Part shown: in pieces, positions 1 through 36,165 of the stretch
Numbering within the stretch: the stretch's first letter is position 1
Layout: each line of letters starts with the position of its first letter
Assembly: GCA_017439425.1 (NCBI GenBank)
Contig: JAFSJE010000060.1
Location: 1 to 36,165, forward strand
Origin: Oscillospiraceae bacterium
Lineage (GTDB): Bacteria > Bacillota > Clostridia > Oscillospirales > Oscillospiraceae
Direction of reading: 5' to 3'
Length of the DNA stretch: 36,165 nucleotides
Position numbers and translations under genes: made by a program
The notes under the pieces: model-generated
Seen by the model: only the letters and a program-made list of their open reading frames with translations
Database searches by the model: none
Told to the model about the DNA's origin: nothing

Positions 1-147
1 AAGAGAGCGGTTGATTGGGCGTACAAATACGGCATAACGAAGGGAACCTCGCCCAAAACCTTCCAGCCCGACGCCGCCTGCAATAACGCTATGCTCGTTA
101 CGATGATTTACAGGGCTATGGTGAGCGCCGATGCCGAAAAGCGATAA
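1..147 (+). CDS. C-terminal end of an S-layer homology (SLH) domain protein, 5' truncated by the window
   Basis: Frame 1 is open from the first base to TAA at 145-147. It encodes 48 residues with a typical SLH repeat: a helix AVDWAYKYGITKGTS, then FQPDAACNNAMLVTMIYRAM. SLH repeats bind secondary cell-wall polymers and hold exported proteins at the surface. The rest of the protein lies upstream, so its enzymatic or structural role cannot be read. Its 3' end overlaps the start of the WYL regulator gene by 17 bp, which suggests translational coupling. A second SLH protein lies at about 22-23 kb. Confidence 0.8.
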   Translation, partial: KRAVDWAYKYGITKGTSPKTFQPDAACNNAMLVTMIYRAMVSADAEKR

Positions 148-1108
148 TCAGAAGCTCAAGCTTCTCTTTATTCTTGACTATCTGAACAGCGAGTCCGATG
201 AAGATCACCCCGTAAACGCCTCGCAGCTTATTGAATATCTCGCAAAGAACGGGATACGCGCCGAGAGAAAGTCCGTCTATTCGGATATCGCCGCGCTTGT
301 CGATTACGGTGTGGATATTGAGAGCGGGAAGAGAGGATATTTTGTTGCAAAGCGCGACTTTGAGACAGCGGAGCTGAAGCTCCTCGTAGATGCGGTGCAG
401 TCCTCAAAGTTCATAACCCGCAGAAAGACCGGAGAGCTTATAAAGAAGCTTGAAAAGCTGACAAATCGCTTCGATGCGGCGTCGCTTCAGAGACAGGTCG
501 TAGTTCAGAACCGGATTAAGAATATGCGCGAGTCCATCTATTACAGTGTGGACGCGATACATTCCGCGATCTCTGCGGACAAGAAGATTCGTTTCAAGTA
601 TTTCCGCTTCAATGAACGCAAGGAGCGCGTTGCACAGCGCGGCGGCGCGTGGTACATTGTGAGTCCCTTTGCGCTCATATGGGATAACGAGAATTACTAT
701 CTCGTCGGCTTCGACGCTCAGAACGGAGAGATCCGAAACTACCGCGTTGACCGAATGGACAGAATAGAGCTGATGGATGAAGAGCGGGAGGGTGAGGAGC
801 TGTTCGGCGCCTCAGATATTGCAACCTATACCTCGCACGTTTTCGGAATGTTCTCCGGCGACGAGAGGACCGTCAGAATGCGGTTTCACAACGAGCTTGC
901 GTCGGTCGTGATAGACAAGCTCGGGCTCGACGCTTTCCTTGTGCCGGATGGGAAGGAGTATTTTACCGTCACGGCGGATATCTCCGTCAGTCCGCAGTTT
1001 TACGGCTGGCTAGCCGGCCTAGGCACAAAGGCGGAAATAGTCGCGCCGTGGGATGTGAGAGAGAAATTTGCAGAGTTTATAAACGGCATATCGGAGCTGT
1101 ATAAATAA
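131..1108 (+). CDS. WYL-domain transcriptional regulator
   Basis: The 325-residue product has a DeoR/HTH_11-type winged helix over about residues 8-70, with NASQLIEYLAKNGIRAERKSVYSDI as the recognition region (split here: NASQLIEYLAKNG, then IRAERKSVYSDI). A linker helix follows, then a WYL-type ligand-sensing domain from about 140 (RIKNMRESIYYS, SPFALIWDNENYYLVGFDA, YRVDRMDRI). WYL proteins are one-component regulators; the ligand is unknown here. The first residues match the usual start of this family, so ATG 131 is preferred despite a weak Shine-Dalgarno sequence; overlap with the upstream SLH gene explains how it could be translated. No target operator was recognised. Confidence 0.85.
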   Translation: MPKSDNQKLKLLFILDYLNSESDEDHPVNASQLIEYLAKNGIRAERKSVYSDIAALVDYGVDIESGKRGYFVAKRDFETAELKLLVDAVQSSKFITRRKTGELIKKLEKLTNRFDAASLQRQVVVQNRIKNMRESIYYSVDAIHSAISADKKIRFKYFRFNERKERVAQRGGAWYIVSPFALIWDNENYYLVGFDAQNGEIRNYRVDRMDRIELMDEEREGEELFGASDIATYTSHVFGMFSGDERTVRMRFHNELASVVIDKLGLDAFLVPDGKEYFTVTADISVSPQFYGWLAGLGTKAEIVAPWDVREKFAEFINGISELYK

Positions 1109-1261
1109 AAGCTCCGACGAAGTAACGTCGGAGCTTTTGAGTGTCACGATCACCTCTCTGAGATGCGCGGCCTCAGCCTCCATCTCGACTGCCTTGCAGC
1201 CGCAGTAGAGGTAACCTGCGCAGAGCGCCGTGATTATGAGCGTGACTATGAGCTTTTTCAT
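1019..1261 (-). CDS. Possible small membrane-anchored protein, 80 aa, reading through a terminator
   Basis: ATG at 1261 is preceded by GGGAGGT with 7-8 nt spacing, a good ribosome binding site in a gap between genes. The first ~20 residues (MKKLIVTLIITALCAGYLY) form a hydrophobic anchor or signal peptide, followed by Cys residues and a charged helical stretch (EMEAEAAHLREV). The frame then crosses the perfect hairpin at 1107-1138 and runs 90 bp antisense into the WYL gene before TAG at 1019-1021. A stop exists in another frame just ahead of the hairpin, so a frameshifted or decayed gene is possible. No family was recognised. Confidence 0.35.
   Translation of the reverse strand: MKKLIVTLIITALCAGYLYCGCKAVEMEAEAAHLREVIVTLKSSDVTSSELLFIQLRYAVYKLCKFLSHIPRRDYFRLCA
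1107..1138. terminator. Bidirectional intrinsic terminator
   Basis: Perfect 13-bp arms AAAAGCTCCGACG (1107-1119) and CGTCGGAGCTTTT (1126-1138) with a 6-nt loop. It starts at the WYL stop codon. The T-rich continuation is better on the minus strand (TTTTATTTATA), so it could also end transcripts of the small minus-strand ORF. Confidence 0.8.
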
Positions 1262-1344
1262 TTTATGTGACCTCCCTTTGTTTTTGTGACTTAATAATAC
1301 AGCAGGGAGTGTCCTATAAACCGGACAGATAGGAGGCTTTTCAA

Positions 1345-2388
1345 ATGAATGTTATTGACCACGTCAGACTGTCGGAGAGCGGGGAGAGGCTTGTTATCCT
1401 CGATCAGAGCGAGCTGCCGAACAGAAAAATCTATCTCGAGCTTGAGTCTGCCGAAGCCATGTACGAGGCGATCAAGGCGCTGAGAGTGCGCGGTGCGCCG
1501 GCGATCGGCATTTTTGCTGGCTTTGCGATGTACGTTCTCGCGCAGAGAATGCCGGAGCGGCCGGAATTTGATGCAGAATTCAGGAAAGCCGCCGAATATC
1601 TCAATTCCGCGCGCCCGACTGCTGTAAATCTCAGCTGGGCGCTTAAAAGAATGACAAAGGTGCTTGAAAACAATAAAAAAGCGCCAAAAGCTGAGCTTTT
1701 GCCGCTTTTGAGGAATGAGGCGCAGGCAATACTCGACGAGGACATCGCCATGTGCCGGGCAATAAGCGAGTATGGCGTGAGCCTTCTCAAGCCCGGCGAC
1801 GGTGTTCTCACGCACTGCAATGCAGGACCTCTTGCGACCTCGCGCTACGGAACGGCGATAGGCCCGATACTGCTCGCAAAGGAAAAGGGGATAGACGTTC
1901 ACGCCTTTGCCGACGAAACAAGACCGCTTCTGCAGGGCGCGCGGCTCACGAGCTTCGAACTTCACGAGGCGGGGGTTGACGTCACGCTTATCTGCGACAA
2001 CATGGCGTCTATCGTTATGAAATCCGGAAAGGTTCAGTTTTGCTTTGTGGGCTGCGACAGAGTTGCCGCAAACGGCGACACGGCGAACAAAATCGGCACC
2101 TCTGGAGTTGCGATACTCGCAAAGCACTACGGAATCCCGTTTTACGTCCTCGGTCCCAGCTCAACGGTCGACCTCAATACTCCAACGGGCGCGGATATCG
2201 TTATCGAGGAGCGCGACGGCGATGAGATACGCTCTAAATGGTACGCTGAGCCTATGGCGCCGGAGGGAGTAAAGTGCTACAATCCGGCGTTCGACGTCAC
2301 CGACCACACACTCATAACCGGTATCATCACCGAGAAGGGCATTTGCCGTGAGCCGTACACAGAGAGTCTGAAAAATCTGTTTAGATAA
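1345..2388 (+). CDS. mtnA: S-methyl-5-thioribose-1-phosphate isomerase family protein (MtnA)
   Basis: The 347-residue product matches the MtnA/eIF2B-alpha-like sugar-phosphate isomerase family over its full length. RVRGAPAIG lies at 47-55, the catalytic Cys is C158 in [30 protein letters not shown] follows at 189-203, and the catalytic Asp is D238 in [18 protein letters not shown]. MtnA converts methylthioribose 1-phosphate to the ribulose 1-phosphate in methionine salvage; family members also use 5-deoxyribose 1-phosphate from 5'-deoxyadenosine. No other methionine-salvage gene is adjacent, so the true substrate is open. AGGAGG at 1331-1336 supports ATG 1345. The gene faces pepF across a shared terminator. 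Confidence 0.88.
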
Positions 2389-2389
2389 A

Positions 2390-2415
2390 AAAAGGAGAGG
2401 CAAGCCTCTCCTTTT
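2390..2415. terminator. Bidirectional terminator between mtnA and pepF
   Basis: Arms AAAAGGAGAGG (2390-2400) and CCTCTCCTTTT (2405-2415) with a CAAG loop, placed between two convergent stop codons. T runs on either side serve both directions. Confidence 0.85.
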
Positions 2416-2429
2416 AAATTATGTGAGCC

Positions 2430-4226
2430 TTACGAGAGCTTTTCCATTTCCTCGATAAGCTCCTCAAAGTAGCTGAGCGCGGAGTTGACCGGCTCGGGTG
2501 TGGACATATCCACTCCGGCAATCCTGAGAAGGCTGATGGGATCGGTGGAGGAGCCGCCGGACAGGAACTTCTTGTAGTCACGAACGGCGCTCTCGCCCTC
2601 GGTGAGTATGCGGTTTGCGATTGCAACGGCGGCGGAGTAGCCGGTTGCGTACTGGAACACATAGTAGTTGTAGAAGAAGTGGGGGATTCTTGCCCACTCG
2701 CAGGCGATAGGCTCGTCGGATACGATGGAGTCGCCGTAATAGAGCTTGTTGAGCGCAAGATACTTCTCGTTCAGCGCATCGGCGGTGAGAGCCTCGCCGT
2801 TTTCGCACATTCTGCCCATCATCAGCTCGAACTCGGCAAACTGGGTCTGACGATAGACCGTCCCTTTGAAGGAATCGAGGAAATGGTTAATAAGGTATGC
2901 GCGCTCCGCCTTGTCGGTGGTCTTGCTCAGAAGATAGCGGTTGAGAAGCACCTCGTTAACGGTGCTTGCGACCTCGGCAACAAAGATAACGTAGTCGGCG
3001 GTGGAAACCGGCTGATACTTCGTAGAGTGATAGGAGTGGAGCGCATGACCCATCTCGTGCGCGAGAGTGAACATACTGTCAAGCGTGTCCTTGTGGTTTA
3101 AGAGCACATAGGGGTGGGGACGGGATGAGCCGGAGGAGTAGGCGCCCGAACGCTTTCCTGCGTTTTCGTAAACGTCTATCCAGCGATTATCGAAGCCGGT
3201 TTTCAAAAGCTCGATATAATCCTCGCCGAGAACACTCAGAGCCTCTATAACTGTGCTTTTGGCCTCCTCGAAGCTTATTTTATTGTCGGCGGACTTGACA
3301 ATCGGGGTATAGATATCGTACATATGCAACTCGTCAACGCCGAGAAGCTTTTTGCGCAGCGCAACATAGCGATGGAGCTTCGGGAGATTTGCGTGAACGG
3401 CGTCGATGAGGTTGAGATAGACCTCGGTGGGCACCTCGGTATCGTCAAGGCTTGCCTCGAGAGTGGAGCCGTAGCCTCGTGCCTCGGCAAAGAATTTGAG
3501 CTGCTTCATCTGACTGTCGAGAATCGTTGCGGCGGTGTTTTTGAACTCGCCGACGCGGGAGTACATACCCTCAAAGGCGTTCTTTCGCAAAACCCGGTCG
3601 TCTGACTCCATGAGCGGGCCGTAGGAGCCGGCGGTGAGGGTGTGAAGATTGCCGTCCTTATCCGCAACTGAGGGGAACTTCAGGTCTGCGTTGCGGAAAA
3701 TAGAGCCGATTCTGTCGGGCGAGCCTGCCATTTCCCGCGCGGAGGCGAGCAGACGCTCCTCGGCGGGGGAGAGAATGTGCGCCTTTTTGCGGCGGATCTG
3801 ATAGAGCGCGCGGCGGTATTCTGAAAGCTCCGGCTTTTCAGCATAGAATTTTTCAAGCGCTTCATCTGTAATTTCCATGATCTCCGGCGTAAAGAATGCG
3901 GCGGCTGAGGAGATTGCAACAGCTGTGCTCATCGCCTTGCCGCGCATATCCTGATACTTTGCGCTTGACTGGTCAACGTCCAGCGAGCAGCTCGCATAGC
4001 CGAAAAGCGGCTCAAGGCGGCAGCTTATCTCGTCCTCAAGCTTCAGAGCATCATAGAGAGTATCCGCGCTCTCACCGAGGCGACCCTGATAGGCGGAGAT
4101 GCGCTCCGGCATAGCTTTCAGCGCTTCGTTCTCATTGTACCACGCATCGTCGGAGGGGAATATATCAGCAAGGTTCCAGGTAAATTCAACGGGAACGTCT
4201 TTTCGATTGGTATTCGGATCGAGCAT
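2430..4226 (-). CDS. pepF: Oligoendopeptidase F, M3 family zinc peptidase
   Basis: The 598-residue cytoplasmic metallopeptidase has the usual PepF length. The M3 zinc motif HEMGHALH is at residues 390-397 (H390, E391, H394), and the third ligand is E418 in FVAEVASTVNEVLL. The N-terminal FTWNLADIFPSDDAW is the family signature. PepF cleaves short peptides, usually of about 7-17 residues, during peptide nutrition or turnover. AAGGAG lies 5-7 nt before ATG 4226 and overlaps the stop codon of the HIT gene, so HIT and pepF form a coupled two-gene operon. Confidence 0.95.
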   Translation of the reverse strand: MLDPNTNRKDVPVEFTWNLADIFPSDDAWYNENEALKAMPERISAYQGRLGESADTLYDALKLEDEISCRLEPLFGYASCSLDVDQSSAKYQDMRGKAMSTAVAISSAAAFFTPEIMEITDEALEKFYAEKPELSEYRRALYQIRRKKAHILSPAEERLLASAREMAGSPDRIGSIFRNADLKFPSVADKDGNLHTLTAGSYGPLMESDDRVLRKNAFEGMYSRVGEFKNTAATILDSQMKQLKFFAEARGYGSTLEASLDDTEVPTEVYLNLIDAVHANLPKLHRYVALRKKLLGVDELHMYDIYTPIVKSADNKISFEEAKSTVIEALSVLGEDYIELLKTGFDNRWIDVYENAGKRSGAYSSGSSRPHPYVLLNHKDTLDSMFTLAHEMGHALHSYHSTKYQPVSTADYVIFVAEVASTVNEVLLNRYLLSKTTDKAERAYLINHFLDSFKGTVYRQTQFAEFELMMGRMCENGEALTADALNEKYLALNKLYYGDSIVSDEPIACEWARIPHFFYNYYVFQYATGYSAAVAIANRILTEGESAVRDYKKFLSGGSSTDPISLLRIAGVDMSTPEPVNSALSYFEELIEEMEKLS

Positions 4227-4236
4227 TTCTTCTCCT

Positions 4237-4659
4237 TTACAGCGCTGCCTTGATTTTTGCGATCATCTCAGCATACTCCTCGTCGGTGAGGAACACGCGC
4301 TTGGGGTTCATCTCAAAGGTGCCGCCCCACTCGAAGCCGTCGCGGTACTTGGGAACGAGGTGCATATGAAGATGGCAGCCGGTGTCGCCGTAGGCGCCGT
4401 AGTTGAGCTTGACCATATCGGGGAACGCCTTGTGGATCGCCTCGGCGGCGTGGTTTACGTCCTTGAAAAAGGCGTTGCGCTCCTCCTCGGTGATGTTGAC
4501 GATCTCGCTGACGTGATCCTTGTAGGCTACGATGCAGCGGCCGGGGTGGGACTGCTCCTTGAAGAGAATGAGCTGGCTGACCTCGAGGTCGCAGATCTTG
4601 ATTCCGAAGGCGTCAAGCGCCGCCTGATTGCCGCAGTATGAGCAGTTGGGGTCTTTCAT
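4237..4659 (-). CDS. HIT-family nucleotide hydrolase or transferase
   Basis: The 140-residue protein has the histidine-triad motif HLHMHLVP with H96, H98 and H100, and an N-terminal CSYC pair that probably binds zinc. HIT proteins act on nucleoside phosphoramidates, Ap4A or similar substrates; which one is not visible. AAGGAGG at 4669-4675 fits ATG 4659. Its TAA is part of the pepF ribosome binding site, so the two are co-transcribed. The gene diverges from the DUF362 gene, and the small gap holds the DUF362 promoter. Confidence 0.92.
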   Translation of the reverse strand: MKDPNCSYCGNQAALDAFGIKICDLEVSQLILFKEQSHPGRCIVAYKDHVSEIVNITEEERNAFFKDVNHAAEAIHKAFPDMVKLNYGAYGDTGCHLHMHLVPKYRDGFEWGGTFEMNPKRVFLTDEEYAEMIAKIKAAL

Positions 4660-4672
4660 TGAAATATCCTCC

Positions 4673-4702
4673 TTGACATAGTTTTTTTATTTCGATTATA
4701 AT
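4673..4702 (+). promoter_or_regulatory. Sigma-A promoter of the DUF362 gene
   Basis: TTGACA at 4673-4678 and TATAAT at 4697-4702 with an 18-bp spacer, both perfect consensus. The -10 lies in the palindrome ATTATAAT (4695-4702), so the opposite strand also reads TATAAT toward the HIT gene, although no good -35 is seen there. Confidence 0.8.
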
Positions 4703-4735
4703 ACTACCATAAAATTACCTCGGAGGGAAGTAAAA

Positions 4736-5620
4736 ATGGAAAAAGCAAAGGTATTTTTTACAAAAGAAATAACGCCCGAAGCGGTTGTGAGAATGTATGA
4801 GGCGCTCGGAAGAGAGCTTAAAGGCAAGGTCGCCGTCAAAATGAGCACCGGCGAGAGCGAGAAATCCAATCATCTGCGCCCGGAGTTTGTCGCGCCGATC
4901 GTAAACCGCCTTAACGGCACCATCGTCGAGTGCTGCACGGCATATGGCGGCTCGAGGCAGGAAATTCGCAAGCACTGGGCGGCGATCGAGGAGCGCGGAT
5001 TTAAAAAGGTCGCGCCGGTCGAGATCATGGACGAGTTCGGCGAGTTTGAGATACCCATCGAGGGCGGAGTGCACATGGATACCGACATCGTCGGCACCGG
5101 ACTTAAAAGCTACGATTCTGTTCTCATTCTGAGCCACTTCAAGGGTCACATGATGGGCGGCTTCGGCGGCGCGCTGAAGAACATCTCCATCGGAATTGCC
5201 TCCAGCCACGGCAAGGCGAAGATACACTCCGCGGGAGTAACGATCGATACTCAGAAATGCTGGGGCGAGTGCGCGCCGGAGCAGGATGACTTCCTTGAGA
5301 GCATGGCTGAGGCCTGCAAGGGAGTTCTCGATTACGTCGGCAGAGAGAATATGGCGTATATCAACGTCGCAAACCGCCTCTCCGTGGACTGCGACTGCGA
5401 CGGAAATCCCCACGAGCCGGAGATGGCGGATATCGGCATCTTCGCCTCGCTCGACCCGGTAGCCATCGACCAGGCGTGCGTTGACGCGGTCTACGCATCG
5501 GCTGATCCCGGGAAAAAGGCGCTCATCGAGCGCATGGAAACGCGCCACGGCATCCACACCGTTGAGCACGCCGCCAAGATCGGCGTCGGTACGAGAGAGT
5601 ACGAGCTTATTGAGCTGTAA
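4736..5620 (+). CDS. DUF362 domain-containing protein, possible iron-sulfur protein
   Basis: The 294-residue product matches the DUF362 family: conserved blocks GTIVECCTAYGGSR, ILSHFKGHMMGGFGGALKNI, and ASLDPVAIDQACVDAVY. Many relatives carry an extra 2[4Fe-4S] ferredoxin module and are called iron-sulfur or ferredoxin proteins. Here the insert between the two conserved halves keeps only scattered cysteines (CWGEC, then DCDCD), so a classical ferredoxin domain is missing. The biochemical role is not established. GGAGGG at 4722-4727 supports ATG 4736. It is transcribed alone, from a strong consensus promoter, to a strong terminator. Confidence 0.8.
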   Translation: MEKAKVFFTKEITPEAVVRMYEALGRELKGKVAVKMSTGESEKSNHLRPEFVAPIVNRLNGTIVECCTAYGGSRQEIRKHWAAIEERGFKKVAPVEIMDEFGEFEIPIEGGVHMDTDIVGTGLKSYDSVLILSHFKGHMMGGFGGALKNISIGIASSHGKAKIHSAGVTIDTQKCWGECAPEQDDFLESMAEACKGVLDYVGRENMAYINVANRLSVDCDCDGNPHEPEMADIGIFASLDPVAIDQACVDAVYASADPGKKALIERMETRHGIHTVEHAAKIGVGTREYELIEL

Positions 5621-5633
5621 AGACAAAACTAAA

Positions 5634-5662
5634 GGGCGGGTCATCTGACCCGCCCGTTTTTT
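5634..5662. terminator. Bidirectional terminator between DUF362 and GH2 genes
   Basis: GC-rich arms GGGCGGGTC (5634-5642) and GACCCGCCC (5647-5655), followed by G and six T at 5657-5662 on the plus strand; the minus strand continues TTTAGTTTTG. It serves both convergent genes. Confidence 0.9.
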
Positions 5663-8027
5663 ATACTATCTTGACCTCGCACTCGCCGGAAAGTCCGGGA
5701 GCCGTTGCCTTTACAGTTATCTTTTCGCCGTCGCCGGCCTCGATGACCGCCATCGCCTCGCCGTAATAGGTGTCGCAGGTGGTATCGAGATAGCTCCTCG
5801 GGTAGAACGGCGCGGCGGAGCCGAGACCGAGGAGCCTTCCGCCCTCAACCTCAACGTCGATGAGCGCTCTCGCGGCGCTCTTCGTAATGCCGTTTTCTCC
5901 CGCGAGCCTCAGCCCGACGTAGACGAGCGAGCCGCGCCTGACCTCCTGCTTCTCCGGCTCAACGAGCAGAACCGCGCTGCCTGTGGCGCTCCTGAGCTCA
6001 TCACGCCCGATAACGCTTCCGTTTTCGTCATAGCTTATCGCCTCGAGCACTCCGCTCTCATAGGGGAGCTTAAAGCGCGCGATCGCGCCCTTCGGCGACT
6101 TTTTGCCGACAAGCTTTCCGTTGATCCTCAGCTCGACGAGTGCTGCTCTTGCGTAGACCTCGACCTCGGCTGTCTTGAATTCGTGTCCCTGCCAAGACCA
6201 GCTTCTGAGCGTGTCGGTCATCTTCCACGCGGAGGGGGAGTGGTTCTCACCCGAAAACTGAACCGGACGCACCGTGATGAACGGCCCCTTTGTGCGCTCA
6301 AAGGCAACGCGCGTGTAATACGCCTCACCGAGCGGGCGGCCGGTGATGTCGATCCTTCCGCTTCCGGAGGTCATCCAGCCGCAGCTCAGCTCAAAGGTCG
6401 GCGCGTAGGCGGCGTATTCCCAGGTTCCGATGCCGGTCTCGCCGAGGTAATCCATACCGGCCCAGACGAAGTCGCCGATGAGGCGCGGGTTCTTCTTCGC
6501 AAGCTCCCAGAAGCGGTAGGCGTCGGCGCAGAAGGTCTCAGAGCCGAGGATTATTCTGTCGGGATAAGCCCTGAGATCGTGCTCATAGCGCTTTTCACCG
6601 TAGTTGTAGCCGGCGACGTCCATATTCGCAAACGCCTCCCGGGTAGTCACGTCAGAGCCGTGGAGCGTTGCGCCGACCTTCATCACATTCGAGCCGAGAA
6701 AGCCCGTGAGATCGTTGAAGAACTTGCTTCCCGTGGCGCGCTCCTTCGGAGCCTTGCCCTCGGCGCGGGCCTTTTCAGCCTCGGCGGCAGCCTTCTTCGC
6801 CTTTTCGTCGGAGTACTGACCGAAGCCGGCGGCGTTGAGGAAGTTAAAGAAGATGTTTATTCCGCAGGTGACGGGTCTTGTCGGATCGGCGGCGTGGAAA
6901 AACTCGGTGAGCTCCTTCGCAAGCGCGATTCCGCGCTTCTGCGCAGTCTCCGCGACCTCGTTTCCGGTGGAGTAGAGGATAACAGAGGGATGGTTATAGT
7001 CCTTATCCACCATATCGAGCACGTCGCGCCTCCACCAGGTGTCGAAGTAGTCGACGTAATCGTACATCGTCTTGTGGATGTACCAGTGGTCGATGTACTC
7101 GTCCATGACGAGCATACCGAGCTTGTCGCACGCCTCGAGAAGGGCCTTTGAAATGGGATTGTGCGCGCTTCTTATCGCGTTGTAGCCGTTTTCCATCAGA
7201 ATGCGGACTCTTCTCTCCTCTGCGTCATAGAGAGTTTTCGCACCGAGAAGTCCGTTATCGTGGTGTATGCACGCGCCGCGAAGGATAACGCGCACGCCGT
7301 TTATGAGAAGTCCGTCACGTCCCCACGCAAGGGTGCGGATACCGACCTTTTCGCACACCGCGTCTGTACCGAAGCGCACGAGCAGAGTGTAGAGATACGG
7401 CGCCTCGGGATTCCAGAGCTTAGCGCTGGGAACCTCGAGCGTGAAAACGCGCTCCTCACCCTCGGCGGAGGCGACGCACTCCTCGCCGTCGAGAAGCTCA
7501 ACGGTGACCTTGCCTCTGCCGCAGGTCTTTACGGTTACCTCGACTTTTGCGGGGTCGACGGAGAGAGTTCTGAGCTTCACGCCGTTTGGCTCGATGTGCT
7601 CCTTGCCCGCGCTCCAGAGCCACACGGGGCGGTAGATGCCGGAGCCGGTGTACCAGCGGGAGTTCGGCTGATCGGAGTTGCGGCACTTGACGGTTATCTC
7701 GTTTTCACCGTCAACGGCGCCGTCGAGCGGAACGTAGAAATTCGTGTAGCCGTAGGGGCGCTCCGCGACCTTCTCGCCGTTCAAAAATACCTCGGCGCAG
7801 CGGTACACGCCCTCAAATTCGAGATAATTGACTTTACTTATATCAAGAGTGAACTTCTTTGAGTAGACGTAGTCGCCGCCCTCGAAAAAAGAGCAGTTTA
7901 CGCCGCTCGGTGCGGTGGTGCTTCTCTCCTCGCGGAGCATCGCGTCGTCGGGAATGGAAACCGGCATCGACTCGGCTTCGCCGGCGCGGCGAACGCTCCA
8001 GCCGTCCATAAAGCTTGTTTTGATCAT
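5661..8027 (-). CDS. Glycoside hydrolase family 2 enzyme (beta-galactosidase-like)
   Basis: The 788-residue product has an N-terminal jelly-roll sugar-binding domain (SRWYTGSGIYRPVWL), an immunoglobulin-like domain, a TIM barrel with RGACIHHDNGLLGA and YNAIRSAHNP, and C-terminal DUF4982 and Ig-like domains. The acid/base is probably E357 in STGNEV and the nucleophile E497 in ILGSETF. No signal peptide is visible, so it should act in the cytoplasm on imported oligosaccharides. Beta-galactosidase is the usual annotation, but beta-glucuronidase or another exo-activity is possible. The longer frame to 8126 was rejected: AAGGAG sits 7 nt before ATG 8027, and the promoter lies inside the extension. 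Confidence 0.9.
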   Translation of the reverse strand: MIKTSFMDGWSVRRAGEAESMPVSIPDDAMLREERSTTAPSGVNCSFFEGGDYVYSKKFTLDISKVNYLEFEGVYRCAEVFLNGEKVAERPYGYTNFYVPLDGAVDGENEITVKCRNSDQPNSRWYTGSGIYRPVWLWSAGKEHIEPNGVKLRTLSVDPAKVEVTVKTCGRGKVTVELLDGEECVASAEGEERVFTLEVPSAKLWNPEAPYLYTLLVRFGTDAVCEKVGIRTLAWGRDGLLINGVRVILRGACIHHDNGLLGAKTLYDAEERRVRILMENGYNAIRSAHNPISKALLEACDKLGMLVMDEYIDHWYIHKTMYDYVDYFDTWWRRDVLDMVDKDYNHPSVILYSTGNEVAETAQKRGIALAKELTEFFHAADPTRPVTCGINIFFNFLNAAGFGQYSDEKAKKAAAEAEKARAEGKAPKERATGSKFFNDLTGFLGSNVMKVGATLHGSDVTTREAFANMDVAGYNYGEKRYEHDLRAYPDRIILGSETFCADAYRFWELAKKNPRLIGDFVWAGMDYLGETGIGTWEYAAYAPTFELSCGWMTSGSGRIDITGRPLGEAYYTRVAFERTKGPFITVRPVQFSGENHSPSAWKMTDTLRSWSWQGHEFKTAEVEVYARAALVELRINGKLVGKKSPKGAIARFKLPYESGVLEAISYDENGSVIGRDELRSATGSAVLLVEPEKQEVRRGSLVYVGLRLAGENGITKSAARALIDVEVEGGRLLGLGSAAPFYPRSYLDTTCDTYYGEAMAVIEAGDGEKITVKATAPGLSGECEVKIV

Positions 8028-8058
8028 AGCGCATCTCCTTAAGAGGTGTATTTTCTCT

Positions 8059-8087
8059 ATTATAATTTGAAATCGGCGAAATGTCCA
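8059..8087 (-). promoter_or_regulatory. Promoter of the GH2 gene
   Basis: On the minus strand, TGGACA (8087-8082) and TATAAT (8064-8059) with a 17-bp spacer, ending about 32 nt before the start codon. This also settles the choice of ATG 8027. Confidence 0.75.
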
Positions 8088-8134
8088 GCACTGTTTTGTC
8101 CGTATTTTTAATGTTAAAATCCACATAAGACCTC

Positions 8135-8163
8135 TTTACATCGAATGCGTTTGGTGTTAAAAT
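8135..8163 (+). promoter_or_regulatory. Promoter of nifJ
   Basis: TTTACA (8135-8140) and TAAAAT (8158-8163) with a 17-bp spacer, about 70 nt upstream of nifJ. The leader is A/T rich and ends in AAGGAG before ATG 8235. Confidence 0.65.
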
Positions 8164-8234
8164 AACTATAACTGTAAAAAGCAGTTTTATATTTCTTTGC
8201 GTACAAAAATCTATACGATAAGGAGAACACGAAC

Positions 8235-11200
8235 ATGGGAAGAAAACTTAAGTCCATGGATGGTAACAACGCAGCCGCATACGTGAGCTACGCTTTTACC
8301 GAGGTCGCGGGTATCTATCCGATCACCCCGTCCAGCCCCATGGCAGACTATGTTGACCAGTGGGCAGCCGCAGGCCAGAAAAACATTTTCGGAACCACAG
8401 TAAAAGTCATTGAAATGCAGTCCGAGGCCGGTGCCTCCGGTACCGTACACGGCTCTCTCGCCGCCGGTGCTCTCACCACCACCTACACCGCATCTCAGGG
8501 ACTTCTCCTCATGATCCCGAATATGTACAAGATCGCAGGCGAGCTTCTTCCCTGCGTATTCCACGTTTCCGCCCGTACCGTCGCAAGCCACGCGCTGAAC
8601 ATCTTCGGCGACCACTCCGACGTTATGGCGTGCCGTCAGACCGGCTTTGCAATGCTTGCCGAGGGCAACGTTCAGGAGGTTATGGACCTCGCTCCCGTTG
8701 CTCACCTTTCCGCAATCAAGGGCAGAGTTCCGTTCATCAACTTCTTTGACGGCTTCCGCACCTCCCACGAGATTCAGAAGATCGCCATCTGGGATTACAA
8801 CGATCTCAAGGAAATGGTCGATATGGACGCTGTCGAGGCGTTCCGCAAGCACGCTCTCAACCCCGAGAGACCTGCAATGCGCGGCTCTCACGAGAACGGA
8901 GATATCTTCTTCCAGCATCGTGAGGCTTCCAACGAGTACTACAACAAGCTTCCCGCAGTTGTCGAGGAGTACATGGAGAAGGTCAACCAGAAGCTCGGCA
9001 CCGACTACAAGCTCTTCAACTACTATGGCGCTCCCGATGCTGACCGCATCATCATCGCCATGGGCTCCTTCTGCGACGTTACCGAGGAGGTTATCGACTA
9101 CCTCAACGCTCACGGCGAGAAGGTCGGCCTCGTAAAGGTCCGCCTCTATCGTCCGTTCTGCGCCGATAAGCTCATCGAGGCGATTCCCGCAACCGCGAAG
9201 AAGATCGCTGTTATGGATCGCACCAAGGAGCCCGGCGCAATGGGCGAGCCGCTTTACATGGACGTTGTGGGCGCTCTTGCCAATGCCGGCATGAACGACG
9301 TCACCGTTATCGGCGGCCGTTACGGTCTCGGATCCAAGGATACTCCTCCTGCATCCGTCTTCGCTGTTTACAACGAGCTCAAGAAGGACGCCCCCAAGCG
9401 TCAGTTCACCATCGGTATCGTCGATGACGTTACCAATATGAGCCTTGAGGAGGACAAGAACTCCCCCAACACCGCCGCAGAGGGCACCATCGAGTGCAAG
9501 TTCTGGGGTCTCGGAGGAGACGGCACCGTCGGCGCCAACAAGAACTCCATCAAGATCATCGGCGACCATACCGATAAGTACGTTCAGGCTTACTTCCAGT
9601 ACGACTCCAAGAAGACCGGCGGTATCACCATCAGCCATCTTCGCTTCGGCGACAAGCCCATCAAGAGCCCGTACTACATCAACAAGGCCGACTTCGTTGC
9701 CTGCCACAACCCCTCTTACGTTGTCAAGGGCTACAAGATGGTCAACGACGTCAAGCCCGGCGGCGTATTCATGATCAACTGCCAGTGGTCTGACGAGGAG
9801 CTCGGCCACCATATGCCCGCTGAGGCGAAGCGCTACATCGCCAAGAACAACATCCAGCTGTACACCATCAACGCCATCGACCTCGCTATCCAGGTCGGCA
9901 TGGGCAAGCGCACCAACACCATCCTCCAGTCCGCGTTCTTCACCCTTGCGAAGGTTCTTCCGCAGGAGGACGCTATCAAGTACATGAAGGATGCCGCTAC
10001 CCACTCCTACCTCAAGAAGGGTCAGGACATCGTTGACATGAACCACAAGGCCATCGACGCCGGCGCCACCGCCTTCCACAAGGTCGAGGTTCCCGCCGAT
10101 TGGGCTACCGCTGCTGACGAGGCTGACACCACCGTTCTCGAGGGTCGCGAGGCAACCGTAAAGCAGGTCAAGAACATCATGAACCCCGTAGGAAAGATGG
10201 ACGGAGATTCCCTCCCCGTATCCGCCTTCCTCGATCACGTTGACGGTCAGTTCGAGCAGGGCGCTTCCGCCTATGAGAAGCGCGGCGTTGCAGTCAGCGT
10301 TCCTCACTGGGATGAGACAAAGTGCATCCAGTGCAACAACTGCGCATTTGTCTGCCCGCACGCCACCATCCGTCCCTACGCTCTTACCGAGGCTGAGGTC
10401 GCCGCGGCTCCCGCTGAGACGCGCGCTGTCCCCGTCAAGGCAGGCAAGGGCAAGGGCGTTTACAGCTACGTCATGGCTGTTTCCCCGCTCGACTGCATGG
10501 GCTGCGGCGTCTGCGTAGGTCAGTGCCCGACCGGTGCTATCACAATGGTTCCCCAGGAAGAGGAGCTCGATCAGCAGAAGGTCTTCGATTACTGCGTAGC
10601 AAAGGTCGAAGAGAAGGAAGACATGATCGACGCCACCGTCAAGGGAAGCCAGTTCCGCAAGCCGCTTCTCGAGTTCTCCGGCTCCTGCGCCGGCTGCGCC
10701 GAGACCAGCTATGCAAGACTTATCACCCAGCTCTTCGGTGACAGAATGTACATCTCCAACGCGACCGGATGCTCCTCCATCTGGGGCGGCCCGGCTGCTA
10801 CCTCCCCCTACACCACCAACGCCAAGGGTCAGGGCCCCGCATGGGCTAACTCCCTCTTCGAGGATAACGCTGAGCACGGTCTCGGTATGTACCTCGGCCA
10901 GAACGCCATCCGCAACGCTCTCGGCGATCAGCTCAAGGAGCTCTGCGCCTGCGACTGCGCTTCCGAGGAGCTGAAGGCTGCCATCGGCGCATGGTTCGAT
11001 ACAAAGACAAACGGCACCGAGAATAAGGCCGCTACCGCGACCCTCATCGCCGAGCTCGAGAAGAACGGCTCCGACGCTGCCAAGGCTATCCTTGCCAAGA
11101 AGGAATACCTCGGCAAGAAGAGCGTCTGGATCTTCGGCGGCGACGGCTGGGCTTATGATATCGGCTTCGGCGGCGTTGACCACGTTCTTGCCTCCGGCAA

Positions 11201-11768
11201 CGACGTCAACATCTTCGTATTCGATACTGAGGTCTATTCCAACACCGGCGGACAGGCATCCAAGGCTTCCAACATCGGTCAGGTCGCTCAGTTCGCAGCT
11301 GCCGGTAAGGAGATGAAGAAGAAGAGCCTTGCTGAGATCGCGATGAGCTACGGCTACATCTACGTCGCTCAGGTTGCTATGGGCGCCAACCCCGCTCAGA
11401 CCCTCAAGGCAATTCAGGAGGCAGAGGCTTATCCCGGACCCTCCCTCATCATCGGTTATGCACCCTGCGAGATGCACTCCATCAAGGGCGGCATGATCAA
11501 CTGCCAGAAGGAAATGAAGAAGGCTGTTGAGTGCGGCTACTGGAATATGTTCCGCTTCAACCCCGCTGCTCCTCAGGAGAAGCGCTTCACTCTCGATTCC
11601 AAGGCACCTGCCGGCGGATATCAGGAGTTCCTTATGAACGAGGCCCGTTACAGCCGCCTCACCCGCGAGTTCCCGGAGAGAGCTACCGTTCTCTTCGCAA
11701 AGAACGAGGAGGCCGCAAAGGAGCGTTACGAGCATCTCCAGAAGCTCCTCACTCTCTACAACGCCTGA
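8235..11768 (+). CDS. nifJ: Pyruvate:ferredoxin (flavodoxin) oxidoreductase, single-chain
   Basis: The 1177-residue enzyme oxidises pyruvate plus CoA to acetyl-CoA and CO2 and passes electrons to ferredoxin, the centre of clostridial fermentation. Visible parts: N-terminal transketolase-like domain (YPITPSSPMAD), a two-cluster ferredoxin domain (C697/C700/C703/C707 and C754/C757/C760/C764), ligands of the proximal cluster at C818, C821, C846 and C1078, and the thiamine-diphosphate motif GGDGWAYDIG with the Mg/TPP segment DTEVYSNTGGQ. All ligands are present, and the length is normal. The codons are strongly biased (AAC, TTC, CGC, AAG), unlike its neighbours, as expected for a very highly expressed gene. 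It is monocistronic. Confidence 0.97.
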   Translation: MGRKLKSMDGNNAAAYVSYAFTEVAGIYPITPSSPMADYVDQWAAAGQKNIFGTTVKVIEMQSEAGASGTVHGSLAAGALTTTYTASQGLLLMIPNMYKIAGELLPCVFHVSARTVASHALNIFGDHSDVMACRQTGFAMLAEGNVQEVMDLAPVAHLSAIKGRVPFINFFDGFRTSHEIQKIAIWDYNDLKEMVDMDAVEAFRKHALNPERPAMRGSHENGDIFFQHREASNEYYNKLPAVVEEYMEKVNQKLGTDYKLFNYYGAPDADRIIIAMGSFCDVTEEVIDYLNAHGEKVGLVKVRLYRPFCADKLIEAIPATAKKIAVMDRTKEPGAMGEPLYMDVVGALANAGMNDVTVIGGRYGLGSKDTPPASVFAVYNELKKDAPKRQFTIGIVDDVTNMSLEEDKNSPNTAAEGTIECKFWGLGGDGTVGANKNSIKIIGDHTDKYVQAYFQYDSKKTGGITISHLRFGDKPIKSPYYINKADFVACHNPSYVVKGYKMVNDVKPGGVFMINCQWSDEELGHHMPAEAKRYIAKNNIQLYTINAIDLAIQVGMGKRTNTILQSAFFTLAKVLPQEDAIKYMKDAATHSYLKKGQDIVDMNHKAIDAGATAFHKVEVPADWATAADEADTTVLEGREATVKQVKNIMNPVGKMDGDSLPVSAFLDHVDGQFEQGASAYEKRGVAVSVPHWDETKCIQCNNCAFVCPHATIRPYALTEAEVAAAPAETRAVPVKAGKGKGVYSYVMAVSPLDCMGCGVCVGQCPTGAITMVPQEEELDQQKVFDYCVAKVEEKEDMIDATVKGSQFRKPLLEFSGSCAGCAETSYARLITQLFGDRMYISNATGCSSIWGGPAATSPYTTNAKGQGPAWANSLFEDNAEHGLGMYLGQNAIRNALGDQLKELCACDCASEELKAAIGAWFDTKTNGTENKAATATLIAELEKNGSDAAKAILAKKEYLGKKSVWIFGGDGWAYDIGFGGVDHVLASGNDVNIFVFDTEVYSNTGGQASKASNIGQVAQFAAAGKEMKKKSLAEIAMSYGYIYVAQVAMGANPAQTLKAIQEAEAYPGPSLIIGYAPCEMHSIKGGMINCQKEMKKAVECGYWNMFRFNPAAPQEKRFTLDSKAPAGGYQEFLMNEARYSRLTREFPERATVLFAKNEEAAKERYEHLQKLLTLYNA

Positions 11769-11788
11769 GTTCAGCTCTGAATAAAACA

Positions 11789-11817
11789 AAAATCCCACGG
11801 TCTGACCGTGGGATTTT
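11789..11817. terminator. Bidirectional terminator between nifJ and the ABC permease
   Basis: Arms AAAATCCCACGG (11789-11800) and CCGTGGGATTTT (11806-11817) with a TCTGA loop. On the minus strand it is followed by TGTTTTATTC after the T run. It closes nifJ and the GntR-ABC operon. Confidence 0.88.
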
Positions 11818-11829
11818 CTTATGCAGAGA

Positions 11830-12630
11830 TCATTCAAGATTCAGCCGATATCTGAGATTCCACCAGGTTAAAACGTAGAAGATAATACCCTGAAGGAACT
11901 GAAAGCCAAAGAGAAGCGTAAAGTTCTGGTAAAAGTTTTCGTTAAAGGTTTCGGAGGTAAAGACATTTTCGTTGAGCGTAATAAGCACCTGCAAGCCGCC
12001 GCCGTTCATCCAACCGAGAATAATACCGATTACAAAGTAGGCGACAATGCTCCACAGCACCTTGTTCCTTGCAAAGCCGTAGCCTATTGACATGCAGGAG
12101 TAGACGTTGAGGCAGCCGACGATACCGGAAACGACGGCGTAGAGCGCAATGGAGAGCATCCACCCGAGCACCGACGCCTTGTTGTCGTAAGAGAAGAACA
12201 GCTCGAATAGGTAGCCGAGATCCTTCAATGCTTCGACGACCCAGCCGACCTCAAAGGCGGCGATAACCGCACTGAGCACTACAACAAGGACTGTTCCCGC
12301 ACTCCACACGAGAGAGACAATGATTTTCGCCCAGAGAATGGAGTGGATAGAGGCGGGGAGGGTCATTGTAAGGTATCCCTCGTCGCTGAGAACGTTTCGC
12401 TTGAAGCGCACTATCATAACAACAAAGGTATAGACAAAAGCGCCGATAAGCCCGATGAAGAATGCGGCAACGATGAGGTAGAGGGCAAGACCGATAAAAA
12501 TCGGCATATTTCTGTCAAGCATACGGAAGGCGAAATGCGCAAACAGAGAAACGAGCAGCACAACGGCGTACATCGGAAGAATAAGCCTTCCGGTCGCACG
12601 AAACTCGTGCTTAATGAGCTTTCCTAACAT
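11830..12630 (-). CDS. ABC-2-type transporter permease of the GntR/ABC operon
   Basis: The 266-residue integral membrane protein has about six hydrophobic segments (near 16-35, 44-75, 98-126, 155-183, 190-207 and 235-256). It is the last gene of a three-gene operon, and its ATG overlaps the ATPase gene by 7 bp. The layout GntR, ATPase, permease matches the YtrABC-like group linked to envelope stress or antimicrobial peptide response in Firmicutes. The transported substrate cannot be read from sequence. Confidence 0.82.
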   Translation of the reverse strand: MLGKLIKHEFRATGRLILPMYAVVLLVSLFAHFAFRMLDRNMPIFIGLALYLIVAAFFIGLIGAFVYTFVVMIVRFKRNVLSDEGYLTMTLPASIHSILWAKIIVSLVWSAGTVLVVVLSAVIAAFEVGWVVEALKDLGYLFELFFSYDNKASVLGWMLSIALYAVVSGIVGCLNVYSCMSIGYGFARNKVLWSIVAYFVIGIILGWMNGGGLQVLITLNENVFTSETFNENFYQNFTLLFGFQFLQGIIFYVLTWWNLRYRLNLE

Positions 12631-13319
12631 CTGAACACCTCCCTGAAAAGACCGTCTACGCTCATACCGCGGCTCTCGCGGATGTGATCTACTGAATCAT
12701 AGAGCACAATCTCACCGCGGGAGATAAAGAGCGCGTCGTCAAGGATGTTTTCAACGTCCGCTATGAGGTGAGTCGAAATCACGACAGAGGCGGAGGGATC
12801 GTAGTTGTTGATTATAGTTGCGAGAATGTAATCGCGGGTCGCCGGGTCAACGCCGCCGATCGGCTCGTCGAGCATATAGAGCTTCGCGCGCCGGCTCATC
12901 GCAAGAATGAGCTGCACCTTTTCGCGCGTACCCTTCGACATCTCCTTTATGCGCATCTTCTCGCCGATTCCGAGATTGTGCAGCATATCCTGTGCGCGGT
13001 TCGGCTCGAAGTCCGCGTAAAAATCTGAGTAGAATTTTATGAGCTCCTCGGCACTCATCCACAGCGGAACATTTATGCGCTCAGGCAGATAGCTGACAAG
13101 CGATTTCGACCTCGCGCCGGGCTTCTCCCCGTCAATGAGTATTTCGCCGCTCGTGGGCTGCAAGAGGCCGTTTGCGAGTTTTATAAGAGTTGTTTTTCCG
13201 CTGCCGTTGGGGCCGAGCAGACCTACTATCCGCCCCGGCTCGATCGCAAAGCTGACGTTTGTGAGCGCCGGATTTGAGCCGTAGCGCTTGGTCAGCGATT
13301 TTGCTTCAAGAATTGGCAT
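12624..13319 (-). CDS. ABC transporter ATP-binding protein
   Basis: The 231-residue ATPase has Walker A GPNGSGKT (36-43), the divergent signature MSKGTREK in place of LSGGQ, and Walker B with the catalytic glutamate in LYMLDEP, followed by a D-loop GGVDPATRD and the switch histidine in VISTHLIAD. A signature of the SKGTREK type is usual in drug- or bacteriocin-resistance ATPases (BcrA/YtrB-like). It overlaps GntR by 14 bp and the permease by 7 bp, so all three should be made in fixed ratio. Confidence 0.92.
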   Translation of the reverse strand: MPILEAKSLTKRYGSNPALTNVSFAIEPGRIVGLLGPNGSGKTTLIKLANGLLQPTSGEILIDGEKPGARSKSLVSYLPERINVPLWMSAEELIKFYSDFYADFEPNRAQDMLHNLGIGEKMRIKEMSKGTREKVQLILAMSRRAKLYMLDEPIGGVDPATRDYILATIINNYDPSASVVISTHLIADVENILDDALFISRGEIVLYDSVDHIRESRGMSVDGLFREVFRC

Positions 13320-13680
13320 TTTCTTCCTCCTTTTCCTTTATCGCTAATAAGATCTCATCCGTTTTGAGACCCAGCGAGCGCATATAACCGAGATATTCTG
13401 CGGTTTTCGCCTCCGCAAGCTCGCGCCTGACGCGCCCGATAATATCCGCGTCCTCAGTCACAAACTTGCCGGAGGTGCGCTGAGTGTAAATCAGTCCGTT
13501 CCTTTCCAGCTCGAACAGCGCGCGCTGCATCGTGTTCGGGTTCACACCTGCCCAGAGGGCGAGGTCGCGCACGCTCCTGAGCTTGTCGCCCGGGAGAAGC
13601 TTGCCCGAGACGATGGAAAGCTTGAAGCGCTCTATAAGCTGAAGATAGATCGGCTCGTTCTGCCTGAACGAAGTATCCAT
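13306..13680 (-). CDS. GntR-family transcriptional regulator, YtrA subfamily
   Basis: The 124-residue protein has an N-terminal winged helix (PIYLQLIERFKLSIVSG, LRSVRDLALWAGVNPNTMQRA, split here as two motifs) and only a short C-terminal helix region, as in the YtrA branch of GntR proteins, which dimerise without a large ligand domain. It is the first gene of the operon with the ATPase and permease. AGGAGG lies 4-6 nt upstream of ATG 13680. A perfect 28-bp dyad lies over the -10 box of its own promoter, so it probably represses its own operon until a cell-envelope signal releases it. Confidence 0.9.
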   Translation of the reverse strand: MDTSFRQNEPIYLQLIERFKLSIVSGKLLPGDKLRSVRDLALWAGVNPNTMQRALFELERNGLIYTQRTSGKFVTEDADIIGRVRRELAEAKTAEYLGYMRSLGLKTDEILLAIKEKEEENANS

Positions 13681-13690
13681 TGTTCACCTC

Positions 13691-13718
13691 CTATTGTATT
13701 AGGCAACTAATACAATAG
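13691..13718. promoter_or_regulatory. 28-bp perfect palindromic operator of the GntR operon
   Basis: Arms CTATTGTATTAG (13691-13702) and CTAATACAATAG (13707-13718) around GCAA. It covers the -10 hexamer and transcription start of the GntR promoter and reaches the ribosome binding site, an arrangement that fits autorepression. Confidence 0.8.
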
Positions 13719-13740
13719 CACAGAAATAAACCCTTGTCAA
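13712..13740 (-). promoter_or_regulatory. Promoter of the GntR-ABC operon
   Basis: On the minus strand, TTGACA (13740-13735) and TATTGT (13717-13712), spacer 17 bp. The -10 lies inside the palindromic operator. Confidence 0.78.
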
Positions 13741-13744
13741 GCCC

Positions 13745-13773
13745 TTGACTGAGAATATAATTTGATATACAAT
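13745..13773 (+). promoter_or_regulatory. Promoter of the YitT-family gene
   Basis: TTGACT (13745-13750) and TACAAT (13768-13773), spacer 17 bp. Its -35 is 4 bp from the -35 of the divergent GntR promoter. Confidence 0.65.
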
Positions 13774-13810
13774 ATAAAAGTTGCGAAATTGCTCGTGAGG
13801 TACTTAAATT

Positions 13811-14719
13811 ATGAAGAAAATAATCGGCAAACCCTCGGAATATCTGCATCTTCTCCTCGGAAATCTGCTGTATGCGATTGGCTTCAACCTCTTTTTGAAC
13901 GGAAACAACATCGCCGCCGGCGGCTTTGGAGGTATCGGACTTGTGGTAAGCCGCTTTCTGCCGGTTTCGGTCGGTACAGTGGTCGTCGTGCTGAGCATTC
14001 CGATTTTTCTGTGGTCATACAAGGTGCAGGGCGCGAAATACACGATCTCTGCGTTTCTCTCAACTCTTGCGTTCTCGGGCTTTACCGATTTTCTGTCGTT
14101 TCTGCCGAATGTTACAGAAAATAAGCTCCTTGCGGCACTCTGCGGCGGCGCGATTTACGGACTTGCGGCTTTTATACTCGTGCGCGGCAGGGTATCCGGC
14201 TCCGGCTCGGATCTTCTGGGCAGACTGCTCATCACAAAATTCCGCGTTCTGAGCCTCGGCACCTTCGTTATGCTCGTCGATATCTTTGTTGTGCTTACCA
14301 GCGTCATCGCATTCCACGATCTCGAGGGAGGCATCTACGCCGGCGTGACCATCGTCACAATTTCGTTTGTCACCGACGCCTGCATAAACGGCGGCAACCG
14401 TGCCTATATGTTTGAGGTGATCACAAACGCCGACCCCGATGAGCTTGCTAACCGCATTTTTGAGAAGCTCGACCGCTCGTCAACTCTTCTTAGAGGCATC
14501 GGAATGTACAAGCACGAGGAGCGAAATATGCTGATGGTAGTCGTCTCGCCGAGGCAGGTCTATGAGATGAAGGATATCATCAAGGAGGTCGCGCCTGACG
14601 CATTTGTGGTGCTCGTCAGCGCCTCGGAGATAATGGGCGAGGGCTTTCGCGGCCTTGACGTCACAGTGCCGATCAAGGAAATTGAGGCGAAGGAAGAGGA
14701 GAGCGCTCTGAAAAAATGA
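13811..14719 (+). CDS. YitT-family membrane protein with C-terminal DUF2179 domain
   Basis: The 302-residue protein starts with about five or six transmembrane segments (for example LLLGNLLYAIGFNLFL, GGFGGIGLVVSRF, VGTVVVVLSIPIFLW, GGAIYGLAAFILVRG, SLGTFVMLVDIFVVLTSVIA), followed by a soluble domain from about 195 with the DUF2179 pattern (AYMFEVIT, RGIGMYK, LMVVVSPRQV, DAFVVLVSASEIMGEGF). The family is widespread in Firmicutes; its molecular function is unsettled. Start choice rests on a modest GTGAGG at 13795-13800. It stands alone, diverging from the GntR operon, with a palindromic repeat 28 bp behind it. Confidence 0.85.
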   Translation: MKKIIGKPSEYLHLLLGNLLYAIGFNLFLNGNNIAAGGFGGIGLVVSRFLPVSVGTVVVVLSIPIFLWSYKVQGAKYTISAFLSTLAFSGFTDFLSFLPNVTENKLLAALCGGAIYGLAAFILVRGRVSGSGSDLLGRLLITKFRVLSLGTFVMLVDIFVVLTSVIAFHDLEGGIYAGVTIVTISFVTDACINGGNRAYMFEVITNADPDELANRIFEKLDRSSTLLRGIGMYKHEERNMLMVVVSPRQVYEMKDIIKEVAPDAFVVLVSASEIMGEGFRGLDVTVPIKEIEAKEEESALKK

Positions 14720-14746
14720 CGGAAATCCGTCGCGCAAAATTCAATT

Positions 14747-14911
14747 TAATACTAACCCCTAATTAAAAGCTTTAACCGAGCGCGCAGAATTTTTTGCGTC
14801 ATACAAGGCGTCCGGTGCAGACAATACTTTGTGTATTATCAAGCCGGATAACGAAGTATGACGCGAAAAGGGCAAGCGCGAATTGAAGATTTTGATTAGG
14901 GGTTAGTATTA
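14747..14911. repeat. 165-bp near-palindromic intergenic element (MITE-like)
   Basis: The 16-bp termini AATACTAACCCCTAAT (14748-14763) and its perfect complement at 14895-14910 bound a stretch whose two halves pair imperfectly along most of their length, including GCGTCATAC on one side and GTATGACGC on the other and a central dyad GACAATACTTTGTGTATTATC read from both sides in part. TA dinucleotides at both ends would fit a Tc1/mariner or IS630-type target duplication. No ORF is inside. It fills the 301-bp gap between the YitT gene and the BMP gene together with the BMP terminator. Confidence 0.7.
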
Positions 14912-14969
14912 TCACCCATTCTATTTAAAAGAAGAGACAATGAGGTATTCGATTTGTAAAAAGCGACAA

Positions 14970-15002
14970 AAAAGGGTCTGTCCATTTCGGACAGACCCTT
15001 TT
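14970..15002 (-). terminator. Terminator of the BMP lipoprotein gene
   Basis: Perfect arms AAAAGGGTCTGTCC (14970-14983) and GGACAGACCCTTTT (14989-15002). On the minus strand the hairpin is followed by TTTTTTG, a good U-tract, 18 bp behind the gene. Confidence 0.88.
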
Positions 15003-15020
15003 GAGCTTTTGATCAGGGAA

Positions 15021-16157
15021 TTATTCGTAGATGATGGTTACGTTGGAGAAGTCCTTAGCTGCGATTCCGTCAGCCTCAGGAGCGGCGTTATCGATGGTGA
15101 CAGAGCCCTCGAGAACCTTCTGGTAAAGTGCCTCGTACTCAGCAACGGTGTAATTCTTCATCTTCCAGGTATCGGTCGGAAGGCCGACAGCGTTCTCAGC
15201 AACTCCGAGGGAGGTGCCGTTGCCGCCGATGAGACCCCAGGTGCCGTTGTCGTTCATGGAGATGGCGAGCATAGCGGCAGCGGAGAGACCCTTCATAGCG
15301 GAGGTGATAACGGTCTCAGAGTCGGGGCTCTGGTCGACGTCAACGCCGATTACAAGACCGTCGTTAGCGGAAGCAGCAGCGGTGATGGACTGGAAGATGG
15401 AGCCGCCGCAGGCAAATACAACCTGGGTGCCGTTCTGATACCAGCCGCTCATCATGCTCTGAAGCTCAGGGGAAGCGGAGAAGGAAGCGCCGTACTGATA
15501 GGTGTACTTGATCTCAACGGTCTTGCCCATTTCCTTAGCAGCGTCATTGGCGCCCTGAACGAAGCCGTAGCCATAGCGGTTAACTGCGGGGTTGGTTCCG
15601 CCGCCGCCGCCCGCGAAGCCGAGCTTGTCATAGCCTTCCTTAACGATTGCATAGCCTGCGAAGTAGCCGGGCTGCTCCTCTTTGAAGTCGATGCCGGCAA
15701 CGTTGTCAAGGCCGAGGTTCCAACCGTCGATGAATACGAAGTTGGTGTCGGTGTAATCCTTGGCGGCTCTCTCGAGAGCGCCGGCCTGCATGAAGCCTGC
15801 GCAGACGATGACCTTGGCGCCTGCCTCGGCAGCGGCCTTCATCGCGTCGTAACGGTCGTCGTCAGTTGCCTGATCGCCGTTAGCGGGCTGATAGTACTTG
15901 TAGCTCTCGTTTGCCTGATAGGCATAGCTCTTGACTCCGTCATAGGTGCCCTGGTTGAAGGACTTGTCCTTGAGCTGGCCAACGTCGGTAACGAACGCTA
16001 CCTGATACTTACCGTCAGCGCTGGTCATGGTGTCGGGGATGGAATCGGGGTTGGTTACGTCCACGTTGTCATTCTTGGTCTCGGTATTGCCGCCGGAGCA
16101 GGCTGCGAGAGAGAAGACCATTACGAGGGCGAGAGCCAGTGCGAGAAACTTTTTCAT
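15021..16157 (-). CDS. BMP/PnrA-family nucleoside-binding lipoprotein of an ABC importer
   Basis: The 378-residue product begins with a lipoprotein signal peptide ending in SLAAC, with C20 as the lipidated residue, then a short Gly/Asn linker. The mature part matches the basic membrane protein (BMP/PnrA) family: VAFVTDVGQLKDKSFNQGTYDGV, read as VAFVTDVGQLKDKSFNQ and GTYDGV, and GVDVDQSP near the ligand site. Relatives bind purine or other nucleosides outside the membrane. No permease or ATPase is adjacent, so its transporter is elsewhere or lost. It follows deoD on the same strand, which supports a nucleoside role. ATG 16157 has GGAGGA at proper distance; the longer frame to 16244 contains the promoter. 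Confidence 0.88.
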   Translation of the reverse strand: MKKFLALALALVMVFSLAACSGGNTETKNDNVDVTNPDSIPDTMTSADGKYQVAFVTDVGQLKDKSFNQGTYDGVKSYAYQANESYKYYQPANGDQATDDDRYDAMKAAAEAGAKVIVCAGFMQAGALERAAKDYTDTNFVFIDGWNLGLDNVAGIDFKEEQPGYFAGYAIVKEGYDKLGFAGGGGGTNPAVNRYGYGFVQGANDAAKEMGKTVEIKYTYQYGASFSASPELQSMMSGWYQNGTQVVFACGGSIFQSITAAASANDGLVIGVDVDQSPDSETVITSAMKGLSAAAMLAISMNDNGTWGLIGGNGTSLGVAENAVGLPTDTWKMKNYTVAEYEALYQKVLEGSVTIDNAAPEADGIAAKDFSNVTIIYE

Positions 16158-16195
16158 TTGTACATTCCTCCATATCTGTTCTCTTTTATATAATT

Positions 16196-16209
16196 GTGCA
16201 CTAATGCAC
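16196..16209. promoter_or_regulatory. Small dyad at the BMP transcription start
   Basis: GTGCA-CTAA-TGCAC, a perfect 5-bp-arm dyad beginning about where transcription from the 16216-16244 promoter should start. It could be an operator; the arms are short, so chance is not excluded. Confidence 0.35.
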
Positions 16210-16215
16210 GCATAT

Positions 16216-16244
16216 ATTATAATGCATTTCGGGCGACATTTCAA
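16216..16244 (-). promoter_or_regulatory. Promoter of the BMP lipoprotein gene
   Basis: On the minus strand, TTGAAA (16244-16239) and TATAAT (16221-16216), spacer 17 bp. It gives the BMP gene its own start in the 122-bp gap behind deoD. Confidence 0.78.
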
Positions 16245-16279
16245 GTCACATAATACACTTTTGCCGTTTTGTGCAAAAT

Positions 16280-17005
16280 TTAACCTATCTTTGACATTTC
16301 GACAGCGGTATCAAGAGCTATTTCCATCATCTGAGTGAAGCTTTTTTGCCTTGCCTCGGGCGAGAGGTTTTCAGAGGTTATGTAGAGATGGTCAGAAATC
16401 GTCAAAATGCCGAGAGCGCGCTTTCCAAGGCGGGCGGCATTCATATAAAGACCGGCGCACTCCATCTCAATGGCTAAAACGCCCATCTTTTTCCACTGAT
16501 CCGGGCCGTCGGAGTCGGGAGAATAGAAATTATCGGCGCTCAGCACGTTGCCGACGCGCGGATTTGCGCCGTTCGCTCTCGCACAGCCAACCGCGGTGGA
16601 GAGGAGAGTGTAGTCCGCGATGGGAGCAAAGGTGCCGTTTATGTTGAAATGGTGGGCAAAGTTTGAATCGGTGCAGGCGCCGGACGCCATAACGATGTCC
16701 ATTGTGTGCAGGTCGGGCTGAATACTGCCGGCGGAGCCGATGCGGATGATGCTGTCCACGTCATACTGCGTGTAGAGCTCATAGGAATATATGCCGATGG
16801 CGGGAATGCCCATTCCGGAGGCCATAACGCTGACGGGAACATCCTTCCAGGTGCCGGTGTAGCCCTGAACGCCGCGGACATTGTTCACAAGCTTCGGATC
16901 GGTGAGAAAGGTCTCCGCGATGAACTTTGAACGCAGAGGATCGCCTGGCATGAGTACGGTTTTTGCAAAATCGCCCTTCTGAGCGCTTATGTGTGGAGTT
17001 GACAT
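16280..17005 (-). CDS. deoD: Purine-nucleoside phosphorylase, DeoD type
   Basis: The 241-residue hexameric-type PNP cleaves purine (deoxy)nucleosides with phosphate to base and (deoxy)ribose 1-phosphate in the cytoplasm. Family blocks are intact: VLMPGDPLRSKFIAE near 18-32, SGMGIPAIGIYSYEL, IRIGSAGSIQ, the ribose-binding AIEMECAGLY, and the base-binding catalytic Asp in TISDHL. GGAGGAGG lies upstream of ATG 17005. Its promoter abuts that of udk on the other strand. With the nucleoside-binding lipoprotein behind it, this half handles uptake and phosphorolysis. Confidence 0.95.
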   Translation of the reverse strand: MSTPHISAQKGDFAKTVLMPGDPLRSKFIAETFLTDPKLVNNVRGVQGYTGTWKDVPVSVMASGMGIPAIGIYSYELYTQYDVDSIIRIGSAGSIQPDLHTMDIVMASGACTDSNFAHHFNINGTFAPIADYTLLSTAVGCARANGANPRVGNVLSADNFYSPDSDGPDQWKKMGVLAIEMECAGLYMNAARLGKRALGILTISDHLYITSENLSPEARQKSFTQMMEIALDTAVEMSKIG

Positions 17006-17038
17006 AATATATTCCTCCTCCTTTTTCTTTATGGCATA

Positions 17039-17067
17039 ATTATAAATTGAAAAAGCCGAAATGTCAA
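17039..17067 (-). promoter_or_regulatory. Promoter of deoD
   Basis: On the minus strand, TTGACA (17067-17062) and TATAAT (17044-17039), spacer 17 bp: perfect consensus. Its -35 directly abuts the -35 of the udk promoter. Confidence 0.85.
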
Positions 17068-17096
17068 TTTACAAGACGGATGCAAAGTGTTACAAT
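17068..17096 (+). promoter_or_regulatory. Promoter of udk-tdk
   Basis: TTTACA (17068-17073) and TACAAT (17091-17096), spacer 17 bp. Transcription would start near 17103, which excludes the upstream ATG at 17087 as the udk start. Confidence 0.78.
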
Positions 17097-17122
17097 ATAG
17101 AAAAAAGATGGGAGGCGGGCAC

Positions 17123-17746
17123 ATGAAAACTCTCACAATCGGCATAGCCGGCGGCACCGGCAGCGGCAAGACCACGATAACAAGGAACATCGTCGAGGCG
17201 TTCGGCAGCGAGGTTTCCGTTCTTCACCATGACAGCTATTACAAGTCCCACGACGATCTGACCTATGAGGAGCGCACGAAGCTCAATTACGATCACCCGA
17301 ATTCCTTTGATAACGATCTGTTCATCGAGCATATCCGCGCCCTCAAAAACGGCGAGAGCATTGAAAGCCCGGTTTATGACTATACAGTGCATAACCGCTC
17401 TAAGGAAACGGAGCGTATTGAGCCTGCGAGAGTGCTCGTTGTAGAGGGAATACTCATCTACGCCGAGCAGGCCATATGCGATGAGCTGGACATAAAGATT
17501 TTCGTGGATACCGACGCAGATGTAAGAATACTGCGAAGAATAATCAGAGATGTCAAAAAGCGCGGCAGAACGCTTGAAAGTGTCGTTGACCAATATCTCA
17601 CAACGGTGAAGCCTATGCACGAGCAGTTTGTTGAGCCCTCGAAGCGCAGGGCGGACATAATCGTGCCGGAGGGCGGCAGAAACCGCGTTGCCATTGACAT
17701 GGTAATAGACAGAATACGAGGATATCTCAGGAGTACAGAGGAATAA
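17123..17746 (+). CDS. udk: Uridine kinase
   Basis: The 207-residue P-loop kinase phosphorylates uridine and cytidine to UMP and CMP with a nucleoside triphosphate. The P-loop is GGTGSGKTT (10-18), followed by the substrate-binding HHDSYYKSHDDL, NYDHPNSFDNDL, and the lid RRIIRDVKKRGR. VVEGILIYAEQ is the Walker B-like strand. GGGAGG at 17110-17115 supports ATG 17123. Its TAA overlaps the tdk ATG by one base, so the two kinases are coupled. Confidence 0.94.
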   Translation: MKTLTIGIAGGTGSGKTTITRNIVEAFGSEVSVLHHDSYYKSHDDLTYEERTKLNYDHPNSFDNDLFIEHIRALKNGESIESPVYDYTVHNRSKETERIEPARVLVVEGILIYAEQAICDELDIKIFVDTDADVRILRRIIRDVKKRGRTLESVVDQYLTTVKPMHEQFVEPSKRRADIIVPEGGRNRVAIDMVIDRIRGYLRSTEE

Positions 17747-18339
17747 TGGCTAAGCTTTATTTCAAATATGGCGCTATGGGCTCATCAAAATCGGCTCAGG
17801 CGCTCATAACTCAGTTCAACTATGAGGAAAAGGGCATGACGGTGTGGCTGATAAAGCCCGCAACAGACACGCGCGACGGCGCGGATATCGTAAAGAGCCG
17901 CATCGGCTTAAAGCGCACCGCTGAAATAATCACGCCCGAGCAGGATATCGTTGAAGCCTACCGCAAGGCGGGCAGACACGACGTCGTTATAGTCGACGAG
18001 GCGCAGTTTCTATCGCCCGCGCAGATAGACGGACTGCGCTGGCTTGTGGATATGGAGGATATCCCAGTGCTGTGCTTCGGACTGCGAACGGACTTTCTCA
18101 CGCATTTTTTCCCCGGCGCGCAGAGGCTTATGGAGCTTGCAGACTCGATCACGGAGATAAAAACGATCTGCTCCTGCGGCAGAAAGGCAATAGTAAACGC
18201 GCGAATAGACGCGCTTGGCAGGGTAGTTACCGAGGGCGCGCAGGTTATGCTCGGAGGCAACGACAGCTATGTCGCCATGTGCCACCGCTGCTGGAAAAAG
18301 AAAATTGAGGAGCAGGAGGGTCAGATGACCCTTGAGTAA
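17746..18339 (+). CDS. tdk: Thymidine kinase, type II
   Basis: The 197-residue enzyme phosphorylates thymidine to dTMP. It shows the P-loop-like GAMGSSKS (9-16), where relatives often have SGKS; the second DEAQF Walker B motif (VIVDEAQFL); and the zinc ribbon cysteines in ICSCGRKA and MCHRCWKK. The length is typical. It overlaps udk by one base, forming a pyrimidine salvage pair. A hairpin follows at 18344-18366 as the inner edge of a palindromic repeat. Confidence 0.94.
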   Translation: MAKLYFKYGAMGSSKSAQALITQFNYEEKGMTVWLIKPATDTRDGADIVKSRIGLKRTAEIITPEQDIVEAYRKAGRHDVVIVDEAQFLSPAQIDGLRWLVDMEDIPVLCFGLRTDFLTHFFPGAQRLMELADSITEIKTICSCGRKAIVNARIDALGRVVTEGAQVMLGGNDSYVAMCHRCWKKKIEEQEGQMTLE

Positions 18340-18342
18340 ATG

Positions 18343-18557
18343 AAATCCCACCGTTTCCGGTGGGATTCAGACTGTAGACAAAAAGGAAAAAAGCGTTGGA
18401 TAAAGGAGGCGGGGATCTGTGAAGGGGCCGGCCGAGAGGCCCCTTCACGTCGCATCACCCGCCCGCAGGCGTCATATTTTGCACTCAGATAGTGCAAAAT
18501 ATGTTCGATGCGGAGACTTTGTCTACGCATTGAATCCCACCGTTTCCGGTGGGATTT
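18343..18557. repeat. Composite palindromic element, about 215 bp, between tdk and fucO
   Basis: The two ends carry the same self-complementary hairpin: arms AATCCCACCG (18344-18353) and CGGTGGGATT, repeated at 18533-18542 and 18547-18556. Just inside lie the inverted arms GTAGACAAA (18374-18382) and TTTGTCTAC (18518-18526). The interior holds two strong hairpins: GTGAAGGGGCC/GGCCCCTTCAC (18419-18448) and CATATTTTGCACT/AGTGCAAAATATG (18473-18503). No coding sequence is convincing. The symmetry suggests a non-autonomous mobile repeat or a structured RNA, with its end hairpins doubling as terminators. Confidence 0.65.
18344..18366 (+). terminator. Hairpin behind tdk
   Basis: Arms AATCCCACCG (18344-18353) and CGGTGGGATT (18358-18367), loop TTTC, 4 bp behind the tdk stop. 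No U-tract follows on the plus strand, so it may act with the second copy. Confidence 0.5.
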
Positions 18558-18560
18558 TTT
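18533..18560 (+). terminator. Intrinsic terminator, second copy of the hairpin
   Basis: The same hairpin as behind tdk, now followed by six T (18555-18560) on the plus strand. It would stop plus-strand transcription that crosses the repeat before it reaches fucO, whose stop is at 18578. Confidence 0.7.
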
Positions 18561-18577
18561 GCGCCTCGTGGCTAATT

Positions 18578-19726
18578 TTACATCTGGCTTCTGTAAAGAG
18601 CGGCAACGTCCTCGCTCGTTGCCTCGCGGGGGTTGCCGGGCATGCAGGCGTCTGCCATGGCGGAGGCGGTAAGGAAGTCGACGTCCTCTTCCTTGAGAAT
18701 GCCCTTGAGGTTTGCTGGAATGCCAACGTCGGCGGAGAGCTTCTTTACGGCGGCGATGGTGGCGGCAGCGGCGTCCTCATCGTTCATGGAGTCAATGTAG
18801 GGAACCTCCATCGCCTTGCCGATAGCGCGATAGCGCTCGCCGGAAACGGCCTTGTTGTACTCAAGGCCGACGGGAAGCAGAATTGCACAGGCTACGCCGT
18901 GAGGGGTGTCATAGAGAGCAGAAAGACCGTGAGCCATGGAGTGGACGATACCGAGACCCACGTTACTGAAGCCCATTCCGGCGATGTACTGGCCGAGAGC
19001 CATGCCCTCGCGTCCCTCGGGAGTGTTCTCAACGGCGCCGCGGAGGCTTTTTGCGATAAGACGGATAGCCTCGAGGTGGAACATATCGCTGATGGCGCAG
19101 TGACCGCGGGTGATGTAGCCCTCAATTGCGTGGGTGAGAGCGTCCATACCGGTGGCGGCGGTGAGTCCCTTGGGCATAGTGCTCATCATGTCCGGATCGA
19201 CGACGGCAATCTCGGGAATGTCGTTAACGTCAACGCATACAAACTTGCGCTTTTTCTCAACGTCGGTGATGACGTAGTTGATGGTGACCTCAGCGGCGGT
19301 GCCGGCAGTGGTCGGCACTGCGATGGTGAAAACCGCGTGCTTTTTGGTGGGGGCAACGCCCTCGAGAGAGCGGACGTCGGCAAACTCGGGGTTCTCAACG
19401 ATGATGCCGATAGCCTTTGAGGTGTCCATGGCGCTGCCGCCGCCGATAGCTACGATGCAGTCAGCACCGGCTGCCTTGAACGCGGCGACGCCGTTCTGAA
19501 CGTTCTCGATGGTGGGGTTGGGCTTGATGTCGGAGTAGACTTCATAGGCAAAGCCGGCCTTGTCGAGCAGGTCGGTGACCTTCTTGGAAACGCCGAACTT
19601 CAGAAGATCAGGGTCTGTGGCAACAAAGGCCTTCTTGAAGCCCTTCTGCTGAAGGGTCGGAACGATGTTCTCGATTGCGCCGTGCCCGTGGTAGGAAATG
19701 GGGTTAAGTACGATTCTGTCAGCCAT
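18578..19726 (-). CDS. fucO: Lactaldehyde reductase, iron-containing alcohol dehydrogenase
   Basis: The 382-residue group III alcohol dehydrogenase has the NAD-binding GGGSAMD (95-101) and all four metal ligands in the usual places: D195, H199, H262 and H276. FucO reduces L-lactaldehyde to L-1,2-propanediol, which disposes of reducing power during anaerobic rhamnose or fucose use. It is last in the rhamnose operon but separated from rhaD by 192 bp with hairpins, so it may be expressed at a different level. AAGGAG fits ATG 19726. The aldehyde specificity is inferred from context. Confidence 0.92.
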   Translation of the reverse strand: MADRIVLNPISYHGHGAIENIVPTLQQKGFKKAFVATDPDLLKFGVSKKVTDLLDKAGFAYEVYSDIKPNPTIENVQNGVAAFKAAGADCIVAIGGGSAMDTSKAIGIIVENPEFADVRSLEGVAPTKKHAVFTIAVPTTAGTAAEVTINYVITDVEKKRKFVCVDVNDIPEIAVVDPDMMSTMPKGLTAATGMDALTHAIEGYITRGHCAISDMFHLEAIRLIAKSLRGAVENTPEGREGMALGQYIAGMGFSNVGLGIVHSMAHGLSALYDTPHGVACAILLPVGLEYNKAVSGERYRAIGKAMEVPYIDSMNDEDAAAATIAAVKKLSADVGIPANLKGILKEEDVDFLTASAMADACMPGNPREATSEDVAALYRSQM

Positions 19727-19794
19727 TTTACATTACTCCTTATATTAAAAATGTATCAAAAGCCTAGCAGAGTTCGCAGAAGGCGAATGAATTT

Positions 19795-19920
19795 AATTAT
19801 TTTTTGCGGGGGCGTGTACCTCGCAAAAAATTCTTCTCAGCCCGCAAACGTGCGCCTTTGGCGTGCGCTGCAGCGGGCTGCAGAGCTAAACTCGAAAGAG
19901 GCGCTGCCTCTTTTGAGTTT
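19795..19920. repeat. Cluster of three hairpins between rhaD and fucO
   Basis: Three consecutive dyads: TTTTTTGCG/CGCAAAAAA (19800-19808, 19822-19830); CAGCCCGC/GCGGGCTG (19838-19845, 19873-19880); and 15-bp arms with one mismatch at 19888-19902 and 19906-19920 (AAACTCGAAAGAGGC side). The last begins at the rhaD stop codon. On the minus strand none has a long U-tract directly behind it except the first, which ends in a T run after CGC. They may terminate or attenuate rhaD-to-fucO read-through, or form an intergenic repeat. Confidence 0.6.
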
Positions 19921-20737
19921 AAGAGAGATAGCCCTCGCGGCCCTTTACTCCGAAGCGGGCCTCAAGCTCGTGCATCTGAGCGTCGGTGATGGTGTTTACG
20001 CGCGGGAGGTGTGCGATCTTCATATAGATCTCAGCCGCCTTCTCGGCAGTTTCAATAAGACCGAAGGTCTCGTCGAGATCCTTGCCTGCGCCGTAGATTC
20101 CGTGGAGCGACCATACGACAAGACGGGCGGTGTGCATCTTCTCAGCGGTTGCCTCGCCGATCTCGTTGGTGCCGCAGAGCATCCAGGGCAAGACGTTAAC
20201 GCCGTCGGGGAAGACGACGATGCACTCAGTGCACATCTGCCAGAGCGTGCGGGTGAACTCGCGCTCGTCGAGAGTGTGAACATAGGTCATGGCGAGAAGA
20301 TTTGCCGGGTGGCAGTGCATAACTACCTTGTTATCAGGGTCAACGGAAAGGCGAGCGACGTGGCTCATCATGTGGGCGGGGAACTCGGAGGTGAACCTAC
20401 CGCCGTCGGAATAGCCCCAGAGAAGCTCGGCGTTCTCTCCGCCGTCAGCAATGCGGACAACGCCGAGGTTGACGTCGGGAGCGTACTGAACGTTCTTGAA
20501 ATACTTGCCGGTGCCGGTGACGAGAAAGTACTTGCCCTCAAGCTCCGGAGCCTTGAAGCCGGTGGGGATAACGCGGAGAACGTGGTCTGTGTTGAGGTAT
20601 TCCTTTACGCTTGCTTCGTCGAGCATAAGGCTGATGTTGCCGCCGTTGCGCTCGTCCCAGCCGTGGTTGTACATATTTGTGGTGGTGCGGATCATTTCCA
20701 CCATCCAGGGGGCAGTAAGAATGTCTTTCATTTTCAT
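19919..20737 (-). CDS. rhaD: Rhamnulose-1-phosphate aldolase, class II
   Basis: The 272-residue zinc aldolase splits L-rhamnulose 1-phosphate to DHAP and L-lactaldehyde. The fold is recognised by ERNGGNIS (29-36), zinc ligands H141 and H143 in MHCHPAN and H212 in WSLHGIYGAG, and the catalytic E118 in SEFPAHMMSH; these positions match those of the enterobacterial enzyme almost exactly. The ribosome binding site AAGGAGG is 3 nt from ATG 20737 but 9 nt from the next ATG at 20731, so the real start may be two codons later. It lies 12 bp behind the isomerase. Confidence 0.93.
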   Translation of the reverse strand: MKMKDILTAPWMVEMIRTTTNMYNHGWDERNGGNISLMLDEASVKEYLNTDHVLRVIPTGFKAPELEGKYFLVTGTGKYFKNVQYAPDVNLGVVRIADGGENAELLWGYSDGGRFTSEFPAHMMSHVARLSVDPDNKVVMHCHPANLLAMTYVHTLDEREFTRTLWQMCTECIVVFPDGVNVLPWMLCGTNEIGEATAEKMHTARLVVWSLHGIYGAGKDLDETFGLIETAEKAAEIYMKIAHLPRVNTITDAQMHELEARFGVKGREGYLS

Positions 20738-20749
20738 TTTCCTCCTTAT

Positions 20750-22171
20750 TTATCTTGTGATTACGTCTACGGGTACGTTGAAGATCTTTGCGACCTTGAG
20801 AATCGTGTCGATGTGACGGCCGGAAGCGGCTGCCATGTGGTGAGTGGGGCCGGCCTCGCTCCAGCGGTTGCAGAAGTCGCGTGCGCCGCAGGTGAAGCGT
20901 GTGCGCATATTGGTGTCGCCGAAGGTGAAGATCGGGCCTTCCTCGTTTACACCCTCGGCAACGACGAACTTGAAGTGACCGTCTCTGTCCTGAGTGATGC
21001 CGAGATAGGTTACGGGGCCGGGAGCGGGGTAGAACTGCGTGAGGTATCCGCCGCCGGTCTTGCCGTGGAATACGGGAACAATCTTCATTGTCGGCTTTTT
21101 CGCCTTGGAGATGTCAGCGTCGCCTGAGCCGGAGTGACCGATAATGCAGATATCCTCGTTAAAGTCGATGGAGTACATTTCGCTGAGCTGACCCATGCCT
21201 GAGATGGTCTTGAGAATGCTCATCGCCATAGCGACCTTGATATCTCCCTCGACGGCGCAGGCAGTACCCTGCTTGATGAGCATCGAGAACGCCGGGATAA
21301 GCATACTGTCGAGCTTTCCGGCTACGCCCTGAGCAAAGCCGTCGTAGTGGCTTGCGACAAAGCCGAGCTTCTCATCCCTGACCCACTGCTCAAATGCGAC
21401 GACGTACTTTGCCATATCCCAGACCTTTTCGACTGTTCCGCCGCCCTCGATATCGAAGGTGTCGAGAATGTCCTCAGCCTTTGCGCGGATCGCAGCCTCG
21501 TCGGTGATGTGGTCGGCGATAGCCCACATTTTCTCCCAGTCGAACTGCTTGGTGTAGAGCCACATACGATGATAGAGGTTTGTTTCGTCGATGTAGAGAT
21601 CCATCATGCCGGGGTAGGGGCGGCCAATCTGCGCGAGATTTGTGTCGCGGAAGCGGCGGCGCACCTGCGCAGCCTTGCACCAATCAAGAATCTCAGCCTC
21701 GACCTCGGGGTCTCCGCCCTCAACTACGCCGGTGATTACGGCGTGGCGCTTTCCAGCGCGCTCAAGGTCTGCCACCATCTCGCCTACGGCTCCGCAGGCG
21801 TAGAGCTCGCCGAGCCAGGTGGGGGTGTCGGTGTTTGTGTAATCGGGAGCTTTTTTCTTCTGAACATTTACGAGCACAACGGGAACGTCGAGATCGCGGA
21901 CAGCCGGAAGCATATTGTAGCTTGTGGCGTAGGTCAGAAGCTGGAGAATAACGAGATCGACGTCGGCGGCGCGGAACTTATCGCCCGCCTCCATAGCCTT
22001 TTCCTTTGTGGTAACTATGCCGCCGTCGATGAGCTCAACAGTGTCGGGAATGAGCTTTTTGAACTCTTTGTACTGCCCCTCAAACTCCGGAACGAGGGAG
22101 GGAAACTGGGGAAGATAGGCGCCGAGCGCGATGGAAAACACGCCTATGCGGGCTTTGGTGTCAACTAACAT
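20750..22171 (-). CDS. L-arabinose isomerase-like/fucose isomerase-superfamily sugar isomerase
   Basis: The 473-residue protein is an AraA-like ketol isomerase by fold: N-terminal Rossmann part (IGVFSIALGAYLPQFPSL, VDLVILQLLTYATS), central CAVEGDIKVAMAMSIL, and C-terminal THHMAAASG. Residues E in CAVEGD and the paired His in PTHHM are likely metal ligands by analogy with arabinose isomerase. Its length is near AraA (about 500). In this operon the missing step is L-rhamnose to L-rhamnulose, so it probably replaces RhaA, with which it shares no visible motif. Its ATG overlaps the SLH stop by one base. Substrate is inferred. Confidence 0.82.
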   Translation of the reverse strand: MLVDTKARIGVFSIALGAYLPQFPSLVPEFEGQYKEFKKLIPDTVELIDGGIVTTKEKAMEAGDKFRAADVDLVILQLLTYATSYNMLPAVRDLDVPVVLVNVQKKKAPDYTNTDTPTWLGELYACGAVGEMVADLERAGKRHAVITGVVEGGDPEVEAEILDWCKAAQVRRRFRDTNLAQIGRPYPGMMDLYIDETNLYHRMWLYTKQFDWEKMWAIADHITDEAAIRAKAEDILDTFDIEGGGTVEKVWDMAKYVVAFEQWVRDEKLGFVASHYDGFAQGVAGKLDSMLIPAFSMLIKQGTACAVEGDIKVAMAMSILKTISGMGQLSEMYSIDFNEDICIIGHSGSGDADISKAKKPTMKIVPVFHGKTGGGYLTQFYPAPGPVTYLGITQDRDGHFKFVVAEGVNEEGPIFTFGDTNMRTRFTCGARDFCNRWSEAGPTHHMAAASGRHIDTILKVAKIFNVPVDVITR

Positions 22172-23247
22172 TATTTATCCTCCTTATAAATGCCGCGGAA
22201 TGCCGCGTCAAATGCGTCTTTTGAGAAAACGCCCTGCTCAATGAGCTTGTCGGCAAGGCGCTCGCCGGTTTTCGTAGCGTTGCGGAGCGCAATCTCCATG
22301 ATGCGGACGCACACGCCGCGAGTGAAATTCGCTTTATCGTTCTCACTGAGCACGATCCCAAGCTTTTCGGCGAGGATTTCGGGGTGATCCCAGGTAAAAT
22401 CAAGTCCATCCTTGTCGGAATATCCCATAGCGCGGAGAACGAAGGTCTGGAACTGCTCGACAGTGGTTTCACCGATTCCGAAAAGACCGCCGCCGATGCC
22501 GTTTGTAATGCCGTTGTCATAGGCGTAGGCGAGATAGCTTTTTGCCCATTCGGAGGCGTCGGTAAAGGGACATTTTTCCGAGGGGTATGCCTTTGCCTCA
22601 GCATCCTTGCCCAGAAGACGGATAAGGAGAACGACCGCCTCTTCTCTTGAGGGGATGCGGTTTAAGTCAAAGTTTACGGTGCCGTCGGCATTTGTTCCGA
22701 TGCCGTTGAAGAGCCCGAGGGACTTGAGCCCCTCGGCAAAGAGAACGGTGGGGTCGAAGAAACCGGCGCTTCCGCCGTCCGCGGGAGCGGGAGTCTCAAA
22801 GGGGTCCGCCTCAAAAACGTAGCCGGAGAGGACGAAATGCCCGGTTTCGCGGCTGTAATTGAAAATGCTGCGGTTTTCGGGATCGTCCTTAATAAGCGCC
22901 GGGAGGTTTGCGGGATCAAGAAGCTTCTCCGCGCCGCCCGCGATGTAGTAGAGATCGAGACCGGAGCAGCTTGCGCCGCCGACGAATGCGATGCTGCCGG
23001 GACCGGCAAAGCCGGCGCCGTCCTCAACTGTAAGGCTCTTGTGGATCCAGAGCGTCTGCGGGTCGGATCCGAGGTCGCGGAACGTGACAGTTACGCCGCT
23101 CTTTACGGTCACGCTGTCGTAGTCGAAGCCCATCTGACCGGGCAGCGTCTCGCTTTCGGCAAACACCTTGTCATCGTAGGCGAACGCCGGGAGAGCGAGG
23201 GAGAGGGTCATAACGAGCGCGAGAAGTAACGATACAGCTTTTTTCAT
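22171..23247 (-). CDS. Secreted SLH-domain protein inside the rhamnose operon
   Basis: The 358-residue product starts with a Sec signal peptide (MKKAVSLLLALVMTLSLALPAFA, shown as MKKAVSLLLALVMTLS then LALPAFA). The mature N-terminal half (about 25-190) is a beta-rich domain with a VTFRDLGSDPQTLWIHKSL-type strand, no family recognised; the C-terminal half (about 200-350) has SLH-like repeats (FTDASEWAKSYLAYAYDNGI, NGIGGGLFGIGE). It should sit on the cell wall. The rhaB TGA overlaps its start; GTG at 23250 is possible, but AGGAGG is 7 nt from ATG 23247, so that start is chosen. It may bind rhamnose-containing glycans; this is a guess from context. Confidence 0.85.
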   Translation of the reverse strand: MKKAVSLLLALVMTLSLALPAFAYDDKVFAESETLPGQMGFDYDSVTVKSGVTVTFRDLGSDPQTLWIHKSLTVEDGAGFAGPGSIAFVGGASCSGLDLYYIAGGAEKLLDPANLPALIKDDPENRSIFNYSRETGHFVLSGYVFEADPFETPAPADGGSAGFFDPTVLFAEGLKSLGLFNGIGTNADGTVNFDLNRIPSREEAVVLLIRLLGKDAEAKAYPSEKCPFTDASEWAKSYLAYAYDNGITNGIGGGLFGIGETTVEQFQTFVLRAMGYSDKDGLDFTWDHPEILAEKLGIVLSENDKANFTRGVCVRIMEIALRNATKTGERLADKLIEQGVFSKDAFDAAFRGIYKEDK

Positions 23248-24533
23248 CACTTTTCCTCCTTGTAAAACTTTTTCTGTATTTTGAGATTGCCGAGCGCCGT
23301 CGCCTCAATGGGCAGGGCGATGACCTCAATGCCGGCGAATTCCTCCGTCCAGCGGTTGAGAGTCTGATTCTTGGCGCCGCCGCCGACAATATAGAGCTTA
23401 TGATATTTTCTTCCGCTGTTTTCCTCAAGCTCACGAAGCGCGGCACGGTAGCTGTCCGCAAGGGAGCGGAAGGCGCAGCGGAAATAGTCGCCGACTGTGC
23501 TCAGCGCGCCGTTTGCGGCGGTATCGAAGGCTGCCTTCATGCTCTCCGGAGCGAGGAAAACAGAATCGTTCGCGTCAACGAGAACGTCTGCTGAGGACTC
23601 ACGCGCCGCTTTTTCTATCTCGGGAAACGGCAAATCGGGGCAGAGCTCCTTGCGGAGATTGTTCACGATCCACATTCCCATGATGTTCTTCTGATAGCGG
23701 TTGTAGCCGACGCCGCCCTCGTTAGAGTAGTTGGCGCGCTCGCTTTTTTTATCGCAGATGGGCTTCGGCGTCTTGACTCCGAGAAGCGACCACGTTCCGG
23801 AGGAGATGTACGGCTCGTCGCCCTCAATGGGTATTCCCTCTACGGCTGAGCCGGTATCGTGGGTAGCGCAGAGAATGCACTTTACACCCTTGTACTCGCC
23901 GGCGTATGTGCCCGGCGTGGATAACTTCGGGAAAAGGTACTTCGGGAGCGAGAGGCGGGAGAGTATCTCATTGTCAAATTCGCCGGTCTCGGCGCTCACA
24001 AGACCCATAGTCGTCGCGTTCGTGTACTCGCGCGCCATAACTCCCGTGAGCTTATACATTAAATATTCAGGGATCATCAGAAGGTGGGTTACGCCGTTCA
24101 GCCTGCCCTTTTTGAGATCGTCATAGAGCTGATAGACGGAGTTGAAGGGCTGAAACTGTATTCCGGTGCGCTCGTACAGCTCGGAGAAGGGTATCTTCTC
24201 ATGCACCTCGGGGATGACAGCCTCTGTGCGATTGTCGCGGTAGGCATACACCGGACGGACGATCTCGCCGCCGTCGCGCAGGAGAACGTAGTCGACGCCC
24301 CAGGTGTCGATGGAGAAGGTCTTTATGTCGGGAAACTCAGCTAAAGCCTTATCGAAGCCGATGCGCACATTTTCCGCCAGCGAGTCGATATTCCAGACAA
24401 GATGACCGTCCTTTTCAGTGACGCCGTTTGGGAAGCGGTAGACCTCTTTAGTCTCAAGTCCGCGCTCGCCGTCCCACGCGACAATGTGCCGCCCGGACGA
24501 GGCACCGATGTCAACAGCCAGATAATAAGCCAT
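23247..24533 (-). CDS. rhaB: Rhamnulokinase
   Basis: The 428-residue FGGY-family kinase phosphorylates L-rhamnulose at C1. Motifs are IGASSGRHIVAW near the start (phosphate loop), SIDTWGVDY (74-82), the catalytic Asp D226 in ATHDTGSAVEG, SSGTWSLLG, and the C-terminal adenosine-binding IVGGGAKN and ATALGN. The alternative, fuculokinase, is less likely because the SIDTWGVDY and RhaD neighbours are rhamnose-type. GGAGGT is 7 nt before ATG 24533, but it can pair with an upstream copy of its complement, see the leader hairpin. It is first of the rhamnose operon. Confidence 0.93.
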   Translation of the reverse strand: MAYYLAVDIGASSGRHIVAWDGERGLETKEVYRFPNGVTEKDGHLVWNIDSLAENVRIGFDKALAEFPDIKTFSIDTWGVDYVLLRDGGEIVRPVYAYRDNRTEAVIPEVHEKIPFSELYERTGIQFQPFNSVYQLYDDLKKGRLNGVTHLLMIPEYLMYKLTGVMAREYTNATTMGLVSAETGEFDNEILSRLSLPKYLFPKLSTPGTYAGEYKGVKCILCATHDTGSAVEGIPIEGDEPYISSGTWSLLGVKTPKPICDKKSERANYSNEGGVGYNRYQKNIMGMWIVNNLRKELCPDLPFPEIEKAARESSADVLVDANDSVFLAPESMKAAFDTAANGALSTVGDYFRCAFRSLADSYRAALRELEENSGRKYHKLYIVGGGAKNQTLNRWTEEFAGIEVIALPIEATALGNLKIQKKFYKEEK

Positions 24534-24539
24534 AAAAAT

Positions 24540-24587
24540 TACCTCCGTTTTCCTTGTATTACATACATAATGCCAAAAACGGAGGTA
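24540..24587 (-). promoter_or_regulatory. Leader hairpin that sequesters the rhaB ribosome binding site
   Basis: Arms TACCTCCGTTTT (24540-24551) and AAAACGGAGGTA (24576-24587), 12 bp, loop 24 nt. In the minus-strand transcript the 3' arm contains GGAGGT, the rhaB Shine-Dalgarno sequence. The loop carries the partial dyad ATTA-N6-TAAT (24558-24571), a possible regulator site. Confidence 0.6.
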
Positions 24588-24622
24588 TTTTTAAATATCT
24601 TTATATGACTGAAAAAGTGTCC

Positions 24623-25573
24623 TTATTTGCACCTGCGGTATTCCTTCGGACTCATGCCGAAGCGAGCGTGGAATATGCGGTGAAAGTAGCTCATATTCTC
24701 ATAGCCGACGAGATACGCAACGTCGGATACATTCTCATCGGTGTTGCGCAGAAGCCACGCCGCCTGGCTGAGCCGCTTTTCCTGCACAAGCTCGGTGTAG
24801 CTTTTTCCGCTGCGGCGCTTTATCTCGCGGCTGAGCCACGCCGTGTCGTAGTGCAGCGCGGAGGCGAGCTCCGTAAGGCTGCCGTCGCGGTAGTGCTCCT
24901 CAATGTAGGTCAGAACGCGCAGGAGATTTTCCTTGCTTTTTTCACCGACTGAGAGGCGGTCGGTGAGGTTCATAAGCTCAACGAACAGAAGACCCATCGT
25001 CATCTGATGTATGCTGCGCCGGTTCGGCGTCTCGTTTAAAAACGCCCAGAGCATATTTTCAATGAGATTTTCAATGGGCTTCACTCCGGCAACGCGGAAG
25101 AGAAGATAACCTAAATTGTCTCCGCCGGAGAGGCAGGCGAGAATAAAGCTCCTGAGCGGAGTATCGCCTGCGCCGAGGTAGGGAAGGGTGCCTCCGAAAA
25201 ACTCAGGCTTTACGATGAAATTTACGGCTAAATCTCCCTCGCCGGCAGGAAAAATCTCCTGCACCGCGTCCTGCCCGAGAATCAGCAGCTCGCCCTCACG
25301 CAGAGTGATCTCGTCTCCGTTTACGATGTGCCTTGTCTCACCCGAGAGCATATAGACCATCTCGACGTAGTCGTGCGAGTGCTTCGGGAAGTGGACAAAC
25401 CGCGTGTGCGGGCGGATGGTTATGAGCTTTCCGGTGTCGAGAAGCTTCTCACTCTCAATTTTGTCGCCCTTCTCGCCCATATAAAGCTCGCGGGCTATCG
25501 TTTCGCGCCCGTCGAGGTATTCGCGCTCCTCGCTTGTGATCTCGGAGAGCTTTTTAAGTATGCGCCCGTCCAT
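24623..25573 (-). CDS. AraC-family transcriptional regulator, likely rhamnose regulator
   Basis: The 316-residue protein has a cupin-like sensing domain (HFPKHSHDYVEMVYMLSGE, LREGELLILGQD) over about 55-150, and two helix-turn-helix motifs at the C terminus (about 215-316: YRDGSLTELASALHYDTAWL; NVSDVAYLVGYENMSYFHRI). It lies directly before rhaB on the same strand, so it is the natural candidate for controlling the rhamnose operon. ATG 25573 follows the PPTase TAA without a gap and no good ribosome binding site is seen, which points to translational coupling with the upstream gene. Confidence 0.88.
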   Translation of the reverse strand: MDGRILKKLSEITSEEREYLDGRETIARELYMGEKGDKIESEKLLDTGKLITIRPHTRFVHFPKHSHDYVEMVYMLSGETRHIVNGDEITLREGELLILGQDAVQEIFPAGEGDLAVNFIVKPEFFGGTLPYLGAGDTPLRSFILACLSGGDNLGYLLFRVAGVKPIENLIENMLWAFLNETPNRRSIHQMTMGLLFVELMNLTDRLSVGEKSKENLLRVLTYIEEHYRDGSLTELASALHYDTAWLSREIKRRSGKSYTELVQEKRLSQAAWLLRNTDENVSDVAYLVGYENMSYFHRIFHARFGMSPKEYRRCK

Positions 25574-26206
25574 TTACGCGCGGATGATTGTGCCGAGCCC
25601 GCAGACTGCGATGCGGAAATCGCCGCAGGGATACTCGATGAGCCTGAAGGGCAGGGGACTGAGATTTTGCTCAAGCTCCGCGCCGCCGCCGTCAAGAACG
25701 ACGTTGAAGGCGGAAAACGGGGTATAAAGCCCGGTGCCGAGCGCCTTGACGAACGCCTCGTTGCAGACCCAAAGCCGCTGGAGATAGAGAGTCTGAGCGT
25801 CGCCGGAGAGCTTTTCCGCGCCCTCAAGCTCGGAGGCGGTGAAGAAGCGCTCAGCCATCTCTATCGTGCAGCGCGCGCTCTCAACGTCAACGCCGACGGG
25901 GGAATCGGATACCGCGACGACCGCCCACTGCCCGGCGTGGGAGATGGAAAACTCCGGCGCACCGTCGATTTTCGGCTTGCCGTACTCGTTTTTCGTTACC
26001 GTGAGCTTATCGATGTCCACGCCCTCGGCGCTCATCGCGTCCCGCAGGAGAAGCCACGCGCCGACAGAGCGCGCGGAATCGTGATCCTTTCGCATATTCT
26101 GCGCCCTTTTGCGGCGCTCGGGCGGTATGAGCGCGAGCTTGTCGCGCCATGCGCCGTCATAGAGGTCGGAAATATCTCTTGTGTAAAGCTTTACCATTTT
26201 TTTCAC
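25574..26206 (-). CDS. 4'-phosphopantetheinyl transferase, Sfp type
   Basis: The 210-residue protein transfers the phosphopantetheine arm of CoA to a carrier protein Ser. It has the Sfp-type GKPKIDGAPEFSISHAG (76-92), GVDVE (105-109; D107 and E109 bind Mg) and WVCNEAFVKALGTGL. In the last motif most family members have KEA; here N149 replaces the Lys, while E150 and K154 are kept. No carrier-protein or synthase gene is near. It starts at GTG 26206, overlapping the YolD-like gene by 4 bp, or at ATG 26197. Confidence 0.85.
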   Translation of the reverse strand: MKKMVKLYTRDISDLYDGAWRDKLALIPPERRKRAQNMRKDHDSARSVGAWLLLRDAMSAEGVDIDKLTVTKNEYGKPKIDGAPEFSISHAGQWAVVAVSDSPVGVDVESARCTIEMAERFFTASELEGAEKLSGDAQTLYLQRLWVCNEAFVKALGTGLYTPFSAFNVVLDGGGAELEQNLSPLPFRLIEYPCGDFRIAVCGLGTIIRA

Positions 26207-26418
26207 TCGCTTTCAAAATCCTCGTACCAATCGTCGGGTATGGCGTCGAAGTCGATGTATTCGGCGCTCTCAACGTCAAAGTTCTCGCCCTTTTCAGGCA
26301 TTCCCAGCTCCATTCGCTTGCGCCGGAGCGCCGCGGACAGCCCGGTCAGCGCGTCGAAGGGGGAAAACTGCTTTGCTCTGTCGGCGCGGCTCATCTTGTG
26401 GTCAGGTCTCTTCCCCAC
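26203..26418 (-). CDS. YolD-like small protein next to the Y-family polymerase
   Basis: This 71-residue, charged protein has the pattern MSRADRAKQFSPFDALTGL, then SAALRRKR, as in YolD-like proteins found beside Y-family polymerase genes in Firmicutes. Its exact biochemical role is unknown; YolD and UvrX-type polymerases are thought to work in the same DNA damage response. It overlaps the polymerase gene by 17 bp and the PPTase gene by 4 bp. The C-terminal third is acidic (DFDAIPDDWYEDFESE). Confidence 0.75.
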   Translation of the reverse strand: MGKRPDHKMSRADRAKQFSPFDALTGLSAALRRKRMELGMPEKGENFDVESAEYIDFDAIPDDWYEDFESE

Positions 26419-27682
26419 TTTTGTGACCTCCGATCTGAAGATTGCGCTCCCGTCTCGTCGCGCCCTCCTCGAAGTCCATACCCTTCAAAACGGCGTTTTT
26501 GCCGTATTTTTTCTTTATTTTCAGCACCGCTTCCTGAATTTTGCGGTTCTTCTCGAGATCCCTGTGCTCAACCTCGGTAAAAAGCGACTGTTGGAAAGCG
26601 CCGCCGTCGGGATTTAATTCTCCCGTTCCGATGTTTATGCGGCGGATTGGCGTTTCGCGGTCGACAACTCTGTCAAAAACCGCCGTCGCCGCCGGTATCA
26701 TAACGCTGTCGGCGTTAGTCTCGATGCCGAGCTTTGCCGTACCTTTTGCAGGGCGCTTCAGCGCCGAGGAGGTGTAGCCGACCCATATCCCGAGCGAGGA
26801 CGTCACAAGCCCCTTTTCCACCATATCGAGGGAGAGAGAATCGACCATCTCCTTAAGAATGAGCTTTGCCTCGTCAAAATTATAGTCGCGCATGAGCACC
26901 TGCCCCGAGGAGAGCGAGTGGCTCTGCGGCTTGTACGCCTTTATGTCCGCAATCGTCGTCGGCTCTATGCCCCAGGCGTGGTCTATCATGAGCTCCGCGT
27001 CTATGCCGAACTCGCGGTAGAGAATTTCTTCATCGCAGTTTGCTATACCGCGCTGGGTGGTGATGCCGTATTTTTCAAGCCGCTTGGCAATCCCTCGGCC
27101 GATGCGCCAGAAATCGGTGAGCGGCTTGTGATCCCAGAGTGTTTCGCGGTAGGTTTTTTCGTTCAGCTCGCCGATAAAGTCGGGCGCGTGCTTCGCAGTA
27201 ATGTCGAGGGCGATCTTCGCAAGGTACATATTCGTTCCGATACCCGCCGTGGCGCGCACCCCGACCTCCTCGGTCACCTTATCCATCAGGAAAACCGCCA
27301 TTTCGCGCGGCGTTTTGCCGTAGAACTTGAGGTATCTCGTTATGTCGAGAAACGCCTCGTCTATCGAATAGACGTGTATATCGTCAGGGGAGATGAAGCG
27401 CAGATACACGCCGTAGATATTAGCGGCGTACTCGATGTACTTCGCCATTCTCGGCGGCGCGACGATGTACTCCATATCCTTCGGTATCTCGAATACCCTG
27501 CATCGGTTGCGAACGCCCTTCGCCTTCATCGAGGGAGATATCGCAAGGCAGATCGTACCGGAGGAGCGGCTCGGATCGGCAACGACGAGGTCTGTTGTCA
27601 TGGGGTCAAGCCCGCGCTCAACGCACTCGACAGAGGCGTAAAAGCTTTTGAGGTCGATGCAGAGATAGTATTTTTCGCTCAT
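26402..27682 (-). CDS. Y-family DNA polymerase (UvrX/DinB-like), translesion synthesis
   Basis: The 426-residue protein contains CIDLKSFYASVE with D10 and SIDEAFLDI with D108 and E109, the catalytic carboxylates. The fingers/thumb region and a little-finger domain follow to about 350, then a basic tail without a clear beta-clamp motif that I could place. It should copy past damaged bases with low fidelity. GGAGG is 7 nt before ATG 27682, whereas GTG 27688 is too near. It diverges from a LexA/UmuD-like repressor gene, an SOS-like arrangement, and heads an operon with YolD-like, PPTase and AraC genes. Confidence 0.93.
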   Translation of the reverse strand: MSEKYYLCIDLKSFYASVECVERGLDPMTTDLVVADPSRSSGTICLAISPSMKAKGVRNRCRVFEIPKDMEYIVAPPRMAKYIEYAANIYGVYLRFISPDDIHVYSIDEAFLDITRYLKFYGKTPREMAVFLMDKVTEEVGVRATAGIGTNMYLAKIALDITAKHAPDFIGELNEKTYRETLWDHKPLTDFWRIGRGIAKRLEKYGITTQRGIANCDEEILYREFGIDAELMIDHAWGIEPTTIADIKAYKPQSHSLSSGQVLMRDYNFDEAKLILKEMVDSLSLDMVEKGLVTSSLGIWVGYTSSALKRPAKGTAKLGIETNADSVMIPAATAVFDRVVDRETPIRRINIGTGELNPDGGAFQQSLFTEVEHRDLEKNRKIQEAVLKIKKKYGKNAVLKGMDFEEGATRRERNLQIGGHKSGEET

Positions 27683-27704
27683 TTGCACTCCTCCGTAGAA
27701 TAAA

Positions 27705-27733
27705 AGTATAACACATATTTTTCCTATTGCAAA
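27705..27733 (-). promoter_or_regulatory. Promoter of the Y-family polymerase operon
   Basis: On the minus strand, TTTGCA (27733-27728) and TATACT (27710-27705), spacer 17 bp. Its -35 overlaps the -35 of the divergent repressor promoter. Confidence 0.65.
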
Positions 27734-27755
27734 ATAAAATATTGCGTATTATAAT
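27727..27755 (+). promoter_or_regulatory. Promoter of the LexA-like repressor gene
   Basis: TTGCAA (27727-27732) and TATAAT (27750-27755), spacer 17 bp. TTGCAA is its own complement, so the same box can serve both directions. Confidence 0.72.
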
Positions 27756-27759
27756 AAAT

Positions 27760-27786
27760 CTATCGGAAACAAAATGCTTCCGATAG
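27760..27786. promoter_or_regulatory. 27-bp dyad operator of the LexA-like gene
   Basis: Arms CTATCGGAA (27760-27768) and TTCCGATAG (27778-27786), 9 bp each, spaced by 9. It starts 4 bp behind the -10 and its right arm overlaps the AGGAGG of the repressor gene. It is unlike the usual Firmicutes LexA box CGAACNNNNGTTCG. Confidence 0.75.
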
Positions 27787-27798
27787 GAGGATACCACC

Positions 27799-28401
27799 AT
27801 GCGGACGAAAAATCAAGCACTAATGGAAAAAATCCGCGCCTTTGCGGAGGAGCATATACTCAAAACCGGCGCCTCGCCGTCCACCTCGGACATCGCGGAA
27901 GCGCTCGGCATCGCGCGCTCTACGGCGTACAAGTACCTCTCCGCGATGGACAATATGGGAAAAATCAGCTACCGGGGCGGCGTTATCGAAACGGGGCGCA
28001 CGCGCCTTTGCGAGAGCCGCACCTCCCGCGCCGCCATAGTCGGCTCCATACCCTGCGGAACTCCGGAGGAGGAAGAGGAGGCTGTTGAGGCATACGTTGC
28101 CCTGCCGGACGCGATCTTCGGCACCGGGGATTTCTATATTCTGCGCGCCTCGGGCGACAGTATGCAGGGCGCGGGCATCGACTCGGGCGATCTGGTGGTC
28201 ATTGAGCGGTGCAGCTGCGCGCGCGAGGGCGAGATAGTGGTCGCACTCGTCGAGGGCGAGAACACTTTGAAGCGCTATTACGTCGACCGCGAGGCGGGCA
28301 AGATACGCCTGCACGCGGAAAACCCGCGGTACGCGGACATCATGGCGTCGGAGTGCGAGATACAGGGCGTTGCGCGGCATATAATAAAGGCGGTGGTATG
28401 A
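27799..28401 (+). CDS. LexA/UmuD-like S24 self-cleaving repressor
   Basis: The 200-residue protein has an N-terminal winged HTH (TSDIAEALGIARSTAYKYLS, 29-48) and a C-terminal S24 serine peptidase fold: cleavage bond probably C86-G87 in IPCGTP, nucleophile S121 in ASGDSMQGAGI, and general-base K158 in ENTLKRYY. LexA proteins usually cleave Ala-Gly; a Cys-Gly site is as in UmuD. RecA-stimulated self-cleavage under DNA damage would derepress its targets. A dyad lies over its own promoter start. AGGAGG at 27785-27790 supports ATG 27799. It diverges from the translesion polymerase. Confidence 0.9.
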   Translation: MRTKNQALMEKIRAFAEEHILKTGASPSTSDIAEALGIARSTAYKYLSAMDNMGKISYRGGVIETGRTRLCESRTSRAAIVGSIPCGTPEEEEEAVEAYVALPDAIFGTGDFYILRASGDSMQGAGIDSGDLVVIERCSCAREGEIVVALVEGENTLKRYYVDREAGKIRLHAENPRYADIMASECEIQGVARHIIKAVV

Positions 28402-28682
28402 TGGCGTGCGCGAGGAGAAAGTGCTATGTTGAGGTGCTTGCGGAGCACCAGATAAGCGGGCTGTGCGTTCCGGTGGAGATCAGGCTCGAGGACGGCGAGA
28501 ATTTCAAAATCGACCGCGTCCGCGCCGTTGAGCGCGTCGCCGCCGCAAAGCCTACGAGCCGGTACACCGTTGTCATCGACGGCAAGCAGACGTATCTTTT
28601 CCGCGAGGAGGACGGAAAGTGGTTCGTTCAGCTTAAAAGCAACATCATCACGAAAAGCGTCGGCAGAGAGGCGCGAATTTAG
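28398..28682 (+). CDS. Small protein of unknown function, 94 aa, downstream of the LexA-like gene
   Basis: The frame starts ATGATGG, overlapping the repressor stop (ATGA), and gives a 94-residue soluble, charged protein: ACARRKCYVEVLAEHQISGL, then beta strands PVEIRLEDGENFKIDRV, RYTVVIDGKQTYLFREEDGK and WFVQLK. The pattern suggests a small beta-barrel. The last 30 residues of the wider frame are the natural end; the frame before 28398 is the shadow of the repressor gene. No family was recognised. Coupling to the repressor implies a part in the same damage response, which is not shown. Confidence 0.7.
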   Translation: MMACARRKCYVEVLAEHQISGLCVPVEIRLEDGENFKIDRVRAVERVAAAKPTSRYTVVIDGKQTYLFREEDGKWFVQLKSNIITKSVGREARI

Positions 28683-28694
28683 TCAGAATTTAGC

Positions 28695-28744
28695 TTGAAA
28701 GTTTTACCGATTTAAATGTATAATATACGCTGTTGTTAAATCGG
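28695..28744 (+). promoter_or_regulatory. Promoter of the ABC exporter operon with a flanking dyad
   Basis: TTGAAA (28695-28700) and TATAAT (28719-28724), spacer 18 bp. The -10 is enclosed by inverted arms CCGATTTAA (28707-28715) and TTAAATCGG (28736-28744), a likely operator for a regulator not in the window. Confidence 0.65.
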
Positions 28745-28777
28745 AAATCTGCGGCGCTTTATACAATCGGAGGATAA

Positions 28778-30547
28778 ATGGAAGAGAAACAGAAAAAGAG
28801 GGGAGCGAAGGTGCTATCTCCGCTCCTCAAAATATACTGGCCGGCGTACGTCGTCGGTCTTATAATGCTGTTCATAGTGGACTATGTGAACCTGCTCATT
28901 CCGCGCTATCTCGGCGATGTGACTGACGGACTTGCAGCTCACACGCTTGACGCGGGAGGCATACTGAGCATAGTTCTGAGGATCGTGCTTTGCGCTGCGC
29001 TTATCGCGGCGGGGCGCTTCGGCTACCGATATTTCATATTCGGCTCCGCGCGAAAGATCGAGCGCAGGCTGAGAGACAATATGTTCGAGAAGCTCGAAAC
29101 GCTCTCTCAGCGCTACTTCAACGAGCACAAGACCGGCGACATAATGAGCTACTTCACAAACGATCTCGACGCGGTCAGGATGGCAATCGGCCCCTCGATA
29201 ATCAGCGTTTTCGACTCGAGCGTGCTGACGATCATGGTGCTCTACCGCATGATAACCGACGTTTCCGTGTCGCTGACGCTCTACTGCCTCATTCCGATGG
29301 GCGTTATCGCGCTCTTCGGCTACTTCTACGGCGACCTCATCGAGCGCCGATGGGCAAAGAAGCAGCAGACCTTCGCCGATATGTCGGACTACGTTCAGGA
29401 GTCCGTCTCCGGCGAGAGAGTTATAAAGGCGTTCGTGCAGGAGAAACGCCAGGTAGACGCCTTCCGCACAGTAAATGAGAACAACCGCAAAACCACGCTG
29501 AACGTTGTTATGCTCGACGCGGCGTTCGGCCCGGTGCTGCACTTCCTCGTCGGAATAACATACATCGTCGCCATCGTGGTCGGCGGATATCTCACGATGA
29601 AGGGCGAGATAACCCTCGGCAGCTTTGTGACCTTCAACAGCTACATCGGCTCGCTCGTCTGGCCGATGCTCGCCCTCGGCGACAGTATCACGATGGTCTC
29701 GCAGGGCGTTGCGGGTCTCAACCGAATCCACGAGGTGTTCGACGAGGCGGCTGAGATAACGGACGATGAAAACCCGGACGATGTCACCGAGCTCAAGGGT
29801 GCGATAAGCTTCAGAAACACGACCTTCAAATATAAGCCGGATCTTCCCGAGGCGCTCGAGGATATTTCGGTCGAGGTCAAGCCCGGCGAAACGCTCGCGG
29901 TGCTCGGACGCACCGGCGCCGGAAAGACCACGTTTGTAAATCTCCTGTGCCGCGTTTACGACGTCACCGGCGGCTCCATTGAGCTCGACGGCCACGATAT
30001 ACGCAAAATTCCGCTCAAAACGCTGCACGAGAACATCGCGTATGTTCCGCAGGATAATTTCCTTTTCTCAAACACCCTCGCAAACAACATCTCATTCGGA
30101 AAGCTCGACGCAACGCAGGAGGAGATCGAGGAGGCTGCGCGCGACGCGGATATACACGACAATATCTCCGACTTCCCGGAGAAGTACGAAACCGTCGTCG
30201 GCGAGCGCGGAGTCACGCTCTCCGGCGGTCAGAAGCAGCGCTCGTCTATCGCCCGCGCGCTGCTTAAGGACAGCCCCATACTTATCCTCGACGACTCGCT
30301 CTCTGCTGTCGATACCGACACCGAGGAGACGATACTTGAAAACTTAAAGCGCCGCAGAGCGGGCAAGACCACGATAATGATAGCCCACCGCGTTTCCACG
30401 GTGCAGAATGCCGACCACATCCTCGTACTTGAGGACGGCAGAATGCTCGAGTACGGCACCCACGAGGAGCTTATGGCAAAGGGCGGTGCCTTTGCGACGA
30501 TGGTCGAGAAGCAGCAGCTTGAAAAGCAGCTGCTTGAAGAGGAATGA
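28778..30547 (+). CDS. ABC exporter half-transporter with degenerate ATP site
   Basis: The 589-residue protein has a six-helix membrane domain (about 1-320) and an ATPase: Walker A GRTGAGKTT (377-385), signature LSGGQ (481-485), Walker B ILILDD with D506 in place of the catalytic Glu, then the D-loop SAVDTDTEE. The Glu-to-Asp change marks the degenerate site of heterodimeric exporters of the BmrCD, TM287/288 and EfrCD type. With the next gene it should export drugs or lipids from the inner leaflet. CGGAGG precedes ATG 28778. Confidence 0.93.
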   Translation: MEEKQKKRGAKVLSPLLKIYWPAYVVGLIMLFIVDYVNLLIPRYLGDVTDGLAAHTLDAGGILSIVLRIVLCAALIAAGRFGYRYFIFGSARKIERRLRDNMFEKLETLSQRYFNEHKTGDIMSYFTNDLDAVRMAIGPSIISVFDSSVLTIMVLYRMITDVSVSLTLYCLIPMGVIALFGYFYGDLIERRWAKKQQTFADMSDYVQESVSGERVIKAFVQEKRQVDAFRTVNENNRKTTLNVVMLDAAFGPVLHFLVGITYIVAIVVGGYLTMKGEITLGSFVTFNSYIGSLVWPMLALGDSITMVSQGVAGLNRIHEVFDEAAEITDDENPDDVTELKGAISFRNTTFKYKPDLPEALEDISVEVKPGETLAVLGRTGAGKTTFVNLLCRVYDVTGGSIELDGHDIRKIPLKTLHENIAYVPQDNFLFSNTLANNISFGKLDATQEEIEEAARDADIHDNISDFPEKYETVVGERGVTLSGGQKQRSSIARALLKDSPILILDDSLSAVDTDTEETILENLKRRRAGKTTIMIAHRVSTVQNADHILVLEDGRMLEYGTHEELMAKGGAFATMVEKQQLEKQLLEEE

Positions 30548-30556
30548 GGTGAGAGC

Positions 30557-32608
30557 ATGGCTAAAATAGAAAAAGAAGAAAACCTCATCTCCTACAAGGG
30601 CAACGTATTTACACGCCTTTTCCGCTATCTTAAGCCCCACACCGCGCGAATGATAGCCTGCCTTGTGCTCGTTCTCATAGTAACCGTCCTCGAGCTCTAC
30701 CGCCCGATGATAACCGGTCAGGCGATAGATACCATCGAGGGCTACTATAACCCATACGTCTACACCGCCGACGGCGATATAACCCTCAGCGGCGAGAAAA
30801 TGAAGAAAATCGTGATCGAGGACGAGGAGGCGCCGTTCCCCGAGGGTGAATACGCCGTTATGCTCTACTATAACGAGCAGTATTACCTCTTCGAGCACCT
30901 CGACGCCGTGAGCGCGAAGGCGGTCTATATGAGCCGCGAGAGCGTTGACGAGATGGCGCTATCGGGCGAGACGCTTATTTCCGCGGGCTTTTCCGGCAGA
31001 CTTATGAGCGGCGAGGAGCTTGGCGTTCTGCGCGAGACCGATTATTCAGCGCTCCGCAGGCTTGCGGTTATCTACGGCATTGTGCTCATTCTTAACGGGC
31101 TTGCGGACGTCGCTGAGATGTGGCTTTTGCAGTTTACCGGTCAGAGCATAATCTTCACCATCCGCCAGCAGGTCTTTGAGCACGTCCACTCGCTGCCCCT
31201 CAGATTCTTTGATACAAACCCCGTCGGGCGAATAGTAACAAGAGTTACAAACGATGTTGAGTCGCTGAGCCAGATGTACACGCAGATAATTATCCGGCTC
31301 TTCCGCAACACGGTGCTCATCATCGGCTACGCTGTCGTTATGATCGGCATAAATCTGAAGCTTGCGCTTCTGTGCTTTGCATTTTTCCCGGTGATCCTTG
31401 TACTGACGGTCGTGTTCCGCACGGTTTCCCGCCGCACATACCGAATAGTTCGCAACAAGGTGAGCCAGCTCAACACCTTCCTCTCGGAAAACATCTCCGG
31501 AATGAAGCTCATTCAGGTTTTCGCGCGCGAAAAGGAGAAGGCGGAGGAGTTCGAGGGCAGAACGAAGGATCTCTACCGCAGTCAGATGAAGGAGCTCTTC
31601 ATTATGGCGGTGTTCCGTCCGTCTATAAACCTCATCGCCAACGCCGCGCTTGCGATAATCCTCTACAACGCCGGCGTTTCCGTCCTTACAGGAACGCTCA
31701 CCATCGGCACGCTGTACGTCTTTACAAACTACATCCGCTCGTTCTTCGAGCCGATAATGGACATAGCCGAGCAGTTCTCTACTCTTCAGAACGCGCTTGC
31801 CTCGGCTGAGAAGATTTTCTCCGTTCTCGACGAGGAAAATCCGATAATCGAGAAGGAAAACCCGACAAAGCTCGGCACAGTGAAGGGCAAAATAGAGTTC
31901 AGAAACGTCTGGTTTGCCTATGAAAACGAGGACTACGTTCTCAGAGATGTGTCCTTTACCATCGAGCCCGGTCAGCGCGTCGCCTTTGTCGGCGCGACGG
32001 GAGCGGGCAAAAGCTCGATCCTGAACCTCATAGGGCGCTACTACGAAATTCAGAAGGGCGAGATACTCATCGACGGCGTGAACATCCGCGACCTTTCCAC
32101 CGAGGAGATACGCGGCGCGATCGGTCAGGTACAGCAGGATGTTTTCGTGTTTACCGGCGATATAAAGTCAAATATCCGCCTGCTCGACGACGGTATAACC
32201 GACGAGCGAATCCGTGAGAGCGCCATAGCCGTCAATGCAGACCGCTTTATCGACAGACTGCCGAAAACCTACGACGAGCCGGTGACCGAGCGCGGAGCCA
32301 CGCTCTCAGCGGGTCAGCGCCAGCTTCTGAGCTTTGCGCGCACCCTTGCATACGATCCGCGCATTCTCGTTATGGACGAGGCGACGGCGAACATCGACAC
32401 CGAGACCGAGGAGCTTATTCAGGACGCGCTTGAAACGCTCATGAAGGGAAGAACGACCATTATGGTCGCGCACAGACTTTCAACTATCCAGCACGCAGAC
32501 TGCATCTATGTCATGCACAAGGGCAAGATACGCGAGAGCGGAACGCACCAGGAGCTGCTTGAGAAAAACGGCTTCTATAAGAAGCTCTATGAGATTCAGA
32601 AGCAGTAA
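30557..32608 (+). CDS. ABC exporter half-transporter with canonical ATP site and an external insert
   Basis: The 683-residue partner of the preceding gene lies 9 bp behind it. Its membrane domain has an extra ~100-residue, acidic, mostly soluble stretch between the first and second transmembrane helices (about 60-165, from TIEGYYNPYVYT to VLRETDYSALRR), which should be outside the cell. The ATPase has Walker A GATGAGKSS (479-487), signature LSAGQ (583-587), and Walker B ILVMDEA with E608, so this chain carries the catalytic Glu of the consensus site. BmrD of Bacillus has a similar external insert. The two genes and the acetyltransferase form one operon. Confidence 0.93.
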   Translation: MAKIEKEENLISYKGNVFTRLFRYLKPHTARMIACLVLVLIVTVLELYRPMITGQAIDTIEGYYNPYVYTADGDITLSGEKMKKIVIEDEEAPFPEGEYAVMLYYNEQYYLFEHLDAVSAKAVYMSRESVDEMALSGETLISAGFSGRLMSGEELGVLRETDYSALRRLAVIYGIVLILNGLADVAEMWLLQFTGQSIIFTIRQQVFEHVHSLPLRFFDTNPVGRIVTRVTNDVESLSQMYTQIIIRLFRNTVLIIGYAVVMIGINLKLALLCFAFFPVILVLTVVFRTVSRRTYRIVRNKVSQLNTFLSENISGMKLIQVFAREKEKAEEFEGRTKDLYRSQMKELFIMAVFRPSINLIANAALAIILYNAGVSVLTGTLTIGTLYVFTNYIRSFFEPIMDIAEQFSTLQNALASAEKIFSVLDEENPIIEKENPTKLGTVKGKIEFRNVWFAYENEDYVLRDVSFTIEPGQRVAFVGATGAGKSSILNLIGRYYEIQKGEILIDGVNIRDLSTEEIRGAIGQVQQDVFVFTGDIKSNIRLLDDGITDERIRESAIAVNADRFIDRLPKTYDEPVTERGATLSAGQRQLLSFARTLAYDPRILVMDEATANIDTETEELIQDALETLMKGRTTIMVAHRLSTIQHADCIYVMHKGKIRESGTHQELLEKNGFYKKLYEIQKQ

Positions 32609-33109
32609 ATGGATATTGAGTTCAGAAAAGCAGGGAAAGCAGACCTTGACGAGCTTGCGGAGATGTACCGCCTCGCAGTCAGAGCGATGAATGCTGCGGG
32701 CATAATCCAGTGGGATGAAACGTATCCGACAAGGGAGCATATAGAGCGTGACATTAACGAGGACTGCCTCTACGTTGTGATCTGCGAGGGGCGAATCGCC
32801 GGCGCGATAAGCTGGAACTATGAGGTCGACGATGAGCACGATACCGATAAGTGGTCAATTCCGGGCGAGTGGCGCGCGCTCCACCGCCTTGCCGTGCATC
32901 CGGATTTTCAGGGCTGCGGAATCGGAAAAGAGACAATGAGCGGAATCGAGAGAGTGCTCAGAAAAGAAGGCATTAAGGCGCTCCGATTCGATACCGTTTC
33001 CTCAAATACACCCGCTATGCGGCTCTATAAGTCGCAGGGCTGGCGCGAGGTTGACAGACAGCCGTGGATCGACGGCGATATTGTGTATTTCGAGAAGTCA
33101 ATATCTTGA
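32609..33109 (+). CDS. GNAT-family N-acetyltransferase
   Basis: The 166-residue enzyme has a GNAT fold: strand RLAVHPDFQGCGIGKETM (93-110) with the acetyl-CoA pyrophosphate-binding QGCGIG (101-106), and the C-terminal VSSNTPAMRLYKSQGWREV motif. Its substrate is unknown. Its ATG starts in the base after the exporter TAA (TAAATG), so translation is coupled; modification of a drug or cargo is possible but not shown. Confidence 0.88.
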   Translation: MDIEFRKAGKADLDELAEMYRLAVRAMNAAGIIQWDETYPTREHIERDINEDCLYVVICEGRIAGAISWNYEVDDEHDTDKWSIPGEWRALHRLAVHPDFQGCGIGKETMSGIERVLRKEGIKALRFDTVSSNTPAMRLYKSQGWREVDRQPWIDGDIVYFEKSIS

Positions 33110-33139
33110 TTTTTCGGCGCATTGAAACCGCAAAATCTA

Positions 33140-33168
33140 TTGCAATACTGTATTTTTTAATGTATAAT
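33140..33168 (+). promoter_or_regulatory. Promoter of purB-purA
   Basis: TTGCAA (33140-33145) and TATAAT (33163-33168), spacer 17 bp. The start site should be near 33175, at the edge of a GC-rich hairpin. Confidence 0.75.
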
Positions 33169-33173
33169 AATAT

Positions 33174-33207
33174 CCCGTGGGTGATAAGCCCACGGGACTA
33201 TTTTTTT
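33174..33207 (+). terminator. Terminator-like hairpin in the purB leader
   Basis: Arms CCCGTGGG (33174-33181) and CCCACGGG (33189-33196), loop TGATAAG, then ACTA and seven T (33201-33207). It has full intrinsic-terminator form but stands between the purB promoter and its ribosome binding site. It may attenuate purB or stop read-through from the exporter operon. Confidence 0.75.
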
Positions 33208-33225
33208 CCGGAGGGGGAAAAGGGC

Positions 33226-34656
33226 GTGAAGCCTGTTTACGAAAACCCGCTGGTCGGAAGATACTCATCAAAGAAAATGCAGTATATCTTCTCGCCGGAT
33301 TTTAAATTTTCCACATGGCGAAGGCTGTGGGTCGCGCTTGCTGAGAGCGAGCAGGAGCTCGGGCTCGGCATTACCGACGAGCAGATCGAGGAAATGCGCG
33401 CTCACATAGAGGATATTGACTACGATAAAGCCGCAGAATATGAGCGCAAGCTTCGGCACGATGTCATGGCGCACGTCCACACCTTCGGCGACGCCTGTCC
33501 CAAGGCAAAGCCCATAATACATCTTGGCGCAACGAGCTGCTACGTCGGCGACAACACCGATATAATTCAGATGCGAGAGGGGCTTTATCAGATAAAGGCG
33601 CTGCTTGTCGGCGCAATCAAGGCGCTCAGCGACTTTGCCGAGCGCAACAAGGAGATCCCGACCCTCGCCTATACCCACTTCCAGGCGGCTCAGCCGACCA
33701 CCGTGGGCAAGCGCGCAACGCTGTGGCTTCAGGATCTAATCATGGACTACGAGCGGCTCGAATTTGAGATAAGCCGCCTCAGACTCCTCGGCTGCAAGGG
33801 CACCACCGGCACCGGCGCGAGCTTTCTCGAGCTATTCAAGGGCGATGCGGACAAGGTTCGCGCGCTCGAGGGCAAGATTGCCGCAAAGATGGGATTTAGC
33901 GCGTGTATGCCGGTCTCCGGTCAGACCTATTCCCGCAAGGTCGACGCCTATGTGCTCAACACCCTCGCAAGCATAGCGGTTTCCTGCCAGAAGATGGCTA
34001 CGGATATCCGCCTCCTTGCCCATCTGAAGGAGCTTGACGAGCCTTTTGAGCAGAATCAGATCGGCTCCTCCGCCATGGCTTATAAGCGCAATCCAATGCG
34101 CTGTGAGAGAATTTGCTCCCTCGCGCGCTATGTCATAAATGACGCGAAGAACGCCTCCGATACCGCCGCGGCACAGTGGCTTGAGCGTACGCTGGACGAT
34201 TCCGCGAACCGCAGACTGTCGATACCCGAGGCATTTCTTGCAACGGACGGCATACTGAGCCTCGTTATCAACGTCATCTCCGGCGCTGTCATCTATCCGA
34301 AGGTCATGGAAAAGCATCTTAACGAGGAGCTTCCGTTCATCGCGAGCGAGAATATCCTTATGGACGCCGTCGAGCGCGGCGGAGACCGTCAGGAGCTGCA
34401 CGAGGCGATACGCCAGTACAGTCAGAAGGCGGCAAGGAGCGTGAAGCTGGAGGGCGGCGACAACGATCTTCTCGAGTCGCTTATGGCTGACGAGCGCTTC
34501 GGCCTTACGGAAGAGAGCCTTAAGGAAACGCTTGATATAAAGAAATTCATCGGTCTTTCCGTCAGCCAGACTGAGAGCTTTATTGAAACCTACGCAAAGC
34601 CCATAATCGAAGAAAACAAAGCCCTTCTCGGAAGAGAAGAGGAGATAAGAGTATAA
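33226..34656 (+). CDS. purB: Adenylosuccinate lyase
   Basis: The 476-residue enzyme cleaves adenylosuccinate to AMP and fumarate, and SAICAR to AICAR in IMP synthesis. The superfamily signature GSSAMAYKRNP is at 280-290, with the catalytic Ser in the mobile loop; TSCYVGDNTD and the THFQAAQPTTVGKR block are intact. The wider frame from 33064 was rejected because it lies across the promoter and hairpin; GTG 33226, behind GGAGG at 33210-33214, gives the normal N terminus (KPVYENPLVGRYSSKKM). The gene is followed 13 bp later by purA, so IMP-to-AMP conversion is an operon. Confidence 0.94.
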   Translation: MKPVYENPLVGRYSSKKMQYIFSPDFKFSTWRRLWVALAESEQELGLGITDEQIEEMRAHIEDIDYDKAAEYERKLRHDVMAHVHTFGDACPKAKPIIHLGATSCYVGDNTDIIQMREGLYQIKALLVGAIKALSDFAERNKEIPTLAYTHFQAAQPTTVGKRATLWLQDLIMDYERLEFEISRLRLLGCKGTTGTGASFLELFKGDADKVRALEGKIAAKMGFSACMPVSGQTYSRKVDAYVLNTLASIAVSCQKMATDIRLLAHLKELDEPFEQNQIGSSAMAYKRNPMRCERICSLARYVINDAKNASDTAAAQWLERTLDDSANRRLSIPEAFLATDGILSLVINVISGAVIYPKVMEKHLNEELPFIASENILMDAVERGGDRQELHEAIRQYSQKAARSVKLEGGDNDLLESLMADERFGLTEESLKETLDIKKFIGLSVSQTESFIETYAKPIIEENKALLGREEEIRV

Positions 34657-34669
34657 GGAGATAATAAAA

Positions 34670-35941
34670 ATGCTTACTGCAATAGTCGGAATCAACTGGG
34701 GCGACGAGGGCAAGGGAAGAATGGTCGACCTCCTCTCAGAGCGCTACGATATCGTAATGCGCTATCAAGGCGGCAACAACGCAGGTCACACCGTAATCAA
34801 CGAGCGAGGCAAGTTTATTCTGAACCTTCTGCCGAGCGGAATACTCCGCGACGAGACCGTTAACGTTATGGGTCCCGGAATGGTAGTGGACGTCGAGCAC
34901 CTTACAAAAGAGATTGCCGCGATCCGCGAGAAGGGAATCGATATCAGCCCGAAGCATCTTGTTATCTCCGACAGAGCCACCATTTGTATGCCTTATCACA
35001 AGATGATGGATATCCTCGAGGAAGAGCGCCTTGCCGACAAAAAGTTCGGCTCTACCCGCCGCGGCATCGCGCCGGTGTATGCCGATAAGTATATGAAAAA
35101 GACAGTCCGATTCGGCGATCTTCTTGAGCCGGAAACCCTCAGAGAAAAGGTAGCTGACCTTGTCGAGTGGAAAAACCTCACCGTTGCCGGCGGCTATAAG
35201 CACGAGCCGGTCTCCGCAGATGAGATGTACGATTGGCTTATAAAGTACGCCATGCCTTTTGTACCCTATGTCAAGAACACGACCGAGTACCTTACCGACG
35301 CCGTAAACGCCGGAAAGAGCATAATGTTCGAGGCTCAGCTCGGCGCTCTCCGCGATATCGACTTCGGTATCTATCCCTATACCTCTTCCTCGTCTACCAT
35401 CGCCGCATACGCGCCCATCGGCGCCGGAATTCCGGCTGAGCGTCTTACAAACGTCGTCGGAATAATGAAGGCTTATTCAAGCTGCGTCGGCGAGGGCCCG
35501 TTCACCTGCGAGCTCTTTGGCAAGGAGGGGGATGAGCTCCGTGAGGCCGGCGGCGAGTACGGCGCCGCAACAGGCAGACCCCGCAGAGTCGGCGGCTTCG
35601 ACGTTGTGGCATCGCGCTATGGCTGCCTCGTTCAGGGTGCAACCGAGATAGCACTCACAAAGCTCGACGTTCTGAGCTATCTCGACAGTGTTCCCGTCTG
35701 CACTCATTATGAGGTCGACGGCGAAATTACCGACAAGTTCCCGATGGGAGGTCGCCTTATGCGCGCAAAGCCCGTCTACGAGTATCTGCCCGGCTGGAAG
35801 TGCGATATCTCCGGGGCGAGAAGCTTCGAGGAGCTTCCCAAGGCTGCGCAGGACTATATAAAGTACATCGCTGACGCCGTCGGCTGTCACATCAAATACG
35901 TCTCCGTCGGCGCAAACCGCGACGAGTACTTTGAGATGTAA
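34670..35941 (+). CDS. purA: Adenylosuccinate synthetase
   Basis: The 423-residue enzyme joins IMP and aspartate with GTP to give adenylosuccinate. GINWGDEGKG at 7-16 carries the catalytic D12 (most relatives have GxQWGDEGKG; here Asn replaces Gln), and GGNNAGHTV holds H40. FGSTRRGIAP, TGRPRRVGG and the C-terminal PVYEYLPGWK motif are present; the length is typical. AAGGAG stands before ATG 34670. It is the second gene of the purB-purA operon and is followed by a run of hairpins that should end transcription. Confidence 0.96.
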   Translation: MLTAIVGINWGDEGKGRMVDLLSERYDIVMRYQGGNNAGHTVINERGKFILNLLPSGILRDETVNVMGPGMVVDVEHLTKEIAAIREKGIDISPKHLVISDRATICMPYHKMMDILEEERLADKKFGSTRRGIAPVYADKYMKKTVRFGDLLEPETLREKVADLVEWKNLTVAGGYKHEPVSADEMYDWLIKYAMPFVPYVKNTTEYLTDAVNAGKSIMFEAQLGALRDIDFGIYPYTSSSSTIAAYAPIGAGIPAERLTNVVGIMKAYSSCVGEGPFTCELFGKEGDELREAGGEYGAATGRPRRVGGFDVVASRYGCLVQGATEIALTKLDVLSYLDSVPVCTHYEVDGEITDKFPMGGRLMRAKPVYEYLPGWKCDISGARSFEELPKAAQDYIKYIADAVGCHIKYVSVGANRDEYFEM

Positions 35942-35952
35942 ATAGTCACTAA

Positions 35953-36072
35953 CCGCCGGCTAAGCCGGCGGCTTGATTAAGCCCTAGAAGGGCATTTTGC
36001 GGACAATACCCCTAAAGGGGCACCGAAAAGTTTGCCGACCGCATTCTTTTTTCAGGCTGCCCCTGAAGGGGC
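35953..36072. terminator. Four consecutive short hairpins behind purA
   Basis: Perfect dyads CCGCCGGC/GCCGGCGG (35953-35971), GCCCT/AGGGC (35981-35993, then ATTTT), CCCCT/AGGGG (36009-36020) and GCCCCT/AGGGGC (36059-36072, then TTTATTTA). An outer pair TGCGG/CCGCA (35998-36002, 36039-36043) encloses the third and is followed by CTTTTTT, the best terminator. The number of hairpins is more than termination needs; see the finding. Confidence 0.6.
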
Positions 36073-36077
36073 TTTAT

Positions 36078-36165
36078 TTATGCCCTCTCGTTCTCGCGAC
36101 CCGTAAACGGGTCTACGAACTCCTTCAGCCCTATTTGATCTGCCAACTCATCTTCTCGCAGTTGG
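36078..36165 (-). CDS. C-terminal fragment of an unrecognised minus-strand gene
   Basis: One minus-strand frame is open from the window edge to TAA (36080-36078). It encodes 28 residues, QLREDELADQIGLKEFVDP then FTGRENERA, with helical, charged character typical of coding sequence. The dyad GACCCG/CGGGTC (36098-36113) lies within it. The gene starts outside the window; its function cannot be read. Confidence 0.4.
   Translation of the reverse strand, partial: QLREDELADQIGLKEFVDPFTGRENERA

Follow-up and report, generated by a model that had tools for sequence, protein, structure and literature searches.

The stretch analysed here, hereafter the window, comprises 36,165 nt of contig JAFSJE010000060.1 of an Oscillospiraceae bacterium (GCA_017439425.1) and contains two divergent gene pairs (Table 1). 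Leftwards run a translesion DNA polymerase and an open reading frame of 71 residues, s71 (26203–27682); rightwards run an S24 repressor and an open reading frame of 93 residues, p2 (27799–28682). A preliminary description of this DNA had ended the locus at position 28682, which includes this second small gene. The start of the polymerase is likely the ATG at 27682 and not the GTG at 27688. Compared by sequence with solved structures, the repressor matched LexA and UmuD, and the polymerase matched DNA polymerase IV. Elsewhere in the window (8211–11837), two open frames of 1208 and 1177 codons lie almost fully overlapping on opposite strands, and one of the two has probably arisen as a by-product of codon use. 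In what follows, genomes compared carry G-numbers and loci carry L-numbers, and carriers of the repressor are named by these labels.

Table 1. Features of the repressor and polymerase cassette, in window coordinates (a point marks features without a strand)
Feature	Position	Strand	Basis
s71, small open reading frame	26203..26418	-	downstream of the polymerase, overlaps its end
Y-family (DinB/UmuC-like) translesion DNA polymerase	26402..27682	-	Pfam IMS 1.4e-27, IMS_HHH, IMS_C
Polymerase -10, TATACT on the minus strand	27705..27710	-	consensus match
TTGCAA, palindromic -35	27727..27732	.	usable on both strands
Repressor -10, TATAAT	27750..27755	+	consensus match
27-bp dyad, probable repressor operator	27760..27786	.	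conservation, matrix score
S24 autoproteolytic LexA-like repressor, 200 aa	27799..28401	+	Pfam S24 2.2e-26; Cys86-Gly87, Ser121, Lys158
p2, small protein downstream of the repressor	28401..28682	+	similar proteins beside Y-family polymerases

In the repressor, the S24 domain follows a helix-turn-helix start. The protein scored 109.9 bits with the LexA model TIGR00498 (109.3 bits in the genome search), short of the curated cut-off of 110.95, and its 71.6 bits with the UmuD model PRK10276 also stayed below the cut-off of 110. The preliminary description had read from the sequence a catalytic Ser-Lys pair and a Cys-Gly cleavage bond instead of Ala-Gly, and both are seen in the alignment of 58 family members, from which one locus, L059, is missing: the serine and the lysine are invariant (58 of 58), while the bond is Cys-Gly in 55 members, the window included, and has Ala in three. 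Three weaker-matching proteins from the Oscillospiraceae that were aligned, by comparison, have Ala-Gly and are ordinary LexA. Because both the TIGR00498 cut-off and the Ala-Gly bond are wanting, the repressor is, judged by its sequence, not filed here as LexA, and neither is it filed as UmuD. The likeness to UmuD suggested earlier holds for the cleavage bond, which is also Cys-Gly in the E. coli UmuD sequence; it does not extend to the C-terminal domain, which matches the UmuD model no better (72.7 bits) than do the domains of two ordinary LexA proteins (75.8 and 76.7 bits) and itself scored 77 with the LexA model. Descent from UmuD was considered as an origin and is unsupported by these scores. 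In a quick tree, made without bootstrap, the 58 family members and 20 LexA proteins fell on opposite sides of a branch with an SH-aLRT of 99; E. coli LexA and L062 sit on long branches, and the placement of L062 inside the group of the window is probably wrong.

The preliminary description had also pointed to a 27-bp dyad beginning 4 bp behind the -10 of the repressor. This dyad, CTATCGGAA-N9-TTCCGATAG, is exact, lies at that spacing, and is the only match in the window with up to three mismatches (0.01 expected); in its fuller extent it has 12-bp arms and a 3-bp centre, with one mismatch. When a matrix was built from the loci of seven distant relatives, the dyad was the top site in the 36 kb, with 32.6 bits compared with 9.4 for the runner-up. 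The usual LexA box of Firmicutes is GAAC-N4-GTTC, and the dyad was rightly said to be unlike it, as it spans 27 bp and lacks this motif. In the dyads of some relatives (L115, L059, and L124), however, inner halves GAAC and GTTC occur, and since these recall the Firmicutes box, the long operator may be its extended descendant. The operator consensus is CTATCGGAAGCAGACTGCTTCCGATAG, with half-sites that by eye read outward roughly as nTG(C/T)TTCCGATAGA, and it is neither GGA-N5-TCC nor CTAA-N5-TTAG, the motifs given for Bacteroidetes LexA in PMC8565304.

Conservation of the dyad beside orthologues, on which the idea of a dedicated operator depends, was found in all six divergent cassettes, where it occupies the same position (for example, CTATCGGAAACAAACTGCTTCCGATAG in G026, CTAAAGGAAGCAGACTGCTTCCTTTAG in G021, and CTATAAGAAGCATACTGCTTCCGTTAG in G008), with imperfect forms in G008 and G003, and the dyad recurs in changed form in distant relatives. 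The operator matrix had been built from seven loci outside the divergent six, and each training locus and three named near kin were held out in turn. With a threshold of at least 10 bits, it found a site near the promoter (-75 to -1) in 24 of 58 loci, among them the window, its five divergent kin or near copies, and the training loci, and in none of the 58 control stretches (-200 to -126). A plain dyad test over the 75 bases before the start gave p ≤ 0.05 in 35 of 59 loci and in 11 of 58 control stretches farther upstream (Fisher p 1e-5, with relatedness ignored; related loci were unweighted, and p values here are therefore too small). Because so many control stretches were also positive, the matrix with held-out loci was preferred. 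The dyad of G008 (L051) was not significant by the plain test (p 0.20) and is not among the 35. L125, with fewer than 200 bases upstream, is missing from the control and matrix counts over 58 loci, and the starts of L098, L099, L100, and L125 are perhaps misplaced. Covariation between the operator and the helix-turn-helix was tried as evidence and rejected: a p of 0.0005 in 23 chosen operators, a set that omitted L050, L059, L092, L093, L100, L102, L103, L104, L105, L107, L108, and L139 of the 35, was lost in wider sets, with p 0.054 (partial p 0.13) for all 33 significant dyads, from which only L050 (a near copy of the window) and L059 (its frame interrupted) were omitted, and p 0.28 for the 28 left without close kin.

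A dyad between promoter and start codon might also act as an RNA hairpin in the 5′ untranslated region, slowing translation or stabilizing the message. Folding of its RNA gives -12.9 kcal/mol (z -2.3), with a stem that reaches up to the Shine-Dalgarno GAGG and ends against it, as such a function would lead one to expect. In the 29 loci with a called -10, however, the centre of the dyad lies 17.4 bases from the -10 (sd 3.0) and 33.2 bases from the start codon (sd 7.0), so that the distance to the promoter is the better kept of the two (F test p 1e-5, with relatedness ignored); in several loci (L060, L114, and L122) well over 20 bases separate the end of the dyad from the start codon; and the matrix test indicates that the sequence of the arms is conserved, not pairing alone. 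A role as hairpin is unlikely on these grounds. Since it keeps step with the promoter and not with the start codon, the dyad is most likely a DNA operator.

Less uniform is the arrangement of the two promoters, which are consensus matches and not mapped starts. TTGCAA lies 17 bp from the TATAAT of the repressor and 16 bp from the TATACT of the polymerase, and the palindromic -35 shared by both strands, proposed earlier, is present in the window, with its end at 27732 and not at 27733. The proposed overlap of the two promoters on this element is found in the window, G028, and G026 and is absent from G021, G008, and G003: TTGCAA is the -35 of the repressor in all six divergent cassettes and that of the polymerase in three, the polymerases of G021, G008, and G003 having promoter-like sites of their own farther away. 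For all six, the matrix search of the polymerase side yielded no second operator, although the 200 bases before the repressor cover the whole intergenic region. Joint repression of polymerase and repressor is putative, and because no such operator was found, the polymerase may not be repressed by the dyad. Moreover, footprint sizes are such that a repressor on the dyad should leave room for RNA polymerase at the polymerase promoter, which makes direct repression of the polymerase in the divergent layout doubtful.

A Y-family polymerase match above 100 bits was present in 24 of the 59 loci, the window included; six of these are divergent and 18 co-directional. Many relatives have the co-directional layout repressor-(p2)-polymerase-s71 (in L143 the polymerase is about 3 kb off), and in these loci the operator could control the polymerase directly. 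An open reading frame similar to s71 lies beside the polymerase in the six divergent cassettes. No Pfam (E 0.001) or PHROG (E 0.1) match was obtained for s71, and for p2 there was no PHROG match and no Pfam match at E 0.001, with only matches below the curated cut-offs at E 1. Because p2-like genes adjoin polymerases under other regulators as well (G007, G010, and G014, by eye), p2 seems to accompany the polymerase and not the present repressor. These regulators are among the S24 matches found beside polymerases in congeners without the present repressor (L172–L175, in G010, G014, G016, and G007); by eye, the translated proteins of G007, G010, and G014 have an XRE-like start and Ala-Gly, and the match in G016 has an internal stop. 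Between the DinB-type polymerase and the p2-like gene of G010 (L172, 788–1057) sits an 89-residue protein with a LexA-type helix-turn-helix and without S24 (51.9 bits with the LexA model), and short CTCT/AGAG repeats recur by eye between the genes in G010 and G014. The IMS model matched 32 of the 34 genomes of the genus. In the draft of the window's own genome it matched the window polymerase only; since a second match, of DinB type, occurs in the near relatives G028, G026, and G021, its absence here may be a gap.

The surroundings of the cassette bear on whether the repressor belongs to it at all. In the other 35 of the 59 loci no polymerase match exceeded 100 bits, some of these stretches ending at contig ends and some having, by eye, metallopeptidase-like or mobile-element genes instead. 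In L059, L092, L115, and L139, the relative of the repressor is followed by an ImmA/IrrE-like gene (by eye), with no polymerase. The gene could then be a repressor left behind by a mobile element or prophage and placed beside the polymerase by chance, a reading with which similar proteins in phage and plasmid records, relatives standing by eye beside mobile-element genes, and up to five matches listed per genome would agree. The phage records gave 40 matches to the repressor, all below 60% identity, and one scan of viral contigs gave no relative. Against a leftover stand the recurrence of the polymerase partner in the 24 loci and the finding that the four genes form a module that keeps its chromosomal neighbours, on one side or both, in five other genomes with divergent cassettes, down to a repressor identity of 62%. 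G028 and G026 share flanks with rhamnulokinase, AraC, and phosphopantetheinyl transferase genes and, on the opposite side, paired ABC transporters; G021, whose contig ends after p2, keeps the rhamnulokinase side, and G008 and G003 keep the side with the ABC transporters. A chance neighbour of this kind is very unlikely. Among single relatives, three observations may be recorded: five repressor matches were listed in each of G190, G243, and G331; a Lactiplantibacillus plasmid carries, within a capsule-type gene cluster, a relative with 42% identity that is annotated as LexA (L154, CP028228.1); and in a relative on a public MAG contig (L059, 5001–5591) the frame is interrupted by a stop close to the cleavage bond.

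Full-length relatives of the repressor were found in seven of the 34 genomes of the genus (G000, G028, G026 with two, G021, G008, G003, and G009); in G029 the polymerase and s71 are present and the contig stops where the repressor would be. The named near relatives in GTDB contigs come from Oscillospiraceae MAGs of roe deer rumen and goat abomasum. Across the family Oscillospiraceae, 300 of 400 sampled genomes had repressor matches, and the matches listed comprise a stronger group, of roughly 100–180 bits, and a weaker one. The repressor is the only LexA-type regulator found in its own draft genome (2.30 Mb, 95.5% complete), where the LexA model matched the window gene alone and the S24 model matched it together with three weaker, partial matches. 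The other genomes compared are drafts as well. In a TIGR00498 profile search over the 34 of the genus, some match at E 0.001 was obtained in 17, and those above 80 bits were either the present repressor family or a C-terminal domain only (G022 and G033). The cut-off was passed by only six of nine matching control genomes, so a diverged LexA could score under it. The preliminary description had held the circuit to be separate from a LexA circuit, and this is not supported in that form, as no LexA above the cut-off was found in any of the 34 genomes and the repressor itself comes so close to it.

How far the circuit extends was judged from pattern searches. With the pattern CTANNNGAANCANNNTGNTTCNNNTAG and up to three mismatches, six carriers gave 11 matches beyond the cassette sites compared with 12 for the backwards control. 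Eight of the 11 are inside frames (both of those with two mismatches and six with three), and the three outside, all with three mismatches (two in G021, one in G028), are at frame starts or in the gap between frames. The pattern TATCNGAAGCNNNNNGCTTCNGATA, likewise with up to three mismatches, recovered the cassette site in six of seven carriers, the variant of G021 being missed, and gave eight further matches compared with one for the backwards control, all eight inside mechanically called open frames. In eight non-carriers it gave no match, a weak result in that the four measured are richer in G+C (0.65 around recA vs 0.56–0.64 in six carriers). Neither pattern gave an extra site with two or fewer mismatches outside coding frames in the carriers, which leaves room for weaker sites. 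The recA gene is present, and near it, in six carriers and four other genomes, no core match had fewer than two mismatches; those with two or three lie inside or beyond the gene, with one in the non-carrier G015 overlapping the start codon. A site closely resembling the operator, CTTTCGGAAGCAGACTGCTTCCGATAC, scores 31.7 bits and is found inside a replication-initiator-like frame of G028 (L043, 985–1011, contig G028:C3), on the same contig as the cassette. Since most of the extra pattern matches, and all of those with two or fewer mismatches, fall in frames and recA has no close core match, the circuit looks local; the conserved dyad and the lack of such close extra sites outside frames give good support to the earlier proposal of a dedicated circuit that has its own operator. 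The same results weigh on the possibility that the repressor is simply the diverged LexA of its host, heading an ordinary multi-gene SOS regulon. A score 1 bit below the LexA cut-off and its standing as the sole LexA match of the genome are what such a protein would have; the lack of close sites outside coding frames and near recA, the branch apart from ordinary LexA, the Cys-Gly bond, and the absence of a full-length copy from 27 of the 34 genomes of the genus are not, and a host LexA of that kind is improbable.

Among known systems, the closest parallels are HdiR and UmuDAb, which according to PMC8565304 are S24 proteins that, in groups lacking LexA, govern minimal regulons of error-prone polymerases, the outcome of a convergent process; the subject is also reviewed in PMC9578287. 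Like the window protein, HdiR of Lactococcus and Streptococcus is an S24 repressor in a family without LexA, and it is described as controlling itself and the Y-family polymerase gene umuC and as undergoing cleavage triggered by RecA (PMC8565304). HdiR, however, is grouped there with phage repressors, whereas the window repressor has its helix-turn-helix start within the LexA model match (positions 10–200) and a Cys-Gly bond; the S24 proteins of G007, G010, and G014, with their XRE-like start and Ala-Gly, look more like HdiR. UmuDAb of Acinetobacter, a genus without LexA, resembles the present case as a repressor of error-prone polymerases with an unusually large operator; it differs in being, according to the account in PMC11332147, evolved from UmuD and aided by DdrR, whereas for the C-terminal domain here the LexA model gives a slightly better score than the UmuD model. 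The non-canonical LexA of Bacteroidetes is likewise an S24 regulator in the place of LexA, but it is presented in PMC8565304 as exclusive to Bacteroidetes, with the two motifs named above, and as an S24 family controlling a canonical SOS response. Ordinary Clostridia LexA, finally, shares the domain order and the Ser-Lys dyad and differs in its Ala-Gly bond (in the three aligned) and in its separate branch. In the open-licence literature, a search for LexA, Oscillospiraceae, and SOS response found no paper, and among the matches listed no title or abstract start named the present family.

Taken together, these observations suggest, with a probability of roughly 0.72, that the window protein is an autorepressor standing in for LexA, which would bind the dyad as its operator, be cleavable through RecA, and belong to a dedicated translesion cassette, like HdiR and UmuDAb and in another lineage. 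By analogy with these two proteins, we infer a similar way of working. A dimer of the repressor would bind the 27-bp dyad, whose role as operator is supported by its conservation, and would block its own promoter and with it p2. Upon DNA damage, RecA filaments would trigger cleavage at Cys86-Gly87, as is expected from the family, so that the repressor is released and repressor and p2 are made. The polymerase and s71 would be part of the same conserved translesion module, the polymerase being either made at a basal level, with control through p2 or through protein contacts, or coupled to the repressor only by two RNA polymerases competing for the shared -35. A more elaborate version, tentative and rather improbable as a whole, would give the protein two functions, its LexA-type helix-turn-helix serving repression and its S24 part, after cleavage at Cys-Gly, acting as a UmuD'-like manager of the polymerase; the two promoters, which share the palindromic -35 in the closest three genomes, would then work as a see-saw, with the repressor promoter being repressed on one side and the polymerase promoter being used on the other, and p2 would be the partner induced by damage.

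For the autorepressor reading, what the locus offers is a real, conserved, and apparently self-contained unit of repressor and operator joined to a translesion module. The arrangement is a new case of a design known from few other bacteria, and it adds another lineage, from rumen and gut Clostridia, to the few cases in which an S24 protein other than LexA takes the place of LexA beside error-prone polymerases. It comes with long operators that can be read from the sequence and with a recurring small partner, p2. As the genus hosts several regulators beside similar polymerases (the present family, XRE-like S24 proteins, and in some genomes none seen), the replacement of one regulator by another around a constant polymerase module could be studied in it.
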